A program made the translations under genes and the position numbers. A stretch of DNA of 64,000 bases, from NCBI RefSeq assembly GCF_014647155.1, contig NZ_BMOQ01000007.1, forward strand, positions 62,001 through 126,000, given 5' to 3'. Every line of letters begins with the position of its first letter. Position 1 is the stretch's first letter. Positions 1 through 64,000 of the stretch are shown piece after piece. Below the pieces are notes generated by a model that saw only the letters and a list, made by a program, of their open reading frames with translations, was not told where the DNA came from and ran no database searches. The stretch comes from Halarchaeum nitratireducens (lineage in GTDB: Archaea > Halobacteriota > Halobacteria > Halobacteriales > Halobacteriaceae).

Positions 1-716
1 TTCGGACGGGCTTCGAGGCGAGCGCGGTCCGCGAGACCGGCGACGGGATCGCGCTCGACGCCGAGACCGTCGACGGCGACGACACCGCGACCGTCCGCGG
101 CGATCAGCTCCTCGTCGCCGCCGGCCGCGTCCCGAACACGGATCGCCTCGACGCCGCGGCGGGCGGGATCGAGACGACGGACAGAGGGTACGTGGCGACG
201 AACCGCTACCTCGAAACGAGCGCGGAGAACGTCTGGGCGCTCGGCGACATCGTCGGGCGCTACCCCTACAAGCACGCCGCGAATCACGAGGCGAGCACGG
301 TCATCGCGAACGTGCTCCGCGACGAACGCGACGCCGTCGACTACACCGCGATGCCCCACGCCGTCTTCGCGGACCCCCAAGTCGCCGCCGTCGGCGTCAC
401 GGAGGCCGACCTCCGCGCCGAATCGCGCGAGTATCGCGTCGGCGGCTACGAGTACGCCGACACCGCGATGGGGTCGGCGATGGGCGACCCGCCCGGCTTC
501 GTCAAGGTCCTCGTCGCGCCCGACGGCGAGATCCTCGGGACGCACGTCGTCGGCCCCCACGCCTCCCAACTCGTCCACGAGGTCTGCGTGGCGATGCGGG
601 CCGGGAGCGGCACCGTCGCCGACATCCGCGACACGATCCACGTCCACCCCGCGCTCAACGAGGTCGTCGCGCGCGCCTTCGGCGGCCGGTTCAGCGACCC
701 CGACGAGCGACGCTGA
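1..716 (+). CDS. Pyridine nucleotide-disulfide oxidoreductase, C-terminal part (5' end outside window)
   Basis: The gene enters from the left, with codons in phase from base 3. The visible part holds the second NAD-binding strand ending LLVAAGRVPNTDRL, the FAD-binding ALGDIVGRYPYKHAANHEA stretch, and the C-terminal dimerisation domain with VFADPQVAAVGVTEADL and the HPALNEVV active-site His segment. These are typical of dihydrolipoyl dehydrogenase and mercuric reductase-like enzymes, which move electrons between NAD(P)H, FAD and a disulfide or other acceptor in the cytoplasm. The CxxxxC redox pair would lie upstream of the window, so the substrate cannot be judged. Haloarchaea often carry such orphan paralogues away from 2-oxoacid dehydrogenase operons, and no such operon is seen downstream here. 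The family call is sure; the exact activity is open. Confidence 0.85.
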   Translation, partial: RTGFEASAVRETGDGIALDAETVDGDDTATVRGDQLLVAAGRVPNTDRLDAAAGGIETTDRGYVATNRYLETSAENVWALGDIVGRYPYKHAANHEASTVIANVLRDERDAVDYTAMPHAVFADPQVAAVGVTEADLRAESREYRVGGYEYADTAMGSAMGDPPGFVKVLVAPDGEILGTHVVGPHASQLVHEVCVAMRAGSGTVADIRDTIHVHPALNEVVARAFGGRFSDPDERR

Positions 717-734
717 AGCTTCCGTGAAACTGTG

Positions 735-1886
735 TCACGTCGCCTCGCTCTCGGCGGGGCTATCATCGCTGTCAGTCTCGTCGCTGCCGTGCTCCGCGTC
801 GGCCACGTCCGCGGTCACCTCCGATGGACGCGGCGGCTCGTACACGAGCGTGAGATCATCTGAAAGCGCGTAGAAACGTCCGTCGTCGATGTTCTCGACG
901 ACTCCCGTGTCGGCGTCAATAGCGAAGTCAACCACGTCCGCAAGCGTGTCGGCGAACGCGAGGTCACGATTCTGAACGGCGGTGGGAAGGCGCGCACGGA
1001 CGATCCAGTCGTCGAACTCCGATCGGTCACGCTCGAATGAGAGACGCTCGCGTTCGTCGTCGTCCAACTCGAGAATGCCGCTCCGCTTGGTACCGACGAG
1101 CGCAGCGAGTGCGATGACACCGACGAAGAAGGCGAGCGGGCCGCCGATGCGCTGGAGCGGGCCGTATGTTCGGGGAACAGACACCGTTCGGGTTCGGGTT
1201 GCGGCCTGCCTGACGGAATCGTGCGAACCGACAGTGTACGTCGACCCCGAGAACGAGAGGGGGAGCGTTTTCGTGAACGCGAGCGTCGTCGGCGCTCCCT
1301 CAACGGGACCGGAGACCGTGGCGTCGACGACGACAGCCGTCTCGAGCGTTCCGGGGCCACTGCCAAGTTGGCTGGTAATCCGATCGCGGTGTGCGAGGAC
1401 TCGGCTGGTGTTCACCCGGAAACTGACGCGAGCGGTGTCGTCACCGCCAAGGCGTTCGACCGTCGCGGCGTCGAGCGGCCTAGTGGTCTGCCAGTAGACG
1501 GTGCCGTCCTCTTCGCCGACCGAGCGCGTTCGGAGGCGAGAGTCGAGCGTCACCGATACCGGTGTGTCGGCGGGCGGACGCTGGCGGAGCGTGAACGCTC
1601 CGTGCATGATCGGAGAGACGCCGACGAAGTACGTCGAACGGTTTTCCAATTGCGTGCCGACCGGGAAGACAGGGTTCGATTCGGTGACGGTCGCGTTCTG
1701 CTCGAACCCTCCACTAACTGCCCACGCCTCCACGGTGCGTTGTGTCTCGGTCGTTCCGGGTGCGGCGTAGGCACCGTAGGTCGCATATCCGCCGAACACG
1801 GCGAGCAACAGTGCGACGACAGCGAGGGCGGCGAGACAATTTCCGAGCGTCGCCCGCACCTGGAGGCGCCGAGAGCGTTCGGCCAT
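735..1886 (-). CDS. DUF5305-like membrane protein of the surface-fibre locus
   Basis: About 383 residues starting at the ATG at 1886; a GTG in the same frame at 1907 would add seven residues. There is an N-terminal membrane segment (LAALAVVALLLAVFGGYATY), a long beta-rich extracellular region of roughly 200 residues, a second membrane segment (GPLAFFVGVIALAALVG) near residue 255, and an acidic cytoplasmic tail. This layout matches the haloarchaeal DUF5305 family, which is commonly found beside signal peptidase I genes. It lies 57 bases downstream of the signal peptidase gene and is probably the last gene of the same transcript. Function is unknown; I infer a membrane partner of the peptidase or of the exported DUF1102/TasA-like proteins. 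The family name is from memory and was not searched. Confidence 0.7.
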   Translation of the reverse strand: MAERSRRLQVRATLGNCLAALAVVALLLAVFGGYATYGAYAAPGTTETQRTVEAWAVSGGFEQNATVTESNPVFPVGTQLENRSTYFVGVSPIMHGAFTLRQRPPADTPVSVTLDSRLRTRSVGEEDGTVYWQTTRPLDAATVERLGGDDTARVSFRVNTSRVLAHRDRITSQLGSGPGTLETAVVVDATVSGPVEGAPTTLAFTKTLPLSFSGSTYTVGSHDSVRQAATRTRTVSVPRTYGPLQRIGGPLAFFVGVIALAALVGTKRSGILELDDDERERLSFERDRSEFDDWIVRARLPTAVQNRDLAFADTLADVVDFAIDADTGVVENIDDGRFYALSDDLTLVYEPPRPSEVTADVADAEHGSDETDSDDSPAESEAT

Positions 1887-1943
1887 TGGCTGGCGTTGTG
1901 CGATCACCGCTCAAAGTCCTGTCGGTCAGGTTACTACTACCGG

Positions 1944-3125
1944 TCACCGGGTGAGCGCGCGACGGATGCGTGCGAGGAGCGATCGGTTGTGGCGAGAGTC
2001 GCGCGTTCGGGCACGAATCCGGCCGTCATCAAGGAGGACGGATCCAAGTAGCACCATCATCGCCGCGAGCTCCGCGTCGACGAGGACGATCGGGAGCCAG
2101 GGGTGAACGTCGTGTGCGACCGCCAGGACAGGGCGTGGGAGCAACGCGAGATAGCGGTACTCAGTCACGTAGCGCCGGTAGTAGCCGGTGTCGGGCGGTG
2201 CGTGCAGTGTCACGGAGGCGTTCACGACCGACCTCGAGGACACGTGTACCTGTGCGGGCGCGGCCGTAACACCGTCGCTCGCTGGCTCCAAGTACACATC
2301 GATGGGGACGACACCGCCGTTGTCGACGGGATAGGTGAGCGTTGACGACCCACCGGCGGGGATAACGGTCGGTCGATCTGACTGGAACTCTGCGCTCACG
2401 ACACCGTACTGTTGCGTGCCCGCGGGGACGACCATCGCCGCCGTCGCGGTCACCACGAGGACCGCGGCGAGCACGCCGATTACGGCGCGTGAGGATACCG
2501 CCGCGTTGCGCTCGCGCTCTCGTTCGCGCTCACGTTCCTTCTCGGCCCCGCGGTCAGCCACGACATCGAAGAGGTAGAGGGCGAATGAGAGTGCGAACAA
2601 CAGATACGTCAATCCGCTCGACCCGAGCAGTGAGCGCGAGCCAGTGAGGACGGCGAGTTGGCGCTGCGTCGACGAAACGGCGTCACGAACGCCCATGACA
2701 GCGGTGCCGAGATGCGGGATGGTGACGATGTGGCCGTTCACCTGGAGGGCGTGTGCGACGATCTGTGCGCGCTTTACCGGTGGTTCGCCCCCGTCTTGAT
2801 CCGGGAAGGGATTCGCGTCGCCCTTCGTGGTGAAGCCACGGCCGGTCCGGTCGACGATCCGGTGAGTTGTCAGGCCGCCGCCGTGTAACTCCTGCGCCTG
2901 GAACGTCACGACGTCACCCTCGTCGACGTCGCCGCTCACGGCCGACGGGACCGCGATGAACCCGTCGCCCGGGTCGATGGTTCCGGTCATGCTCCCGGTC
3001 GTGACGTAGCCGAGAAGGACGGGATAGCCGAGGACTTGACCGGCAATCAACGAGAGGACGACGACGGCGACGAAGGCTTGGCCCGCGAGACTGAGCACGC
3101 GTCGCGGTGTCATTCGGCCAATCAT
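1944..3125 (-). CDS. Signal peptidase I, ER/SipW type (S26B)
   Basis: About 393 residues. A membrane segment precedes the TTGSMTGTIDPGD box holding the nucleophile Ser45. The general base is His88 (LTTHRIV) instead of the Lys of bacterial LepB, and Asp103 sits in TKGDAN. This Ser-His-Asp set and the THRI/KGDAN boxes mark the ER-type family that includes Bacillus SipW, which processes TasA and TapA. The C-terminal half carries two more membrane segments around a beta-rich domain, much longer than a minimal peptidase. ATG 3125 was preferred to the GTG at 3149; ATG 3113 is also possible. It lies between the rhomboid-like gene and the DUF5305 gene, downstream of secreted proteins whose signal peptides look SipW-dependent, so it is probably a dedicated peptidase of this locus. 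The C-terminal domain is unassigned. Confidence 0.85.
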   Translation of the reverse strand: MIGRMTPRRVLSLAGQAFVAVVVLSLIAGQVLGYPVLLGYVTTGSMTGTIDPGDGFIAVPSAVSGDVDEGDVVTFQAQELHGGGLTTHRIVDRTGRGFTTKGDANPFPDQDGGEPPVKRAQIVAHALQVNGHIVTIPHLGTAVMGVRDAVSSTQRQLAVLTGSRSLLGSSGLTYLLFALSFALYLFDVVADRGAEKERERERERERNAAVSSRAVIGVLAAVLVVTATAAMVVPAGTQQYGVVSAEFQSDRPTVIPAGGSSTLTYPVDNGGVVPIDVYLEPASDGVTAAPAQVHVSSRSVVNASVTLHAPPDTGYYRRYVTEYRYLALLPRPVLAVAHDVHPWLPIVLVDAELAAMMVLLGSVLLDDGRIRARTRDSRHNRSLLARIRRALTR

Positions 3126-3161
3126 TGGCGTGGTCAGGCAAAAACCCACCGGGGTGACACG

Positions 3162-4019
3162 TTACGACGATCGCGGTTCGGGCATCCGCGCGAACGCATC
3201 CGTCTGCAACGCGACGTACGGCACGAGGAACGCCAGACAGTACCCGAGAAGGTGGACATAGAGGTTCACTACCGAACCGCCGACCCGGGGCTGCGGGAAT
3301 CCCGCGAACGGGAACCCGAACACGACGACAACGCCGAGAAGGAAGCAGTCTCCCCATCCCCGTCGGTCACGCACCGAACGGGCGAGCGTCGTGATCAGCC
3401 CACGCCGGAGCGTCGAGACACCGTAGAGTGCGGTCGCGCTGACCACGAACGCGGTGGCCCCCATCGCTACTCGTGAATCCGGGAGCGCGACTGCAACAAC
3501 GACAACGAGCGACGCGAGAAACACCCCGGGTGCCTGTCGCACCCACGCGCCGGCCGACAGCCGGTGCTTCGCGTACGTTGCGAGCGCCAGCGGTACGAAC
3601 CCCGCGAACGCAGCCACCACACCCGAGAATCCGTAGGTGACGGCGTTCCGGGGAACGGCGAGATTGAGCGCCGAGAGTATCGGTGGAAACGCCACTAGAT
3701 ACGTGAGTGCTGACGCGAGGAACAGGTGTCGACGTTCGGCGAGCACCGCCAATACGTAGCCCGTGCCCGCGAGGAGCACGTAGCCGACGACGTCAGCGAG
3801 AAGGTGTGCAAGACGAAAGTGCACGACATTCGCCCCGTAGGCCGTCACGAGCGTCGGCTCCCGGTACGAGAACACGAGTGACGACCGGAGCGACGCGGGA
3901 AGCGCGAACACCCCCACGAGCGCGACGGGGACGACGGCGAGTGCGACGGCGTCCCGGAGCCGCCCCCGTTCGTGGAGCACAATGAGGACCGAGGCTCCCG
4001 TATCCGGTGGTCTCGACAC
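3162..4019 (-). CDS. Rhomboid-like intramembrane serine protease
   Basis: About 285 residues with six or seven hydrophobic segments. The loop-TM2 motif AHLLADVVGY (His near 72, Asp where Asn is usual), GFSG with a candidate nucleophilic Ser near 132, and YVHLLGYCLAF with a candidate base His near 256 correspond in order to the HxxxN, GxSG and HxxG signatures of rhomboids. Rhomboids cleave membrane-anchored substrates within the bilayer. I chose GTG 4019 because the longest frame (GTG 4133) would overlap the upstream gene by 79 bases; GTG 3980 is another option. It is sandwiched between a C-terminally anchored surface protein and a signal peptidase, so release or trimming of that protein is a plausible role (inference). 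The unusual Asp and divergent spacing leave some doubt about activity. Confidence 0.65.
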   Translation of the reverse strand: MSRPPDTGASVLIVLHERGRLRDAVALAVVPVALVGVFALPASLRSSLVFSYREPTLVTAYGANVVHFRLAHLLADVVGYVLLAGTGYVLAVLAERRHLFLASALTYLVAFPPILSALNLAVPRNAVTYGFSGVVAAFAGFVPLALATYAKHRLSAGAWVRQAPGVFLASLVVVVAVALPDSRVAMGATAFVVSATALYGVSTLRRGLITTLARSVRDRRGWGDCFLLGVVVVFGFPFAGFPQPRVGGSVVNLYVHLLGYCLAFLVPYVALQTDAFARMPEPRSS

Positions 4020-4054
4020 GTCCGATACTGCGGGCGCGAACCCCAAAACGTCTC

Positions 4055-5527
4055 TCACCGCCACCGCCGCCACGCGGCGAGCAGTCCCGCCACGAGCACG
4101 AGCGCGCCCAGCAGTCCACTGAGCGCTCGCCACTCGATCGCCGCCGGTTCCGCCACCGCTTCGCGCGTCCGCGTCGACTCCGTCGACGTCCCGCTCGTCG
4201 TGGTCGTCGTCTCGCTCTCGCTCGTTCCAGCGATCGTCCCCGACGGGACAGCGCCGACGGAGAGCGTGCCCGCTGAGGTGTTTCCGACCGCGACGCGGTG
4301 TTCGCCCGGCGTCGCGTTCAGCGTGAACGTCACCGTCGTCATCGTGTCGCGCGCCAGCGAGACTGAACGAGTCGCCACGGTCGCACCGTCGACCCGGAGT
4401 GCCACCGACTCAGTCCCCCGTGCCGCGCCCTCGTTCCTGACCGTTGCGCGCACCGACGCAGATTCGTTTGCTGGGACGGACTGCGTCGCAAGCGAGGCGT
4501 TCGACACCGCAAACGCGGGGACGCGCGCCCCGACGACGAACGGCGAGAAGCCGTCCGTCTCCGCCACGAAGCGCACCCGACCGTCGCGTGAGCCGGCCAC
4601 CGTCGTCTCGAGCGCGCGCCAGTCATCATCCGCGCCGTGATAGACGACGAAGCGATCCCGCGAGACGTCGGCACGCTCCAGGTACGCCTGCGAGACGCTG
4701 AACTGGAAGCGCCCCCCGTCCGTCGCGCCGTCCGCGACGTCCACGCCGAACGCCCCGAGTTCGTCGACGCCCCGTCCGCCGACTCTGAGAGAGTTATCCC
4801 GGCGCGACACCGAGAGGTCGAACGACGACCGTTGTGCGTTCACGTCAATCCCATCCAGCGTCACCGTTTCCCCTTGGCCGTCCTGTGCGACGGTCAGCGG
4901 ACTCCCGTCCAGCGTCACCGATTCCCCGACGGCCGCATCGTTGACCGCGTAGTCGAGCGTTCCGTCGTCCCCGGCCGTCGACTGCACGGTCGGCGGCGCG
5001 CTCGTGCCTTCACCTCCGTTCCCGCCCTTGTCTCCGCCGTCCGACGGCGAGGGCCCTCCGACTCGCGCGTGTACGGTGAGGTCTTGGATCAATCCGTCCG
5101 TCGCGCCGTCGCGCGTATCAACAGTGAATCCCACCGCCACCGTCCCGTTTGGCGCGAGCGTCACGTTCTCCCCGACCGACTGGATCGCGTGCCCACGCGC
5201 GTAGAACGTCACGTCCGGCGAGTCGTCCGTCACCCAGACGTCCGCGTACTCCGAGCCGTTGTGTCGGATCAGAAACACCCGGTCGAACCGGGTGACGGCG
5301 TTCGGATTGATACCCGCGCCCGAAACGTCCGGGTTCGACGCCGTGAGGTCCACGACGAGGTCGCCGTCACGCATGTAGGCGTAGTCACCGTGCGGTGAGT
5401 CGGCGGGCGCGAGCGAGACGTGCTCCGAGACGTGATCGCCACCCGCGAACAGCGGTGCGCCTAGCGACGGGAACGCTAAGGTTCCCGCCAAGAAGAGGGC
5501 GAATACCGCGACGGCGAGGTGCCTCAT
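4055..5527 (-). CDS. Membrane-anchored surface protein: DUF1102-like head, PGF-pre-PGF domain, C-terminal TM
   Basis: About 490 residues. A Sec-type signal (MRHLAVAVFALFLAGTLAF) is followed by a domain of about 130 residues whose GINPNAVTRF...VFLIRHNGS pattern resembles the GLNRNATTQI...IVRIQNQGT pattern of the neighbouring DUF1102-like protein. A Gly/Ser linker, a domain resembling PGF-pre-PGF (FVVYHGADDDWRALET, then AETDGFSPFVVG) and a CARDB-like beta domain follow. A Thr/Ser-rich stretch precedes a terminal hydrophobic helix (ALSGLLGALVLVAGLLAAW) with a WRRWR tail, so the chain should be fixed in the membrane with its bulk outside. ATG 5527 starts the signal peptide exactly; GTG 5539 is the longer option. 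Lying just after two secreted DUF1102-like genes, it is a good candidate for the cell-surface anchor or cap of a polymer made by them (inference). Confidence 0.65.
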   Translation of the reverse strand: MRHLAVAVFALFLAGTLAFPSLGAPLFAGGDHVSEHVSLAPADSPHGDYAYMRDGDLVVDLTASNPDVSGAGINPNAVTRFDRVFLIRHNGSEYADVWVTDDSPDVTFYARGHAIQSVGENVTLAPNGTVAVGFTVDTRDGATDGLIQDLTVHARVGGPSPSDGGDKGGNGGEGTSAPPTVQSTAGDDGTLDYAVNDAAVGESVTLDGSPLTVAQDGQGETVTLDGIDVNAQRSSFDLSVSRRDNSLRVGGRGVDELGAFGVDVADGATDGGRFQFSVSQAYLERADVSRDRFVVYHGADDDWRALETTVAGSRDGRVRFVAETDGFSPFVVGARVPAFAVSNASLATQSVPANESASVRATVRNEGAARGTESVALRVDGATVATRSVSLARDTMTTVTFTLNATPGEHRVAVGNTSAGTLSVGAVPSGTIAGTSESETTTTTSGTSTESTRTREAVAEPAAIEWRALSGLLGALVLVAGLLAAWRRWR

Positions 5528-5589
5528 AAAGATGCCCACCGACGGAGTCGAACCGTCGCAAATACCGAAGATGGGTGTGATGCGACCGC

Positions 5590-6153
5590 TCAGTCCGCCG
5601 TCGCGTCGGCGTGGATCGTGAGCGTCACGTCGTACTCGTCCTCACGGACGGGCACGCCGTGCGTGTCGATCTCGAGGCCGCAGCGGAGTTGGTTGCCGAC
5701 GTCCATCGGGTCTGAGGGGCTCTCCTCAGTTAGGAGATTGCCAGTATCGACGTCGTACATCGTCACCGTCGGAACGCCGTCGGTCTCGGCCTGCGTGCTG
5801 TAGAGCTTGACCGGCTGCGTGCCCTGGTTCTCGGCGGCGAACAAGCCCTGTTCAGCGTTATCCGCGTCGCCGCCGAAGCGGTAGACCGAGTCCGTTCCGA
5901 GACCTTCGGGGTCGGTTCCACCGTAGTCGTCCTCGCCCGGACCCGGAATGTCGAAGCCAATGGTACCTCCGTCAGTATACGATCGACGGCCGTTTCCTTG
6001 CTCATTGAGCTTGAGAAACGCCGTAGAATCGTTAGCGACCGAGATGGAGACGGTTCGTTTAGCGCTGACGCTGGTGAACGCACCCGAGCCGACGGCAAAG
6101 ACACCACTCGCAGTGAGGCTACCGAGGCCGGCGATGAGGGTGCGCCGCTTCAT
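5590..6153 (-). CDS. DUF1102-like secreted protein
   Basis: 187 residues starting MKRRTLIAGLGSLTASGVFA, a twin-Arg-like signal with a hydrophobic core, then GAFTSVSAKRTVSISVAND and a beta-rich acidic domain (AAENQGTQPVKLYSTQ; YDVTLTIHADATAD at the C terminus). The pattern is that of the DUF1102 family of archaeal exported proteins, of unknown biochemical function. Its N-terminal region is closely similar in layout to those of the genes at 6158-6871 and 7840-8253, so the locus holds a small paralogous set. The upstream gene ends four bases before this start, so the two are almost certainly co-transcribed. No membrane anchor follows the signal, so the mature protein should be released or built into a surface structure. 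I infer a filament or coat subunit. Confidence 0.72.
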   Translation of the reverse strand: MKRRTLIAGLGSLTASGVFAVGSGAFTSVSAKRTVSISVANDSTAFLKLNEQGNGRRSYTDGGTIGFDIPGPGEDDYGGTDPEGLGTDSVYRFGGDADNAEQGLFAAENQGTQPVKLYSTQAETDGVPTVTMYDVDTGNLLTEESPSDPMDVGNQLRCGLEIDTHGVPVREDEYDVTLTIHADATAD

Positions 6154-6157
6154 CGGT

Positions 6158-6871
6158 CTATTCTTCCTCGGAGTTCAATTCCGCCTTCAGGGAGTCTGTA
6201 ACGGCGGTCGCGTCTGCGACGATCTCCATCGAGATGTCTACGTCCTTATCCGAATCGGGAGTCTTCACGTAGAGACCGAAGCTGAGCTCCTCTCCCGTGT
6301 CAAGGAGGAACTCTTCTTTCCGGTCGTCTTCGTTCTCACCATACGCGCTGTAGGTGTAAGGGGGACTGTGGAACCCACCCGTCAGGCTGATCTGGTCGTC
6401 TGCCACTCCACCATCGAGATTCCCCGTCGCTTCCTTCTCGTAGTCACCGTGCGGGCGGTTCGTCGCCTGCGGGTCGATACGGAGGTTCTCGGAATCACCC
6501 TTCCAAGTCGAATTGGCGTTATCGATGGAGCTCGGGGGGACGTACACCAGCACGGGCTCGGTGCCCTGGTTTTGAATCCTAACGATGTCGTTGATCTGGG
6601 TGGTCGCGTTGCGGTTCAGGCCACTACCGTCTCCCTCAGGAGTAGCATCGCCATCCAGATTGAACGAGACAGCGCCGCTACTTGCGTTACTAACGTACGC
6701 GCTATTCTTGGCGTCTGTCGTCGTGAACGCTAGGTACGCATCGTTGTCGGACGCGGTCTCAAGCGAAACGGAACGACTCGCGCTCACGCTCGTGAACGCG
6801 CCCGTACCGATTCCGGCCGCCCCGGCGGCGGTGACCGATCCCATTGCGGCGAGGAACTTGCGTCGTTGCAT
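6158..6871 (-). CDS. DUF1102-like secreted protein with Tat-type signal
   Basis: 237 residues from ATG 6871, chosen because MQRRKFLAAMGSVTAAGAAG is a clean twin-arginine signal (RRKFLA); the longer frame from 6907 only adds an implausible leader. The mature part begins near GAFTSVSASRSVSLE and contains GLNRNATTQINDIVRIQNQG and a C-terminal KDVDISMEIVADATAV strand, the marks I associate with DUF1102. It is the first gene of a probable six-gene minus-strand unit ending at 735, and the divergent wHTH regulator starts 364 bases away. It has no anchor beyond the signal. The role is probably structural on the cell surface; calling it a TasA-like fibre subunit is inference from the neighbouring SipW-type peptidase and the TasA-like gene at 8449. 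Confidence 0.72.
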   Translation of the reverse strand: MQRRKFLAAMGSVTAAGAAGIGTGAFTSVSASRSVSLETASDNDAYLAFTTTDAKNSAYVSNASSGAVSFNLDGDATPEGDGSGLNRNATTQINDIVRIQNQGTEPVLVYVPPSSIDNANSTWKGDSENLRIDPQATNRPHGDYEKEATGNLDGGVADDQISLTGGFHSPPYTYSAYGENEDDRKEEFLLDTGEELSFGLYVKTPDSDKDVDISMEIVADATAVTDSLKAELNSEEE

Positions 6872-7234
6872 AGTTGGTGTGTCCCGGGTCACCCCGGCGA
6901 CGTTCACCCCTTAGGGCGTACCCCCTGTGGTAATGAGTGACCTGACACGCCCTCAGCGATGGCCTGCGCTCGATGGTGGCGTCGAAGGCGGTGGCTGTGC
7001 GGGCGGAAGAGGAGGCTTTCGCGGGCGGAACGCAGGGTCTAAAACGGTGATTTTGGACCGAAAGGTGGGCTTGAGAACCTAAATAGGGCGTAAACGGAGC
7101 GATCGGACGCCATCGCAGTGCTGACTGTGTGAGCGCGACGCCCGGCCTCGCGTGTGCCACCACCTCCGTGAGCGTCTGGATGACGCGGTAGCTATATTCA
7201 CCGGTTGATTAGAATGCATTTTTGAGCAACACTT
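6872..7234. promoter_or_regulatory. Divergent intergenic region between the DUF1102 unit and the wHTH regulator
   Basis: This 363-base stretch has no credible gene and separates two divergent transcripts, so it should carry both promoters. A short direct repeat, GCGGGCGGAA, occurs at 6999-7008 and 7021-7030. The right end becomes AT-rich (GATTAGAATGCATTTTTGAG around 7206-7225), which may be the TATA region of the regulator gene. If so, transcription would begin near 7240, which would favour the internal ATG at 7286 over ATG 7235 as its start. No clear palindrome was found. Confidence 0.45.
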
Positions 7235-7843
7235 ATGCTGAGTAATATCAGTGAATCAACCGTTGTGGCATCTGCTTCAGGGCAAATGGGGGAGGAGCAG
7301 TCCGGGGAGCTGACGGAGGATGACCTGTTTGAGGTGCTCTCGAACAGACGCCGCCGATACGCCGTCCACGCACTCAAAGACGAGGAAGAAGGGGCTACAA
7401 TCGGCGACGTCGCCGAGCAGGTCGCAGCTTGGGAGTACGACACGGAGGTCGAGGCCGTCTCCTACGACGAACGCAAGCGCGTCTACACCGCTCTCCAGCA
7501 GTCGCATCTACCGAAGATGGACGAAGCCGGCGTCGTCGACTACGACAAGGATCGGGGGACGGTCGAGCCGACGGAGGTGCTCGAGGATGTCGATGTCTAT
7601 CTCGACGTCGTACGCGGGCGCGAACTCCCGTGGAGCGAGTACTACCTCGGACTTTCGGCCGTGAGCGCCTCCCTTCTCGCCGCCATCTGGATAGACGTTC
7701 CCCTATTCAGCGTTCTCTCGGACGTCAGCTGGGCGGTGGTCATCGTCGCCGCGTTTGCGACATCTTCGGCGATCCACACGTACTACGCCCAGACGACAGA
7801 GATGAGTGCGACTGACGAACCCCCCGAGCTCGACTATCGATGA
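7235..7843 (+). CDS. DUF7344-type wHTH protein with two C-terminal membrane segments
   Basis: 202 residues from ATG 7235, or 185 from ATG 7286 (MGEEQSGELTEDDLFEVL). The core FEVLSNRRRRYAVHALKDE ... IGDVAEQVAAWE ... DERKRVYTALQQSHLPKMDEAGVVDYDKDRGTVEPT is the haloarchaeal winged-helix family called DUF7344, related to ArsR regulators. After it come two membrane segments, YYLGLSAVSASLLAAIWIDV and WAVVIVAAFATSSAIHTYY, so the DNA-binding domain would be tethered to the inner face of the membrane. Its stop overlaps the start of the next gene (ATGA at 7840-7843), implying translational coupling to a small exported DUF1102-like protein. It is divergent from the six-gene surface unit, which it may regulate. 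This is inference: targets and signal are unknown. Confidence 0.75.
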   Translation: MLSNISESTVVASASGQMGEEQSGELTEDDLFEVLSNRRRRYAVHALKDEEEGATIGDVAEQVAAWEYDTEVEAVSYDERKRVYTALQQSHLPKMDEAGVVDYDKDRGTVEPTEVLEDVDVYLDVVRGRELPWSEYYLGLSAVSASLLAAIWIDVPLFSVLSDVSWAVVIVAAFATSSAIHTYYAQTTEMSATDEPPELDYR

Positions 7844-8253
7844 ACAGCCGTCGCGCGCTTGCGCTCACGCTCGCTGTCGCCGCGGTCTGCGCGATGACTG
7901 TCGGTTCGATGGGGTTCAGCAGCGTCAGCGCGAGTCGCGACGTCTCCGTCTCCGTCGCCGATAGTGAGGACGCCTACATCGGCGTGGAGGCCTGCGAGAC
8001 GCCGAACAACAATTCGAGCGGCAACGGAAGTATCCCTGCGAAGGTGTTCGTGACGAATCAGTACACAGACAGCGTAGACGTAACCGTTTCTGGCAAATCC
8101 CGGATTGTTGCCGTTGGCGGCCAACGGCACTTCAACCTAAAAGCGCAGGAAGGGGATACCGTGACAGTGCACGCATCCGGTGACGGCATCGACGCGACCA
8201 TCCACGCGACTGTCGGGGAAACGAACGACTGTTCCCACCTTGGAAACGGGTAA
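7840..8253 (+). CDS. Small exported DUF1102-like protein coupled to the regulator
   Basis: 137 residues. The signal MNSRRALALTLAVAAVCAMTV is followed by GFSSVSASRDVSVSVADSEDAYIGVEA, nearly the same entry motif as in the two DUF1102-like proteins across the divergent promoter (SVSAKRTVSISVAND; SVSASRSVSLETASDNDAYLAF). The rest is a short beta-rich domain containing KVFVTNQYTDSVDVTVSG, a Cys near each end of the domain, and no anchor. It is about half the length of its paralogues. The start overlaps the regulator stop by four bases. It could be a minor fibre subunit or an exported sensor ligand reporting to the membrane-bound wHTH partner; both are speculation. That it is a real gene is supported by coupling, signal peptide and motif. 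Confidence 0.65.
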   Translation: MNSRRALALTLAVAAVCAMTVGSMGFSSVSASRDVSVSVADSEDAYIGVEACETPNNNSSGNGSIPAKVFVTNQYTDSVDVTVSGKSRIVAVGGQRHFNLKAQEGDTVTVHASGDGIDATIHATVGETNDCSHLGNG

Positions 8254-8448
8254 ACTACCACCGACGAAAGCGCCCCCTTCAGTTGGTTCTACGACCGGAG
8301 GCTACGGGGCCAGCTATCATCAAACGCGTTCCCAACGGAGTTTTGTTCGCAGTGTGGCGCTCTCAATGACTGACCAGTCCTACACTTGACGCCGCACCGA
8401 GCGTGACGGGGCTGCCGAGGACCGTACACGAGGTGCTCCGCCCGTCAC

Positions 8449-9048
8449 TCAATACGTCTGCGTCACCGTAACGTTGAACGTCGCGTTGAGGCCGTCGTTC
8501 CGAAACGTGTTCTCCGAGCTCTCGTTCACCGTCAGCGTCACGCTGAAGCGCTGACTCTCACTTGCGTCAAGCGTGCCGAGGTTAACTTCGGACTGTGCGA
8601 GATCGTAGAGTGTCTTCGTGCCGTCACCATCTCTGTCGTTGATGTATTTTATAATCGACAACCCGCCGTACTGCAACGTCGTGATGTCGAGTAGTTTCGC
8701 GGTCTCATCGGCACTAATGTCTGTCCCGTCGGCTGTCGACCCGTTCGCGTCACGTTCCGTGTACGTGACGTTCAGGTCAGCGGTGCCGTCGAGGTCCCCC
8801 AGGTTCGAAATCGTCACGTTCCCGCTAGTTGACGCGCCCGGCCGTAGACTTCCGTTGCTGCCGTCGACGACGCCGCCACCCGAACTGGCCATCGAGAATT
8901 CGACCGTCCTGACCTGGATCGTGTTGCTCCCGCTCCGTTCCTGATCGCTGGATAGTGCCATCGTTCCGATACCCGTACTCGCGGCGACGAGGCCGACGAC
9001 GACGACTGCGATGAGGACATACCGACGTGTACGTCGGATATCTGTCAT
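8449..9048 (-). CDS. TasA/camelysin-like secreted protein with SipW-type signal
   Basis: 199 residues from ATG 9048 (MTDIRRTRRYVLIAVVVVGL); the longer frame from 9213 is rejected because it buries the signal. After the hydrophobic segment AVVVVGLVAASTGIGTMAL comes VRTVEFSMASSG, then LRPGASTSGNVTISNLGDLDGTADLNVTYTE, LGTLDASESQRFSVTLTV and a final FNVTVTQTY strand. This order (signal, short strand, LxPG step, V.N.G strand, strand-rich tail) is that of TasA, camelysin and M73-like proteins, which need a SipW-type peptidase and can polymerise by donor-strand exchange in bacterial and archaeal biofilm fibres. An ER/SipW-type peptidase lies at 1944-3125 in the same locus. It is convergent with the small DUF1102-like gene. 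The family call is moderately sure; polymerisation is inference. Confidence 0.65.
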   Translation of the reverse strand: MTDIRRTRRYVLIAVVVVGLVAASTGIGTMALSSDQERSGSNTIQVRTVEFSMASSGGGVVDGSNGSLRPGASTSGNVTISNLGDLDGTADLNVTYTERDANGSTADGTDISADETAKLLDITTLQYGGLSIIKYINDRDGDGTKTLYDLAQSEVNLGTLDASESQRFSVTLTVNESSENTFRNDGLNATFNVTVTQTY

Positions 9049-9361
9049 GATGTGTGCCCGGCGAACTTCCTCGCCGACGTCGATTCCTATGACACTACAC
9101 CACCGTATGCATGCGCCGCCTGCCGCTCTATCAAGCAGACCGTGCGATCCGGTACGCAGACGCTTCACTGGCCGAATGAAGAAGCAGACGGTCCGTATGA
9201 CGGTCAGATCCACTCGACGGGTGTTACCCCGGATTCAGCATCGTCGCCATGACACTGCTCACGGTTCCGGGGATGGAGGCCATCCTATTCGACGCCTCTC
9301 TTGGTACGTGCGCGAACAGTCGCAATCGATTATCGTCTCCTCCTCGCCTGACGCCGGCGCC
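9049..9361. other. Intergenic stretch without a recognised gene
   Basis: These 313 bases lie upstream of the TasA-like gene and downstream of the flavin oxidoreductase gene, both on the minus strand. No reading frame has credible coding character. The promoter of the TasA-like gene should be here; its last 30 bases before the ATG contain GAGGAAG (minus strand), a possible but distant ribosome-binding sequence. The right end carries a tandem GACGCCGGCG repeat (two copies around 9350-9374) that runs into the stop of the next gene. Confidence 0.4.
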
Positions 9362-9922
9362 TCAGACGCCGGCGGGCGTGTCGAAGTCGTGGTAATGCTC
9401 GCCCTTCTCCTTCGTGAGGATGTTGAGCGCGGCGGCGGCGCCGTCGCCCGCGGAGATGACGGCCTGCCACTCCTCGGCGCGCACCATCGCGCCCGTCGCG
9501 TACGCGTCGTCGACGCTCGTCTCCATCGTCACGTCGACGTCCACGACGTCCTCGTCCGTGAAGTCGCACCCCAGCTCCTCGGCGAGGTCGCGGTTCGCCC
9601 CGGTCGCCAACACGAGGTAGTCCGCGGTGTGCTCCTCGTCCGCGGTGACGACGAACCCCTCCTCGTCCGCCTCGACCGCCGTGACTTCCGTCTCCTCGTG
9701 GAGCGTGACGCCGTGGTCGGCGGTCGCCTGCTCGCGCGCCCGGTCGAGGAAGACGTCGCCGTCCATCGAGCGGATGCCGAGGTAGTTGAACAGGTGGGCC
9801 TTGTGCATCCACGTCGCGTCGGTGTCGAACGCGACGGCGTCTAGCCCGTTCTTCGACGCGAACAGCGCGGCGCTGAGGCCGGCGGGACCGCCACCGACGA
9901 CGATGACGTCCGTCTCTGCCAT
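9362..9922 (-). CDS. Small FAD-dependent oxidoreductase, thioredoxin reductase-like
   Basis: 186 residues from ATG 9922, chosen because MAETDVIVVGGGPAGLSAAL opens with the Rossmann GGGPAG motif at residues 9-14; longer frames add only low-complexity sequence. It holds DYLVLATGANRD (the ATG motif) and a C-terminal TGAMVRAEEWQAVISAGDGAAAALNIL segment like the FAD-contacting GD region of thioredoxin reductases. The length is far shorter than true thioredoxin reductase: the NADPH domain and the CxxC pair are absent. Haloarchaea carry several such mini-reductases. It is followed downstream by nothing on its strand until the TasA-like locus, and upstream lie a SRPBCC gene and a thioredoxin-like gene in the same direction. 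Its electron donor and acceptor are unknown. Confidence 0.75.
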   Translation of the reverse strand: MAETDVIVVGGGPAGLSAALFASKNGLDAVAFDTDATWMHKAHLFNYLGIRSMDGDVFLDRAREQATADHGVTLHEETEVTAVEADEEGFVVTADEEHTADYLVLATGANRDLAEELGCDFTDEDVVDVDVTMETSVDDAYATGAMVRAEEWQAVISAGDGAAAALNILTKEKGEHYHDFDTPAGV

Positions 9923-9974
9923 GTCGCGACGTGCGTTCGCATACCGGATAAGCGTTCCCGCCGGGACGGCCCGC

Positions 9975-10454
9975 CTACTCGACGTGCGCCGGGAGGCGGC
10001 GGTGACGGTACCGGAAGAAGGCATCGAGGCCGACCTTCGCCGCCTCGTCCGCGACCGGCGCGAGCGGCCCCGTCGGCGTCCGATAGCGCACCCGGTCGCG
10101 ACAGCGCGTGCGCTCGCCGTCCGCGTAGAAGAGGTGGGTGTGTTCCCACTCCGGGAACGGCCCCTCGGTCATGACGTCGCGGAAGTACGCGACGCCGTCG
10201 CCGCGTTTCCGCTCGACGATCTCTGACGTCCACGCCTGCCGGGGGCCCACGCCGAAGGGGCGGACCGAGAGCTCGACCCGCGATCCCGGATCGAGGACGT
10301 CCGGGTCGGGCTCGCCGTCGGGTCCCGTGACGCGCTCGACGCGCATGTTCACCCACGAGGGCGTGAGCGCGACCAGCCCGCCGACGCCCGAGTGGAACGA
10401 CCACACTCGATCGAGCGGCGCACGCACCCACGACTCGCGTTCGTAAACGGCCAT
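9975..10454 (-). CDS. SRPBCC (START-like) family protein
   Basis: 159 residues from ATG 10454 (MAVYERESWVRAPLDRVWSF). The opening strand with PLDRVWSFHS, followed by LTPSWVNMRVERV and the EWEHTHLFYADGERTRCRDRVRYRTP strands, is the standard layout of the Bet v 1-like SRPBCC fold, a deep hydrophobic pocket that binds lipids, polyketides or other small molecules. The family includes ligand cyclases and CoxG-like proteins, so the ligand cannot be read from sequence. It sits 40 bases downstream of the thioredoxin-like gene and may share its transcript. The length fits a single-domain member. Confidence 0.7.
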   Translation of the reverse strand: MAVYERESWVRAPLDRVWSFHSGVGGLVALTPSWVNMRVERVTGPDGEPDPDVLDPGSRVELSVRPFGVGPRQAWTSEIVERKRGDGVAYFRDVMTEGPFPEWEHTHLFYADGERTRCRDRVRYRTPTGPLAPVADEAAKVGLDAFFRYRHRRLPAHVE

Positions 10455-10494
10455 GTGGTGCGTACGGGCGGGGAGTGGAAAACCACTCGGGTCG

Positions 10495-10890
10495 CTAGCG
10501 GTACTCATCGGGGAGGACGTCGCGGTTCGCATCGAGGTGCTCGGCGAGAAACGCGAAGACGGCGTCGGTGCCCTGGAACCCCTCGGCGAGGCGGCCGACG
10601 AGCTCGCCATCGACGAAGAGGAGGAGCGTCGGGACCGAGCGGATATCGTAGTCGTCGACGACGTCGAGGTCGCGTTGGGGGTTGCACGTGGCGACGGCGA
10701 CGCCCGAGGCCTTCGCCACCGCGCCGACGATCGGCTCGATGGCGTCGCAGAGCGTACAGCCCGGCCGGTAGACGTCGACGAGCGCGACGTCGTTGGCGGC
10801 GACGAAGGCGTCGATGTCCGCACCGGTCTCCACCGCGACCGGCGTCGTCGGCGTATCGGATCGCTCGGCGAGGGTGCGTGCGTCGCTCAC
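10495..10890 (-). CDS. Thioredoxin family protein
   Basis: 131 residues. The fold is given by VALVDVYRPGCTLCDAIEPIV (CxxC at about residues 45-48, CTLC instead of CGPC) and DYDIRSVPTLLLFVDGELVGRL with the cis-Pro loop SVPTL. A disordered acidic N-terminal stretch of about 25 residues precedes it. It should act in cytoplasmic thiol-disulfide exchange. Its start overlaps the stop of the Lrp-type regulator by four bases, so the two are translationally coupled. The altered active-site dipeptide suggests a redox potential or partner different from housekeeping thioredoxin (inference). Confidence 0.85.
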   Translation of the reverse strand: MSDARTLAERSDTPTTPVAVETGADIDAFVAANDVALVDVYRPGCTLCDAIEPIVGAVAKASGVAVATCNPQRDLDVVDDYDIRSVPTLLLFVDGELVGRLAEGFQGTDAVFAFLAEHLDANRDVLPDEYR

Positions 10891-11315
10891 TTCAGGCGCT
10901 CCTGCAGGAACGAGGGGTGGGCGGCCGTCACGCCGTCGATGTCGAGGATGTCCTCGCTGATGACGTCGCCGAGAGCGTTCCCGTCCTCGGCGCGGACCTC
11001 CGCCATCAGCATGTGGTCGCCGGAGGAGGTGTAGAGCGATCGGATGGAGTCGAGATCCTTCAACGCGCGCGTCGCCTCGACGTATCGCTCGGACTCGACG
11101 TCGATGCCGACCATGGCGATGGACTGCCCGGAGAGCTTCTTCGGATCCACCTCCGCCGAGTAGCCGACGATGACGCCCGCCTCCTCCAGTTCGTTCACGT
11201 ACTTCCGGACGGTCGGCTTCGAGACGTCGGCCCGCTCGGCCAACTCCGCGTACGAGGCCTGCGCGTCCTCCTCCAGCGCCGCGAGTATCCGTTTCTCGGT
11301 CGAGTCACTGCTCAC
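10887..11315 (-). CDS. Lrp/AsnC family transcriptional regulator
   Basis: 142 residues from GTG 11315 (STEKRILAALEEDAQASYAE). The N-terminal winged helix-turn-helix AELAERADVSKPTVRKYVNELEEAGVIVGYSAEVD is followed by the RAM/AsnC ligand domain (IAMVGIDVESERYVEATRALKDLDSIRSLYTSSGDHMLMAEV). Lrp-type proteins form dimers and octamers and sense amino acids or other metabolites. It lies 47 bases downstream of the 2-oxoacid:ferredoxin oxidoreductase beta gene on the same strand and overlaps the thioredoxin gene. Control of the oxidoreductase operon is a reasonable guess, but no operator was identified. Confidence 0.88.
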   Translation of the reverse strand: MSSDSTEKRILAALEEDAQASYAELAERADVSKPTVRKYVNELEEAGVIVGYSAEVDPKKLSGQSIAMVGIDVESERYVEATRALKDLDSIRSLYTSSGDHMLMAEVRAEDGNALGDVISEDILDIDGVTAAHPSFLQERLK

Positions 11316-11362
11316 GCAGTATCGTTTGGTACCGCGGAAAAAATATCTTCCGAATCCGAAGA

Positions 11363-12295
11363 TCAGGCGTGCCGGTCGATGAAGTCGTAGGAGCGCTCCC
11401 ACTCTCCGTCTTCGAAGTAGCGCTCCGCGAGGCTTCCCTCCGGCATGTCGCCGCGCGCGCGCTTCTCCTCCTGGTAGGAGGGACGTTCGTCGTCGACGAA
11501 GTAGCGACCGGTGAGGACGGTCCCCTCGTAGAGGGCGTTCTCCGTCTCGTACATCGCCTGCTGGGCGGCCTGCCGGTCGTGGAGGTCGTGACCGTACTCC
11601 TCGGAGTCCTGGATGTCGACGTACGGGACGTACTGCTTCGCGTCCTTGTTCCACGTCGGACACTGCGTGAGGAAGTCCACGTGGCTGAAGCCGTCGTGCT
11701 GGACGGCCTCTTTGATGATCTCCTTCGCCTGGTTCGGGTTGACCGCGGCCGTCCGGGCGACGTAGGACGAACCGGCCGTCAGGCTCAGCGAGAGCGGACG
11801 CAGCGGCGTCTTCGCGTTGCCGTTCGGCTGGGTCTTGGACTTGTGGCCCTTCGGGGAAGTCGGCGAGGTCTGGCCCTTCGTCAGGCCGAAGACCTCGTTG
11901 TTGAACACGATGTACGTCATGTCGTGGTTCTCCCGGGCCGTGTGGATGAAGTGGTTCCCGCCGATGCCGTAGCCGTCGCCGTCACCGCCCGCCGCGATGA
12001 CCTCGACGCCGTCGTTCGCCAGCTTCGCCGCGCGGGCGACCGGCAGCGAGCGGCCGTGGATCGTGTGGAACCCGTAGCTGTCGAAGTAGCTGTTGAGCTT
12101 CCCCGAGCAGCCGATCCCCGTCGCGAGGAGGATCTCCTCCGGGTTCTTCCCGAGCTCCGACATCGCGCCCTTCAGGGCCTTCAGCACACCGTAGTCACCA
12201 CAGCCCGGACACCACGTGGGCTGGGGCTCGATGCTGGGCGTGAACTCGTCCTGTTCTACCTCTCGTTCCTCGCCGATTGCGCTAAACGCACTCAT
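11363..12295 (-). CDS. korB: 2-oxoacid:ferredoxin oxidoreductase, beta subunit
   Basis: 310 residues. The TPP-binding subunit is recognised from PTWCPGCGDYGVLKALKGAM near the N terminus, GIGCSGKLNSYFDSYG, the GDGDGYGIGGNHFIHTAREN metal/TPP motif and NNEVFGLTKGQTSPTSPKG. It catalyses oxidative decarboxylation of a 2-oxoacid with CoA, passing electrons to ferredoxin. The two-subunit form (this gene plus a fused gamma-alpha subunit) is the one used by haloarchaea in place of pyruvate and 2-oxoglutarate dehydrogenase complexes. Conserved Cys residues for the [4Fe-4S] cluster are present (CPGCGD and TQCPTW). It starts three bases after the alpha-subunit stop. Whether pyruvate or 2-oxoglutarate is preferred cannot be fixed by eye; I lean to 2-oxoglutarate. 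Confidence 0.88.
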   Translation of the reverse strand: MSAFSAIGEEREVEQDEFTPSIEPQPTWCPGCGDYGVLKALKGAMSELGKNPEEILLATGIGCSGKLNSYFDSYGFHTIHGRSLPVARAAKLANDGVEVIAAGGDGDGYGIGGNHFIHTARENHDMTYIVFNNEVFGLTKGQTSPTSPKGHKSKTQPNGNAKTPLRPLSLSLTAGSSYVARTAAVNPNQAKEIIKEAVQHDGFSHVDFLTQCPTWNKDAKQYVPYVDIQDSEEYGHDLHDRQAAQQAMYETENALYEGTVLTGRYFVDDERPSYQEEKRARGDMPEGSLAERYFEDGEWERSYDFIDRHA

Positions 12296-12298
12296 GAT

Positions 12299-14188
12299 TT
12301 AATCACTACCTGCCGCGGCTTCGAACCGCGTGTTCGAGGAGAGATCCTCGCCGCTCCCGTGCTCTTCGACCGCCTCGACGATCTCGGCGGGTTCGAACGG
12401 GTTGCCGTCGTACTTCAGGAGCGAGGAGAGCTTCTCGCCGTACTGCCCGAGGTTCTTCTGGATCACGCCGTGGAACTGCGCCGTCGAGGACATCTCGACG
12501 ACGAGCACGTCGTCCACGCTCTCGATGAACTCCGTCAGGAGGTCCGTCGGGAAGGGTGCCATCTCGGAGACGCTGAGCCCCTTGACCGGGTGGCCGTCGG
12601 CGTTCAGACGCTCGACGGCCTCCTCGACGGTGCCCGACTGGCTGCCCCAGGAGATGACGCCGTAGTCGGCGGACTCGTCGCCGTAGACCTCCTGGCGCTC
12701 GTCGGCGTCGAGGGCCTCGCGGATCGCCGCGAGCTTCTCGTTACGCCGATCGACCTGCGCCTTCCGGTTCGAGGGGCTCTCGCTGATGTGCCCCTCGGGG
12801 GTGTGCTCGTTCCCGGTGGCGAGATACCGCCCGCCCTTCTGCCCGGGGATGGAGCGCGGACTGACGCCGTCTTCGCCCTCGTGCTGGAAGCGGTGATAGA
12901 TCCCCGTCTCGCCGTGGGGCTGGTCCTTCAGCTCCTCCTCCGTGAGGACGCTCCCGAGGTCCGGGTTGGGCTCCTCGTCGAAGGTGCTCTTCGGGACGTT
13001 CCGGTGTTCCCCGGAGAGCTTCTGGTCGTAGATGACCATGACCGGGATCTGGTAGTCGTAGGCGATCTGGAACGCCGTCCGCGTCTGCTCGTAACACTCC
13101 ACCGGGTCGGAGGGCGCGAACACCACGCGGTGGCTGTCGCCCTGACTCGTGTAGAGGACGTGTTCGAGGTCGGCCTGCTCGGGCTTCGTCGGCATCCCCG
13201 TGGAGGGGCCGGCCCGCATCGACTCGACGAGCACGAGCGGCGTCTCGGTCATCTCCGCGAGACCGAGGGGTTCGCTCATCAGCGAGAAGCCACCGCCGGA
13301 GGACCCGGACATGGCCTTCACGCCGGCGTGCGAGGCGCCGACGGCGAGCGCCGCCGCCGCGATCTCGTCCTCGACCTGCTCGCTGATACCGCCGACCTCG
13401 GGCATCAGGTTCGTGAGGATGGTGAAGACGTCCGTCCAGGGCGTCATCGGGTAGCCCGCGATGAACCGACACCCCTCGTCGAGGGCGCCGTACGCGATCC
13501 CGTGGCTCCCGGAGACGAGGACCTGCTCCTCGTCGTGCTCGCCGGTCGGGACGGTGACGTCGTGGGCGTCCGCGTCGTACTCCTCCTGGACGTGCTCGAA
13601 GGCGTCGTGGAGCACGTTCAGGTTCGCCTCCAGGATGTCGCCGCCCATCGCTTCGCCCATCAGGTCCTCGATGTACGTGGTGTCGAGGCCGGTGAGCGCG
13701 GCGGTGACGCCGACGCCGGCGGTGTTCCGCATGATCTCGCGGCCGTGCTCCTTGGCGATGCCGCGGAGGTCGACGTCGTAGACGTGCCAGTCGTTCTCCT
13801 CGACCCGCCGGTCGAAGTTCTCGATCTCGTCCGTGTCGAGGAGCCCGGAGTCGTAGACGATGACCCCGCCCTCGCGGAGCTCGTCGAGGTTCTCGGCGAG
13901 GGGCTTGACCTCCTCCTCACCGTAGTAGGCGTTCTCCTTCGGGTTCCGGGCGAACGAGTCGCCGAGCGCGACGAGGAAGTTGTAGCCGTCGCCCCGGGAC
14001 GTGACCTCCTCCGACGATGCGCGGATCTCCACGTACGTGTGGCCGCCGCGGATGCGCGAGGGGTAGTGCCGGTGAGTGAATACGTTGAGCCCCGAGCGCA
14101 TCAGAGCTTTTGCGAAGTTCTGGCTCGTCGAGTCGATTCCGTCACCGGAACCGCCCGCGATTCGCCAGATGAGTTCGTCGTCAGTCAT
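12299..14188 (-). CDS. korA: 2-oxoacid:ferredoxin oxidoreductase, fused gamma-alpha subunit
   Basis: 629 residues. The N-terminal ~190 residues are the gamma domain (WRIAGGSGDGIDSTSQNFAKAL, RIRGGHTYVEIRAS). The rest is the pyrimidine-binding alpha domain (GSHGIAYGALDEGCRFIAGYPMTPWTDVF, MSGSSGGGFSLMSEPLGLAEM, TPLVLVESMRAGPSTGMPTKPEQADL). With the beta subunit it forms the heterotetrameric ferredoxin-linked oxidoreductase of the haloarchaeal citric acid cycle. The gene is the first of the korA-korB-lrp-thioredoxin unit. An AT-rich AAAATTTT element lies about 36 bases upstream of its ATG, the right place for a TATA box with a short leader. The length is normal for the family. Confidence 0.9.
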   Translation of the reverse strand: MTDDELIWRIAGGSGDGIDSTSQNFAKALMRSGLNVFTHRHYPSRIRGGHTYVEIRASSEEVTSRGDGYNFLVALGDSFARNPKENAYYGEEEVKPLAENLDELREGGVIVYDSGLLDTDEIENFDRRVEENDWHVYDVDLRGIAKEHGREIMRNTAGVGVTAALTGLDTTYIEDLMGEAMGGDILEANLNVLHDAFEHVQEEYDADAHDVTVPTGEHDEEQVLVSGSHGIAYGALDEGCRFIAGYPMTPWTDVFTILTNLMPEVGGISEQVEDEIAAAALAVGASHAGVKAMSGSSGGGFSLMSEPLGLAEMTETPLVLVESMRAGPSTGMPTKPEQADLEHVLYTSQGDSHRVVFAPSDPVECYEQTRTAFQIAYDYQIPVMVIYDQKLSGEHRNVPKSTFDEEPNPDLGSVLTEEELKDQPHGETGIYHRFQHEGEDGVSPRSIPGQKGGRYLATGNEHTPEGHISESPSNRKAQVDRRNEKLAAIREALDADERQEVYGDESADYGVISWGSQSGTVEEAVERLNADGHPVKGLSVSEMAPFPTDLLTEFIESVDDVLVVEMSSTAQFHGVIQKNLGQYGEKLSSLLKYDGNPFEPAEIVEAVEEHGSGEDLSSNTRFEAAAGSD

Positions 14189-14223
14189 AGTGTATATCCT
14201 GGCCCCCTGCGTGGGACGCTAGG

Positions 14224-14231
14224 AAAATTTT
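14224..14231 (-). promoter_or_regulatory. Probable TATA element of the korA operon
   Basis: AAAATTTT stands out in GC-rich surroundings 36-43 bases upstream of the korA ATG. With the usual archaeal spacing of about 25 bases from TATA to start, transcription would begin around 14200 and leave a leader of roughly ten bases, a normal haloarchaeal arrangement. It is self-complementary, so it could also serve as a regulator half-site. Confidence 0.5.
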
Positions 14232-14323
14232 CGCACGGCACTCACTAAATCGTTTGCTATCCATTACCAAGGAAAAATTATGAAAGATACCCTCTCGGCG
14301 AGATCCGCCGCTAGCCGACGCCG

Positions 14324-15364
14324 TCAGTCCAGCGCCCGGCGGTTGAGGATTCCGGCCATGTCGGCCGTGTTACCCGCGAGATCGCGGAACGACGCGCCGA
14401 CGTCGCTCTCCTCGTCGAGCGCGACCGGCGCGCCCCGATCCCCGCCCGCGCGGACGGAGGGATCGAGCGGGATCGCGCCGAGGAAGGGGAGGTCGTTCTC
14501 CGCGGCGAACGCCTCGCCGCCACCGCTCCCGAAGACGTCGTGTTCGGACCCGCAGTCGGGACAGACGAACGTGCTCATGTTCTCGACGATCCCGAGCACG
14601 GGCGTGTCGTGCGTGCCGAACATCTCCAGGCCCTTCTGCGCGTCGTCGATCGCCACGTCCTGCGGCGTCGTCACGACCACCGCGCCCGTCACCGGCATCG
14701 TCTGGAGGACGGTGAGTTGCGTGTCGCCCGTCCCCGGCGGGAGGTCGATGACGAGGTAGTCGAGGTAGCCCCACTCGACGTCCTCGACGAGCTGGGTGAG
14801 GACCTTATGCACCATCGGGCCGCGCCAGATCACGGGATCGTCCTCTCCGCCCGTCAGGAAGGCCATGCTCATCAGCTTCACCCCGAACTTCTCCGGGGGG
14901 ATGAGCGTCTCCTCCTCGGTGGCCTGCGGGGCCTCGTCCGCCGACACCATCCGCGGGACGTTCGGCCCGTAGACGTCGGCGTCGAAGAGCCCGACTCGCG
15001 CCCCGCGATCCGAGAGCGCCGCCGCGAGGTTCACGGCGACCGTCGATTTCCCGACGCCGCCCTTCCCGGACGCCACCGCGATGACGTTCTTCACGTTCGG
15101 GAGGACGTCGTCCTCGGCGCCCGAATCCTGCTCGGGGTGGTAGGCCGAGAGCTCCGGTTCGAGGCCGAGGTCGCGGATCGCTTCGCGGACCCGATCGGCG
15201 ATCGTCGACTCCGCCGGCGAGTACGGCGTCCCGAGGGCGAGCGAGACGTGCGCGACGCCGTCCTCGACCGACACCTCGTTGACGAGCCCCGCGGTGACGA
15301 TGTCCTCACCGAGGTCCGGATCCGCGACACCGCCCAGCGCCTCCTCGACGTCCGCTTCGTTCAT
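14324..15364 (-). CDS. Mrp/Nbp35-type P-loop ATPase, iron-sulfur cluster carrier
   Basis: 346 residues. An N-terminal DUF59/MIP18-like domain (VEEALGGVADPDLGEDIVTAGLVNEV) precedes the ATPase with the deviant Walker A SGKGGVGKSTVAVNLA near residue 98, GLFDADVYGPNVPRM, and LDYLVIDLPPGTGDTQLT. Cys pair FVCPDCGSEH near residue 275 is the CxxC used for cluster binding. These proteins carry [4Fe-4S] clusters to target apoproteins and are dimeric in the cytoplasm. The gene stands alone between kor and the iron-uptake patch, and its iron-sulfur clients could include the ferredoxin oxidoreductase next door. The family call is firm. Confidence 0.92.
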   Translation of the reverse strand: MNEADVEEALGGVADPDLGEDIVTAGLVNEVSVEDGVAHVSLALGTPYSPAESTIADRVREAIRDLGLEPELSAYHPEQDSGAEDDVLPNVKNVIAVASGKGGVGKSTVAVNLAAALSDRGARVGLFDADVYGPNVPRMVSADEAPQATEEETLIPPEKFGVKLMSMAFLTGGEDDPVIWRGPMVHKVLTQLVEDVEWGYLDYLVIDLPPGTGDTQLTVLQTMPVTGAVVVTTPQDVAIDDAQKGLEMFGTHDTPVLGIVENMSTFVCPDCGSEHDVFGSGGGEAFAAENDLPFLGAIPLDPSVRAGGDRGAPVALDEESDVGASFRDLAGNTADMAGILNRRALD

Positions 15365-15488
15365 GGGGCCGTTAGGCGCCGTCGCGTGAATAAGGGTTGT
15401 GACGCCCGGTCGCGCCGCCGCTTTCGGGAGTCTGGTCGATAGACTACGTCGAGGTCGGGCGCGCGACTCCCGGTGGCCGTCGTCAGCC

Positions 15489-15515
15489 CGAACGGCGAGG
15501 ACTCCTCGCCGTTCG
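15489..15515. repeat. Perfect 12-bp inverted repeat with 3-base loop
   Basis: CGAACGGCGAGG at 15489-15500 is exactly complementary to CCTCGCCGTTCG at 15504-15515, with loop ACT. It lies in the 218-base gap between the stop of the substrate-binding pseudogene and the mrp start, 68 bases after that stop. Such a GC-rich hairpin could end or stabilise the upstream transcript, but no T-run follows on either strand. Confidence 0.7.
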
Positions 15516-15582
15516 AGACGACGGTATCGAGACCGCGACGCGCCGCGAAGGCGCCGGCGGTCGCGATCGCTCGTGTCCGCTC

Positions 15583-16772
15583 TCAGAGCTCACCGTTGAC
15601 GACGTCCGCCACGCGCTGACGGTCGAAGAGGCGCTCGTCCTCGGGGACTTCGTCGATGGAGCCCGGCCATTCGCCGAACTCCTCGGGGTAGAGTTGCTTC
15701 GCGGTGGCTTCCGCGGAGAAGAGGTCCACGATGGGGCCCATGCGCTTCCCGCCGGTGCGGACGAAGTTCCCCTCCTGCACCGCGCGAAGCGTCCCGACCG
15801 TCTCGTGGCTCTGCGCGCTCTGGATCATCTGCTCGAACTCCGCCTCGCTCCGGTAAGAGAGGTCACCGATACAGCCGATGTAGTCGGGGTCGAGTTCGAG
15901 AAGCTCTTCGTGGCCGATTGCGGCGTTCGGAACGTACTCGCCCGCCGGGAGCGCGTCTTCGACGCCGAGCAGACGGAGGCTCCGCGTATCGTTACGCGGC
16001 GCGTAGACGTTCGCCGCATGGAACTTCCCGTCGTCGGGGGCGAACTGGAAGTTGAACGCCGCGACGGTCGGCGTCTCATCGGGGACGCGCGACCGGATCG
16101 TCGCGTACACCTCCTCCTTGAGGTCGACCCACGCTCGTACTGCTGGCGCCGCTGGAAGACCTCCGCGGCCTTCTCGAACGCCTCGTAGAGCGAGTAGTAG
16201 GGGTCCCGTCCCCCGTAGGGAAAACGGATGAACGAGCCGAGGATCGGGCCGACGTTCGCCTCGATCTCGTCGAGGTCGCCCTCGTCCCACCCGGAGTAGC
16301 GCTTGAGCAGTCGCGGGTCCATGAGGTGGACATCGGCGTCGATCTCGTAGAGCACCTCCTTGTCGTAGCTCCCGCTCTCGCCCTCGGTGCCGAACGTGAG
16401 GACGTCGTCGGCGTCGAACTCGACACCGGGGAGGGCGTCGTAGTAGTCGAGGGAGATGCGATTGAACGACGCGACCGCTTTCGGCGGAATGCCGAACCCC
16501 ATCGCGAGATCCATCCAGACGCCGGGGATGGTGGCGTACGTCTCGGGCGGGTCGTCGAACGTCCCGGTCCCGCCGGGTCGGACCGTCACCTCGTAGGGGT
16601 CGACGTCCTCCGTCGTCGCGCCGTCGCTGGTCGCCTCGGCCGTCGCGGTCGCGTCCGGCTCGCGACGGCTCGAACTGCACCCGGCGAGCAATCCGCCGCC
16701 GAGAACGGCGCTCCCGCCCTTGATAGCGTCCCGTCGCGTCGGTGCGTGGTTGGTGTCGCTTCCGCACCCCAT
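15583..16772 (-). pseudogene. Iron-siderophore-type ABC substrate-binding lipoprotein, frameshifted
   Basis: The first frame gives a Tat-like lipoprotein signal (RRDAIKGGSAVLGGGLLAGCSS, lipobox LAGC) and a periplasmic-binding domain as far as FEKAAEVFQRRQQYER. The same protein continues in another frame with AWVDLKEEVYATIRSRVPDETPTVAAFNFQF and runs to VADVVNGEL. The junction is near 16134. The whole span is 1190 bases, one short of a 397-codon frame, so a single-base deletion (or a base-calling error) explains it. The fold is that of the PF01497 ferric-siderophore or cobalamin-binding proteins, which deliver ligand to a FecCD-type permease; no permease or ATPase gene is in the window. A TTTTAGGCTAGCCTAAAA palindrome lies three bases before the ATG, indicating iron-dependent repression. 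If the shift is real, the product would be about 210 correct residues plus a wrong tail. Confidence 0.8.
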
Positions 16773-16774
16773 GA

Positions 16775-16792
16775 TTTTAGGCTAGCCTAAAA
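16775..16792. promoter_or_regulatory. DtxR/IdeR-type iron operator at the binding-protein promoter
   Basis: TTTTAGGCTAGCCTAAAA is a perfect 18-bp palindrome directly upstream of the substrate-binding protein ATG (16772). TTAGG-N4-CCTAA agrees with the consensus bound by DtxR-family metalloregulators, which in haloarchaea are the Idr/SirR proteins. The position would overlap the transcription start of a leaderless or short-leader mRNA, fitting repression when iron is plentiful. A second copy of the pattern is at 17756-17769. Confidence 0.75.
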
Positions 16793-16821
16793 CACTATAG
16801 GTGTTTCTGTGACACTCGTTC

Positions 16822-17748
16822 TCACTCGATCGCGCCGAGCCCACGCTCACGAGCGTATACGTCGATGACGTCGTCGTCCAGTGTCGCGAGGAGCGCCTCG
16901 TCGTCGAGGTGCGCGGCGAGTCGACGCTGTCCGCGTTTCGTGCGCGCCTCTATCGCTGCGTCGTCGAGGCGAGCGGCCGCGACGAGCGTGAGTTCGCGCT
17001 CGCGGACGCGCTCGACGCGCTCCGCGTCCATCCCGTGCTCGCCGTCCGGGAGGCGGTGATAGTCGAACCACTCGTCCCAGTCGCGCTCCTCCTCCCAGTC
17101 GTCGTCCGCGTCCGGTATCCGGCGCAACCAGTCTTTGTGCGGGAGTGCGGCCTCCCAGTAACCGAACTCGCGGCGCGCCTCGTGGACGAGCCGCCGGCCG
17201 ACGCGCATCCCGTCCGCGGCCGCGAGCAGGACCTGATCACCCCGGCCCGCCAATCCCCCGGCCACGGAGAGCCCATCGATGGGCGTCCGCCCGTCCGCGT
17301 CCGCGTACGTGCCGTCGAAGCGCTGGTGTGTCCCCGTCTCGCGAACGTGCGTGGAGAACATCGCCACCTCGTCGTCGAGGCCGCGGAGGTAGTCCGCGTC
17401 GAGAGGTGTGGCCGCGACGACGCGCTCGCTCGCCACGGTGCGCCCCGCCGCGGTCTCGATCCGGAACCCGCCCTCGGAGTCCGTGACGTCCGCGACGCGC
17501 TCGCGCACGAGGCGCGCGTCCGCCGTCTCGACGTGCGCGCGGAGGAGTGCGCGAAGCGTCGGCACGTCGATGCCCGCCGGAAACCCCGGGTAGGTCTCGA
17601 CGTACGCACAGCGTTCGATCGAGGCGTCGCCGCCGTCGAAAACGACGGTATCGAGGCCGTCGCGTGCGGTGCAGAGCGCCGCCGCACAGCCGGCGGGCCC
17701 GCAGCCGACCACGGCCACGTCGACGGACGATTCGGTCCCGTTTCCCAT
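16822..17748 (-). CDS. FAD-dependent oxidoreductase of the iron-uptake patch
   Basis: 308 residues from ATG 17748 ([19 protein letters not shown]). The first 25 residues hold the FAD Rossmann motif GCGPAG. The middle region ([48 protein letters not shown]) follows the thioredoxin reductase-like pattern without a redox CxxC pair. The C-terminal third ([31 protein letters not shown]) is a haloarchaeal extension. It has a TTAGG-N4-CCTAA palindrome eight bases before its start and lies next to the siderophore-type binding protein, so a ferric-siderophore or flavin reductase role that frees iron in the cytoplasm is a fair inference. It runs on the same strand as the binding protein gene downstream, each with its own operator. 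Confidence 0.75.
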
Positions 17749-17755
17749 GCGTTTC

Positions 17756-17769
17756 TTAGGCGGACCTAA
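17756..17769. promoter_or_regulatory. Second DtxR/IdeR-type iron operator
   Basis: TTAGGCGGACCTAA shares the half-sites and four-base spacer of the operator at 16775, but with a non-palindromic spacer. It is eight bases upstream of the flavin oxidoreductase ATG at 17748. Two copies before two adjacent genes make chance unlikely and define a small iron regulon. Confidence 0.72.
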
Positions 17770-17869
17770 AAGCATAAGCGGTTCGCAACGCCGGCGCGCG
17801 CACCGGGACATAGCGCGCACCGCCGCCCCTACCCGCGTCCTTATCCGTCCGGACGTGCCATATCCCCGC

Positions 17870-18856
17870 ATGCTCGAGGATGGGTTCGGTCGCGAAGTGA
17901 CCGGGGTCCGGGTCTCGCTGACGGACCGCTGTAACTTCGACTGCGTCTACTGCCACAACGAGGGGCTCGGCGACACCCGCGGCCCGATGGCGGCGCGCGA
18001 CCACGAGATGAGCGCGGACGACGTCGTCCGCTTCCTCGACATCGTCGAGGGGTTCGGCGTCGACGCCGTGAAGTTCACGGGCGGCGAGCCGATGCTTCGC
18101 GACGACCTCGAGGAGATCGTCCGCCGGACGCCCGACTCGATGGAGGTCTCGCTCACCACGAACGGCACCTTCCTCCCGGAGCGCGCCGACGCGCTCGTCG
18201 AGGCCGGCCTCGATCGCGTGAACGTCTCGCAGGACGCACTCGACGAGGAGGCGTTCCGCGAAGTCACTCAATCCGGCGCGTACGGCCGGGTCATCGAGGG
18301 CGTTAAGGCCGCCGTCGAGGCCGGTCTCGACCCCGTGAAGCTCAACATGGTGCTCTTCGAGGAGACGAAGGGGTACGTCCCGGAGATGGTCGACTACGTC
18401 GCCGAGAACGACGGGCTCCAGCTCCAGCTCATCGAGTTCATGCCCGAACTGGTGGGAAAGCCCGAGTGGGCGGTCGACATCGACGCCGTCCACGACTGGC
18501 TCGCGGGGCGGGCCGACCGGGTCGAGAGCCGGGAGATGCACGACCGCAAGCGCTACTGGGTCGACGGCGGGATGATCGAGATCGTCGACCCCGTCGGCAA
18601 CGAGGAGTTCTGCGCGAACTGCCATCGCGTGCGCGTGACACACGAGGGATACTTGAAGGGGTGTCTGAACCGCAACGACGACCTGCGCTCGATGGGCGAG
18701 ATGACGCGCGGGGAGATCGCATCGACGTTCCGCGAGACCGTGCGGAACCGCGTCCCCTATTACGGCGAGTACATGATCGAGGACGGCGACGGCGGGTGGA
18801 CGGTGAACGAGGAGTACATCGACGCGCCCGCGGACGTCCCGATCGCGGACGACTAG
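17870..18856 (+). CDS. moaA: GTP 3',8-cyclase MoaA (radical SAM)
   Basis: 328 residues from ATG 17870 ([20 protein letters not shown]). The radical SAM cluster motif [12 protein letters not shown] lies at about residues 23-34; [18 protein letters not shown] and [13 protein letters not shown] follow. The C-terminal second cluster region is [24 protein letters not shown]. MoaA converts GTP, with MoaC, into cyclic pyranopterin monophosphate, the first step of molybdenum cofactor synthesis. moaC is not adjacent. The gene diverges from the iron-regulated oxidoreductase, and the 121-base gap carries the iron operator close to that gene only. The longer frame upstream is rejected because it crosses that regulatory gap. 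Confidence 0.93.
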
Positions 18857-18943
18857 GTCGGCGCCCCGCCGGACGACCGCCTCCGCCGTTTCGCACCCCC
18901 GACGACCCCGGGTTCTTTGGTGTCCGCCGACGCGTCGGCGAGT

Positions 18944-20251
18944 ATGGGCGAGACGATCGGCTTCTCCGAGTCCGTGTCGCTCGCCGTCGGCGGAATGGTC
19001 GGGGGCGGCATCTTCGCCGTTCTCGGCGTCGTCGCGGCGAACGCGCGCACGGCCGCGTGGCTGGCGTTCGTTGCGTCGGGCGCGCTCGCGCTCTGTGCGG
19101 GCTACTCCTTCGTCCGCCTGATCGCGGAGAGCGACGACGCCGTCGCCAGTCCGGTCGACCACGTCGCGGAGTTCACCGGGAAGCGGTGGCTCGCCGGCGT
19201 GATCGGGTGGGTGTTCACGTTCGGCTACGTCGGCACGATGGCGATGTACGCCTACGCCTTCGGGAGTTACGCGCTCCAGCTCGTCGGTGTCGAGACCGTC
19301 CTCGGCATACCCGCGCGACCGCTCGTGTCCGCGCTCGGCGTCGTCGCCTTCGTCGGCCTGAACGTCGTCGGCGCGCGGGCCTCGGGCCGGGCGGAGGACG
19401 CGCTCGTCGCCACGAAGGTCGCCATCCTGCTCGTCGTCGGCGTCGCCGGCGTCTACTACGGCTACACGCAGGGCACCCTCCGGAGCGGGCTCCACCACGT
19501 CGGCGGCGGCGTCGTCTCCGCGGCCGCCCTCTCGTTCGTCGCCTTCGAGGGGTGGGAGCTCCTCACCTTCGACCTCGACAGCATCGAGGACCCGGAAGCG
19601 ACGGTCCGGAAGGCGATCTACGTGAGCATCGTGTTCACGACGCTCCTCTACGTGCTCGTCGCCGTCGTCACGACGAACCTGCTCTCCGCGGAGACGATCG
19701 CCGCACACGCCGAGACGGCGCTCGCGTACGCAGCGCGTCCGGTCTTCCACGAGGTCGGCTTCGCCCTGATCGCCGTCGCCGCCGTGCTCTCGACGGCCTC
19801 GGCGCTGAACGCGACGCTGTTCTCCGCCGCCCGCCTCAGCCAGCAGGTCGCGGACGCCGCGCACAACGTCCCCAAGACTGGCGATGACGAGCGTGTGGCA
19901 GCGTCGGTCGGCCACCAGCGGAGCGCGGACCCGGGGACGGAGTCGCCCGTGCGTGCGCTTCTCGTTCTCGGGACGCTCACGGCAGTTCTCACCGTCTACG
20001 GGAGCCTCCAGTCGATCACGAGTTTCGCCTCGGGGGCGTTCATCAGTATCTTCGGCGTGATCTCGGCCGTCGCGTACACCAGACGCGACTCGCTCGTGAG
20101 CTCGGTCGTTCCGGCCGTCGGCGCGCTCGGCGCCGCCGTCGCGCTGATCGCGCTCTTCTGGCACCTCCACCGCACCGATCCCGACGTGCTCGCCACCGTC
20201 GCGACCATCTGGGCGGTCGTCCTCGCCGTCTACTGGCTCCCCCGTCGCTAG
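18944..20251 (+). CDS. APC family amino acid permease
   Basis: 435 residues from ATG 18944 (MGETIGFSESVSLAVGGMVG). About twelve hydrophobic segments are visible. The first carries the APC signature GGMVGGGIFAVLG, and SFVAFEGWELLTFDLDSIEDPEATVRKAIYVSI is the conserved TM6-8 region. It should bring amino acids or related organic cations into the cell by proton or sodium symport; the substrate cannot be inferred. It has no co-directional partner: moaA ends 87 bases before and tRNA-Ser begins 119 bases after. An alternative GTG start at 18917 would add nine residues without membrane character. Confidence 0.85.
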   Translation: MGETIGFSESVSLAVGGMVGGGIFAVLGVVAANARTAAWLAFVASGALALCAGYSFVRLIAESDDAVASPVDHVAEFTGKRWLAGVIGWVFTFGYVGTMAMYAYAFGSYALQLVGVETVLGIPARPLVSALGVVAFVGLNVVGARASGRAEDALVATKVAILLVVGVAGVYYGYTQGTLRSGLHHVGGGVVSAAALSFVAFEGWELLTFDLDSIEDPEATVRKAIYVSIVFTTLLYVLVAVVTTNLLSAETIAAHAETALAYAARPVFHEVGFALIAVAAVLSTASALNATLFSAARLSQQVADAAHNVPKTGDDERVAASVGHQRSADPGTESPVRALLVLGTLTAVLTVYGSLQSITSFASGAFISIFGVISAVAYTRRDSLVSSVVPAVGALGAAVALIALFWHLHRTDPDVLATVATIWAVVLAVYWLPRR

Positions 20252-20370
20252 CTCACACGGTTCCGGCGTTTCGTGATAGTTAAGTAGGGTCGGGGGCTCG
20301 GTGTGAGTGTAGTCACTGTAGGGACGCCGGGTCCCGAGTCCGCTGAGGGCGACAGTAAACCACCGAGCGG

Positions 20371-20454
20371 GTCGTGGTAGCCTAGCCTGGTCAAGGCGCA
20401 GGGTTGCTAACTCTGTGGCTCACCGCCTCCGGGGTTCAAATCCCCGCCACGACG
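20371..20454 (+). tRNA. tRNA-Ser (GCU)
   Basis: 84 nucleotides with a seven-pair acceptor stem (GTCGTGG/CCACGAC), discriminator G, anticodon loop TTGCTAA giving anticodon GCU, the long variable arm of class II tRNAs and the T arm GGGGTTCAAATCCCC. No intron and no encoded CCA. It lies 20 bases upstream of the uS13 start in the same direction, so it is probably processed from the leader of the ribosomal operon. Confidence 0.96.
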
Positions 20455-20474
20455 CCTCTCCACACGAGACAATC

Positions 20475-20990
20475 ATGAGCGAAGAACAACAAGAGGAGCC
20501 GGACGAGGAGGAGGACATCCGATACTTCGTCCGGATCGGGCAGACGGACCTCGACGGGACGAAGACCGTCGAGCGTGCCCTCTCCGAGATGGACGGCATC
20601 GGCCGCCGGGTCTCCCGCGTGGTCGCCGCCAACGCCGACGTGGATCGAACAGCCACGCTCGGCCGTCTCGACGACGAGCCCATCGAGCGCATCGTCGAGG
20701 CCGTGGAGAACTTCGCCGACGAAGCTCCAGAATGGCTGGCGAACCGCCGGAACGACTTCTACACCGGCGAGACAGAACACATCACGGGTAACGACGTTTC
20801 CCTCACACGGAATCAGGACGTCAATCGGATGCGAATGATCCGATCCTACAAGGGCGTGCGCCACGAGCGCGGACAGAAGGTCCGCGGTCAGCGCACGAAG
20901 TCCACCGGACGTACCGAGGGCACCATCGGTGTCAACGTCGAGGCCCTGCAAGAAGAGATGGAAGAAGAAGCCGAGGGGGAGGGTGAATAA
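20475..20990 (+). CDS. rps13: 30S ribosomal protein uS13
   Basis: 171 residues from ATG 20475 (MSEEQQEEPDEEEDIRYFVR). The longer frame is rejected because it reads through tRNA-Ser. Core motifs are VRIGQTDLDGTKTVERALSEMDGIG and the C-terminal RMIRSYKGVRHERGQKVRGQRTKSTGRTEG, which touches tRNA and the subunit bridge. An acidic head and an acidic tail (EEMEEEAEGEGE) are haloarchaeal adaptations. It is the first protein gene of the uS13-uS4-uS11-RpoD operon, and its TAA overlaps the next ATG. Confidence 0.97.
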   Translation: MSEEQQEEPDEEEDIRYFVRIGQTDLDGTKTVERALSEMDGIGRRVSRVVAANADVDRTATLGRLDDEPIERIVEAVENFADEAPEWLANRRNDFYTGETEHITGNDVSLTRNQDVNRMRMIRSYKGVRHERGQKVRGQRTKSTGRTEGTIGVNVEALQEEMEEEAEGEGE

Positions 20991-21508
20991 TGGCGCTTCC
21001 CGGTGAGAACACCAAGTTCTACGAGACGCCGAACCACCCCTATCAGGGCGAGCGGATCGCCGAGGAGTCCGATCTCCTCAGCCGCTACGGCCTGAAGAAC
21101 AAACAGGAGCTCTGGCGCGCGCAGTCTGAACTGCGCTCCTACCGCCGCGAGGCCCGCGAACTCCTCGGTCGCGTGACCGAGGAAGGCGACGAGGGCGAGG
21201 AGTTCGTCGCCCGCCTCCGGCGCTACGGGATCCTCGGTGACGCGGACGAGCTGGACGCGGTCCTCTCGCTCGACGTCACCGACGTCCTCGAACGCCGCCT
21301 CCAAACGGTCGCCTACCGCAAGGGGCTGGCGAACACGCCGCAGCAGGCGCGGCAGTTCGTCACCCACGGCCACGTCACTGTCGGCGAGAGCCGCGTGACC
21401 GCGCCGTCGCGGAAGGTCGCAGTCGCCGAGGAGGACGACGTCGCGTTCGACGAGACGAGCCCGCTGGACGACGAGCTCCACCCGGCTCGCGCCGACAACC
21501 AGGAGTAA
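20990..21508 (+). CDS. rps4: 30S ribosomal protein uS4
   Basis: 172 residues, starting within the stop of uS13 (TAATG). [27 protein letters not shown] is the archaeal uS4 opening. The S4 RNA-binding domain is in the second half: [41 protein letters not shown]. uS4 is a primary binder that nucleates 16S rRNA folding. The acidic C-terminal end is typical of halophiles. Confidence 0.97.
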
Positions 21509-21512
21509 TCCA

Positions 21513-21905
21513 ATGGCAGAGAACGAAGCCGACGACAAGTGGGGCATCGCACACGTGCACGCCTCGTTCAACAACACGCTGCTCACCGTCACCGACGAGA
21601 CGGGCGCCGAGACGCTGGCCAAGTCCAGCGGCGGTGCCGTGGTGAAGCAGAACCGTGACGAGGCCTCGCCGTACGCCGCGATGCAGATGGCCGAACAGCT
21701 CGCCGAAGACCTCAAAGAGCAGGGTATCGAGGGCGTGCACGTCCGCGTGCGCGGCCCCGGTGGCAACCTCCAGCGCAGCCCGGGTCCGGGCGCGCAGGCC
21801 ACGATCCGAGCGCTCGCTCGCGCGGGCCTCGAGATCGGCCGCATCGAGGACGTCACCCCGATCCCCCACGACGGGACCCGCCCGCCGAAGAACAGCGGAT
21901 ACTAA
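21513..21905 (+). CDS. rps11: 30S ribosomal protein uS11
   Basis: 130 residues, four bases after uS4. [31 protein letters not shown] and the C-terminal [26 protein letters not shown] are diagnostic of archaeal uS11, which lies on the platform near the 3' end of 16S rRNA. The order uS13-uS4-uS11-RpoD is the archaeal alpha-operon arrangement. Confidence 0.97.
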
Positions 21906-21914
21906 CCACACCAC

Positions 21915-22661
21915 ATGGCAACGGACTTCGACGTCGAATTCATCGAAGACACGGAGCGCGAGGCGCGCTTCCTCGTCAGAGGGATCACGCCCGCGTTCGC
22001 CAACGGCATCCGCCGGGCCATCCTCGCGGACGTCCCGACGCTCTCCATCGATACGGTGCGGTTCGTGGAGAACTCGAGCGTCCTGTTCGACGAGGTGCTC
22101 GCCCTCCGCATGGGGCTCGTTCCGCTGACGACCCCCGAGGGCGAGTTCGACGAGGACGACACCGTCACCCTGGCCATCGACGTGGAGGGCCCGGCCACCG
22201 CGTACAGCGGCGACCTGGTCTCGCCGGACCCCCAGGTCGAACCCGCCGACGAGAACATCCCCCTCATCGAGCTGAAGGACGGACAGCGTCTGGAGGCCGA
22301 GGCCGAGGCGAAACTCGGCCGGGGACGCGATCACGCGAAGTTCCAGGGCGGTGTGGCCGTCGGCTACCGGCACCTCCAGCACGTCGAGGTCGGTGACGAC
22401 GCCTCGGAGTACGGTGAAGACGAAGCGCAGATCGTCCGCGGCGTCATCGAGGACGGCGACGAGCTCGTCGCCACCTCGGAGTTCGGCCACGACCTCACGA
22501 ACCGGTATCCGGGGAAGGAGGTCACGGTCGAGGACGTCCCGAACGCCTTCGTCTTCCACGTCGAGTCCGACGGGTCGATGCCCGTCGACGAACTGGTCCT
22601 CCGTGCCGTGGACACGCTGTCCACGCGCGCGGACGAACTACGCGAGAAGGTCAGTCTGTAA
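21915..22661 (+). CDS. rpoD: DNA-directed RNA polymerase subunit D (Rpo3)
   Basis: 248 residues. [31 protein letters not shown] is the alpha-like dimerisation core, followed by [13 protein letters not shown]. Rpo3 pairs with Rpo11 to seed polymerase assembly. The inserted domain (residues about 90-150) contains no cysteines, so the iron-sulfur cluster present in some archaeal Rpo3 proteins is absent here. It sits nine bases after uS11 and closes the first half of the operon; tRNA-Leu follows. Confidence 0.95.
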
Positions 22662-22805
22662 GACGACACATGTCCCGCCACCCCACCACCGACGCGCGCT
22701 CGACGCCCGTAGCGACGGGTGCGGGTCGCCGGGGGATCGAAAGTCCCTTTACGGGGCGGCGGGAACCATGTGTCGTCGGTAAGACCGCGCCTTCTCAGTG
22801 GGCGT

Positions 22806-22890
22806 GCAGGGATAGCCAAGTTTGGCCAAAGGCGCAGCGTTCAGGGCGCTGTCTCGTAGGAGTTCGCAGGTTCAAATCCTGCTCCCTGCA
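22806..22890 (+). tRNA. tRNA-Leu (CAG)
   Basis: 85 nucleotides: acceptor stem GCAGGGA/TCCCTGC, discriminator A, anticodon stem CAGCG/CGCTG with loop TTCAGGG (anticodon CAG), a long variable arm and T arm GCAGGTTCAAATCCTGC. It is embedded between rpoD and eL18 in the same direction, 144 bases after rpoD and 36 bases before eL18, so it can be released from the operon transcript by tRNA processing. Confidence 0.96.
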
Positions 22891-22926
22891 CTCCACACCC
22901 CTATACTCTCATCAGGAGCCAGAAGC

Positions 22927-23280
22927 ATGAGCAAGACGAGCCCGAGACTCAGTAGTCTCATCGCCCAACTCAAGTCCGTCGCCCGCGATTCGGGTGCGGA
23001 CGTGTGGCATGACGTCGCAGACCGGCTGGAGAAGCCGCGATCGACGCACGCTGAGGTGAATCTGAGTCGCATCGAACGGTACGCGAACGAGGACGAAACG
23101 GTCGTCGTCCCGGGCAAGGTGCTCGGTTCGGGCGCCCTCCGGAAGTCCGTGACCGTCGCCGCGGTGGACTTTTCGTCCAGCGCGGAGACGAAGATCGAGC
23201 ACGCGGACGGCGACGTCGTCCAGCTAGCACAGGCAGTCGAACAAAACCCCGAAGGATCTAACGTCCGGGTGATCCGATGA
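22927..23280 (+). CDS. rpl18e: 50S ribosomal protein eL18
   Basis: 117 residues from ATG 22927 ([20 protein letters not shown]). [35 protein letters not shown] is the eL18 core. Archaea and eukaryotes have this protein; bacteria have the related uL15. Its stop overlaps the start of uL13 (ATGA at 23277). Longer frames upstream would run into tRNA-Leu. Confidence 0.95.
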
Positions 23281-23714
23281 GCGCCGCAGAGTTCGACGCG
23301 GACGTCGTCGTCGACGCCCGTGACTGCATCATGGGCCGCGTCGCATCGAACGTCGCGGAGCTCGCGCTCGACGGCCGGACGGTGGCCGTCGTCAACGCGG
23401 AGGACGCGGTCATCACGGGCACCGAGGAAGACGTCCTCGGGACGTACCGCAAGCGCGCCGAGCTCGGCTCGGACAGCGGGCCGTACTACCCCAAACGCCC
23501 CGACCGCATCTTCAAGCGCGCCGTGCGCGGGATGCTCCCGTACAAGACGGACCGCGGGCGCGAGGCGTTCGAGAACGTCCGCCTCTACGTCGGAAACCAG
23601 TTCGACGAGGAGGGCGAGGTGCTCGATGGCACCTCGCTCGATCGCCTCTCGAACATCAAGTTCGTCTCCCTCGGCGAGATCTCCGAGGAGCTGGGTGCTA
23701 ACAAGACATGGTAA
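23277..23714 (+). CDS. rpl13: 50S ribosomal protein uL13
   Basis: 145 residues. [39 protein letters not shown] is the uL13 opening; [32 protein letters not shown] follows. It is an early-assembling large-subunit protein. The gene overlaps eL18 by four bases and uS9 by seven bases, showing tight translational coupling along this operon. Confidence 0.97.
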
Positions 23715-24106
23715 CCAACACGAGCGGCAAGAAGAAGACGGCCGTCGCCCGCGCGACGGTCACCGAAGGCGAGGGTCGCGTGCGAATCAACTCGACGCCC
23801 GTCGAGCTCGTCGATCCCGAGATGTCGCGTCTCAAGATGCTGGAGCCGTTCCGCATCGCGGGCGAGGACATCCGCGACGAGATCGACGTCGACGTCAGCG
23901 TGAGCGGCGGCGGCTACGCCGGTCAGGCCGACGCCGTCCGCACCGCCATCGCTCGCGGCATCGTCGAGTTCCGCAACGACGCCGAGCTCCGCGACGCGTT
24001 CATGGAGTTCGACCGTCAGCTCCTCGTCAACGACGCGCGGCGTAAGGAGCCGAAGAAGTGGGGCGGGCCCGGTGCGCGGGCGCGCTACCAGAAGTCCTAC
24101 CGCTGA
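23708..24106 (+). CDS. rps9: 30S ribosomal protein uS9
   Basis: 132 residues. [58 protein letters not shown] and the terminal [22 protein letters not shown] are characteristic; the basic tail reaches the P-site tRNA. The ATG at 23708 lies inside the end of uL13. Confidence 0.97.
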
Positions 24107-24116
24107 GGGATCGATC

Positions 24117-24317
24117 ATGATGGTACCAGTCCGGTGTTTCACGTGCGGCACCGTCATCGGTGAACACTGGGAGGAGTTCAAGGCGCGCGCGGCGAGCAAG
24201 GAGGGCGACGAGGACCCCGCAGCGGTCCTCGACGACCTCGGCCTCGACAGACACTGCTGTCGGCGCATGTTCGTCTCGCACCAGGACCTCGTCGACGTGG
24301 TCTCACCCTACCAGTAA
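24117..24317 (+). CDS. rpoN: DNA-directed RNA polymerase subunit N (Rpo10)
   Basis: 66 residues from ATG 24117 ([21 protein letters not shown]); the adjacent ATG at 24120 is equally possible. The zinc-binding set CxxC...CC is visible as RCFTCG near the start and DRHCCRRMF near residue 50. Rpo10 stabilises the Rpo3-Rpo11 platform. Its TAA shares bases with the ATG of rpoK. Confidence 0.96.
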
Positions 24318-24487
24318 TGCCCGATTTCAACCGCTACGAGAAAGCACGCATCATCGGGGCGCGAGCGCTCCAGGTCTCCTACGGCGCGCCCGTACTGGTC
24401 GACACCGACCAGACGGAGCCGATCCTGATCGCCGCCGAGGAGTACGACGCGAACGCGCTCCCGTTCACCGTCCGGAGGGAACAGTAA
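24317..24487 (+). CDS. rpoK: DNA-directed RNA polymerase subunit K (Rpo6)
   Basis: 56 residues ([20 protein letters not shown]...LPFTVRREQ). [22 protein letters not shown] is the conserved core of Rpo6, the omega homologue that wraps the C terminus of the largest subunit. The start overlaps the stop of rpoN, and its stop overlaps the enolase ATG (TAATG both times). A longer alternative frame in this area belongs to the enolase frame and is not coding here. Confidence 0.95.
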
Positions 24488-25686
24488 TGACACGCATCGA
24501 AACGGTTCGCCTGCGCGCGGTCCTCGACTCGCGCGGCAACAAGACCGTGGAAGCGGACGTGCTCACCGAGTCCGGCGGCTTCGGCCGCGCGGCCGCGCCC
24601 TCCGGGGCGTCCACCGGTGAGTACGAAGCCATCGAGCTGCCCGTGAACGAGGCCATCGCGGCGGCCCGCGAGCACGCCGTCCCCCGACTCGAAGGGCGCG
24701 TCTACGCCGGCGATCAGCGCGAGGTCGACGAGACCCTGCGCGCGGCCGACGGCACCGCGGACTTCTCGGAGATCGGCGCGAACTCGGCGGTCGCCATCAG
24801 CATGGCGGCCTCCAAGGCCGGGGCGGACGTCCTCGGCGCACCGCTCTACCAGCACCTCGGCGGCGCCTTCCGGGGCGGGAACTTCCCGATTCCCCTGGGG
24901 AACGTCGTCGGTGGTGGCGAGCACGCCCAGGAGGCCACGGCGATCCAGGAGTTCCTGAGCGCACCCGTCGGCGCGCCGAGCGTGAAGGACGCGGTCTTCG
25001 CGAACGCGCGGGTCCACGGCGAGATCGGCTCGCTGCTGGAGGAGCGCGGTACGCCCGCGGCGAAGGGCGACGAGGGCGCGTGGGCCCCCTCGATCTCGGA
25101 CGCGGAAGCGTTCGAGCTCGTCGAGGAGGCCGTCGAGACGGTCGCGGACGACGTCGGCTTCGACATCAAGTTCGGTCTCGACATGGCGGCGGCAGAGACC
25201 TTCGAGGACGGTGAGTACGTCTACGGTGACGAGGTCCGCTCTACCGAGGAGCAGATCGACTACGTCGCCGGACTGGTCGACGAGTACGACCTCGCGTACG
25301 TCGAGGACCCGCTCGACGAGGACGCCTACGAGGCGTTCGCGGACCTCACCGACCGCGTCGGCTCGCAGACGCTGATCTGCGGCGACGATCTGTTCGTCAC
25401 GAACGTCGAGCGCCTCGAAGCGGGGATCGACGTCGATGCGGCGAACAGCATCCTCATCAAGCCGAACCAGATCGGCACTCTCAGCGACGCCTTCGACGCC
25501 ATCGAACTCGCCACCCGGAACGGCTACGAGACGGTCGTCAGCCATCGGAGCGGCGAGACGGAGGACACGACGATCGCACACCTCGCCGTCGCGACCGACG
25601 CCCCGTTCATCAAGACGGGCGCGGTCGGAGGCGAGCGCACTGCCAAGCTGAACGAACTCATCCGCATCGCGGACGAGGCACTATGA
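24487..25686 (+). CDS. eno: Enolase
   Basis: 399 residues from ATG 24487 ([20 protein letters not shown]). [60 protein letters not shown] and [18 protein letters not shown] give the substrate loop, metal ligands, catalytic Lys and signature. It interconverts 2-phosphoglycerate and phosphoenolpyruvate. Its presence inside the RNA polymerase/ribosomal operon, between rpoK and uS2, is conserved in archaea. Its last bases overlap the start of uS2. Confidence 0.97.
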
Positions 25687-26435
25687 GCGAGCACGAAGAC
25701 AGCGAGGCCGAACTCGAGGACGCCCCCGAGGCGGACGCGGAGTCCGAGGCGACCGACGTCGAGGTCGACGTCGAGGCGGACGCCGCCGACGACGCCGACG
25801 CCACGGAGGCCCCCGAGCCGGCCGCAGGGACGGAAGACGTAATGCCAGACGAGGACGCCGACCTCCTCATCCCGGTCGAGGATTACCTCGCCGCGGGTGT
25901 CCACATCGGCACACAGCAGAAGACGAAGGACATGGAGCGGTTCATCCACCGCGTGCGGACGGATGGCCTCTACGTCCTCGACGTCTCGCGCACGGACGAG
26001 CGCATCCGCACGGCCGCGGACTTCCTCGCCAACTACGACCCCGAGCAGGTCCTCGTGACCTCCTCGCGTCAGTACGGTCGCTTCCCCGCGGAGAAGTTCG
26101 CGGACGCGGTCGGTGCGCGCGCCCGGACGGGTCGCTTCATCCCGGGGACGCTGACGAACCCGCAGTACGACGGCTACATCGAGCCGGACGTGCTGGTCGT
26201 CACGGACCCGATCGGCGACAGCCAGGCGGTCAAGGAAGCGATCACGGTCGGCATCCCGGTCATCGCGATGTGCGACTCGAACAACTCCACGAGCAACGTC
26301 GACCTCGTCGTTCCGACGAACAACAAGGGTCGACGCGCGCTCTCGGTCGTCTACTGGCTGCTCGCGAACGAGGTCCTCGACAAGCGCGGCGCCGAGCCGT
26401 CCTACAGCCTCGAGGACTTCGAGAGCGAGATCTAA
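25683..26435 (+). CDS. rps2: 30S ribosomal protein uS2
   Basis: 250 residues. The first 55 are extremely acidic (Asp/Glu/Ala repeats), a haloarchaeal extension. The core starts at [40 protein letters not shown] and includes [37 protein letters not shown] and [18 protein letters not shown]. It is the final gene of this long operon. Mevalonate kinase, normally the next member in haloarchaea, follows after the opposite-strand VOC gene. The ATG is at 25683 inside the enolase stop region. Confidence 0.96.
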
Positions 26436-26507
26436 CGCCGACGACTCTTCCTTTCGAAGACTCCCGGTCGAGAGTGGCGACGCTGTCGCGCGTGTCCGCG
26501 TCGGTCG

Positions 26508-27320
26508 TCAGCGCTCGAGGACGCCGAGTCGGGTGTCGAAGCCGTCGACGAAGCGGACGCGCTTGCCGAAGAGGGTGCGCCCGCCGTGGAGCGGGTGGTG
26601 GGCGGCGGCGTCGGAGACGTCCCCGCTGAGGAGGACGGTCGCAGGGCAGGCCCCGAAGCGCTCGACGCGCTCGCGGACGGGGCCGCCGCTCGGTTCGCAA
26701 AGGACGACGTCTTGGCCGGGGAAGGCCGCGAGGTCGCCGAACGTGTCGTCGTCGTCGCGCTCGGGTGCGGGGAGTCGATAGAGATCGGTGAAACGCGCGA
26801 TCGCGCCGTCGAGGTCGTCGACGGCGACGACGACGCGGCCGATCCCGGAGAGCGGCGACCCGTAGAGGGCGCTGTCGGGAACGCGGTACTCGCGCGGTGT
26901 CCGATCGGAGACGACGAAGGGGAGCGGGGAGTCGGGACCGCCGAGGAAGCCGACGTCCCACTCGGCGACGCCGCGGTCGGTCTCGCGGCGCTCGCGCAGG
27001 GGGCCCCGGACGGTGACGTCGTGGCTGATCGCGCGCTGGAGTTCGCTGTGGACGCTCCCGGCGTCGACGCCCCACGCGCAGGGACCGGCGTCGGCGGCGA
27101 CGAACGCGGGCCAGTGGCCGTCGTCCGGATCGATGTCGGCGCCGGCGGGAGCGAGGAGTTCGAGCGCGGAGCCGTCCGGGAGGACGATCATCGCGGTCTC
27201 CGTCCCGGTCTCGGCGTGCTCGCCGCCGTACTGGGGGGCGAAGCCGGCGTTCTCGAAGCGCTCGACGAGCGCGTCGAGGTCGGGGGCGACGAACGGCACG
27301 TGGTCGATGACGGGTCGCAT
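26508..27320 (-). CDS. VOC (glyoxalase-like) family protein
   Basis: 270 residues. Two VOC modules are visible. The first opens with MRPVIDHVPFVAPDLDALVERFENAGF and has MIVLPDGSALELLAP; the second opens with GIGRVVVAVDDLDGAIARFTDLYRLP and has AAFPGQDVVLCEPSGG. The fold is shared by glyoxalase I, extradiol dioxygenases and antibiotic-resistance proteins, and is built on a metal or small-molecule pocket. The His near residue 7 and the Glu in ELLAP are the usual first-module ligands. It lies alone on the minus strand between uS2 and mevalonate kinase, breaking an otherwise co-directional block. The substrate is unknown. Confidence 0.75.
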   Translation of the reverse strand: MRPVIDHVPFVAPDLDALVERFENAGFAPQYGGEHAETGTETAMIVLPDGSALELLAPAGADIDPDDGHWPAFVAADAGPCAWGVDAGSVHSELQRAISHDVTVRGPLRERRETDRGVAEWDVGFLGGPDSPLPFVVSDRTPREYRVPDSALYGSPLSGIGRVVVAVDDLDGAIARFTDLYRLPAPERDDDDTFGDLAAFPGQDVVLCEPSGGPVRERVERFGACPATVLLSGDVSDAAAHHPLHGGRTLFGKRVRFVDGFDTRLGVLER

Positions 27321-27407
27321 ACCGCCGCTTGGCCGCCGTCGGGCATAGGTGGCGTGACCGGCCCCGAAGCGAAAGGGTACTTACGCGCGGCCGCCGCGTG
27401 TTCGGGT

Positions 27408-28391
27408 ATGCCGACGAGTTCGAGCGCCCCGGGGAAGGTGTACCTCTTCGGGGAGCACGCGGTCGTCTACGGCGAGCCCGCGGTGCCCTGTGCGATCGAG
27501 CGGCGCGCGACGGTGACGGTCGCGGAGCGCGGCGACGACCGACAGCGCGTGAGCGCGGCGGACCTCACGCTCGACGGGTTCACCGTCGAGTACGGGGCGA
27601 GCGACGACGCGCCCGACGTGGACGTGCCGACGCCGCTCGTCGAGGCCGCGATGGGGTACGTGGACGCCGCGATGGCGACGGCACGGGACGCGGCCGACCG
27701 CCCAGACGCCGGCCTCGACGTCACGATCGAGAGCGACATCCCGCTGGGCGCGGGACTGGGGTCCTCGGCCGCGGTCGTCGTCGCGGCGATCGACGCCGCG
27801 ACGCGTGAGCTCGGCGTCGACCTCGCCCCGGAGGCGATCGCCGAGCGCGCGTACGAGGTCGAGCGGGACGTGCAGAGCGGCGAGGCCTCGCGGGCGGACA
27901 CCTTCTGCTCGGCGGTGGGCGGGGCCGTCCGCGTCGAGGGGTCGGACTGCCGGACGCTGGCGACGCCCGATCTCCCGTTCGTCGTGGGGTACGACGGGAC
28001 GAGCCACGACACGGGCGAACTCGTCGCGGGCGTGCGCGCGCTCCGCGAGGAGTACGACTTCGCGCGCGATACCGTCGGCTCCATCGGCGACCTCGTTCGC
28101 CGGGGTGAGGAGGCGCTCCGCGAGGGCGACGTCGCCGAACTCGGGCGACTGATGGACGTGAACCACGGGCTGCTCGCGGCGCTCGGCGTCTCCGCGCGCT
28201 CGCTCGACGAGATGGTCTGGGCGGCCCGCGAGGGCGGCGCGGCGGGTGCGAAGCTGACCGGCGCGGGCGGCGGCGGCTGTATCGTCGCGCTCGACGACGG
28301 CGCGGGTGCGGAGACCGCACTCTCGCTCACGCCGGCGTGCGACGAGTCGTTCCGCGCCGAGCTCGCCACCGACGGGGTGCGCGCCGAATGA
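27408..28391 (+). CDS. mvk: Mevalonate kinase
   Basis: 327 residues from ATG 27408 (MPTSSSAPGKVYLFGEHAVV). GHMP kinase motifs: APGKVYLFGEHAVVYGEPAV, IPLGAGLGSSAAVVVAAIDA (ATP loop) and KLTGAGGGGCIVALDDGAG (motif 3). It phosphorylates mevalonate using ATP. Isopentenyl phosphate kinase follows 49 bases downstream, then RNase J and the prenyl synthase, so the cluster makes isoprenoid precursors for archaeal lipids, carotenoids and quinones by the archaeal mevalonate variant. Frames starting further upstream overlap the opposite VOC gene and are rejected. Confidence 0.95.
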   Translation: MPTSSSAPGKVYLFGEHAVVYGEPAVPCAIERRATVTVAERGDDRQRVSAADLTLDGFTVEYGASDDAPDVDVPTPLVEAAMGYVDAAMATARDAADRPDAGLDVTIESDIPLGAGLGSSAAVVVAAIDAATRELGVDLAPEAIAERAYEVERDVQSGEASRADTFCSAVGGAVRVEGSDCRTLATPDLPFVVGYDGTSHDTGELVAGVRALREEYDFARDTVGSIGDLVRRGEEALREGDVAELGRLMDVNHGLLAALGVSARSLDEMVWAAREGGAAGAKLTGAGGGGCIVALDDGAGAETALSLTPACDESFRAELATDGVRAE

Positions 28392-28440
28392 GCGGCGTCG
28401 AGCGCGCTGTCCCGCACTCGCCGCGTCGGGGGGGATCGCC

Positions 28441-29175
28441 GTGACCGTCGTCCTGAAACTCGGCGGGAGCGTCGTCACCGAGAAGGACACGCCCGACACC
28501 GTCGACGGTCCCGCGCTCGCGGACGCCGCGGACGCGATCGCCGCGTCGGGGGTCGACGACCTCGTCCTCGTCCACGGCGGGGGGTCGTTCGGCCACCCCC
28601 ACGCGGCCGCCCACGGCGTGTCACGGGCCGACGGGACGCGCGAGGCGACGGCGATCAGGGAGATCCACGGGGCGATGCGGACGCTGAACGACGCCGTCTG
28701 TGACGCGCTCTGCGATCGCGGCGTGTCCGCCGTCCCCCACCACCCCCACTCCGCGGGCGTCCGGGACGCGGACGGGACGCTCTCGCTTTCGGTGGACGCC
28801 GTCGCCGCGAAACGCGACGAGGGGTTCGTCCCGGTGCTCCACGGCGACGTCGTGACGCACGTCGGCGCGGGCGCGACGGTCGTGAGCGGCGACGAGCTCG
28901 TCGTCGCGCTCGCGGACGGCCTCGACGCCGAACGGGTCGGCGTCTGCTCGACCGTCTCCGGGGTGTTGGACGACGAGGGGGCGGTCATCCCCGCGATCGA
29001 GAACTACGCGGACGTCGAGCGCTATCTCGGCGGAAGCGACGACACGGACGTCACGGGCGGCATGGCCGCGAAGGTCCGCGCGCTCCTCGGGCTCCGCGCG
29101 CCCGCGTCCGTCTTCGGCCCCGACGCCGTCGGCGACTTCCTCGACGGCGAGACGCCGGGGACGGTGATCCGCTAA
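28441..29175 (+). CDS. ipk: Isopentenyl phosphate kinase
   Basis: 244 residues from GTG 28441. TVVLKLGGSVVTEKDTPDTV is the amino-acid-kinase opening with the GGS loop; LVLVHGGGSFGHPHAAAHGVS holds the glycine loop and the His specific for isopentenyl phosphate kinases; DVTGGMAAKVRALLGL is the C-terminal Lys motif. The enzyme makes isopentenyl diphosphate from isopentenyl phosphate, completing the archaeal mevalonate pathway. It is co-directional with mvk and rnj. The GTG is the only start that preserves the GGS loop position. Confidence 0.93.
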   Translation: MTVVLKLGGSVVTEKDTPDTVDGPALADAADAIAASGVDDLVLVHGGGSFGHPHAAAHGVSRADGTREATAIREIHGAMRTLNDAVCDALCDRGVSAVPHHPHSAGVRDADGTLSLSVDAVAAKRDEGFVPVLHGDVVTHVGAGATVVSGDELVVALADGLDAERVGVCSTVSGVLDDEGAVIPAIENYADVERYLGGSDDTDVTGGMAAKVRALLGLRAPASVFGPDAVGDFLDGETPGTVIR

Positions 29176-29187
29176 GGGCGACAGCGC

Positions 29188-30147
29188 TCAGAAGAGGAGC
29201 CCCTGCCGGATCGCGGCGACGAGGCCGGTGAGGACGACGACGCTCGCCACCGTCGTGACGAAGATGACGGTGCTCATGTACTCGGCGACGTCGACGGCCT
29301 CGTCGGCGCTCGCGCTCCGATAGGCGATGACGAGCGCGAGCGGCGTCACGGCGGCCGGCGTCGCACATTCGAGGACGAAGACGTTGGCGACCGCCGGGTT
29401 CGTGAATCCGACGGCGAGCGCGATCACGACCCCGACGAGCGGCGCGACGCCGAGTTTGAGAGCGGTGGGGAGCGCCGTCGGACGGAGGTGACCGAGGTCG
29501 ACGTCGGCGAGCTGGATGCCGACGACGGTGAGCATGAGTGGAACGGCGGCCGAACCGACGCTGTCGACCGTCGTCATGAACGTCCCATCGACGGGGGGGA
29601 CGAGGCCGAGGACGCGGACGAGCGCCGCGGCGGCGACGGCGTAGACGAGCGGGAGGCGGACGACCTCGCGGAGGGCGCTCGTCGCGCCGGCGGCGTCCCC
29701 CTCGCGCGCGGAGACGACGTAGACGCCGAGGGTGTAGAGGACGACGCTTTGGACGGTGAGGAAGACGGTCGCGGTGGTCCGCCCGAGGTCGCCGAAGACG
29801 AACGCGGAGAGCGGGATCCCGACGAACCCGGAGTTGGGGAACGCGCTGGCGAGCACGACGCCGGAGAACAGCGTCTCGGGGACGTCGAGGAGGTGACCGG
29901 CGGCGAACGCGAGCGCCATGAGCCCGAGGAGGTAGGCGACGACGGCGACGACGAGGGAGACGACCGCGTCCCCGCCGAGGGTCGTCGTGGCGATGCCGTG
30001 GAAGACGAGCGCCGGGAGGAAGAAGTTGAGCGCGACGGTGTTGAGCGGGCCGACGGCGACGTCGGTGGCGCGTCCGATGGCGTAGCCGACGGCGGCGATG
30101 GCGACGATCGGGAGGATCGCCGACACGAACGCACCGAGGAGCGTCAC
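29188..30147 (-). CDS. AEC family transporter
   Basis: 319 residues from GTG 30147, which follows a GGTGAG ribosome-binding sequence by six bases; the longer frame to 30273 has no membrane character. About ten hydrophobic segments are visible: LLGAFVSAILPIVAIAAVGYAIG, TVALNFFLPALVFHGIATT (TM2 with the LxxPxL pattern), FSGVVLASAFPNSGFVGIPLSAF and ECATPAAVTPLALVIAYR. These are typical of the auxin efflux carrier/malonate transporter family in the bile acid/sodium symporter superfamily. It probably moves an organic anion. It interrupts the isoprenoid cluster on the opposite strand, converging with ipk (12-base gap). Confidence 0.85.
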   Translation of the reverse strand: MTLLGAFVSAILPIVAIAAVGYAIGRATDVAVGPLNTVALNFFLPALVFHGIATTTLGGDAVVSLVVAVVAYLLGLMALAFAAGHLLDVPETLFSGVVLASAFPNSGFVGIPLSAFVFGDLGRTTATVFLTVQSVVLYTLGVYVVSAREGDAAGATSALREVVRLPLVYAVAAAALVRVLGLVPPVDGTFMTTVDSVGSAAVPLMLTVVGIQLADVDLGHLRPTALPTALKLGVAPLVGVVIALAVGFTNPAVANVFVLECATPAAVTPLALVIAYRSASADEAVDVAEYMSTVIFVTTVASVVVLTGLVAAIRQGLLF

Positions 30148-30358
30148 GGGCGTCTCACCGCCGCTCGGGCGGCGTCGATGCGGGTCGCGTGGGGAGAGCG
30201 GCACACGCCGACCCGTACCGGCCGCCGACGCAAAGCCCCTTCCGAAACGCGCCGCCGAGAGACGGGACCACACCGGCCGGTGACCCCGGCGCTTTTGTCG
30301 CGGTCGGTCCTACGTACCGACGGTAGCGAGACGCTCGCGCCGGACGAGGAGCAACCGA

Positions 30359-31681
30359 ATGGACATCGAAATCGTGGCGGTCGGGGGGTACGAGGAGGTC
30401 GGCCGGAACATGACGGCGGTCCGTGTCGGGGACGACGTCGTCGTCTTCGACATGGGCCTCGACGTCGCGCCGGTCGTCCGCGAGGGGATCGACGTCGAGC
30501 ACGCCGGGCGACGCGAACTGATCGACGCCGGCGCGATTCCGGACGATAGCGTCGTCGCCGACCTCGACGGAGAGGTGTGTGCGATCGTCTTCTCGCACGG
30601 CCACCTCGATCACGTCGGGGCGGCCGGCGTCCTCGCGGAGCGCTACGACGCCCCGCTGATCGCGTCGCCGTTCACCATGGAGATCCTGAAGGGCGAACTC
30701 GACCCGGGATACGACGGCGACCTCGTGACGATGGCGGCCGGGGAGGTGACGCCGCTCGGCGACGACCTCGACTTGGAGTTCGTCCACGTCACGCACTCGA
30801 CCGTCGGCGCGGTGAACCCCGTGTTGCACACGCCCCGCGGTGCGATCGTCTACGGACTCGACAAACGCCTCGACCACGACCCGGTCCTCGAAGCGCCGAT
30901 CGACATGGTGCGTTTCGCCGAGCTCGGCGAGGCGGGGGTCCTCGCGTACGTCGAGGACTGCACGAACGCGGGTCGTTCGGGTCGCACGCCCGGCGAGGCC
31001 GTCGCCCGCGCTCGCGTCCGTGACGTCCTCGGGAGCGTCGCGGACGCGCCGGGCGTGATCGTCGCCTCGACGTTCGCCAGTCACGTCGCGCGCGTCTCCA
31101 GCGTCGTCGAGGCCGCCCGTGAGATCGGACGAGAGGCGATCCTCCTCGGGCGATCGATGGCGACCTACGCGCGGACGGCCGCGCACTTCGACTATCCGGG
31201 CTTCGGGGACGTCGAGGCGCACGGGACGCGCGTCGGTATCGAGCGCGCCCTCCGTCGCGTCCGTACCGAGGGCCGCGACTCGTTTCTGCTGCTCGCCACC
31301 GGCCATCAGGGCGAGCCGAACGCCGTCCTCCCCCGTCTCGCCCGCGGGGACGGCGCCCTCGCCCTCGGGGCGGGCGACGTCGTCGTGTTCGGCGCTCGCG
31401 TGATCCCCGACCCGGTCAACCGCCGCCAGCGGGCGACGCTCGATCGCCGGCTGGCTCGGCGCGGGGTCGAGGTGCACGAGGACGTCCACGTCTCCGGTCA
31501 CCTCAGCGCCGCGGGCCACCGCCGGATGCGCCGCACGCTCGAACCCCGTACCCTTATCCCTGCCCACCAGTCAGTAGGAGGTATCGAACGGTACGTCGCC
31601 CTCGCCGAAGCCGACGGATACGAGCGCGGCGAAGACGTCCACGTCGCTCGAAACGGAACCATCATCCAACTCTCGTCATGA
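30359..31681 (+). CDS. rnj: Archaeal ribonuclease J (5'-3' exoribonuclease)
   Basis: 440 residues. MDIEIVAVGGYEEVGRNMTAVRVGD opens the metallo-beta-lactamase fold. FSHGHLDHVGAAGVL is the HxHxDH zinc motif, VHVTHSTVGAVNPVLHT the next His, YVEDCTNAGRSG the Asp region, and LLLATGHQGEPNAVLPRLA the beta-CASP motif A region, with HVSGHLSAAGHRRM near the end. It degrades RNA 5' to 3' in the cytoplasm. In haloarchaea it lies between the isoprenoid kinase and prenyl synthase genes, as here; its last four bases overlap the start of idsA. Confidence 0.93.
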   Translation: MDIEIVAVGGYEEVGRNMTAVRVGDDVVVFDMGLDVAPVVREGIDVEHAGRRELIDAGAIPDDSVVADLDGEVCAIVFSHGHLDHVGAAGVLAERYDAPLIASPFTMEILKGELDPGYDGDLVTMAAGEVTPLGDDLDLEFVHVTHSTVGAVNPVLHTPRGAIVYGLDKRLDHDPVLEAPIDMVRFAELGEAGVLAYVEDCTNAGRSGRTPGEAVARARVRDVLGSVADAPGVIVASTFASHVARVSSVVEAAREIGREAILLGRSMATYARTAAHFDYPGFGDVEAHGTRVGIERALRRVRTEGRDSFLLLATGHQGEPNAVLPRLARGDGALALGAGDVVVFGARVIPDPVNRRQRATLDRRLARRGVEVHEDVHVSGHLSAAGHRRMRRTLEPRTLIPAHQSVGGIERYVALAEADGYERGEDVHVARNGTIIQLSS

Positions 31682-32724
31682 ACCAGAACACGCGCGAAGA
31701 CACGGTGCTGTCCGCCATCGAGGACCGACGCGAACGCGTCAACGACGCGATCGACGAGGAGCTACCCATGGCCGAACCCGAACGGCTCTACGAGGCATCG
31801 CGCTATCTCCTCGAGGCCGGGGGCAAACGCCTCCGCCCGACCGTCTCCCTGCTCGTCGCGGAGGCGCTCGCCGACGTCGAACCGCTGAGCGAGCCGTACG
31901 ACGACTTCCCGGCGCTCGACGAGACGACGGTCGACGTCATGGCGGCCGCCGTCTCCATCGAGATCATCCAGTCGTTCACCCTCATCCACGACGACATCAT
32001 GGACGACGACGACCTCCGCCGCGGCGTCCCGTCCGTCCACCGCGAGTACGACGACGAGACCGCGATCCTCGCCGGCGACACGCTCTACTCGAAGGCCTTC
32101 GAGATCATGCTCCGGACCGACGCCGAGCCGACCGCGAGCCTCGACGCCATCGACTGTCTCGCTCGCACCTGTACGCGCATCTGCGAGGGCCAATCCCTCG
32201 ACGTGGACTTCGAGACGCGCCCCGACGTCGACACCGGAGCGTACCTCGACATGGTCGAGCGCAAGACCGCCGTCCTCTACGGCGCCGCCGCGAGCGTTCC
32301 CGCCATCGTCGTGGGGGCCGACGACGAGGTCGTCGACGCGCTCTACCGGTACGGCGTCAACGCCGGCAAGGCCTTCCAGATTCAGGACGACGTCCTCGAT
32401 CTGACCGTCCCCTCCGAGCAACTCGGCAAGCAGCGCGGGAGCGACCTCGTCGAGAACAAGCGCACGATCATCACCGTCCACGCCCGCGACCACGGCGTCG
32501 CGGTCGACGACCTCGTGGACGCCGACGACCCCGAGGACGTCACCGACGCCGACATCGACGCCGCCGTCGCCGAACTCGAGGACGCTGGCAGCATCGACTA
32601 CGCTCGCGATCTCGCCGCCGATCTCACCGCACAGGCGAAGGCCGAACTCGACGTCCTCCCCGACAACGAGGCACGATACCTCCTCCGGGAGATCGCCGAC
32701 TACCTCATCGAACGCGGCTACTGA
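31678..32724 (+). CDS. idsA: Polyprenyl (geranylgeranyl/farnesylgeranyl) diphosphate synthase
   Basis: 348 residues. The first Asp-rich motif is HDDIMDDDDLRRGVPSVHRE, the second FQIQDDVLDLTVPSEQLGKQ, with GGKRLRPTVSLLVAE upstream, the order of short-chain trans-prenyl synthases. It condenses isopentenyl diphosphate units into C20 (or C25) diphosphate for archaeal membrane lipids. Residues before the first Asp motif set the chain length: SIEIIQSFTLIHDD has bulky Phe at -5, which suits C15-C20 products, but this cannot be decided by eye. It overlaps rnj by four bases. Confidence 0.94.
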   Translation: MNQNTREDTVLSAIEDRRERVNDAIDEELPMAEPERLYEASRYLLEAGGKRLRPTVSLLVAEALADVEPLSEPYDDFPALDETTVDVMAAAVSIEIIQSFTLIHDDIMDDDDLRRGVPSVHREYDDETAILAGDTLYSKAFEIMLRTDAEPTASLDAIDCLARTCTRICEGQSLDVDFETRPDVDTGAYLDMVERKTAVLYGAAASVPAIVVGADDEVVDALYRYGVNAGKAFQIQDDVLDLTVPSEQLGKQRGSDLVENKRTIITVHARDHGVAVDDLVDADDPEDVTDADIDAAVAELEDAGSIDYARDLAADLTAQAKAELDVLPDNEARYLLREIADYLIERGY

Positions 32725-32782
32725 CCGGCCGTTTGCGATACACGGAGTCCGCCCTCCTCGACGGCCGCCCGCGTCCGTCGGT

Positions 32783-33382
32783 CTATATACCGAGCCACTC
32801 GTCCGCCCGGACCTGATACCCGTTCGTCCGACAGAACTCGGCCGCTTCCCGGCGTACCGCTCTGGAGGACGGGAGATCCCCCGTCTCGCGGACCCGATCG
32901 ACGATCCAGTCGCGAATGACCGCGATCCCCTCGTCGTCGTCATCGGCGTCGATCGAGCCGAGCGCTCGGAACGTCGTTTCGTACGCTTTGCGCTGTGACC
33001 AGCTGAACTCCGCGTCCTGCCGCGTCTCGATGGACTCGACGATACGTTTCATCGCCGAAGCGACCGTCGGGCGCCGGACCGCCACCTGAACGGCCGCCGG
33101 GGAGTCGAACGCCTCCCGGTCGGTCTCCGGCACGAGCGCCTCGATCGCGTAGCGCTCCCCGTCGGATTCGATCGTGCGGTCGCCGATCGCCGCGACGACG
33201 TCGGCCCCCGTCGCGGGAAACTGCACCGACTCGAGGGCCGCTTCGACGTCGTCGAGCGCCGCCGCCTCGACCGGTGGCTCCGACTCGTCCCCTCGATCCA
33301 GTTCCGTGGCGATGTCGCGCTCTTGCTGGCGTCGCTCCGCGTCCCGCGCTTGCTTCTCTCGGCCGCGTTTATCGTCTGCCAT
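32783..33382 (-). CDS. Haloarchaeal hypothetical protein, DUF5789-like segment
   Basis: 199 residues. A charged helical head (DDKRGREKQARDAERRQQER) is followed by ALESVQFPATGADVVAAIGDRTIES...AFDSPAAVQVAVRR, a pattern like the short haloarchaeal DUF5789/DUF2795-type domain. The C-terminal 80 residues look helical (MKRIVESIETRQDAEFSWSQ, IVDRVRETGDLPSSRAVRREAAEFC). No catalytic motif, signal or membrane segment is visible, so it is a cytoplasmic protein of unknown role. It is convergent with idsA. The family assignment is tentative. Confidence 0.6.
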   Translation of the reverse strand: MADDKRGREKQARDAERRQQERDIATELDRGDESEPPVEAAALDDVEAALESVQFPATGADVVAAIGDRTIESDGERYAIEALVPETDREAFDSPAAVQVAVRRPTVASAMKRIVESIETRQDAEFSWSQRKAYETTFRALGSIDADDDDEGIAVIRDWIVDRVRETGDLPSSRAVRREAAEFCRTNGYQVRADEWLGI

Positions 33383-33564
33383 CCTCTAGCGTTGTCCCTC
33401 CACGCTGATAGTCCTGTGGTCGTGATTCACGGACCACCGCGAGCACGGCGCACGGCCGTTTCCGACTCCGATTCGGCGACGTGTGGGCGGGGACGCCGTC
33501 CCCAGCGGGAACCGACGGAACACTTGCAACGGTGGGGTGTGTCGATCCCCGTCCGCCCGCTCGT

Positions 33565-34002
33565 TCAGTCGCCCGTCTCGACGTCGACCGATCGGTCCGT
33601 CGAGCCGTCGTCGCCGAGCTCCTCGCGGTAGCGTTCCTCGTAGCCGTCGAGGACGTCTCGGCGTTTGGCCCGCGCCGCCTCGCTCATCAGCTCCTCGCTC
33701 CACTCCATCCCGTCGTCGGTGTCGAGCTCGACGCGCTCGACGGGTTCGAGGCCCGTGAGGCGGTCCTCGACCTGATCGATAAAGTAGCCGATCATGTGAC
33801 ACATCGGGGTGGTGAGGCGCATCTCGACGTGCGCCCGACCGTCGTCGGAGTCGACCTCGATCGCCTTCACGAGCCCCATCTCGACGATGTTCAAGTTCGA
33901 GCCGGTGGCGGCGCTACACGGATCCACTACGTCCCGGAGGGCGTCGCGGGCTCGTTCCTCGATGGGGTCGGTGGCGTCGGTCGGGTCGGTGCTCGCGCTC
34001 AT
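33565..34002 (-). CDS. DUF59/MIP18-type metal-sulfur cluster assembly protein
   Basis: 145 residues from ATG 34002. RARDALRDVVDPCSAATGSNLNIVEMGLVKAIEV is the DUF59 opening, and RLTTPMCHMIGYFIDQVEDRLTGLEPVERVELD contains the conserved Cys (TPMC) near residue 70. Such proteins assist iron-sulfur or other metal centre maturation. A helical tail (EELMSEAARAKRRDVLDGYEERYREEL) extends it beyond the minimal domain. Its ATG overlaps the amidohydrolase stop (ATGA), so the two are a translationally coupled pair. The same pair is known beside diiron hydrocarbon monooxygenase genes in some actinobacteria, but no monooxygenase is seen here. Confidence 0.85.
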   Translation of the reverse strand: MSASTDPTDATDPIEERARDALRDVVDPCSAATGSNLNIVEMGLVKAIEVDSDDGRAHVEMRLTTPMCHMIGYFIDQVEDRLTGLEPVERVELDTDDGMEWSEELMSEAARAKRRDVLDGYEERYREELGDDGSTDRSVDVETGD

Positions 34003-35072
34003 TCGACCACCTCGAAGTCGGTCGTCGACCACGGGTCGTCGGCCATCTCGACGTCGCTGTACTGATCGTCCGCCGTACCCGCCTCGAGTTCGTCGAGATC
34101 GAAGCCGTGGGCCTCGGCGAAGTTCTCGCCGAGGATCTTGCGCTTGTCGTCCTCGGTGAGCTGGAAGGGGCCGCTGAAGCTCTCCATCTCCGGGAAGTCG
34201 TAGTTCCAGAAGCGCTCCAAGAGGAGCTGCGGGTGGAAGTGGGGCGCGCCGGTCCCCCAGATGATCTTGTCGACGGCCTGCTTCCCGCCGGCGTAGAGGA
34301 GTTGTTGGAGCGAGTCGACGAAGGACGTCGGCGTCGTCACGAGCTCGGTGAGCGTGAGTTCGAGGTTGACGTAGACGTTGGGGTGGCGGGCGATCTGCCA
34401 GCCGGTCTCCTCGGCGAAGGTCAGCCCGCCGTGGACGATCTCGAAGGTAAGCTCGGGGAAGCTGTTGGCGGCCTCCTCGACGTCGCCGACCTTGTAGGAC
34501 TCCATCGGTGCGGTGGCGAAGGGGAAGGCCTTGTGGACGGCGACGACGTCGAGGCCGAGGTCGACGGCGTGCTGCCAGAGCGGGAAGGCGTCCTCGGGGT
34601 CGTTCATCTTGAACTCGTGATGGGTGCCGTCGGGCTCCCAGTAGGAGGGATACACCTTCACGCCGTGGGGGTCGAAGGCCTCGACCTGTCGCGTGAGGTC
34701 GGCCTGCGGGTCGTCGAGGCCGATCGCGTCGATGCTGGCGAACGCGGCCGTCCGCGTCGGATTGCGCTCGAAGAACGCGCGGGCCTTCGACTCGGCGGTG
34801 AGGCCGTCCTCGAAGACGGTGATCGACTGCGGGTGCATGACGGCGAAGTCCGTCTGGCTCTCGCGGAAGAGGGCGTTCTCCGTGTTCTCGACCGGCCAGT
34901 CGCCGAGGAAGGCCTCGCGGGTGCGCTGGTAGCCGTCGGGCATCTTCGCCTCCAAGGCGGCGCCGACGTTGGCGACCTGCTCGGCGTAGCGCGGCACGCG
35001 GTAGTTCTCCTCGGTCTGATTGTACGCGTGGGTGACAGCGTCCACCACGAACACGTCGTCGAGTGTTGCCAT
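33999..35072 (-). CDS. Amidohydrolase family 2 protein
   Basis: 357 residues from ATG 35072 (MATLDDVFVVDAVTHAYNQT). The frame can be read further upstream, but it passes through an AT-rich promoter, so 35072 is preferred. VDAVTHAYN replaces the usual HxH; DLGLDVVAVHKAFPF, LTFEIVHGGLTFAEETGWQI and KIIWGTGAPHFHPQLLLERFW follow the PF04909 TIM-barrel order (His in two strands, late G-T-G/D position). Many members are decarboxylases or hydrolases of aromatic or carboxylated substrates. The changed metal site (one His of HxH missing; GTG instead of GTD) questions ordinary zinc hydrolysis. Coupled to the DUF59 gene. Confidence 0.82.
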   Translation of the reverse strand: MATLDDVFVVDAVTHAYNQTEENYRVPRYAEQVANVGAALEAKMPDGYQRTREAFLGDWPVENTENALFRESQTDFAVMHPQSITVFEDGLTAESKARAFFERNPTRTAAFASIDAIGLDDPQADLTRQVEAFDPHGVKVYPSYWEPDGTHHEFKMNDPEDAFPLWQHAVDLGLDVVAVHKAFPFATAPMESYKVGDVEEAANSFPELTFEIVHGGLTFAEETGWQIARHPNVYVNLELTLTELVTTPTSFVDSLQQLLYAGGKQAVDKIIWGTGAPHFHPQLLLERFWNYDFPEMESFSGPFQLTEDDKRKILGENFAEAHGFDLDELEAGTADDQYSDVEMADDPWSTTDFEVVE

Positions 35073-35076
35073 ATCG

Positions 35077-35124
35077 TACGGCCGTAACCTACAGTAGTAA
35101 TAGTTATGTTTGTTAAAATATGGT
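35077..35124 (-). promoter_or_regulatory. Promoter region of the amidohydrolase operon with a palindrome
   Basis: TACGGCCGTA (35077-35086) is a perfect 10-bp palindrome four bases upstream of the amidohydrolase ATG. Further upstream, on the minus strand, CATATTTTAAC (about 35113-35123) is the clear AT-rich TATA candidate. Transcription would start near 35090, and the palindrome would lie in the short leader, a position suited to a repressor. The regulator is unknown. Confidence 0.5.
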
Positions 35125-35148
35125 ACCGTCGCGAACCGTCCGACTGCG

Positions 35149-35592
35149 CTACTCCGCGAGGACGCTGACGACGGGGTGGTCGGCGCTGAGGATGACCGAC
35201 TGCGTGACGCTCCCGAAGAGCGCCTTTCCGGTGGGCGAGCGTTTCCGGCCGCCGATGACGATGTAGCGCGGGCCGACCGACGCGGCGTCGTCGAGTATCT
35301 CCTCCGTCGGATCGCCGATCCGACCGGCGGGCGTGATCGTCGCCGGGACGTCGCCGAGCGCCATCTCCACGAGCCGTTCGGCGATGTCCTCCGCACGCTC
35401 GATCTCGATCGAGAAGGAGGTGTTGCTGAACTGGTCTATCGAGCGCACCGACTCGAAGTGGGATTCGGCCTCGTCTTCCGGGATGACGTGAAGCACCCGG
35501 AGGTCGTCGTCGTAGGCCTCGGCGAGGTCGCGCCCGGTCTCGATGATCGCCTCTTGGTCGTGCTGTTCGCCGACGGCGGCGAGAATCACCAT
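35149..35592 (-). CDS. Universal stress protein (UspA family)
   Basis: 147 residues from ATG 35592 (MVILAAVGEQHDQEAIIETG). DLAEAYDDDLRVLHVIPEDEA and the C-terminal GPRYIVIGGRKRSPTGKALFGSVTQSVILSADHPVVSVL give the ATP-binding pattern GxxxxxxxxG(S/T)xxxxV of UspA proteins. These are small cytoplasmic nucleotide-binding dimers linked to stress survival. The first nine residues of the longest frame are dropped because the strand begins at MVIL. It is convergent with nothing; the aldo/keto reductase gene lies 54 bases upstream on the same strand. Confidence 0.88.
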   Translation of the reverse strand: MVILAAVGEQHDQEAIIETGRDLAEAYDDDLRVLHVIPEDEAESHFESVRSIDQFSNTSFSIEIERAEDIAERLVEMALGDVPATITPAGRIGDPTEEILDDAASVGPRYIVIGGRKRSPTGKALFGSVTQSVILSADHPVVSVLAE

Positions 35593-35646
35593 ACCTTCAC
35601 GATTAACCACACGCCGCAAATAGGTTCCGACCGAGGGGGTCCGGAT

Positions 35647-36498
35647 CTACTCGACGTCCAGCGTCGCGCGGTCCGCGTCGGTGAGCGCGAGTTCGCTCGC
35701 GGCGACGTTCTGTTCGAGGTGCGAGACGCTCGACGTTCCGGGGATCGGGAGGGTGACGTCGCTGTGATCGAGGAGCCACGCGAGCGCGACCTGATAGACG
35801 CTCGCGTCGTGGCGCTCGGCGACGGTTTCGACGGCGTCACGCGCCTCGTCGTCGAAGCCGCCGGCCCCGACCGGGAAGTACGGGATGAAGCCGATGTCGT
35901 ACTCCTCGCAGGCCTCAAGGACGTCCTCGTGCTCCCGGTCGCCGAGGTTGTACTCGTTTTGCACCGTGGCGACGTCGACGTGATCGCGCGCGAGCTCGAG
36001 CTGCTCGACGGAGACGTTCGAGATGCCGACGTGATCGACGAGGCCGTCGTCTTGCAGTTCGGCGAAGGCCTGGATCGACGCCTCGTAGTCGGTGTCCGGG
36101 TCGGGGCGGTGGAACTGATAGAGGTCGATCGAGTCGACCCCGAGGCGATCGATGCTCGTGAGGGCTTGGTTCTTGATGTAGTCGGGGCCGCCGTGTGCGA
36201 GCCACTCGCCCTCGCGGTTGCGGAGGAGACCCGCCTTCGTGGCGACGACGAGGTCGTCGCGGGTCGCGTCGAGTGCCTCGCCGATCAGGCGCTCCGAGAC
36301 CGCGGGTCCGTAGGAGTCCGCGGTGTCGATGAAGTCGACGCCGAGTTCGTCCGCGCGACGGAGCACGTCGCGGGCGTTCGGCTCGCTCTCCGGGCGACCG
36401 ATGACGTCCTCGCCGGTGATCCGCATCGCGCCGAAGCCGAGGCGGTGGACGGTGTACTCGCCGCCGATGTCGAACGTGTCGCTCTCGTTCGTGACCAT
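35647..36498 (-). CDS. Aldo/keto reductase
   Basis: 283 residues from ATG 36498. The catalytic set is seen in order: Asp/Tyr in VDFIDTADSYGPAVSERLIGEAL, Lys in LVVATKAGL, His in DLYQFHRPDPDTDYE; DHVGISNVSVEQL and LPIPGTSSVSHLEQNVAAS complete the signature. It should reduce aldehydes or ketones with NADPH in the cytoplasm. A second member of the family lies at 54954. It is divergent from gltX with a 203-base gap that shows no obvious operator. Confidence 0.92.
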   Translation of the reverse strand: MVTNESDTFDIGGEYTVHRLGFGAMRITGEDVIGRPESEPNARDVLRRADELGVDFIDTADSYGPAVSERLIGEALDATRDDLVVATKAGLLRNREGEWLAHGGPDYIKNQALTSIDRLGVDSIDLYQFHRPDPDTDYEASIQAFAELQDDGLVDHVGISNVSVEQLELARDHVDVATVQNEYNLGDREHEDVLEACEEYDIGFIPYFPVGAGGFDDEARDAVETVAERHDASVYQVALAWLLDHSDVTLPIPGTSSVSHLEQNVAASELALTDADRATLDVE

Positions 36499-36701
36499 AT
36501 CCGTCGTTCGACGGCGAGCGGCTAAGGCGCTGTGGAGGCGGCGGGCAGTGCGGGATCCGTCGGATCCGCTGGCGCCCACGTCGTCAGTCGCCCGCGTCGT
36601 CGGCCGGGCCGTCGCCGGAATCGGCGTCGTCGCCGCTGGGCGTCCCGCGCGGCGATGGCGAACCCAAACGAATTTCCTCGTACCCCGGTAAGCGCTCGGG
36701 T

Positions 36702-38459
36702 ATGGACGAGGACCTCCGCGAGCGGATCCGACGGGAGGCCGAGGCGAACGCGCTGTTCAACGCGCTGAAACACGGGAGCGACGCGCAGGTGGGCGCGATC
36801 CTCGGCCCGCTGATGGGCGCGAACCCCGAGTTCCGCGAGCACGGCGACGAGGTGTCGGGCGTCGTCGCGCCCGTCGTGAACGAGGTGAACGCCCTCGACG
36901 AGGCCGAGAAGCGCGCGCGCCTCGAAGAGATCGCGCCGGAGCGCCTCGCAGAGCTCGACGCGGAGGACGAGGGCGAGGATCACCCGCTGCCCGACCTCCC
37001 GAACGTCGAGGACTACGACGAGGTCCGGATGCGGTGTGCCCCCAACCCGAACGGCCCGTGGCACCTCGGACACGCCCGGATGCCCGCGGTCATCGGGACG
37101 TACAAGGAGCGCTACGACGGCTGGATGCTCGTCCGCTTCGACGACACGGACCCGGAGACGAAGCGCCCCGACCTCGACGCCTACGACGGCATCCTCGACG
37201 ACATCGACTACCTCGGCTTCAAACCCGACGAGGTCGTGAAAGCCTCGGATCGGATGGAGACCTACTACGAGCACGCGCGCGAGCTCATCGGGCTCGGCGG
37301 CGCGTACACCTGTAGCTGTTCGGGCGAGGCCTTCTCCGAGCTGAAGAACGACGGGGAGGCCTGCCCGCACCGCGAGAAGAACCCCGGCGTCGTCCGCGAC
37401 GAGTTCGAGGCGATGATCGACGGCGAGTACGAGTCCGGCGAGATGGTGCTGCGCGTGAAGACGGACATCGAGCACAAGAACCCCGCGCTGCGCGACTTCG
37501 TCGCCTTCCGGATGGTCGACACGCCCCACCCGCGCGAGGAGGCCGCGGCGTATCGCTGCTGGCCGATGCTCGACTTCCAGTCCGGGATCGACGACCACCT
37601 CCTCGGTATCACGCACATCATCCGCGGGATCGACCTCCAGGACTCCGCGAAGCGCCAGCAGTTCGTCTACGACTACTTCGGCTGGGAGTACCCCGAGGTC
37701 GTCCACTGGGGGCACGTGCAGGTCGACGCCTACGACGTGCAGATGAGCACGTCGACGATCAAAGCGAAGATCGAGGCAGGCGAGCTCGACGGCTGGGACG
37801 ACCCGCGCGCGCCCACGCTCAAGAGCGTCCGCCGCCGCGGGATCCGGGGCCAGGCGATCGTGGACGCGATGGTCGAACTCGGCACCTCCACCTCCGACGT
37901 CGACCTCGCCATGTCCTCCATCTACGCGAACAACCGCGACCTGATCGACGAGGAGACGCCGCGCGCCTTCCTCGTCCGCAACGGCTTCGCGCCGCGCAGC
38001 GAGGGGGCCGAGGCGGCGTACGCGGCCACCGAGGTCCCCATCGCGGGCGGCCCGGAGACCGCGCATCCGCCCGTGCACCCGAACCACGAGGAGCGCGGCG
38101 AGCGCGACATCCCCGTCGGCGACGCGGTGCTCGTCGAGACCGCCGACCTCCCCGACGAGGGCGAGCGCGTCTGGCTCAAGGGGTACGGTCCCGTCCGCTA
38201 CGACGGCGACGGCTTCGCGTACACCGACGACGACATCGATGCCGTCCGCGAGGAGGGCGTCGACGTGATCCACTGGGTGCCCGCGGCGGGCAGCGTGCCC
38301 GTTCGCCTCCGCCGGACGGACGGCGACGTCTACGGCTACGCGGAACCCGGCTACGCGGACTACGACCCGGACGACCTCACCCAGTTCGTCCGCGTGGGCT
38401 TCGCGCGCTACGACCGTGCCGACGAGGACGAGACGGTCGCGTACTACGCCCACCAGTAG
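36702..38459 (+). CDS. gltX: Glutamyl-tRNA synthetase, archaeal type
   Basis: 585 residues. An N-terminal helical region of about 100 residues (DEDLRERIRREAEANALFNA) is typical of archaeal GluRS. The catalytic domain starts at RCAPNPNGPWHLGHARMPAV (HIGH box as HLGH), with VRFDDTDPETKRP, and the KMSKS-like loop is VQMSTSTIKAKIEAGEL. The C-terminal domain is beta-rich, as in GlnRS-like enzymes. Haloarchaea use a non-discriminating GluRS with an amidotransferase to make Gln-tRNA, so this enzyme probably charges both tRNAs (known biology). It is convergent with DUF456. Confidence 0.94.
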   Translation: MDEDLRERIRREAEANALFNALKHGSDAQVGAILGPLMGANPEFREHGDEVSGVVAPVVNEVNALDEAEKRARLEEIAPERLAELDAEDEGEDHPLPDLPNVEDYDEVRMRCAPNPNGPWHLGHARMPAVIGTYKERYDGWMLVRFDDTDPETKRPDLDAYDGILDDIDYLGFKPDEVVKASDRMETYYEHARELIGLGGAYTCSCSGEAFSELKNDGEACPHREKNPGVVRDEFEAMIDGEYESGEMVLRVKTDIEHKNPALRDFVAFRMVDTPHPREEAAAYRCWPMLDFQSGIDDHLLGITHIIRGIDLQDSAKRQQFVYDYFGWEYPEVVHWGHVQVDAYDVQMSTSTIKAKIEAGELDGWDDPRAPTLKSVRRRGIRGQAIVDAMVELGTSTSDVDLAMSSIYANNRDLIDEETPRAFLVRNGFAPRSEGAEAAYAATEVPIAGGPETAHPPVHPNHEERGERDIPVGDAVLVETADLPDEGERVWLKGYGPVRYDGDGFAYTDDDIDAVREEGVDVIHWVPAAGSVPVRLRRTDGDVYGYAEPGYADYDPDDLTQFVRVGFARYDRADEDETVAYYAHQ

Positions 38460-38512
38460 CTCGGCGCGCGGTCCCTCTCCTCTGCTCTTCGCCTTTCCGT
38501 TCGCGTCTCCTG

Positions 38513-38986
38513 CTACAGGAACTCGATCACGAGCACCGCGGCCAGCACGACGCCCGTGCAGACCAACTGCACGGCCGCGGCGGCGAGCACGCCGACGGTC
38601 GCCGCGGCCGCGCTCCGCAGGCTCGCCTCGGCGTCGCCGAGGCGACGATATTCGAGCGCGAGGACGGTGACGGCCACGCCCGCGAGGACGCCGATCGGGC
38701 CGCCGAGCGGGAGACAGAGCAGGCCCACGACCGCGGCGAGGAGCGTCGTCCGGAGGGACGCGCCACCCGCGCTCGCGCCGATCGCGCCGCCGAACCAGTC
38801 GACGGCGAGCGCGACGAGACAGCACGCGACGAGGGCGGCGAGGACGAACGCGCCGGGTTCGCTCGTGTGCCACCGGTAGAGGCCGAGCCCCGCGAGCGAG
38901 ACGAGGCCGCTCGGGAGGAGCGGGAGGACGCTGGCCACCATCCCGAACCCGAGCAGGCCGATCGCGAGGAGGACGAGCGCGTCCAT
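38513..38986 (-). CDS. DUF456 family membrane protein
   Basis: 157 residues with five or six hydrophobic segments. ALVLLAIGLLGFGMVASVLPLLPSGLVSLAGL and the glycine-rich GGAIGASAGGASLRTTLLAAVVGLLCLPLGGPIGVLAGV hairpin are the DUF456 pattern, possibly a re-entrant channel-like segment. Function is unknown. It starts one base after the tmcA stop on the same strand, so the two are probably one transcript. Confidence 0.85.
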   Translation of the reverse strand: MDALVLLAIGLLGFGMVASVLPLLPSGLVSLAGLGLYRWHTSEPGAFVLAALVACCLVALAVDWFGGAIGASAGGASLRTTLLAAVVGLLCLPLGGPIGVLAGVAVTVLALEYRRLGDAEASLRSAAAATVGVLAAAAVQLVCTGVVLAAVLVIEFL

Positions 38987-38987
38987 C

Positions 38988-41327
38988 TCACTCGTCCCCG
39001 TGTCGCGCGCGCTCCGCCGCGGCGGCCTCGCCGCCCCACGCGTCGCAGAGCGGTCGCAGGGCGTCGCCGAACGCCCGCATCGCCTGCCCGGACGAGTGAT
39101 AGCCGAGCTCGTCGGCGACGGCGTCCCACGGGCGACACTGGAGGAGCTTCAGGACGAAGAGGCGCTCGCGGCGCTCGACTTCGGCCTCGCCGTCGATGTC
39201 GACGCCCGCGGCGTCAGAGAGGAGGGGCGGCGCGTCGTCGCGGACGAGCGCGCAGACGGCGAGACGACGGACGGGCTCGGGATCGACGCTGTACATCGCG
39301 GAGCCGTAGGCGGAGCCGGCGACGACGCGCCACGCGTTCTCGCCCAATCCGGGGTCGGGAGTCGCGTCGCAGGCGGCGAGCGCGGCGCGCGCGACGTCCG
39401 GGTCGAGGTCGTGGAGGGAGTCTGCGAGGACGCCCGCGATCCGGTCGGCGAACCACGACTCGTGGCGGGCGGCGAGCGCGCGCCCGTCCGCGCTCAGCGG
39501 GTCGAGCATCAGCGCGGAGTACTCGCCGCTGGCGTCGTTGCGCGTCGTCGAGAGGTGGACGGTGGAGAAGCCGTTGCGGGCCCAGAACCGGAGGAGGGCG
39601 GGCGTCGCGCCGTAGCCGACGCCGAGCCAGTCGCGTCCGTCGAACTCGTCGCGGACGCCGTCGAGGAGCGCGGAGCCGAGCCCGCGCGATCTGGCGGCGT
39701 GGTGGGTAGCGATGCGGACGACGCGCGTGCCCACGGGCGCGGCGGCGTGCTCGTCGCGGAGTTGGCTCGTGAGAACGTCCGGGAGCATGTTGCCCTTCAC
39801 CCGCTCGCCGGTGTACATCGCCTCCCGAGTCGCCGCGTCGAGGCCGCCCTCGCGAGCGAGGAGGGCGACGGCGACGACGTGTCCGTTCGCGCGGAGCGCG
39901 CGGACGTCGAGGTTCGGAGCGTCGATCATTCTGGCCAAGTCGTCCGGCTCGGTGCGGTAGTGGGCGGCGACGAGGAGACCGAACGCCTCGCGCAGCAGCG
40001 TCTCGTCCGCGAGGAGCGCGTCGCCGTCGAGGGCGTCGTACGCACAGCCCGCCGGGTCGGCGTCCGCGACGAGCGGGTCGACGGGCGGCCGAGCGTCGAG
40101 CAGGAGCGCGTGGAACGCCCACACCTCGACGGGGTCGCCGGCGGCGTAGCGGATCGGCTCGTCGAGGCGCACGTCGGTGACGTCGAGGCCAGTCCCGGCG
40201 AGGACGTCGCGGAACCGGACATCGAAGCCGCGGCCCGCGCCCTCGTAGCCGTGGACGGTCGTGGTGAAACCGACGGCGTCGGCGTCGAGGAAGCGTTCGA
40301 GGAGCCGAACGGGGAGCGCGGCCGCCTCGTCGACGAGGAGCACGTCGCAGTCGTCGAGGACGTCGACGGACTCGGGCGGTTTCGCGTAGCGAATCGACCC
40401 CCCGCCGGCGAGGACGAGCCGCGTCGTCTCGGTGCGCTCGGACGCGACGCCGAGCGCGTCGCACAGCTCGGCCGCGCGCGCGAAGAGTTCCTCAATGCCG
40501 CGGAACGACGGCGCGGTGACGAGGACGTCCCGTCCCTCGACGGCGAGCCCCGCGGCCGCGAGCCCGGCGGCGCTCGTCTTCCCCCGACCGCGGTCGGCCT
40601 CGCAGACGACGGCGCGGCCGGTGTCCCGGAGCGCCTCGAAGGCGCGCACGGCCGCGACCTGATCGCCGGTGAGACAGGCCTCGTAGGCGGCCGTCGGGAA
40701 GGCGTGATCGTCGGGCACCGACGGACCGGGTGACGGGAGACGGGGTGCGGGGCGCGTGCGTCCGTCGTCGACCGCCGTCTCCCCGCTCTCGTCGAGGGCG
40801 ACGATGCCGACGCCGCGATGCGTGCGGAGGGTGTCGACGAGGCGCGTCCGGAAGCGTCCCGAGACGTCCTCGACGCCGAAGGGCGGGACGGCCATGCCCG
40901 CGTCGAAGCGGTCGCGGCGTGCGGACCACGCGTCGAGCGGTGGCGTCACGAGGATCAGGAGGCCGCCGCCGTCGACCGCACCGGCGACGCGGCCGAGGGC
41001 GTTCGGTCGACACTCATCGCGGGCGTCGTAGACGACGGCGTCGCGCGTCGTGCCGAGGAGGTCGCCGGTCTCGCGGGGTTCGAGGCGCTCGCAGCCGATG
41101 CCGTCGCGGTGACCGACGACCGTCGTCTCGGCGCGATCGATCCCCGCGTCGTCGAGCGCATCGATGGCGGCGGCGAGCCCGCGATCGGTCCCGTCGCCGC
41201 CGTCGCCAGCGCCTCTCGCGTCCCGGTTCTCGTTCCCGTCCGTCTCGTCGGCGAGGACGAGGAGGCGGCGCTCGTTCGTCTCGCGGGCCTCCGCGCGGAG
41301 CGCGGCGGCGGTCTCTCCGACGGTCAT
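38988..41327 (-). CDS. tmcA: tRNA(Met)-type cytidine acetyltransferase TmcA
   Basis: 779 residues. After an N-terminal domain of about 220 residues come a helicase-like module with Walker A CEADRGRGKTSAAGLAAAGL near residue 240 and LDDCDVLLVDEAAALPVRLL (DEAA box), then a GNAT acetyltransferase with VVRIATHHAARSRGLGSALLDGV (acetyl-CoA loop) and a helical tail. It makes N4-acetylcytidine in RNA using acetyl-CoA and ATP. Archaeal enzymes acetylate many tRNA and rRNA sites, especially in thermophiles; halophiles have the gene too. It is divergent from the L7Ae operon. The length is normal. Confidence 0.93.
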   Translation of the reverse strand: MTVGETAAALRAEARETNERRLLVLADETDGNENRDARGAGDGGDGTDRGLAAAIDALDDAGIDRAETTVVGHRDGIGCERLEPRETGDLLGTTRDAVVYDARDECRPNALGRVAGAVDGGGLLILVTPPLDAWSARRDRFDAGMAVPPFGVEDVSGRFRTRLVDTLRTHRGVGIVALDESGETAVDDGRTRPAPRLPSPGPSVPDDHAFPTAAYEACLTGDQVAAVRAFEALRDTGRAVVCEADRGRGKTSAAGLAAAGLAVEGRDVLVTAPSFRGIEELFARAAELCDALGVASERTETTRLVLAGGGSIRYAKPPESVDVLDDCDVLLVDEAAALPVRLLERFLDADAVGFTTTVHGYEGAGRGFDVRFRDVLAGTGLDVTDVRLDEPIRYAAGDPVEVWAFHALLLDARPPVDPLVADADPAGCAYDALDGDALLADETLLREAFGLLVAAHYRTEPDDLARMIDAPNLDVRALRANGHVVAVALLAREGGLDAATREAMYTGERVKGNMLPDVLTSQLRDEHAAAPVGTRVVRIATHHAARSRGLGSALLDGVRDEFDGRDWLGVGYGATPALLRFWARNGFSTVHLSTTRNDASGEYSALMLDPLSADGRALAARHESWFADRIAGVLADSLHDLDPDVARAALAACDATPDPGLGENAWRVVAGSAYGSAMYSVDPEPVRRLAVCALVRDDAPPLLSDAAGVDIDGEAEVERRERLFVLKLLQCRPWDAVADELGYHSSGQAMRAFGDALRPLCDAWGGEAAAAERARHGDE

Positions 41328-41427
41328 GTGCTCGTCGTTCGCCCGCGACCCCGAAGGGCGTTATCGTTCCCTGTAGCCGTCGGTGACCCCGTGTCCCGCG
41401 TTCGCACCCCGGCGGGCTTTGAAAGCG

Positions 41428-41552
41428 TTTTTAACCACGGGATCCGGAATAGGTTGTACAGCCTTCGGGGGGTCATGATGCTTCGAGTCGCCACGGGAAT
41501 CGCGGTCGGCGACTGAGCGCAAGCCCGCCCGAGGGAGTAGGTGAACATAAAA
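41428..41552 (+). promoter_or_regulatory. Promoter and long structured leader of the L7Ae operon
   Basis: TTTTTAA at 41428-41434 is the only TATA-like sequence in the gap before rpl7ae and would place transcription start near 41457. That leaves a leader of about 95 bases, unusual in a genome where most genes here have short leaders. Within it, AGTCGCC (41486-41492) pairs perfectly with GGCGACT (41508-41514). L7Ae is known to bind kink-turns in its own mRNA leader in some archaea. No textbook tandem GA kink-turn could be drawn here, so autoregulation is only a suggestion. Confidence 0.45.
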
Positions 41553-41915
41553 ATGCCAGTCTATGTCGACTACGACGTCCCGGCCGACCTCCAGGAGCGA
41601 GCGCTCGAATCGCTCGAAGTCGCCCGCGACACCGGCAGCGTAAAGAAGGGTACGAACGAGACGACCAAGGCCGTCGAGCGCGGCAACGCGGACCTCGTCA
41701 TCATCGCCGAAGACGTCTCCCCCGAGGAGATCGTCCTCCACCTCCCGGAGCTCGCGGAGGAGAAGGGCGTCCCGTACGTCTTCGTCGAGACGCAGGACGA
41801 ACTCGGCGTCGCGGCCGGCCTCGAAGTCGGATCCGCCGCCGCGGCCGTCGTCGACGCCGGCGACGCCGAGGACGACGTCGAGGACATCGGCGAAAAGATC
41901 GAGGAGCTGAAGTAA
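41553..41915 (+). CDS. rpl7ae: 50S ribosomal protein L7Ae (eL8)
   Basis: 120 residues from ATG 41553 ([20 protein letters not shown]). The core [36 protein letters not shown] is the kink-turn-binding surface, followed by [22 protein letters not shown]. The protein is part of the large subunit and of box C/D, H/ACA and RNase P particles. An in-frame ATG twelve bases upstream is rejected as it has no family support. It begins the L7Ae-eS28-eL24-Ndk operon. Confidence 0.96.
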
Positions 41916-41919
41916 ACCG

Positions 41920-42147
41920 ATGAGTGCCGAGGAATCGGAGACGGAGGACTCCACGTCCGCCGAGGTCATCGAGGTCGTCGGAAAGACCGGGATGCACGGC
42001 GAGGCGATGCAGGTGAAGTGTCGACTTCAGGAAGGCTCCAACCAGGGCCGCATCATCACGCGCAACGTCCTCGGCCCCACGCGGGTCGGCGACGTCCTCC
42101 AGCTGCGCGAGACGGCCCGCGAAGCCGACTCCATCGGAGGTCAGTAA
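41920..42147 (+). CDS. rps28e: 30S ribosomal protein eS28
   Basis: 75 residues. After an acidic head, [56 protein letters not shown] matches eS28, ending READSIGGQ. It lies near the mRNA exit on the small subunit head. It follows L7Ae by four bases, and its TAA shares bases with the eL24 ATG. Confidence 0.96.
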
Positions 42148-42335
42148 TGCCCCAGACCCGAGAGTGTGACTACTGTGGGGCGGACATCGAACCCGGCACG
42201 GGGACGATGTTCGTCTACAACGACGGACGTACCGTACACTTCTGCTCGTCGAAGTGCGAGAAGAACGCCGATCTCGGCCGCGAGCCCCGCGAGCTCGAGT
42301 GGACCGACGCGGGCCACGCCGGCGAGGGCGAATAG
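42147..42335 (+). CDS. rpl24e: 50S ribosomal protein eL24
   Basis: 62 residues from ATG 42147 ([20 protein letters not shown]). The zinc-ribbon cysteines are ECDYCG and [22 protein letters not shown]. It is the short archaeal eL24 form, which lacks the eukaryotic C-terminal extension. The start overlaps the eS28 stop, and the stop is directly followed by the Ndk ATG. Confidence 0.95.
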
Positions 42336-42818
42336 ATGAGCCACGAGCACGAGCGGACGTTCGTCATGGTCAAGCCCGACGGCGTCCAGCGGGGTCTCAT
42401 CGGCGAGATCGTCGGCCGTCTCGAGGACAAGGGGCTCAAGATGGTCGGCGGGAAGTTCATGCAGATCGACGAGGAGCTCGCTCACGAGCATTACGGCGAG
42501 CACGAGGGCAAGCCCTTCTTCGAGGGCCTCGTCGAGTTCATCACGTCCGGGCCCGTCTTCGCGATGGTCTGGGAGGGCGACGACGCCACCCGGCAGGTCC
42601 GCAAGCTGATGGGCGCGACGGACGCCAAGGAGGCCGCTCCCGGCACCATCCGCGGTGACCTCGGGAACGACCTCGGGCACAACGTCATCCACGGCAGCGA
42701 CCACGAGGACGAGGGCGCCAACGAGCGCGAGATCGACCTCTTCTTCGACGGGGACGAACTCGTCGACTGGAACGCCAACGCGGCGACCTGGGTCTACGAA
42801 GACGCCCACGACCACTAA
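42336..42818 (+). CDS. ndk: Nucleoside diphosphate kinase
   Basis: 160 residues. [34 protein letters not shown] is the family opening. The phosphohistidine lies in [27 protein letters not shown] at about residue 122. It transfers gamma phosphate between nucleoside triphosphates and diphosphates and keeps the nucleotide pools balanced. It is the last gene of the L7Ae operon, an arrangement conserved in haloarchaea, where translation initiation factor IF-2 often follows; it does not here. Confidence 0.96.
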
Positions 42819-42915
42819 GCGGTTTCTCTCGCCGTCGTCCCCGTTTACACCCGCATAGCTCCCAGCACCCGCCCTGACCGCGACACGTAAGTACACCGAC
42901 AGGGTACGGAACGGC

Positions 42916-44949
42916 GTGACGCGGGCAGATCCGATCGAGTTCGAGACGGCGGGGAAGACGCTACGAATACACGACCGGGTGATGGACGCGACGTGTCGCA
43001 TCACCGCTGACGACGCGATCGACGTCGAGCGGGTGTTGGACGCGCGGTTCCTCTTCCCGGTCGACGCCGCAGTCTCCTTCGAGGCGACGACGCTGTCGAT
43101 GCCCGCGAACGCGGGGTCGTGTGTCCGTGACGAGCGCGGCGACATCGACGTCCAACTCTCCGATATCGTGGTGTCGTTTCCTCGCGGGACGTATTACGTC
43201 GACATCGAGGCGGCTTGCAAGCTCTACGTGAAGGTGTTCGACGCCGCGTTCGAGGCCGTCACCGAACACCACCACGGCGAGGGGGCGACGACACTGACGT
43301 TCGAGGAACCGACGCGAGTCGCGGTCGGTGCCCGTTCGCGCCACGAGCGTCCGCACGCGACGATCACGGTGCCCGACGATCCGGGGGCGCTGCTCGAGGC
43401 ACTCCCCTTCCTCGCCTCCGCGGTAAAGGAGTGGTCGCCGGAGCGCTCGTGGCCGACGCTCCGGGGCCACCCACCGCGGATCGAGCGCGGGGACGCCCTC
43501 TCGATCCCGTCGACGATTTCGCGGCCCGAGACGGGCGTGACGATCGCCACCCCGGCGACGTACGAGTCGCTGTACGCGGTCGCGCCGCTCGCCTACTACC
43601 TCGGTGCGGACGTGGTCGAGGCGTCCGAAGCGGAACTCCGCCTCGACAACGGCTATCGCCAGTCGCTGGGCGACGGCGCGGTCTCGCCGCGGGCGGCGAC
43701 CAACCTGCTCGAACGCTGTCTGTTCCTCGACTCGTTCGTGCGAACGGCCGGCTACTACGAGATGCCGCGCCAGGAGTACGAGCCGGTCGCGGGTGGGCTT
43801 TCCTTCTACCCGCCGGCGCTCTACGGTCGGCCGATCGTCGAGCAGCTCATGGAGTACCTCGAAGCGCCGCGCGCGGCGTTCGTCGACTACCTTCCGGACG
43901 CGCGCTACGTGGCCGTGGTGCGCGACGATCCGGCCGACGCCCCGTTGCTCCCGTTCCTCGTCAGGGACCTCGTGCCGGTGACGACCGATAGGCACGACGT
44001 GCCCGACGACCGCGCGATCCGGACCGGCTACAGCGGCGAGTGTGTGCCTCACGGGGCGACACGACTCTCGGTCGCGGGGTACCAGCACGCGCTCACCGAG
44101 CCGATGCGCGACGTGGCGGAAGAGCGTTTCGCACTCCTCGGTGTCGGCAGCGCGGCACGCGAGACGCTCTCCACGGTCCTGATCGGCCGCGAGCACCGGG
44201 AGGTCGCCGAGCCGTTCACGGTCGACACCGCGCCGCCAACGACGGCGGCCGTTCGGGACGCGCTCGAAACCGACTACGGCTTCGTTCACGTCGACGCGCC
44301 ACTGACCGACGCGGGGTTCGCCTGCCGCGACGGCGTCCTCGATCCAATGAGTGTGTCGTCCGTCTCGGCGCGCGCCGTGTCGCTCGTCGGCGACCGGGAG
44401 ACTGGTGGGCCTATCGTCGACGCCCTCGTCGAACGCGGGGCCCGCGTCGGCGTAGTGTCGACGACGCTCGGCGAACGTATGGTCGGCCGGATGGCGGGAC
44501 GTCTCCTCTCGGGCGCGCCGTTCGAGCGCGCCGTCGCGTGGTCGGGCGCGAAGGGCCCGCATCGCTTCGCCGGAGACGTCTCGGGGTGTCTGGTCCGCGT
44601 CGGCGGTGGCGCCTCGATCCCGAACCTCGTCGTCCGATCGACGACGCTCGAGAGCCACCAGCTGTGGGTTCGCGCGTGGTGGACGCAGTTCGACGCCGCC
44701 GGTGGGGTGACGGCGCTCTACGACGAACGCGTGTGCGACCAGTTCCAACTCTTCGGCACCGAGATCGAACAGCCCTCGTCGCTGTCGAGCGAGGCGGTCG
44801 CGGACCTCTGTAACGAGCGCGAGGCCGTTTACGTACTGAACGGCGACGTCTATCAGCACGACCACGACGTGACGCCCGACGAGGTCCGGCAGTCGGCGGC
44901 GCGCGCGCTCGCCGACCGATCGTCGACTCGGAACGACACCCAGTTCTGA
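42916..44949 (+). CDS. Large haloarchaeal protein with a CHAT-like, probably inactive, C-terminal domain
   Basis: 677 residues from GTG 42916. I do not recognise the first 440 residues, which look like a mixed alpha/beta haloarchaeal family (TYYVDIEAACKLYVKVFDAAF; YESLYAVAPLAYYLGADVVEASEAELRL). From about residue 450, YGFVHVDAPLTDAGFACRDGVLDP, VSSVSARAVSLVGDRETGG and LVERGARVGVVSTTLGERMVGRMAGRLLSGAPFERAVAWS follow the order of CHAT caspase-like proteases: His strand, Cys strand, then the AGA..V..T and fusion-helix region. Haloarchaeal CHAT proteins I recall have a VGH step and NAC before the acidic segment; here these read VHVDAP and LVGD, so both catalytic residues appear lost. It is probably a pseudoprotease or ligand-binding relative. 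No signal or membrane segment is seen. It stands alone between ndk and the cyclohydrolase gene. Confidence 0.55.
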   Translation: MTRADPIEFETAGKTLRIHDRVMDATCRITADDAIDVERVLDARFLFPVDAAVSFEATTLSMPANAGSCVRDERGDIDVQLSDIVVSFPRGTYYVDIEAACKLYVKVFDAAFEAVTEHHHGEGATTLTFEEPTRVAVGARSRHERPHATITVPDDPGALLEALPFLASAVKEWSPERSWPTLRGHPPRIERGDALSIPSTISRPETGVTIATPATYESLYAVAPLAYYLGADVVEASEAELRLDNGYRQSLGDGAVSPRAATNLLERCLFLDSFVRTAGYYEMPRQEYEPVAGGLSFYPPALYGRPIVEQLMEYLEAPRAAFVDYLPDARYVAVVRDDPADAPLLPFLVRDLVPVTTDRHDVPDDRAIRTGYSGECVPHGATRLSVAGYQHALTEPMRDVAEERFALLGVGSAARETLSTVLIGREHREVAEPFTVDTAPPTTAAVRDALETDYGFVHVDAPLTDAGFACRDGVLDPMSVSSVSARAVSLVGDRETGGPIVDALVERGARVGVVSTTLGERMVGRMAGRLLSGAPFERAVAWSGAKGPHRFAGDVSGCLVRVGGGASIPNLVVRSTTLESHQLWVRAWWTQFDAAGGVTALYDERVCDQFQLFGTEIEQPSSLSSEAVADLCNEREAVYVLNGDVYQHDHDVTPDEVRQSAARALADRSSTRNDTQF

Positions 44950-44999
44950 GACGCGATTCAAAAGCGATAAGCGAGGGCGGGGCGGAGTGTCCGGTATCC

Positions 45000-45758
45000 G
45001 TGACGAACGCTCAGGTCACTCTCGTCCAACTGGACAACTACGGCCCGTGGACGGTGACGCCCGCACCCCGACGTGAGGCCGACCTCCAGACCCTCCAGTC
45101 GCGCCTCTACGCCGACCTCTCGCAGTTCCTCGGCACCCGCGACGGCTACGCCTTCTTCACGCGCTTCGACAACATGATCGCGGTGACGAACGGCATCGAC
45201 CGGGCCGATCACCGCCGTCTACAGGAGTCGCTACGCAACCGCTATCCGGTCACCGTGAGCCTCGGCATCGGGACGGGCGCGAATCCGACGGACGCCCTCG
45301 TCGACGCGACCGCGCACCTGCAGGCGGCCGGGAGCGCGCAGGACGCCGAGCGCCGCGAAGTCCTCGCCGGCGATCCGATTTCACCGGACGACCGCGACGA
45401 CGACGACGTCCGCATCGCGCACTTCGACGTGAACGACGCGACCGGCAAGTACACGGACGAGCTCGACGCCTTCTCGACGTTCGTTCGCATCGAGCAGGGG
45501 TACGCGGCGCTGATGCGGACGCTCCACGACGAACACGACGGCCTCGCATTCTTCGTCGGCGGCGACAACGTCATCGCGCTCGTTCCCGACCTCGACCGCG
45601 ACACCTACGTCGACGTCATCGAGCGCGTCCGCGCGGAGGCCGACATGTCGCTCAAGGTCGGCGTCGGCGCGGGCCGCACCGCGACGGACGCCGGAATGGC
45701 CGCCAAACACGCCCTCGAAGTCTGCCGCGAGGAGGGGACGACCGTCGAAGGCGCGTAG
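45000..45758 (+). CDS. gch3: GTP cyclohydrolase III (IIa, archaeal)
   Basis: 252 residues from GTG 45000. VTLVQLDNYGPWTVTPAPRREADLQTLQSRLYADLSQFLGTRDGYAF...RFDNMIAVTNGI is the first of two ferredoxin/cyclase-like halves; IAHFDVNDATGKYTDELDAF...GLAFFVGGDNVIALVP is the second. This enzyme forms 2-amino-5-formylamino-6-ribosylaminopyrimidinone phosphate from GTP, the first step of archaeal riboflavin and F420 synthesis. The two metal-binding aspartates of the cyclase fold can be placed in LDNYGP and GGDNV. It is 50 bases downstream of the CHAT-like gene, but no functional link is obvious. Confidence 0.93.
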   Translation: MTNAQVTLVQLDNYGPWTVTPAPRREADLQTLQSRLYADLSQFLGTRDGYAFFTRFDNMIAVTNGIDRADHRRLQESLRNRYPVTVSLGIGTGANPTDALVDATAHLQAAGSAQDAERREVLAGDPISPDDRDDDDVRIAHFDVNDATGKYTDELDAFSTFVRIEQGYAALMRTLHDEHDGLAFFVGGDNVIALVPDLDRDTYVDVIERVRAEADMSLKVGVGAGRTATDAGMAAKHALEVCREEGTTVEGA

Positions 45759-45841
45759 ATTAACTCGATGCGTACTCCCTGATTTTGTACTCGCTCGGTA
45801 CTCACACCACGCTTTTCCTTTCGGCCCCCTATCAATCGCGT

Positions 45842-45961
45842 ATGCAGTCCATCGACGTCCCGAACAACCTGTACGACGCGCTCGGAGAGCCCAGCGACGA
45901 CGAGCTCGAGCAGGCCCTCTGGGGGCTCGTGTACGAGCAGGGCCGCGACACCGAGCACTGA
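45842..45961 (+). CDS. Small acidic protein of 39 residues
   Basis: ATG 45842 opens a complete 39-codon frame, MQSIDVPNNLYDALGEPSDD continuing to a helical EQALWGLVYEQGRDTEH and TGA. Codon use is the GC-rich third-position style of its neighbours, and the sequence is acidic and amphipathic, unlike random translation. It lies between the cyclohydrolase gene and dinB, both co-directional, with 83 and 55 base gaps. The pyrimidine-rich stretch before it (CTTTTCCTTTCGGCCCCC) is not an obvious TATA box. No homologous family is known to me. It may be a toxin-antitoxin-like or regulatory microprotein, but nothing in the sequence proves it. Confidence 0.45.
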   Translation: MQSIDVPNNLYDALGEPSDDELEQALWGLVYEQGRDTEH

Positions 45962-46016
45962 CGCCGCGACGCCCGCGAACCGAAGCTATTCCTTCCCGGG
46001 CCGCCTTCGCGGAGCC

Positions 46017-47258
46017 ATGACTGCGGGCGGTCGTCTCCCCGGTGCGCCCGACCCCACGGAGCGGATCGTCCTGCACGTGGACATGGACTGCTTCTACGCG
46101 TCCTGTGAGCGGCGACGCGAACCCGCGCTCCGCGACGAACCCGTCGTCGTCGGCATGGGGTACGAGGCCGGGGAGACCGTGGGCGCGGTGGCGACCGCGA
46201 GCTACGAGGCGCGCGCGCACGGCGTCGAGAGCGCGCAGGCCATCTCGACGGCGCTCGATCGCCTGCCCCGACGCGCCGACGATCCCGACGGCCCGAGCGC
46301 GTACTACCGGCCGGTCGACCTCGACTACTACGAGGACGTCGCCGCGGAGGTGAAGGCGATCCTCCACGAGCTCGCCGATACCGTCCGCGAGGTCAGCATC
46401 GACGAGGCGTACCTCGACGTCACCGACCGCACCGCGTGGGACGTCGCCGAGGGATTCGCGCGCCACGTCAAACAGCGGATCGCGCGCGAGGTCGGCGTCC
46501 CCGCGAGCGTCGGCGTCGCCCCCGACATGAGCACCGCGAAGATCGCGAGCGACCACGACAAACCCGACGGCCTCGTCGTCGTCCCGCCCGACGAGGTCGA
46601 GGCGTTCCTCGCGCCGATCGATGTCGCGGACGTCCACGGCGTCGGGCCGGTCCGCGCGCGCGAACTCCGCGAGTTAGGGATCGAGACGGCGGGCGACCTC
46701 GCGGACGCCGACCCCTACGAGCTGACGGAGCGCTTCGGCGAGCGGGGCCGCGACCTCTACGACCGCGCGCGCGGCCGCGACGACCGCCCGGTCGAGCCCC
46801 GCGACGATCCGAAGAGCCTGAGCCGCGAGTCGGCGTTCGACGGCGCGGTCGACGACCACGCGCGCGTCCGGGAGCAGGCGCTGACGCTCGCCGACGCCGT
46901 CGCCGACCGCGCGCGCCGGAAGGACGCCCTCTACCGCACCATCGGGGTGAAGGTCGTGACGCCGCCCTACGACGTCCACACCCGGGCGCGCTCGCTCCCG
47001 GGTCCCGTCGACGACCCGCCACTCGTGCGCGACGTCGCCGCCGACCTCCTCGCGGAGTTCGCGGACGCGTCCGTCAGGAAGGTGGGCGTGCGCGTCTCGA
47101 ACCTCTCGTTCACCGCCGGCGAGCAAGCGCAGCTCGGGGGGTTCGACGGCCCGACGACCGAGGTGGCGACCGACGAAACGACGACCGACGACGACGCCGA
47201 CGTCACCGACGCGACCGAGACCGGGACCGACGGTCAGGCGTCGCTCGGCGACTTCTAG
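46017..47258 (+). CDS. dinB: DNA polymerase IV (Y family)
   Basis: 413 residues. Catalytic motifs: VLHVDMDCFYASCERRREPAL (first Asp), YRPVDLDYYEDVAAEVKAIL, VREVSIDEAYLDVTDR (SIDE box), KQRIAREVGVPASVGVAPDMSTAKIASD; HGVGPVRARELRELGIETAGDLADA is the HhH thumb region, then the little-finger domain. It copies across damaged bases. The extreme C terminus QASLGDF fits a PCNA-interacting box (QxxLxxF) after a Thr/Asp-rich linker, as in other archaeal Y polymerases. Its stop overlaps by four bases the stop of the convergent gene at 47255. Confidence 0.94.
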   Translation: MTAGGRLPGAPDPTERIVLHVDMDCFYASCERRREPALRDEPVVVGMGYEAGETVGAVATASYEARAHGVESAQAISTALDRLPRRADDPDGPSAYYRPVDLDYYEDVAAEVKAILHELADTVREVSIDEAYLDVTDRTAWDVAEGFARHVKQRIAREVGVPASVGVAPDMSTAKIASDHDKPDGLVVVPPDEVEAFLAPIDVADVHGVGPVRARELRELGIETAGDLADADPYELTERFGERGRDLYDRARGRDDRPVEPRDDPKSLSRESAFDGAVDDHARVREQALTLADAVADRARRKDALYRTIGVKVVTPPYDVHTRARSLPGPVDDPPLVRDVAADLLAEFADASVRKVGVRVSNLSFTAGEQAQLGGFDGPTTEVATDETTTDDDADVTDATETGTDGQASLGDF

Positions 47259-47635
47259 TCGTCCGTCGGGGCGACGACGCGTTCGCACTCGACGACGAAC
47301 GAGGCGAGGCTCTCCGCGGCGCCGCGTTCGAGCGACAGCACGACGCCCGCGGTCTCCGACTCCCGGATCACGATGAAGACGCCGTTCTCGTAGAGCTCGA
47401 CGACGGACTCGAACTCGCCGAACGGGCTGTCGAGCTCGCGGAGCGGTTCGCGCTCGCGGATCTTCGCGATGATCCGCCCCGAGCGGCGCTTCGAGCGCTC
47501 GTCCGGGAGGTCCTGACGCCGATAGATGACGTGCCAGTCGTCGTCGGTATACCGGACGGCGGTGCGGAAGTACCCGCGGGCGCGCTCGCGGACCAGCTTC
47601 ACGAGCTCGTAGTGGCGCCGTTCCATGTCGGTCAT
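47255..47635 (-). CDS. Haloarchaeal protein of unknown function (DUF7522-like)
   Basis: 126 residues from ATG 47635 (MTDMERRHYELVKLVRERAR). Single-domain alpha/beta protein: helix, FRTAVRYTDDDWHVIYRRQDL strands, helical RSGRIIAKIREREP, FESVVELYENGVFIVIRE strands and GVVLSLERGAAESLASFVVECERVV. The pattern resembles a family widespread in haloarchaea that I recall as DUF7522 and that is often near halocyanin or signal-transduction genes; this is a memory-based call. It is convergent with dinB with a four-base overlap and follows tpiA on the same strand by 71 bases. No catalytic residues are evident. Confidence 0.6.
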   Translation of the reverse strand: MTDMERRHYELVKLVRERARGYFRTAVRYTDDDWHVIYRRQDLPDERSKRRSGRIIAKIREREPLRELDSPFGEFESVVELYENGVFIVIRESETAGVVLSLERGAAESLASFVVECERVVAPTDD

Positions 47636-47706
47636 ACCGATACGTAGACCCGACGGAGTATAGACACACTGAAAACCGACGCGCGAACCGGTTGTCGCGC
47701 CGTCGC

Positions 47707-48354
47707 TTACGCCAGCGGCTCGACGAGGGCTTCGAGCGCCGCCTTCGGGTCGTCCGCCTTGGCGACGCCGCTGGCGAGGAGAACGCCGCTGGCGCCGAGG
47801 TCGGCCGCCGCGTCGAGGTCGTCGCCCGTGGAGATCCCGGCCCCGCAGTAGACGTCGACGCCGTCGTCGACCGCTTCGGCGGCCGCGACGGCGTCCCTGA
47901 CGATGTCGGGGTCGGCCGACGCCACGGAGACGTCGCCGCCGATGAGTTCCGGGGGTTCGACCGCGACCGAGTCGGGGCCGAGCGCCGCGACCGCGCCGAT
48001 CTGTGCGGGGTTGTTCCCGCAGACGCACGTTTCGAGGTCGGCGCGGCGGGCCGCCTCGATCGACGCGTCGATGTCCGCGAGCTTCATCCGGTTCTCCGAG
48101 TGATTGAGGAGCGTGCCCTCGGCGCCCGCGGCGGCGGCGCGTTCCGCGAGCGTGCTACCCGTGTGGCTCCCGTAGCCGTTCGGGCTGACGTGCTGCGCCC
48201 ACGTTTCGACGCCGGTGTCGGCGACCGCGGCGAGGTCGGCGGCCTGCGGCGCGATGGCGATGCGGACGCCGGACGCTTCGGCGACGGCGCGTGCGGCCTC
48301 CGCGACCGCGATCGGGTCACAGGGATACGCCTTCAGATTGACGAGAACGAACAT
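47707..48354 (-). CDS. tpiA: Triosephosphate isomerase
   Basis: 215 residues, the short archaeal form. [14 protein letters not shown] holds the active-site Lys (NLK), [21 protein letters not shown] the catalytic His region, [15 protein letters not shown] the conserved NHSE, and [22 protein letters not shown] the catalytic Glu with loop 6; [30 protein letters not shown] closes the phosphate site. It interconverts glyceraldehyde 3-phosphate and dihydroxyacetone phosphate in glycolysis and gluconeogenesis. It is divergent from the DUF981-like gene. Confidence 0.95.
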
Positions 48355-48473
48355 GCGCGTGGGGATTCGCGGACCTCCGGATTACCGCTTTCGGAAGCGA
48401 CGGACGGACCCCGTCTCTCGCGACGCGACCGGCCGTCCGGATTTATAACCCGTCTGCGCGTCTCTCCGAGCTG

Positions 48474-49106
48474 ATGTTTCGCACGCTCCTCGGACAGGTC
48501 GGCGCGCCAGCCTCCGCGATCAGCCCGTACAACCCATTGGTCGTCGCGCTCGTGCTCCTCGCCGCCGGGGCGACCCTGAGCGCGCTCTTCCTCTTCCGGG
48601 AGGCGCGCGACAGCCATCCGCCCTCGGACAGGCAGTCGTTCGCGTGGCTGTTCGGTCTCGTCGGCGCCATCGCACTCCTCGTCTCCGGGGAGATATTCTG
48701 GGCGAACTGGGCGGGATTCCCCGCGAGTCAGTACACCGAGCTGTTCGGGGTCGCACAGACGCTCTACGCCGTCGTGATGCTCGCCGCGGCGTTCACCATC
48801 TACCACAACCTCGATCCGCGGCCGTTCGCCTGGATGAGTGCCGTCTGCGGCCTCCTGCTCTTCCAAGGCGCACGCGCCATCGTCAGCTTCGACTTGACGC
48901 TCTCGCCGGCCGTATCGGCACTCATCTGGGTGACCGCTGGCCTCGCCGCCGTCGTCGTCCTACCCGCCTCGTACGCCCCGACGGGCTCCGGGACGCGTCG
49001 TTCCCTCGTCTACCTCGGCGTGCTGTTCGCCGTCGTGCTCGCCGCCGCCAGCCTCGGCATGGGCCTCGAGGCCCACTACAGCCACATCGCTGAAGCGATG
49101 GGGTGA
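48474..49106 (+). CDS. DUF981-like membrane protein
   Basis: 210 residues with six hydrophobic segments (VVALVLLAAGATLSALFLF, WLFGLVGAIALLVSGEIFW, YTELFGVAQTLYAVVMLAAAF, WMSAVCGLLLFQGARAIVSF, LIWVTAGLAAVVVLPASYA, LVYLGVLFAVVLAAASLGMGL). SGEIFWANWAGFPASQYTELFG between segments 2 and 3 and the FQGARAIV step resemble the archaeal DUF981 family, whose role is unknown. It is alone on the plus strand and converges with the MBF1 gene. Confidence 0.7.
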   Translation: MFRTLLGQVGAPASAISPYNPLVVALVLLAAGATLSALFLFREARDSHPPSDRQSFAWLFGLVGAIALLVSGEIFWANWAGFPASQYTELFGVAQTLYAVVMLAAAFTIYHNLDPRPFAWMSAVCGLLLFQGARAIVSFDLTLSPAVSALIWVTAGLAAVVVLPASYAPTGSGTRRSLVYLGVLFAVVLAAASLGMGLEAHYSHIAEAMG

Positions 49107-49138
49107 CGACGGCGTGGCCGCGAGAACTCGACCTGAGA

Positions 49139-49657
49139 CTAGTCCTTGCGCTTGACCATATCGCCGAGCGTGAGCCCGCCCTCGTCGGAGCCGCCCTCCC
49201 ACTCCTCGTCGCCGCTCGCGGCCTCGAGCAGGCTGACGCCGAGCTTCTTCTCCAGCTTCTCCCGGACGTCGTCGCTCGGGAGGATGTCGCCGCGTTCGAG
49301 CTTCCGGACGAGACTGGCCTTCTCGTTGAGCTCGGAGGCGAATTCCTCCTGGCTGTAGCCCGCCCCCTCGCGGGCGTTCCGGATGCGATCGTCGTAGTCG
49401 GAGGCGAGCTCCTGCATCTCGTCGAACATGTCGCGCCGCCGCCGGCGCGACCCGCCCGACGAGTTCCCGCCGGAACTCGACGACCCCGAGGACTCACCGG
49501 ACGAGGTCGAGTATTTCGTCGAGGTCGAGGAGGACGACTCGGTCTTCACCTCGGTACCGAACTCCGTGCAGTCGCTGCAGACGTCGAGTTCGGCCCCCTC
49601 GACTTTGATGGTCTTGGGGTTCGCCGTTTCGGCCCCGCACATCTCGCACTGAACCAT
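49139..49657 (-). CDS. Archaeal multiprotein bridging factor 1 (aMBF1)
   Basis: 172 residues from ATG 49657 (MVQCEMCGAETANPKTIKVE). An N-terminal zinc ribbon (CEMCGAE...CSDC) is joined by a long Ser/Gly/Thr-rich linker and a basic RRRRRD stretch to an XRE helix-turn-helix: RIRNAREGAGYSQEEFASELNEKASLVRKLERGDILPSDDVREKLEKKLGVSLLE. This is the aMBF1 layout, thought to connect ribosomes or TBP-type factors with other proteins. The low-complexity linker of about 40 residues is longer than in many archaea. The longer start is rejected since the ribbon begins at MVQC. Confidence 0.9.
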   Translation of the reverse strand: MVQCEMCGAETANPKTIKVEGAELDVCSDCTEFGTEVKTESSSSTSTKYSTSSGESSGSSSSGGNSSGGSRRRRRDMFDEMQELASDYDDRIRNAREGAGYSQEEFASELNEKASLVRKLERGDILPSDDVREKLEKKLGVSLLEAASGDEEWEGGSDEGGLTLGDMVKRKD

Positions 49658-49817
49658 ATCTAATCTAGCTCCGCCGCGTGTATAAAGCACACGCCGTCGG
49701 CCAGTCGTGCGCCCGTACTCCGGTATTCGACGGATTTCGGCTCACGCACCGCGGACCGCTCCTCGGACGCCCGACCCCGTGTCGTTTCGCTCTCGCCCGC
49801 CGAACCGTGGCGCCTCG

Positions 49818-50429
49818 TCATCGCTCGGCGCCACGCAGGTCGCCCCACGCCCCCCAGAACCGCTGGAGCGCGGTGAGGTGCCCGACGACGGCGAAGAAGC
49901 CGAGCAGCCACGCGACGAGGCTGAAGCCGCCGACGACCGGAATCACGGCGGAGAGGACGCCGACGACGCCCACCAGAGCGAGGCGGTCCGCGCGCCCGAG
50001 GAGGCCGCCGTACTGGCGGCCGAGGCCGACGGCCTGGATCTGCGTCCCGAGGTAGGAGGTGAGGAGGACGCCCGTGACGGCGGCGAAGCCGAGCAGCCAC
50101 GAGCCGACGCCCGCAGCGAGGCCGGCGAGGATGACGACGTCCGCGTACCGATCGAGGACGTGATCGAGGAGATCGCCGCCCTCGGAGTCGACGCCCGTCT
50201 CGCGCGCCACCGCGCCGTCGAGGAGGTCGAGCCAGCCGTTCAGGAAGACGAACACCGCGCCCGCGACGTACCCCGCGGCGCTCCCGAGGTAGAAGACGCC
50301 CGCCGCGGCGACGGCGAGGAGGAACGCGAGCACGCTGATCGCGTCCGGCGTCAGCCCGAGACGCACGGACACCGTCACGAACGGCCGGAGCAGGCGGGAC
50401 GCGAGCGGCCGGAACTGATCGAGCGTCAC
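49818..50429 (-). CDS. CDP-alcohol phosphatidyltransferase family protein
   Basis: 203 residues with about six membrane segments. The catalytic signature reads DLLDGAVARETGVDSEGGDLLDHVLDRYAD, agreeing with DG-x2-AR-x8-G-x3-D-x3-D. Enzymes of this family join a CDP-activated lipid to a polar head alcohol; in archaea these include archaetidylserine, -glycerol and -inositol phosphate synthases. The substrate cannot be fixed, but this gene order (hisC, adenylate kinase, this gene) is seen in other haloarchaea, where an archaetidylinositol phosphate synthase role has been proposed. It overlaps the adenylate kinase stop by four bases. Confidence 0.85.
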   Translation of the reverse strand: MTLDQFRPLASRLLRPFVTVSVRLGLTPDAISVLAFLLAVAAAGVFYLGSAAGYVAGAVFVFLNGWLDLLDGAVARETGVDSEGGDLLDHVLDRYADVVILAGLAAGVGSWLLGFAAVTGVLLTSYLGTQIQAVGLGRQYGGLLGRADRLALVGVVGVLSAVIPVVGGFSLVAWLLGFFAVVGHLTALQRFWGAWGDLRGAER

Positions 50430-50962
50430 AGCAGATACTCCGTGAAGTCCACCTCGCCCGCGCTCGGCTCGCGCTCGCCGTCGAGGACGGCTTCGATCTC
50501 CGCGGCGACCGCCTCGGGCGTCCGGTCCGTCGTGTCGATCTCGTAGACTCGCTCCTGTCCATGTTTTCGGACCGCTTCGCCGAGGATCACGTCGAGGGAC
50601 TCTGCCTCGGCGTTCTCCGTCGCCTCGCGCTCGCGCGCGTCCAGCGCCGCACCCTCCTCGGCGCCGCGTTCCCGGAGCCGGTCTTCGAGCACGTCGGGCG
50701 CACAGCGGAGGACGATCACGCGCTCGACGTCGTCGAGGTGGTGGGCGAGGTGGCTCTCGACGAGCACGTCGTCACGGTCGGCGTACGCCTCGCCGATCGC
50801 GCCGAGGTCGGCCACGAGGCTGTCGCGCGACTCGTCGCGCTCCGTGTACAGGTCCGCCTCGCGGATCACGTCGTTCAGGTGGACGACGTCGAGGTCGGTG
50901 TCGAGGCGCTCCGTCGCGCTCGTCTTACCCGTGCCCGGCGTCCCGGTGACGACGGCTCTCAT
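50426..50962 (-). CDS. Adenylate kinase family protein (AK6/Fap7 type)
   Basis: 178 residues from ATG 50962 (MRAVVTGTPGTGKTSATERL). The Walker A TGTPGTGKTSAT, DVLVESHLAHHLDDVERVIVLRCAPDVLEDRLRERG and DILGEAVRKHG-like segments give the AK6/hCINAP layout, a nucleoside monophosphate kinase that also acts in small-subunit maturation (Fap7). It overlaps hisC and the next gene by four bases each, a tight three-gene unit. The longer frame beginning upstream reads through hisC in the wrong phase and is rejected. Confidence 0.9.
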   Translation of the reverse strand: MRAVVTGTPGTGKTSATERLDTDLDVVHLNDVIREADLYTERDESRDSLVADLGAIGEAYADRDDVLVESHLAHHLDDVERVIVLRCAPDVLEDRLRERGAEEGAALDAREREATENAEAESLDVILGEAVRKHGQERVYEIDTTDRTPEAVAAEIEAVLDGEREPSAGEVDFTEYLL

Positions 50963-52071
50963 GCGAGCACCTCGTTGAGCTCGCGGACGGCGCGCTCCGT
51001 CTCCGCCTCGGTGCCGCAGGTGATCCGCACGCACTCGGGGAGCCCGAAGCTCGAGCAGTCCCGCACGATGACGCCGCGCTCCTGCAGCGCCTCGGCGACG
51101 GCGCTCGCGTCGCCCACCTCCACGAGCAGGAAGTTCGCGTGACTCTCGTACGTCGGCGCGTCGACGTGCTCGGCCATGTACGTGCGACTCCACCGCGCCA
51201 TCTCGACCGTCTGCTCGACGTGCTCGTCGTCGTCGAGGGCGGCGAGGCCGGCGCGACAGGCGACGACGCTCGCCGCGAACGGCGTGTTCACGCGCGCGTA
51301 CGCCTCCGCCCACGACTCGGGGACGATCGCGTAGCCGAGGCGGAGCCCCGCGAGCCCGTACGCCTTCGAGAAGGTGCGGAGGACCGCGACGTCGTCACGC
51401 GGGGCGTGACTGGTAGCGTGCGACGCGTCGGCATCGTCTCGCCCCTCGACGAGACCGACGGCGCTCGGTGCGTCGGCGAACTCCCCGTACGCCTCGTCGA
51501 CGACGACGAGCGTCTCCTCGCGCGTCTCCTCGGCGATCCGCTCGATCGCGTCGAGCGCGAAGCGCGCGCCGCTGGGGTTGTGCGGGCTCGTGAGGTGGAC
51601 GATCCGCTCACCGTCGTAGGCGTCGAGGACGGCGTCGGCGGTGAGCGTGAAGCCGTCGTCGCCCGTCACGTCGTACTCGGCCACCTCGCCGTGGTGGAAG
51701 CGCGCGCTCATCCCGTAGTAGGCGAAGCCGGGCGCGGGGACGAGCACCGCGTCGCCGGGTTCGAGGGCGGCCCGCGAGAGGTAGTCGAGTGCGCCGTCGC
51801 CGCCGTTGGCGAGCCACACCTGCTCGTCCGCCACGCCCCAGCGCTCGGCGATGGCGGCCGTGAGGTCCTGGTGGTCCGCGGTGGGGTAGTGGTGTACCTC
51901 GTCGGCGCTGGCCTCGACGGCGTCGACGGCCGCGGGGCTCGGCCCGAACATGTTCTCGTTCGACGCGAGCTTGACGAACTCCTCGGGGTCGCGGCCGAGC
52001 TCGCGGGCGACTTCCTCGATGCCGCGGCCCGCGCGGTACTCGACGTGGTCCGAGAGGTCCCGTGGTCGCAT
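50959..52071 (-). CDS. hisC: Histidinol-phosphate aminotransferase
   Basis: 370 residues. Fold type I PLP enzyme: LASNENMFGPSPAAVDAVEAS opens the family pattern. VWLANGGDGALDYLSRAALEPGDAVLVPAPGFAYYGM holds the cofactor loop, VVDEAYGEFAD the PLP Asp, and RTFSKAYGLAGLRLGYAIVPE the Schiff-base Lys. It transaminates imidazole acetol phosphate with glutamate in histidine synthesis. It is the first gene of the operon with the adenylate kinase and phosphatidyltransferase genes; other his genes are elsewhere. ATG 52071 is well placed, with a 54-base gap to the dehydrogenase gene. Confidence 0.92.
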   Translation of the reverse strand: MRPRDLSDHVEYRAGRGIEEVARELGRDPEEFVKLASNENMFGPSPAAVDAVEASADEVHHYPTADHQDLTAAIAERWGVADEQVWLANGGDGALDYLSRAALEPGDAVLVPAPGFAYYGMSARFHHGEVAEYDVTGDDGFTLTADAVLDAYDGERIVHLTSPHNPSGARFALDAIERIAEETREETLVVVDEAYGEFADAPSAVGLVEGRDDADASHATSHAPRDDVAVLRTFSKAYGLAGLRLGYAIVPESWAEAYARVNTPFAASVVACRAGLAALDDDEHVEQTVEMARWSRTYMAEHVDAPTYESHANFLLVEVGDASAVAEALQERGVIVRDCSSFGLPECVRITCGTEAETERAVRELNEVLA

Positions 52072-52125
52072 GTCCCGAGAGAGCCGCCGCCGGGACTTAA
52101 AGCGGCCGATGCGCGGTGTCGTCGC

Positions 52126-53085
52126 CTATCGGTCGCCCGGTCCGACGGCGTGGACCGGAGTCTCGCCGGCGAGCGCTCGATCGACGTCGGCCGCGACCGT
52201 CTCGTTCGCCTCGGCGCGTGCCTCCGCGGAGTACCATCCCACGTGCGGGGTCGCGATCACGTCGTCGCGTTCGACGAGCGGCGATCCCTCGGGCGGCTCG
52301 GTCTCGAAGACGTCGAGACCCGCGGCCGCGATCGACCCGGCATCGAGCGCTGCCAGTAGCGCATTCTCGTCGACGACGCCGCCGCGACCGGTGTTCACGA
52401 CGACGCCGCGTTCGGGGAGCGCGTCGAACCACGCGGCGTCGACGAGGCCGCGCGTCGCGTCCGTGAGCGGCGCGTGCACCGAGAGGTGGTCGGCGGCGTC
52501 GCGGAGCCCCTCCGCGTCGACCTTCTCGACGCCGTGCTCGCGCATCACCTCGGCGTCCACGTACGGATCGTACGCGACGGCGTCGACGCCGAACCCCGCC
52601 AGTCGGTCCGCGACGCCCCGCGCGATGTCGCCGAAGGCGACGAGACCGACCGTGTCGCCGCTGAGGCGATGGAGTTCGGGGCCCGCCCACACGTCCCACG
52701 TGCCCCCGCTGACGCGCCGATCGTGCGCGGGGACGTCGCGGACGCACGCGAGGAGGAGCGAGAGGCTGTGCGTCGCAACCTCGTCCACGCAGTAGTCCGG
52801 CGCGTGCGTGACGGTGACCCCGAGGGCGGCCGCGGCGTCGACGTCGACGTTGTCGAGGCCGACCGAGACCTGTCCGTAGACGGCGAGGGCGTCGAGGCCG
52901 GCGAGGAGGTCGTGGGTCACGGCGAGGCGGCCCTTCGCTACGACGGCGTCGGCTTCGCGCTCGCGGACGGCGGCGCGGAACGCCTCAGGCGTGTCGAGCG
53001 GGGCGACGGAGACGTCGGCGGCGAGGCGGTCGCGGAACACCTGCGCGTCGAGCTTCGGGTCGTCGGCGAGGACGACGGTCGGCAT
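52126..53085 (-). CDS. D-isomer specific 2-hydroxyacid dehydrogenase
   Basis: 319 residues from ATG 53085 (MPTVVLADDPKLDAQVFRDR). The substrate domain leads to VSVGLDNVDVDAAAALGVTVTHAPDYCVDEVATHSL. The NAD domain has TVGLVAFGDIARGVADRLAGFGVDAVAYDP (GxGxxG variant) and the catalytic Arg, Glu and His occur in VVVNTGRGGVVDE, ETEPPEGSPLVERDDVIATPHVGW. It interconverts 2-oxo and 2-hydroxy acids with NAD(P). GFGDIA is slightly unusual because the first Gly is replaced by Ala (VAFGDIARG). The longer start is rejected as a low-complexity extension. Monocistronic, directly upstream of hisC on the same strand. Confidence 0.9.
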   Translation of the reverse strand: MPTVVLADDPKLDAQVFRDRLAADVSVAPLDTPEAFRAAVREREADAVVAKGRLAVTHDLLAGLDALAVYGQVSVGLDNVDVDAAAALGVTVTHAPDYCVDEVATHSLSLLLACVRDVPAHDRRVSGGTWDVWAGPELHRLSGDTVGLVAFGDIARGVADRLAGFGVDAVAYDPYVDAEVMREHGVEKVDAEGLRDAADHLSVHAPLTDATRGLVDAAWFDALPERGVVVNTGRGGVVDENALLAALDAGSIAAAGLDVFETEPPEGSPLVERDDVIATPHVGWYSAEARAEANETVAADVDRALAGETPVHAVGPGDR

Positions 53086-53263
53086 GAGTAAGCGGACGGC
53101 GGGCACCGCCTTGATCGTTGGCACCACCGCTCCGTGACGTGGAGCCACGGAGCGGCGCGACGGAGACCGGGGAACGATCCACCGGGGGCACGCCGCGCGA
53201 GCTTCTCCCCGAGCACGTCGCGTGACCGCTACGCCTTAGGTGCCGCCGTCCGCACGGGAGCCT

Positions 53264-53722
53264 ATGGCGACAGCACTCTCCGCGAGCCTCGCGATCCACC
53301 TGATCTTCGCCGCGCTGTGGACCGGGAGCGTCCTCTACTTCACGTACGCCGTCCTCCCGCTCGGACGGGGGGGCGAGCTCTCGGCCAGCGCGCTCGGATC
53401 GGTGACGAGCAAACTCACGACCGTCACACGCGTCAGCGCCGTCGTGCAGCTCCTCACCGGCGCCTTCATGTCGAGCCCGATGGGCGTGGCGACGACGACC
53501 GCCTACTGGTCGAGCACGCGCGGCTACCTCGTCATCGCCATGGTCGTCCTCTGGCTCGCGCTCGCCGCCCTCACCGAGATGGGCGCGTCGACGATCCGCG
53601 ACGGCATCGCCGTCGATAAGGTCCGCAGCCCCGCCCGCGACGCCTCGACGCGACTCCGCGCCGCGAGCGTCGTCGCGTTCCTCCTCCTCCTCGACGCCGG
53701 CGCGCTCACCGCCGGCCTCTGA
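53264..53722 (+). CDS. Four-TM membrane protein, CopD-like
   Basis: 152 residues from ATG 53264 (MATALSASLAIHLIFAALWT). Hydrophobic segments: LAIHLIFAALWTGSVLYFTYAVL, VTRVSAVVQLLTGAF, GYLVIAMVVLWLALAALTEMG and AASVVAFLLLLDAGALTAG. The IHLxxAALWxGxxxF step with a membrane His is reminiscent of CopD/heme-binding four-helix families. No close function is known to me. It faces away from the dehydrogenase gene and is followed after 94 bases by another small membrane protein. Confidence 0.65.
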   Translation: MATALSASLAIHLIFAALWTGSVLYFTYAVLPLGRGGELSASALGSVTSKLTTVTRVSAVVQLLTGAFMSSPMGVATTTAYWSSTRGYLVIAMVVLWLALAALTEMGASTIRDGIAVDKVRSPARDASTRLRAASVVAFLLLLDAGALTAGL

Positions 53723-53816
53723 ATCGGGCGCGGCTCCCGGTTCGATCCCCGCGGGGCACGACGAACGGCCCGCGACCACCCGATCGCTTTTCGTCCTCCG
53801 CCCCGTTCTCCGCCCC

Positions 53817-54164
53817 ATGGCAAGCGCGATCGGTTCGCTGTTGTTGTTCGTGATCAGCCTCCTCGTCGGCGGCCTCGGAATCTACGTCGGCGCACGCGTC
53901 ATCACCGGCGTCGAGGACTACTCGCACGCCGTGATCACCGCGCTCATCGGCGCGATCGCGTGGGCGGTGCTCTCGTGGATCCCGCTGCTCGGCGGGCTCC
54001 TCGCCCTGATCGCGTACGTCGCCGTCATCAACTGGCGCTACCGGGGCGGCTGGGTGAACGCGATCCTGATCGCGCTCGTCGCGTGGATCGCCACCGCCGT
54101 CGTCGTCTTCGTCCTCGGCGCGCTCGGCGTCCCCGTCACCGGAATCGGCGTTCTCGGGGCCTGA
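53817..54164 (+). CDS. Small hydrophobic membrane protein, unknown
   Basis: 115 residues with four predicted segments (GSLLLFVISLLVGGLGIYVGARVI, AVITALIGAIAWAVLSWIPLLGGLLALIAYVAVI, WVNAILIALVAWIATAVVVFVLGALGV). GIYVGARVITGVEDYSHAVITALIGA is a glycine-zipper-like hairpin. Similar proteins are common in haloarchaea without assigned function. It may form a pair with the four-TM gene upstream, and it is convergent with the FAA-hydrolase gene (six-base gap). Confidence 0.7.
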   Translation: MASAIGSLLLFVISLLVGGLGIYVGARVITGVEDYSHAVITALIGAIAWAVLSWIPLLGGLLALIAYVAVINWRYRGGWVNAILIALVAWIATAVVVFVLGALGVPVTGIGVLGA

Positions 54165-54170
54165 TCCGGC

Positions 54171-54908
54171 TCAGTCCCGACGGACGTCGTGTTCGAGGGT
54201 ACCGATGCCCTCGATCTCGGCCTCGACGTGGTCGCCGGCTTCGAGCGGCCCGACGCCCTCCGGCGTCCCCGTGAGGATCACGTCGCCCTCTTCGAGCGTC
54301 ATGTACCGCGTGATCTCCTCGATCAGCGTCGGCACGTCGAAGATGAAGTGCTCGGTGTTCGAGGACTGGCGCACCTCGCCGTTCACGCGGAGTTCGAGCG
54401 CCGCGCCGTTCGGATCGACGTGCTCGGGGTCGGCGAGCACCGGCCCGAGGGGACACGCGCCGTCGAAGGCCTTCCCGCGCACCCAGTTCTGCTCGCGCGA
54501 TTGGTCGTCGCGGTTCGAGACGTCGTCCGCGATCGTGTAGCCCGCGACGACGTCGGACGCGTCCGCGGCCGCCACGTTCCGGCACTGCTCGCCGATCACG
54601 ACCCCGAACTCGATCTCGTGCTCGATGTTCTCGCGCTCTCGCGGGAGCGTCACGGCGTCGCCGTGGCCCGCGACGGCGTTCGGCGGTTTCAAGAAGAGCA
54701 GCGGCCGATCCGGCACGTCCTCGTTGCGCTCTTCGGCGTGCTTCGCGTAGTTGCGCCCGATACAGACGATCTTCGAGGGTTCGCAGGGCGGGAGGACGTC
54801 CACGTCGTCGGCGGCGTACGTCCGGCCGCCGAAGCTGACGGTTCCATCGTCGTGGTACTCGCCCTCTCGGACCGCGCCTGCCTCGTCGCGGAAGCGAACG
54901 TGTCGCAT
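54171..54908 (-). CDS. Fumarylacetoacetate hydrolase family protein
   Basis: 245 residues. PSKIVCIGRNYAKHAEERNEDVPDRPLLFLKPPNAVAGHGD is the FAH-fold opening. The metal ligands lie in NIEHEIEFGVVIGEQ (ExE) and VVAGYTIADDVSNRD (Asp); VILTGTPEGVGPLEAGDHVEAEIEGIGTL closes the barrel. Members hydrolyse C-C bonds of acylpyruvates or isomerise ring-cleavage products. The substrate is unknown. A N-terminal extension of about 45 residues (VRFRDEAGAVREGEYHDDGTVSF) is usual in archaeal members. Confidence 0.92.
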   Translation of the reverse strand: MRHVRFRDEAGAVREGEYHDDGTVSFGGRTYAADDVDVLPPCEPSKIVCIGRNYAKHAEERNEDVPDRPLLFLKPPNAVAGHGDAVTLPRERENIEHEIEFGVVIGEQCRNVAAADASDVVAGYTIADDVSNRDDQSREQNWVRGKAFDGACPLGPVLADPEHVDPNGAALELRVNGEVRQSSNTEHFIFDVPTLIEEITRYMTLEEGDVILTGTPEGVGPLEAGDHVEAEIEGIGTLEHDVRRD

Positions 54909-54953
54909 GCGTGGCCGATTCGCGCGGCGGAGGCTAAGCGTTGGGGTTCGTCG

Positions 54954-55937
54954 TCACCAGCGGTGGTGGACGTACTCTTTCACGTACGCCTCGTAGACGT
55001 CCCGGGCCGCCCCGTGCTGGCGGTGGCTGAGGGGCGCGAGCTCCGCGGCTTCGACGTTCTCCGCGATGTGTTCGGGCGACGTGCTTCCCGGAATCACGGT
55101 CGAGACGGCGTCGTGGTCGAGGATCCAGCGGAGGGCGAACTGCGCGAGCGTCACGTCCGCCGGCGTGTACGCGGCGAGTTCGTCCGCGGCGTGCGCGCCG
55201 ACGTCCTGCGGGACGCCCGCGAACGTCTCGCCGACGTCGAAGGCCTCGCCCTCGACGTTGAAGTTCCGGTGGTCGCTCTCCGGGAACTCCGACTCCGCGT
55301 CGATCGCGCCCGTCAGCAGGCCCGAGGCGAGCGGGACGCGGACGATGACGCCGACGTCTTCCGCGGCCGCCCGATCGAGGAAGCGCTCCGCGGGGCGCTG
55401 ACGGAACGGGTTGAAGATGATCTGTACCGTCTCGACGCCGTCGTACTCGACGGCCTTCAGCCCCTCCTCGACGCGCTCGACGGAGACGCCGTAGTGGGCG
55501 AGCAGGCCGTCGTCCTTCAGCACGTCGAGCGCGTCGAACGTCTCGGGCTGGTAGTAGGCGTCCGTCGGCGGGCAGTGGAGCTGGAGCAGATCGAGCGCGT
55601 CGACGTCGAGGGTCTCGCGCGAGCGCTCGACGAACTCGCGCAGGTGGTCCTCGTCGTAGTCGGCGGCGACGTGCGGATCGAGGCGGCGGCCCGCCTTCGT
55701 CGCCACCGTCGGGGTCTCCGCTCGCTCGGCGAGCACCTCGGCGATCAGGCGCTCCGAGCGCCCGTCGCCGTAGACGTCCGCGGTGTCGAGGAATGTGATC
55801 CCCTCGTCGAGCGCCGCGTGCAGCGCCTCGCGGGCCTCCGCCTCGCCGACTTCGCCCCAGTCGCTCCCGATCTCCCACGTGCCGAGACCGATCGGCGTCA
55901 CGTCGAGCCCCGTCGATCCGAGGGTGCGTTCGTCCAT
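54954..55937 (-). CDS. Aldo/keto reductase
   Basis: 327 residues. Catalytic residues in order: GITFLDTADVYGDGRSERLIAEVL (Asp, Tyr), PTVATKAGRRLDPH (Lys), ALDLLQLHCPPTDAYY (His); VSTVIPGSTSPEHIAENVEAAEL is the cofactor site, and RDVYEAYVKEYVHHRW is the C-terminal tail. It is longer than its paralogue at 35647, and belongs to the YajO/Tas-like subgroup. It probably reduces or oxidises sugar aldehydes or ketones. It faces the UPF0173 gene divergently across a 148-base gap. Confidence 0.92.
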   Translation of the reverse strand: MDERTLGSTGLDVTPIGLGTWEIGSDWGEVGEAEAREALHAALDEGITFLDTADVYGDGRSERLIAEVLAERAETPTVATKAGRRLDPHVAADYDEDHLREFVERSRETLDVDALDLLQLHCPPTDAYYQPETFDALDVLKDDGLLAHYGVSVERVEEGLKAVEYDGVETVQIIFNPFRQRPAERFLDRAAAEDVGVIVRVPLASGLLTGAIDAESEFPESDHRNFNVEGEAFDVGETFAGVPQDVGAHAADELAAYTPADVTLAQFALRWILDHDAVSTVIPGSTSPEHIAENVEAAELAPLSHRQHGAARDVYEAYVKEYVHHRW

Positions 55938-56085
55938 ACGGGCCCTCGCGGCGGGCGCTCCCTAACGGTTCGGGTCTCGGCCGTCGCGGCCGCCGCGACG
56001 CGGGTGCGCGCTCGACGGCGCGGAGGCGGCGGGATCCACCCGGCCGACAGGCTTTATGACGCGTCCGCGAGTAGTCGATGCCGTC

Positions 56086-56814
56086 ATGGAGATCACTTGG
56101 TACGGCCACTCCACGTTCGGCGTCGAGATCGGTGACGAGACGCTCCTCATCGATCCGTTCTTCGACAACCCGAAGACGGAGACCGACCCCGAGGAGCTCG
56201 ACCCCGACTACGTGTTGCTCACGCACGGCCACGCCGACCACATCGCCGACGTCGATCGGTTCCGCGGCGCGCACTTCGTCGCCACCCCGGAAGTCGTCAG
56301 CTACGTCACCGACGAGTACGGCATCGAGGACGCCACCGGGATGAACCTCGGCGGCACCTTCGAGACCGAATCGGCCTACATCACGATGGTCCGCGCCGAC
56401 CACACGAACGGCCTCGACACCGACTACGGCGCGTCGGGCGGGATGCCCGCCGGCTACGTCATCAGCGACACCAAGCCCACGCAGGTCTCCGACGACGAGT
56501 CCCAGACCTTCTACCACGCCGGCGACACCGCGCTGCAGACGGAGATGCGCGACGTCATCGCGCCGTATCTGGAGCCGGACGTCGCCGCCGTCCCCATCGG
56601 CGACCACTACACGATGGGCCCGTGGCAGGCCGCCGTCGCCGTCGACTGGCTCGACGTGGACTACGCCGTCCCCATCCACTACGACACCTTCCCGCCGATC
56701 GAGCAGGACACCGACGACTTCGTCCGCGAGGTCGAAGCGACCGGTAGCACCGCGGACGTCGTCGTCCTCGACGGCGACGAGTCCCTCGACCTCGGCGGCG
56801 AACTCGGCTACTGA
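56086..56814 (+). CDS. Metal-dependent hydrolase, UPF0173 family
   Basis: 242 residues from ATG 56086 ([20 protein letters not shown]). The metallo-beta-lactamase ligands occur as [18 protein letters not shown] (HxHxDH), MVRADHTNG and FYHAGDTAL, with [18 protein letters not shown] and [13 protein letters not shown] at the end, the UPF0173 pattern. It probably binds two zinc ions and hydrolyses an ester or phosphodiester; no substrate is known for most members. ATG at 56056 in the same frame is less likely because it precedes the conserved strand by ten residues. Confidence 0.9.
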
Positions 56815-56926
56815 GGCGCCCGGCTCCGGTAGCTGCCGTCGTCTCGGCATCCGTCTTCCGACTACCTACCGTCTCGTTTTCGCCGGCCTCGATCGCGTGC
56901 GCGTCGTCGATGTCCGTTGTTTCCCG

Positions 56927-57035
56927 CTCTCATCGCTCTCTACTCCCCACCGTTCGCTATCCGCATTGCTTTTTCACTCTCATCGTCCACTATCCTCACC
57001 GCTTTTTCGCCCTCATCGCTCCCCAAGCTATATCG
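56927..57035 (+). promoter_or_regulatory. Repeat-containing upstream region and TATA box of the alcohol dehydrogenase gene
   Basis: The 257-base gap before adh is pyrimidine-rich and repetitive. GCTTTTTCACTCTCATCG (56968-56985) recurs 33 bases later as GCTTTTTCGCCCTCATCG (57001-57018), and CTCTCATCG is found once more 50 bases upstream (56927-56935). CTATATCG at 57028-57035 is a strong TATA candidate 37-44 bases before the ATG. The repeats just upstream of TATA are in the place expected for activator binding. Confidence 0.6.
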
Positions 57036-57071
57036 AGCGCGCCGCGAAACCCACCGAACGGGTACATCACA

Positions 57072-58181
57072 ATGGACGCGAAAGCCGCAGTCGTACGCGA
57101 AGAGGGCGGATCGTTCGAGATCGAGGACGTACAGCTCGAGGATCCGCGACCGGACGAGGTGCTCGTCCGCGTCGTCGGGGCCGGCGTCTGTCACACTGAC
57201 ATGACCGTCCGCGATCAGCTGTATCCGACGCCGCTCCCCGTGGTGCTCGGCCACGAGGGATCGGGGGTCGTCGAGGCCGTCGGCGAGAACGTGACGCGCG
57301 TCGAACCCGGCGACAACGTCGTGATGAGCTTCGACTACGACGGCACCTGCGAGCAGTGTCGGGACGGCCATCCCGCGTACTGCGAGTCGTTCTTCGAGCA
57401 CAACTTCGGCGGCTCCCGGCCCACCGACGAGACGTCACCGATCTCGCAGGACGGCGAGTCCATCAGCGGCCGCTTCTTCGGTCAGTCCTCCTTCGCCACG
57501 CACGCGATCGCCACTGAGCGGAACGTCGTCCCCGTCGGCGACGACGTTCCGCTCGAACTCCTCGGCCCGCTCGGGTGCGGCATCCAGACCGGCGCCGGCG
57601 GCGTCATCAACACCCTCGATCCGCAGGCCGGCTCCTCCATCGCGGTCTTCGGTGCGGGCTCCGTCGGCCTCTCCGCCGTCATGGCCGCCGACGTCAAGGG
57701 CTGTACGGACATCATCGCCGTCGACCTCCAAGAGGGGCGTCTCGACAAGGCGCTCGAACTCGGCGCCACCGACGTCGTCAACCCCGACGACGTGGACGAC
57801 GTCGTCGAGGCGCTGGACGATCTCGTCGGCGGCGTCGACTACGCCCTCGAAACGAGCGGCGTCGCCGCCGTCGCCGAACAGGCCACCGACGCCCTCGGAC
57901 AGCGCGGCACGCTCGGCATCGTCGGCGCGCCCGCGATGGGAACCGAGGCCAGCTACGACGTCAACGACCATATCCTCACCGGCCGCAACATCGTCGGCGT
58001 CGCCGAGGGCGACTCCAACCCCCAGCAGTTCATCCCCGACCTCATCGACCTCTATCGCCGCGGGAAGTTCCCCTTCGACGAACTCGTCACTTACTACGAC
58101 TTCGAGGAGATCGAACAGGCCGTCGCCGACTCCGAGAGCGGCGAGACGATCAAGCCCGTCCTCCGCGTGAGCGAGGCCTAA
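57072..58181 (+). CDS. Zinc-dependent alcohol dehydrogenase (aryl/benzyl alcohol type)
   Basis: 369 residues from ATG 57072. GAGVCHTDMTVRDQLYPTPLPVVLGHEGSGVVEAVG holds the catalytic Cys-His-Thr and GHE boxes. CEQCRDGHPAYCESFF is a reduced structural-zinc lobe with three obvious Cys. VFGAGSVGLSAVMAADVKGC is the NAD loop. The sequence GRFFGQSSFATHAIATERNVV and LGCGIQTGAGGVINTL are typical of class III/aryl-alcohol dehydrogenase relatives. It oxidises an alcohol to aldehyde with NAD(P). The longer frame upstream runs through the repeat region and lacks coding character. It is monocistronic with a strong promoter and repeats (56927-57035), suggesting inducible control. Confidence 0.92.
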   Translation: MDAKAAVVREEGGSFEIEDVQLEDPRPDEVLVRVVGAGVCHTDMTVRDQLYPTPLPVVLGHEGSGVVEAVGENVTRVEPGDNVVMSFDYDGTCEQCRDGHPAYCESFFEHNFGGSRPTDETSPISQDGESISGRFFGQSSFATHAIATERNVVPVGDDVPLELLGPLGCGIQTGAGGVINTLDPQAGSSIAVFGAGSVGLSAVMAADVKGCTDIIAVDLQEGRLDKALELGATDVVNPDDVDDVVEALDDLVGGVDYALETSGVAAVAEQATDALGQRGTLGIVGAPAMGTEASYDVNDHILTGRNIVGVAEGDSNPQQFIPDLIDLYRRGKFPFDELVTYYDFEEIEQAVADSESGETIKPVLRVSEA

Positions 58182-58196
58182 GGGCGCTGCTGCGGG

Positions 58197-58643
58197 TCAG
58201 TTCGGCGTGTGCCTGAGGAGGCGCGCGATCGACTCGTCGCCGCGCTCGCGGTGGCGCTTCGCGTGACAGGCCCGACAGAGCGTCTCCCCGTCGCCGAGGC
58301 CGTACAGCATCTCCTCGCTTCGGTCCTCGTACCGGCGGCGGATCTTCTGGTAGCATCTCTTAATTATCCGATCGCTATATTCGAATCCTTCGAGGAGCGA
58401 CTCGAATAGCTCGTCATTCTCTCGACAGTTCGGATGATAGGCTCGCGTAGTCTTTGACCGAGCGCCGGCTGTGTCCCATTTAACAGTCAAGGCGGCGACG
58501 ATGATAGCGACTAAGAATACATTGATACCTCCTGGGCCAGGCGAGCTTAAATCCCGGAGTGAGATCGAGTTGAATACGTCGCGGCCGACCCGCTTCTGGA
58601 ACTCCGATAATTCAAGCGAGTCGACGACGCAATCGTAGATCAT
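58197..58643 (-). CDS. Hypothetical protein with HNH-like C-terminal motif
   Basis: 148 residues. One hydrophobic segment (GGINVFLVAIIVAALTV) lies near residue 45. The tail GDGETLCRACHAKRHRERGDESIARLLRHTPN has the CxxCHxxxH pattern of the second half of HNH nuclease domains, while the first half (CxxC plus HH) is not evident. DNA changes from GC-rich at 58197-58320 to clearly AT-richer upstream (58321-58643), suggesting a join between old and acquired sequence. It may be a remnant or chimera rather than a working nuclease. It lies just before the restriction gene and converges with adh. Confidence 0.45.
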   Translation of the reverse strand: MIYDCVVDSLELSEFQKRVGRDVFNSISLRDLSSPGPGGINVFLVAIIVAALTVKWDTAGARSKTTRAYHPNCRENDELFESLLEGFEYSDRIIKRCYQKIRRRYEDRSEEMLYGLGDGETLCRACHAKRHRERGDESIARLLRHTPN

Positions 58644-58671
58644 GAAATCATCTATCCGACGTTGCCGATCA

Positions 58672-58863
58672 TTATCTACCCATTCCCGATTCCAGACCCC
58701 CCGTATTGTATAATGTCAGATTCGAGTGGTGGCGTTCGAATGTGATGCTATGATCTAACCGATACCATCCATCATACCTTGCGTCTTCATCGTTCGCGTG
58801 AAACTTCGTGTGGCTATCCGTATCCCACTCTTCCAACGGCTCTGGTTGTGACTCGTCGTACAT
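58672..58863 (-). CDS. Small hypothetical protein in AT-rich segment
   Basis: 63 residues (MYDESQPEPLEEWDTDSHTK...SHFERHHSNL-like tail region), acidic, without signal or membrane segment. Codon use is less GC-biased than in neighbours, in line with the AT-richer island around it. It follows the same direction as the HNH-like frame and ends 29 bases upstream of that start. I recognise no family. The gene may be spurious. Confidence 0.3.
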   Translation of the reverse strand: MYDESQPEPLEEWDTDSHTKFHANDEDARYDGWYRLDHSITFERHHSNLTLYNTGGLESGMGR

Positions 58864-59082
58864 TGATTTCTCCGAGAGAGAACACCAGCATCGGGCACGC
58901 TTCTCGCTAAGAAGGATTCAGGAACGCGACCAAATCTGATTCAGCCGGTTATCACTCCAGCATTCTCTCACCCCTCTGTTCGGGGCAGGTGTCTTGAAGC
59001 TATCTCTGTAGGGGGTTTCCACCTCGGATCTCCGAAAGCACCCTTCCCGCCCTCTTGGGCCCCCACTCTGCCACCTATTCCG

Positions 59083-59094
59083 TATCTTTATTTA
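59083..59094 (+). promoter_or_regulatory. Probable TATA element of the restriction-modification gene
   Basis: ATCTTTATTTAC stands in the gap before the ATG at 59136. The core TTTATTTA is 44-51 bases upstream, giving a predicted start near 59113 and a leader of about 20 bases. The whole region 58644-59135 is AT-richer than the window average. Confidence 0.5.
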
Positions 59095-59135
59095 CTCAAC
59101 TGTTCCTGTCATGTATAACGGACTCTCTCGCATTC

Positions 59136-62100
59136 ATGTCGTCCAACTCCTCTACCGTCGTCGCCGAGTTCGTCGCCGAATCCTTCGAGACTGAGGTCGG
59201 TGAGACCGAAGTAGACCGGCTCATAGGGGCCATCGACGGCGCTGTCTCGAACCTCCGCGACCAGATAGACGACGACACCCTCGAACGGATTCTCCGCGCT
59301 GACGCCGGCTCCTACGTCCTCAAGAGTAGCATGACGAGGGACGGCCTCCAACCGGAATCCTTCACGCAGGACGGGGTCATCAATCCGCTCCTCGACGTAC
59401 TGGGCTACGACTACCGGACCGAGGCCGGCGGTCTCTCTGGGGGCCAGACACAAGTCGCCGACTACACGATCTCCCTCCGCGATCACCCCGAGATCGACTC
59501 GACGCGCCTTCTCGTCGAAGCCGAACCCATCAATAAGGACCTCGACAGCCGGAAGCACGGCATTGGACAAGTCCGGGATTGGCTGAGTCAACGCGAGTTC
59601 GAATCGGACTTCGGCTTCGCCACCGATGGTCTCCGCTGGGCCTTCGTTCGGTACGACCCCGACTCCTACACCCACAACGTCATCGAGGAAGTGGACTTAC
59701 AGCCCGTCTTTCTCGCCGTCTTCGAGAACCAAGTCGGGAAGCGCGACGACCCGACCGAGGCCGTCTTCGACGCCGACCGGGATCGGGTTACTCGACTCAT
59801 TCGGACGTTCGAGTACGAGAACTTCCTCTCCATCGCCGGTGACGCTCGGCAGGTCATCAAGGAGAAGCGCGAGGAGGTCACAGACGAGTTCTACGACGAC
59901 TACATTCGGTACGTCTTCGGGATCGTTAGCGAGGACGAGACGACGACCCGCTCGCTCGTTGGGGACGGCGTCGTGGCTCCGGACGGCGCGACCGAAGACG
60001 ACGCCCGGCTGTTCTCCGTCGAGTTGATGAACCGGCTCGTCTTCATCAAGTTCCTCGAAGACAAGGCGCTCGTCGACCCCGACCTCCTACAGACGCTCGT
60101 CGACACCTACGAGGACGGGATGTACGCCGGGTCGTTCTACGAATCCTTCCTCCAGCCGTTGTTCTACGACGTGATGAACGAACAGCCGGGGAACCGCCCC
60201 GATCACGTCGAGAACATCGACCTGTTCCAGGACATCCCCTACCTCAACGGCGGCCTCTTTCGGCCCACGATCAACGGCGACGGCTTCTCGGAAGGGGGCT
60301 TCGACGTTCGGAACTCCGTGCTGATCTCCATCATCGACCTCCTCGAACGCTACAGCTTCTCCGCCGGCGGCTCCCCGACGGACCTCGATCCCAGCATCCT
60401 CGGGAACGTCTTCGAGAAGACGATCAACTACATCACCAGCGACAACGCGGACACCAACAAGGAACTCGGGGCCTACTACACGCCGAGCGAGATAACCCGG
60501 TTCAGCGCCGAGGAGACCGTCCGCCCGGCCCTCTTGGATCGCTTCGAGACCGCGCTGGTAGAGGAAGCCAACTGGCCCGAACACGAAGCGACGGGATTCG
60601 ACTCCGTCTACGACCTCATCGAGGAACTGCCGGGGCGCTGGAGTACGATAAGCGCCCTTCTCGCCGAAGTGGACGAGTTCCGCGTCGTCGACCCCGCGTG
60701 CGGGAGCGGCCACTTCCTGACCTCCGTGCTGGAGGAGATCGTCAACGTCCGGAAGGCCCTCTACGCCCGGAATGACTCCTACCCCGACGAGTACAAGCTG
60801 AAGAAGACGACCGTCCTGAACAACATCTACGGCGTGGACCTGATGGGGCCAGCCGTCGAGATTGCGAAACTCCGGTGTTGGCTCTCCGTCATCGCGGAAC
60901 TCGAAACGGAGAACGTCGACGACCTCGCCGCCGACGACGCCCTCGCGCTCCCGAACGTCGCGTTCAACCTCCGCGAGGGGAACAGCCTGATCGGGTACAC
61001 GGGCTTCCCCGAGACGACCGACGACGACGCACAGTACCAACTCGGGAGTTTCAGCGAGGACAGTGTTCGGGACCGCTACGAGGACATTATCGAGGAGATC
61101 GAAGCCCACGAACGCGCCCTCGACAGCGAGACTGCCGAGGAACACCGGGAACGAGCGAACGAGAAACTGGAGACGGCCCGCGAGGAGCTGATCGAGGACA
61201 TACACGGCGACTTCGTCGACGCCGGCATCGAGGACATTACGCCCGAGACCGTCGCCGAGATGGAGCCGTTCAACTGGGTGCTGGAGTTCGCCGAGGTGTA
61301 CGCGGACGGCGGCTTCGACGTGGTCGTCGGGAATCCGCCGTGGGACCGTATCAAGCCGCTCCGCGACGACTACTTCGTCCGCTACGACCGGGACTTCCGA
61401 ACGTACCTCCCGGAGAAGAAGAACGAACGCCAAGAGGAGTTACTGGACGATCCCGAGATAGCGGACGGCTGGGAGGAGTACAAACGCGCAATCCAGATCC
61501 AAGCGGAATACTTCAACAACGCGGACGCCTACGAACTCCAACGACCGACCGTCGCAGGGCGGACAGAGGGAACGGAGAACGACCTCTCCGCACTCTTCCT
61601 CGAACGGGTCTTCCACATTGCCCGCGACGACGGCTACGTCGCGCAGATTCTCCCCGGTACGATCTTCACCGGATCCTCTGGTAAGGATCTCCGCCTACAT
61701 CTTCTTGAGGAGACTCGAATAGACGTGCTGGCGCACTTCATGAACCACGGCATCTTCGACAACATCGACAGCCGGTACAAGTTCACCGTGCTCACCTTCG
61801 AAAACCAAGGGCATACCGAAGAAATTCGAAGCCTATACCGGGAAGGTGACGCCGACGTACTGCGTAACCTTGGTCAGACGGCCTTCATAACGCCACGACC
61901 GGTACTTGAGCAATACTCTCCTGAAGCGCGCATCTTCCCCCTATTGAAGTCGGAACAAGAGAGCGAAGTCCTACGGAGGATTATTACGCACCAGTCAATC
62001 GGTGAGGATGAACGAGGCGAGTGGTACGCGGACCCCTATCGGGAACTCGACCGAACGAACGATACCGACCGCTTCGTCGAGTCCGAATCCGATGGTGAGT

Positions 62101-62969
62101 ATCCTGTACTGGGCGGGAAGAACGTCTACCAGTTCGTTCACGACTCGACGTACTTCGACATTGCCGAGCCCGAGTTCTGGAGCGTCGAATCACCGCCCGA
62201 GAAGAGTGCCAAACACCGCGTACGAGAGAAGAATCTTCGAAACCTCAAACGCGCCGTCTACGACGCCTTCGACGGAACTGGGTCACAGGTCGGATTCGTC
62301 AACGATCTCCTCGAAGAACACCGTGGAGAGCCGCTAAGTGAGGAGGACGTTCTTCTCGACTGTACGGAGTACCGAATCGCCATCCGCGACGTGACGAGCG
62401 CGACGAACGAGAGGTCGATTCTCGCTGCCATCATTCCACCCGGTGTCGTCTGTACGAACACGGTCCACACGCTACGCCCCTACGAGATAGTCCCCACGGA
62501 GGGCGACCTCGAAGACTATCCGCTCCACAGCGCCTACGAGCGACTGTTCACCGACGAGGAACTGTTTGCGGCTCTCGGCCTGATTAACAGTATCCCGTTC
62601 GACTTCCTGCTTAAGACGAAGGTAGACACCCACATCGTGATGTACAAATTCACCGAATCACAGGTCCCCCACCTGACCGAGGGCGACGAGTGGTTCGACT
62701 ACATCTCGACCCGCGCAGCCCGCCTGAACTGCTACGGCGAGGAGTTCGCGGAGATGCGTGACCGGCTCGGCGGGATCGAGCCGGCGACCGAGATGGACGA
62801 GCGCCGCGAGGTTCAGGCCGAACTCGACGCCGCCGCGTTCCACGCCTACGGGCTCGACCGCCAGCAGACCGCGTTCGTCCTCGACGACTTCCACCGCGTG
62901 CAGAACCCCCGGCTGATGGACGAGGACTACTTCGAGATGGTACTGGAGAAATACAACGACCTCGTCTAA
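59136..62969 (+). CDS. Type IIG-like restriction-modification protein (Eco57I/N6-adenine methylase)
   Basis: 1277 residues from ATG 59136 (SSNSSTVVAEFVAESFETEV). The N-terminal nuclease-like part has VADYTISLRDHPEIDSTRLLVEAEPINKDLD: Asp109 and Glu128-Ala-Glu130 lie where the D-x20-ExK of PD-(D/E)XK nucleases is expected, but the Lys is replaced by Glu. A helical linker (YTPSEITRFSAEETVRPALLD is the methylase entry) leads to motif I VVDPACGSGHFLTSVLEEIV near 520 and motif IV DVVVGNPPWDRIKPL near 732. The last 400 residues would be the target-recognition domain. It should methylate adenine at a specific site and perhaps cut unmethylated DNA. No separate S or R gene is present. The stand-alone gene sits in AT-richer DNA by a tRNA gene, so it was probably acquired. 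Confidence 0.85.
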   Translation: MSSNSSTVVAEFVAESFETEVGETEVDRLIGAIDGAVSNLRDQIDDDTLERILRADAGSYVLKSSMTRDGLQPESFTQDGVINPLLDVLGYDYRTEAGGLSGGQTQVADYTISLRDHPEIDSTRLLVEAEPINKDLDSRKHGIGQVRDWLSQREFESDFGFATDGLRWAFVRYDPDSYTHNVIEEVDLQPVFLAVFENQVGKRDDPTEAVFDADRDRVTRLIRTFEYENFLSIAGDARQVIKEKREEVTDEFYDDYIRYVFGIVSEDETTTRSLVGDGVVAPDGATEDDARLFSVELMNRLVFIKFLEDKALVDPDLLQTLVDTYEDGMYAGSFYESFLQPLFYDVMNEQPGNRPDHVENIDLFQDIPYLNGGLFRPTINGDGFSEGGFDVRNSVLISIIDLLERYSFSAGGSPTDLDPSILGNVFEKTINYITSDNADTNKELGAYYTPSEITRFSAEETVRPALLDRFETALVEEANWPEHEATGFDSVYDLIEELPGRWSTISALLAEVDEFRVVDPACGSGHFLTSVLEEIVNVRKALYARNDSYPDEYKLKKTTVLNNIYGVDLMGPAVEIAKLRCWLSVIAELETENVDDLAADDALALPNVAFNLREGNSLIGYTGFPETTDDDAQYQLGSFSEDSVRDRYEDIIEEIEAHERALDSETAEEHRERANEKLETAREELIEDIHGDFVDAGIEDITPETVAEMEPFNWVLEFAEVYADGGFDVVVGNPPWDRIKPLRDDYFVRYDRDFRTYLPEKKNERQEELLDDPEIADGWEEYKRAIQIQAEYFNNADAYELQRPTVAGRTEGTENDLSALFLERVFHIARDDGYVAQILPGTIFTGSSGKDLRLHLLEETRIDVLAHFMNHGIFDNIDSRYKFTVLTFENQGHTEEIRSLYREGDADVLRNLGQTAFITPRPVLEQYSPEARIFPLLKSEQESEVLRRIITHQSIGEDERGEWYADPYRELDRTNDTDRFVESESDGEYPVLGGKNVYQFVHDSTYFDIAEPEFWSVESPPEKSAKHRVREKNLRNLKRAVYDAFDGTGSQVGFVNDLLEEHRGEPLSEEDVLLDCTEYRIAIRDVTSATNERSILAAIIPPGVVCTNTVHTLRPYEIVPTEGDLEDYPLHSAYERLFTDEELFAALGLINSIPFDFLLKTKVDTHIVMYKFTESQVPHLTEGDEWFDYISTRAARLNCYGEEFAEMRDRLGGIEPATEMDERREVQAELDAAAFHAYGLDRQQTAFVLDDFHRVQNPRLMDEDYFEMVLEKYNDLV

Positions 62970-63073
62970 CCGGGAGCGTCGAGTGCGGCGGGAACGCCGG
63001 CGTTCTGTACGAGGGAGTTCTTTATAAGTAACCCACCGCCGTCTGTCCAATCGGAGCGACCGCGAAAACTGGA

Positions 63074-63145
63074 TGGACTCGCCGGGATTTGAACCCGGGG
63101 CCTCTCCCATGCCAAGGGAGTGATCTACCACTGATCTACGAGCCC
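63074..63145 (-). tRNA. tRNA-Ala (GGC)
   Basis: 72 nucleotides on the minus strand: acceptor GGGCTCG/CGAGTCC with a G-U at the third pair, the alanine identity element, discriminator A, anticodon loop TTGGCAT (anticodon GGC), T arm CCGGGTTCAAATCCCGG. No intron, no encoded CCA. Its 3' end faces the restriction-modification gene, but no duplicated 3' tRNA fragment was found at the far side of the island. Confidence 0.96.
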
Positions 63146-63374
63146 GCGAACGCAATTCTTCGTATCCGGGGGACGTAATTGAACCCTTCGATCCGCTCTC
63201 GACGCCGGCGGAAGTGGAAACCCTTTAGCGTCCGAGATGCCCACAACGACGTAGGGAACTGCACGGCCGCATATCCGACGCGCCGTCCGCTTGGGCGGCT
63301 TGGGAGTGTGGCAGTGCTCGGGCGCCTTTCGCGCCCAGCGCCGCACAGCGGTTCGTGTCGTTCCAATTCACACT

Positions 63375-63842
63375 ATGGCACGAATGCACACCCGCCGTCG
63401 CGGCTCGTCCGGTTCGGACAAGCCGGCGGCAGACGAACCCCCGGAGTGGAGCGACGTGGACGCCGACGCCGTCGAGGAGCGCGTCGTCGAACTGGCCGAA
63501 GAGGGGTACGACCCCAGCCAGATCGGCATGAAGCTGCGCGACGAGGGCGTCCAGGGGACGCCGATCCCGGACGTGAAGCTCGCGACGGACAAGAAGGTCA
63601 CCGAGATCCTCGAGGAGAACGACGCCGACCCCGAGCTCCCGGAGGACTTCCGTAACCTCCTGGAGAAGGCGATCCGCCTGCGCCGTCACGTCGAGGAGAA
63701 CGGCCAGGACCACCAGAACCGGCGTTCGCTCCAGAACACGGAGTCGAAGATCCGCCGGCTCGCGGACTACTACCGCGGTGACCAGCTCGACGAGGACTTC
63801 ACGTATTCGTACGAGGCCGCGGTCGAACTCCTCGAAGAGTAA
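63375..63842 (+). CDS. rps15: 30S ribosomal protein uS15
   Basis: 155 residues from ATG 63375 (MARMHTRRRGSSGSDKPAAD). ELAEEGYDPSQIGMKLRDEGVQGTPIPDVK and LPEDFRNLLEKAIRLRRHVEENGQDHQNRRSLQNTESKIRRLADYYRGDQL give the archaeal uS15 core with its N-terminal extension. It binds 16S rRNA early and touches the subunit bridge. The longer upstream frame is rejected because it crosses a promoter region. It begins a new operon; the DHH nuclease gene follows seven bases later. Confidence 0.97.
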   Translation: MARMHTRRRGSSGSDKPAADEPPEWSDVDADAVEERVVELAEEGYDPSQIGMKLRDEGVQGTPIPDVKLATDKKVTEILEENDADPELPEDFRNLLEKAIRLRRHVEENGQDHQNRRSLQNTESKIRRLADYYRGDQLDEDFTYSYEAAVELLEE

Positions 63843-63849
63843 CCCCTGA

Positions 63850-64000
63850 TGTCCACCACGGGCCGTTCGGAGTCGTCCGGTGACGCCGCGACGCTGGCCG
63901 AGCGCTGCCGCGAGGCGGCGTTCGTCCGCATAGTCGCGCGACCGGACGGCGACGCGATCGCGGCCGCCGGCCTGCTCGGGCGGGCCTGCGCGGCGATCCG
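63850..64000 (+). CDS. RecJ-like DHH family nuclease, N-terminal part (runs off window)
   Basis: The first 50 residues are visible: MSTTGRSESSGDAATLAERC and then AAFVRIVARPDGDAIAAAGLLGRAC. The PDGDAIAAAGLL step resembles the first motif of DHH phosphoesterases (usually DxDGxxSA). Position immediately after uS15 is where haloarchaea carry a RecJ/DHH-type single-strand nuclease gene, before KEOPS and eS1 genes. The short visible stretch limits certainty. The ATG at 63850 overlaps a TGA in another frame, not of uS15. Confidence 0.7.

Follow-up and report, generated by a model that had tools for sequence, protein, structure and literature searches.

A probable pseudoprotease of CHAT/caspase fold in Halarchaeum and its dyad-bearing paralogues among haloarchaea

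CHAT proteases (PF12770), such as SAVED-CHAT (8tl0) and TPR-CHAT/Craspase, and the clan CD proteases separase and gingipain are the closest described systems to the protein reported here. Separase cleaves at the consensus E-x-x-R. Inactive homologues of caspases are already known. According to the passages of PMC6426788 that concern them, the eukaryotic cFLIP-L and trypanosome metacaspase 4 are inactive and act with active relatives, either through pairing or as part of a cascade. Caspase homologues that have no His-Cys dyad are also described from prokaryotes, as bacterial pseudo-orthocaspases and as SyOC (excerpts of PMC6426788 and PMC7889975). The pseudo-orthocaspases are p20 proteins that typically carry Tyr and Ser in place of His and Cys, and the passages of PMC6426788 on them count none among 93 archaeal p20 sequences. 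Deletion of SyOC led to higher tolerance of oxidative stress (excerpt of PMC7889975). For archaea, according to an excerpt of PMC3615174, Haloferax volcanii shows strong caspase-like activity, and archaeal genomes are described there as being without clear homologues. No paper on the haloarchaeal family described below was found in the open-licence literature.

The window, which is the whole stretch of DNA that was analysed, comprises 64 000 nucleotides of Halarchaeum nitratireducens (contig NZ_BMOQ01000007.1, positions 62 001 to 126 000). On its forward strand, a single open frame with a GTG start at 42916..44949 encodes a protein of 677 amino acids plus stop, for which orthologues with 76, 72 and 54 % identity were found in three other genomes of the genus. 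A single-protein search of genome contigs identified a relative with 76 % identity in Halarchaeum rubridurum, and relatives were present in 48 of 59 genomes searched. The first-pass annotation had described the protein as CHAT-like with both catalytic residues apparently lost, and had named comparison with PF12770 as a check. This comparison came back empty, as the protein matched no Pfam family, PF12770 included, at E values up to 10. Sequence searches of NCBIfam and the PDB likewise gave no match, and no plasmid record was covered to 80 % by the protein. The defining feature of pseudo-orthocaspases is a p20 domain (peptidase C14) that has lost the dyad. Neither C14 nor any other Pfam match was found here, and the protein is not classed with them, although it would work in a similar way.

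The protein has two main parts. The N-terminal domain (residues 1-355, 42916..43980, + strand) is family-specific and belongs to no Pfam or PDB family; no Pfam match was obtained with either the protein or the family alignment. In the structural model, residues 8-143 matched beta-sandwich domains at Z scores of 6.5-7.5 in VIA, which is below the level that this tool treats as trustworthy. A shortened linker (residues 355-377, 43978..44046, + strand) follows. The caspase/CHAT-like core spans residues of about 397-563 (44104..44604, + strand), as judged from the model, structure matches and HHalign, and is preceded by a subdomain that begins near residue 328. About 110 more residues lie C-terminal of the core; this C-terminal part (residues 564-677, 44605..44946, + strand) is homologous to that of dyad-bearing relatives by HHalign and the model, and includes an additional modelled helix at residues 654-670. 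The strand and helix order of CHAT proteins, which had been assigned to the last 220 residues, was recovered, but its extent was not, since the core occupies residues of about 397-563 with flanking parts on both sides.

Loss of the catalytic dyad was established by alignment to relatives in which it is intact. His and Cys (H503 and C534 in the numbering of the paralogue on contig C3) were invariant in 24 of 24 dyad-bearing members of alignment A2, which show the motifs IGH ... LNxC; the C3 paralogue itself reads FLHFIGH and FILNGC. In the window protein the His column is occupied by P462 (FVHVDAP; 44299..44301, + strand) and the Cys column by D493 (VSLVGD; 44392..44394, + strand). An active clan CD protease is recognized by its catalytic His and Cys, both of which are replaced in this protein, and the loss proposed from the sequence thus holds at columns that are invariant in the 24 active members. 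In a larger set of 99 members, both dyad residues were present in 43 (hereafter active members) while the pair was missing in 56 (inactive members). One inactive copy, L068, has kept Cys in the catalytic column while His is gone, and is perhaps an intermediate.

The predicted fold of the window protein is CHAT/separase/caspase-like. An AlphaFold2 model built from 42 sequences had a mean pLDDT of 90.0 and a pTM of 0.89, and a model of the active C3 paralogue from 24 sequences reached 83.3 and 0.86; from about residue 400 on, the order of strands and helices in the two models is identical. Among PDB entries, Foldseek matched the window model best to SAVED-CHAT (8tl0) at E 3.5e-5 and to separase (5fby) at E 5.6e-5. 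In VIA, the model matched DdvA (8rot) with Z 12.4 and rmsd 2.6 over 155 residues, 8tl0 with Z 11.6 and rmsd 3.1 over 153 residues, RgpB with Z 11.3 and separase (5fc2) with Z 10.9. Overall, clan CD entries were matched at Z 8-12.4 and rmsd 2.6-4.6, and the superposition suggested in the first-pass annotation thus supports the caspase-like assignment. The same entries scored higher (14-17) with the active paralogue than with the window model: separase 16.6, DdvA 16.1, RgpB 16.0, 8tl0 15.9 and Craspase 14.1, with caspases at about 10.

Profile comparison connects the inactive and active forms directly. When 19 inactive C-terminal regions were compared with 24 active ones, HHalign returned a probability of 99.75 and an E value of 2.1e-27 over 275 columns, and the claimed similarity to CHAT proteins is borne out in this way. 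PF12770 is silent on the window protein itself and the link to CHAT therefore runs through the family, in which PF12770 matched five of 24 active members at E up to 1 (best 1.3e-4). One of the active paralogues in the same genome, on contig C4, scores 24.1 bits with PF12770, just above the cut-off of 24, which together with the profile comparison makes the window protein homologous to dyad-bearing members of CHAT type. A rival reading has a haloarchaeal Rossmann-like domain that merely resembles CHAT; in its favour, PF12770 does not match the protein, and Rossmann-like and receiver domains appear among the lower-ranking Foldseek matches. This reading is contradicted by the profile homology to dyad-bearing members and by the clan CD proteases and CHAT proteins that head the structure matches, and is considered very improbable. 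That the window protein is a pseudoprotease of CHAT/caspase fold is held with high confidence.

In members of the family, the first 355 residues or so form an N-terminal domain, and a CHAT/separase/caspase-like domain comes after it. Two active-type copies with this two-part build were found in the window's own genome by the paralogue search that the first-pass annotation had suggested: one at 158.8-160.9 kb on C3 (LHFIGH, LNGC) and one at 131.5-133.5 kb on C4 (VHYIGH, LNAC). Searches of PADLOC, Pfam, NCBIfam and the PDB with the family alignments returned nothing relevant except PF12770 in the five active members. Active-type relatives were present in plasmid records, mostly labelled 'hypothetical protein', with one labelled 'caspase family protein' and one 'CHAT domain-containing protein'. 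One genome (G016) carries three active-type copies in tandem (L041:2996-9306). A small protein adjoins the active gene in five genomes (L032, L041, L043, L050 and L051), and a TRAM domain was detected in the two of the five that were scanned.

These features place the family beside known systems without merging it with any of them. The window protein has the caspase-like fold in common with CHAT proteases, and its active-type paralogues carry the His and Cys motifs; the protein itself has neither the dyad nor a PF12770 match, and its N-terminal domain has no sequence match to known families. Separase and gingipain (RgpB) rank among the structures that the model of the active paralogue matches most closely, but their N-terminal parts differ, they have the dyad that the window protein is without, and there was no sign of cohesin-type substrates. 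The bacterial pseudo-orthocaspases likewise are prokaryotic and without the dyad, whereas the present family is archaeal and CHAT-like, has its own N-terminal domain and shows varied replacements at the dyad. cFLIP-L and metacaspase 4 are likewise inactive caspase-fold proteins found beside active relatives, but are eukaryotic with other accessory domains, and the window protein is known here from sequence and a model. The inactive CHAT-like sister clade is thus a new archaeal variant on a known theme.

A phylogenetic tree of the 99 members placed 54 inactive members in a single clade with support of 1.0, and the clade was also recovered from the N-terminal domain alone. This tree omits the full-length second copies L034 and L037, as de-duplication retained cut copies that were later dropped; alignment A1 is without L015 (truncated) and L009 (a partial copy of locus L040). 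L135 and L139 form a second inactive pair with GDV and LDGP at the dyad sites, and by their N-terminal domain they fall with C4-type active copies and outside the main inactive clade. Trees of the full-length proteins and of the N-terminal domain imply a separate loss in this pair (two changes), whereas the tree of the C-terminal domain alone joins both inactive groups (one change). The N-domain tree is preferred because catalytic domains that are dead may attract each other. Outside the order, a relative was present in four of four sampled genomes of one family of the phylum (f25). The dyad was found in three of these four relatives, indicating that the active form is ancestral, and the 54-member clade stayed intact with support of 1.0 when they were added to the tree. 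Tree and outgroup together indicate that catalytic function was lost more than once. The remaining outgroup relative, L167 (G330), has R and D where the dyad would stand and perhaps represents a third loss.

To describe the distribution of the two forms, 293 genomes of the order with at least 90 % completeness were surveyed. The profile of the active C-terminal domain matched 274 of these genomes, 273 of them at E values below 1e-60. The inactive profile matched 275, mostly through cross-hits to active copies, which among the sequences inspected scored at most about 123 bits against it. By inspection of sequences, inactive copies were assigned to at least 48 genomes, of which 47 belong to the survey, from four families and 14 genera, a lower bound since weaker matches were only partly fetched. 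A strong match to the active profile was found in 46 of the 47 surveyed genomes with an inactive copy, although not every dyad was checked individually. The exception, G167, has an inactive gene without an active-profile match, which may be due to an assembly gap (120 contigs). Nearly all sampled inactive copies were full-length open frames. In genus g11 the inactive gene was present in 22 of 22 genomes, with one copy truncated to a 584-aa frame (G029), and interrupted copies containing a stop were found in G111 and for one of the copies in G004.

Comparison of residues showed what the inactive members have lost, kept and gained (positions of lost and kept residues are numbered on the C3 paralogue in alignment A2). 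Catalytic-region residues that are near-invariant in the 43 active members have largely disappeared from the 56 inactive ones, with H503 surviving in none, C534 in one, W416 in two, N454 in one and N532 in none; the residues that replace the dyad differ from one inactive member to another. Core glycines were retained (G601 and G645 in 55 of 56 each, G547 in 49 of 56), and many N-domain columns that are invariant in active members persist in 54-56 of the 56. The window protein itself keeps most of these N-domain residues. Thirty-six columns were fixed in the inactive clade and rare in active members, a fixed column being one with the same residue in at least 80 % of 49 inactive rows and in less than 40 % of active members, and 32 of the 36 lie before residue 358. 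Seven of the 56 inactive rows were omitted from this count and restored for the count of a nine-residue signature (E172, W179, Y280, Y288, L295, F297, Y298, P299 and E313), which all 54 members of the main inactive clade carry and which L135 and L139 lack. In the window, E172 and W179 are encoded at 43429..43452 (+ strand) and the stretch from Y280 to P299, with the consensus EYxxxxxxLxFYPPxL, at 43753..43812 (+ strand). E172 occurs in none of the 43 active members, which have T (39), A (3) or S (1) at this position, and the string F[YF]PP was found in 51 inactive and no active members.

Fixation of this signature in 54 of 54 members argues against a decaying duplicate, and the window protein is a maintained pseudoprotease. 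Decay would be consistent with the faster divergence of the C-terminal domain than in active copies and with the few truncated or interrupted copies, but nearly all sampled copies are full-length, the gene persists throughout genus g11 and dN/dS is well under 1, so that this explanation too is considered very improbable. For the nearest pair (G000-G003), dN/dS by the NG86 method, which disregards codon bias and for which unsaturated pairs were few, was 0.22 (N-terminal) and 0.33 (C-terminal) in the inactive gene; the active gene gave 0.22 and 0.135, respectively. The caspase-like domain of the window protein also evolves faster than its N-terminal domain, with 69-70 % against 79-86 % identity to two orthologues.

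A second difference between the two forms lies in the linker. Measured between fixed alignment columns, the linker has a median length of 72 residues (range 63-96) in active members and 50 (range 31-81) in inactive ones, and in the model of the active C3 paralogue residues 357-400 have a pLDDT under 50. A motif [FLYW]-x-R-[SDAGNT], often in the form [D/E]-F-x-R, was present in 40 of 43 active linkers against one of 56 inactive ones, and the linker of the window protein has no [F/L/Y]-x-R motif of the active type. Shuffled active linkers contained the motif in a mean of 6.3 cases (maximum 13). As the motif was defined after the 43 active members had been viewed, a held-out set was drawn (20 further active loci fetched, one not recovered), in which it was present in 19 of 19 members against a mean of 2.8 (maximum 9) after shuffling; equal-length windows elsewhere in these proteins contained it in 44 of 200 cases. 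The [D/E]-F-x-R form resembles the cleavage consensus of separase. However, [D/E]xxR alone was found in 31 of 43 linkers against a mean of 22.4 (maximum 32) for shuffled ones, and it is the F/L/Y-x-R form alone that stands out. From sequence, the motif may mark a site of processing, or a pseudosubstrate, in which Arg occupies P1. Such a site suggests cutting after Arg, and the family may therefore not explain Asp-specific activity. The family and its dead clade nevertheless supply gene candidates, an active/dead pair and a testable linker motif in tractable haloarchaea. In active-type members, including the C3 paralogue (L032:3777-5891), [D/E]-F-x-R-[S/D] often occurs twice per linker; the candidate sites of the C3 paralogue are EFFR at residues 368-371 and AFVR at 377-380.

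The mechanism that we propose begins with a catalytically competent cysteine protease, built from the same two parts, which would have been duplicated. From one of the copies the His-Cys pair and the linker motif with its Arg disappeared; the N-terminal domain and structural core persisted in it, and new N-domain residues became fixed. This pseudoprotease may bind the ligand or partner recognized by the N-terminal domain of the family and, being unable to cut, could tune the active paralogues, either as their binding partner or as a competitor for ligand, in analogy to the effect of cFLIP-L on caspase-8. The linker motif would be the place where the active paralogues are processed or restrained, a step from which the pseudoprotease would be exempt. 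Regulation of this kind requires active paralogues in the same genome, and these are present on C3 and C4. The near-universal presence of active copies (273 of 293 genomes) means that their co-occurrence with inactive copies says little. On balance, we lean slightly towards an action of the pseudoprotease on or through its active paralogues. The fuller picture, in which a near-universal haloarchaeal separase/CHAT-like protease, restrained or processed at its linker, is controlled in at least 14 genera by a sister protein of ancient origin that does not cut and senses through its signature-bearing N-terminal domain, as a caspase/cFLIP-like pair, is offered more tentatively.

The pseudoprotease may instead have a job of its own, with the N-terminal domain binding a ligand or protein and the dead fold serving as a passive scaffold or output unrelated to the paralogues. 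The concentration of gains in the N-terminal domain, invariant over 54 members, fits this reading, as do the unlinked positions of inactive and active genes in this genome and the occurrence in G167 of an inactive gene without an active match; small unicellular cyanobacteria that have a pseudo-orthocaspase only, mentioned in an excerpt of PMC6426788, provide a precedent. An independent role is less easily squared with the strong active match in nearly every genome that bears an inactive copy, though this counts for less given how widespread active copies are, and we regard it as possible but somewhat doubtful. Another explanation is that a new site elsewhere in the domain has taken on some other catalytic activity, for which the near-invariant, clade-specific polar residues E172, E313, Y280 and Y288 and a near-invariant, clade-specific Ser and His in the C-terminal part could be candidates. 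The old site has no recognizable catalytic set and its replacing residues vary among members, which makes a new activity improbable.

Regulation of the active paralogues, the reading favoured above, finds no echo in gene order. No operon or close pairing of an inactive gene with an active paralogue was found, and the genes occupy separate contigs in this genome; in two genera the inactive copy is about 13-18 kb from an active copy, but with unlike genes between, so that this proximity is given little weight. Within the genus, ndk and GTP cyclohydrolase III flank the inactive gene in four of four genomes; in one of them the inactive gene is tandemly doubled. SAVED-CHAT and TPR-CHAT effectors are characterized by a SAVED or TPR domain and a CRISPR or CBASS partner; here the N-terminal domain gave no Pfam match, the neighbours scanned were ribosomal, ndk, GTP cyclohydrolase III, DNA polymerase and tRNA-modification genes, and no CRISPR gene was recognized among those examined. 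No conserved partner gene was found beside the inactive gene across genera; single gene pairs near inactive genes are common to G016, G022 and G031, and others to G004 and G010. The GTP cyclohydrolase III gene of the window (45000-45758; PF05165) also matched GGDEF_2 and, weakly, mCpol.
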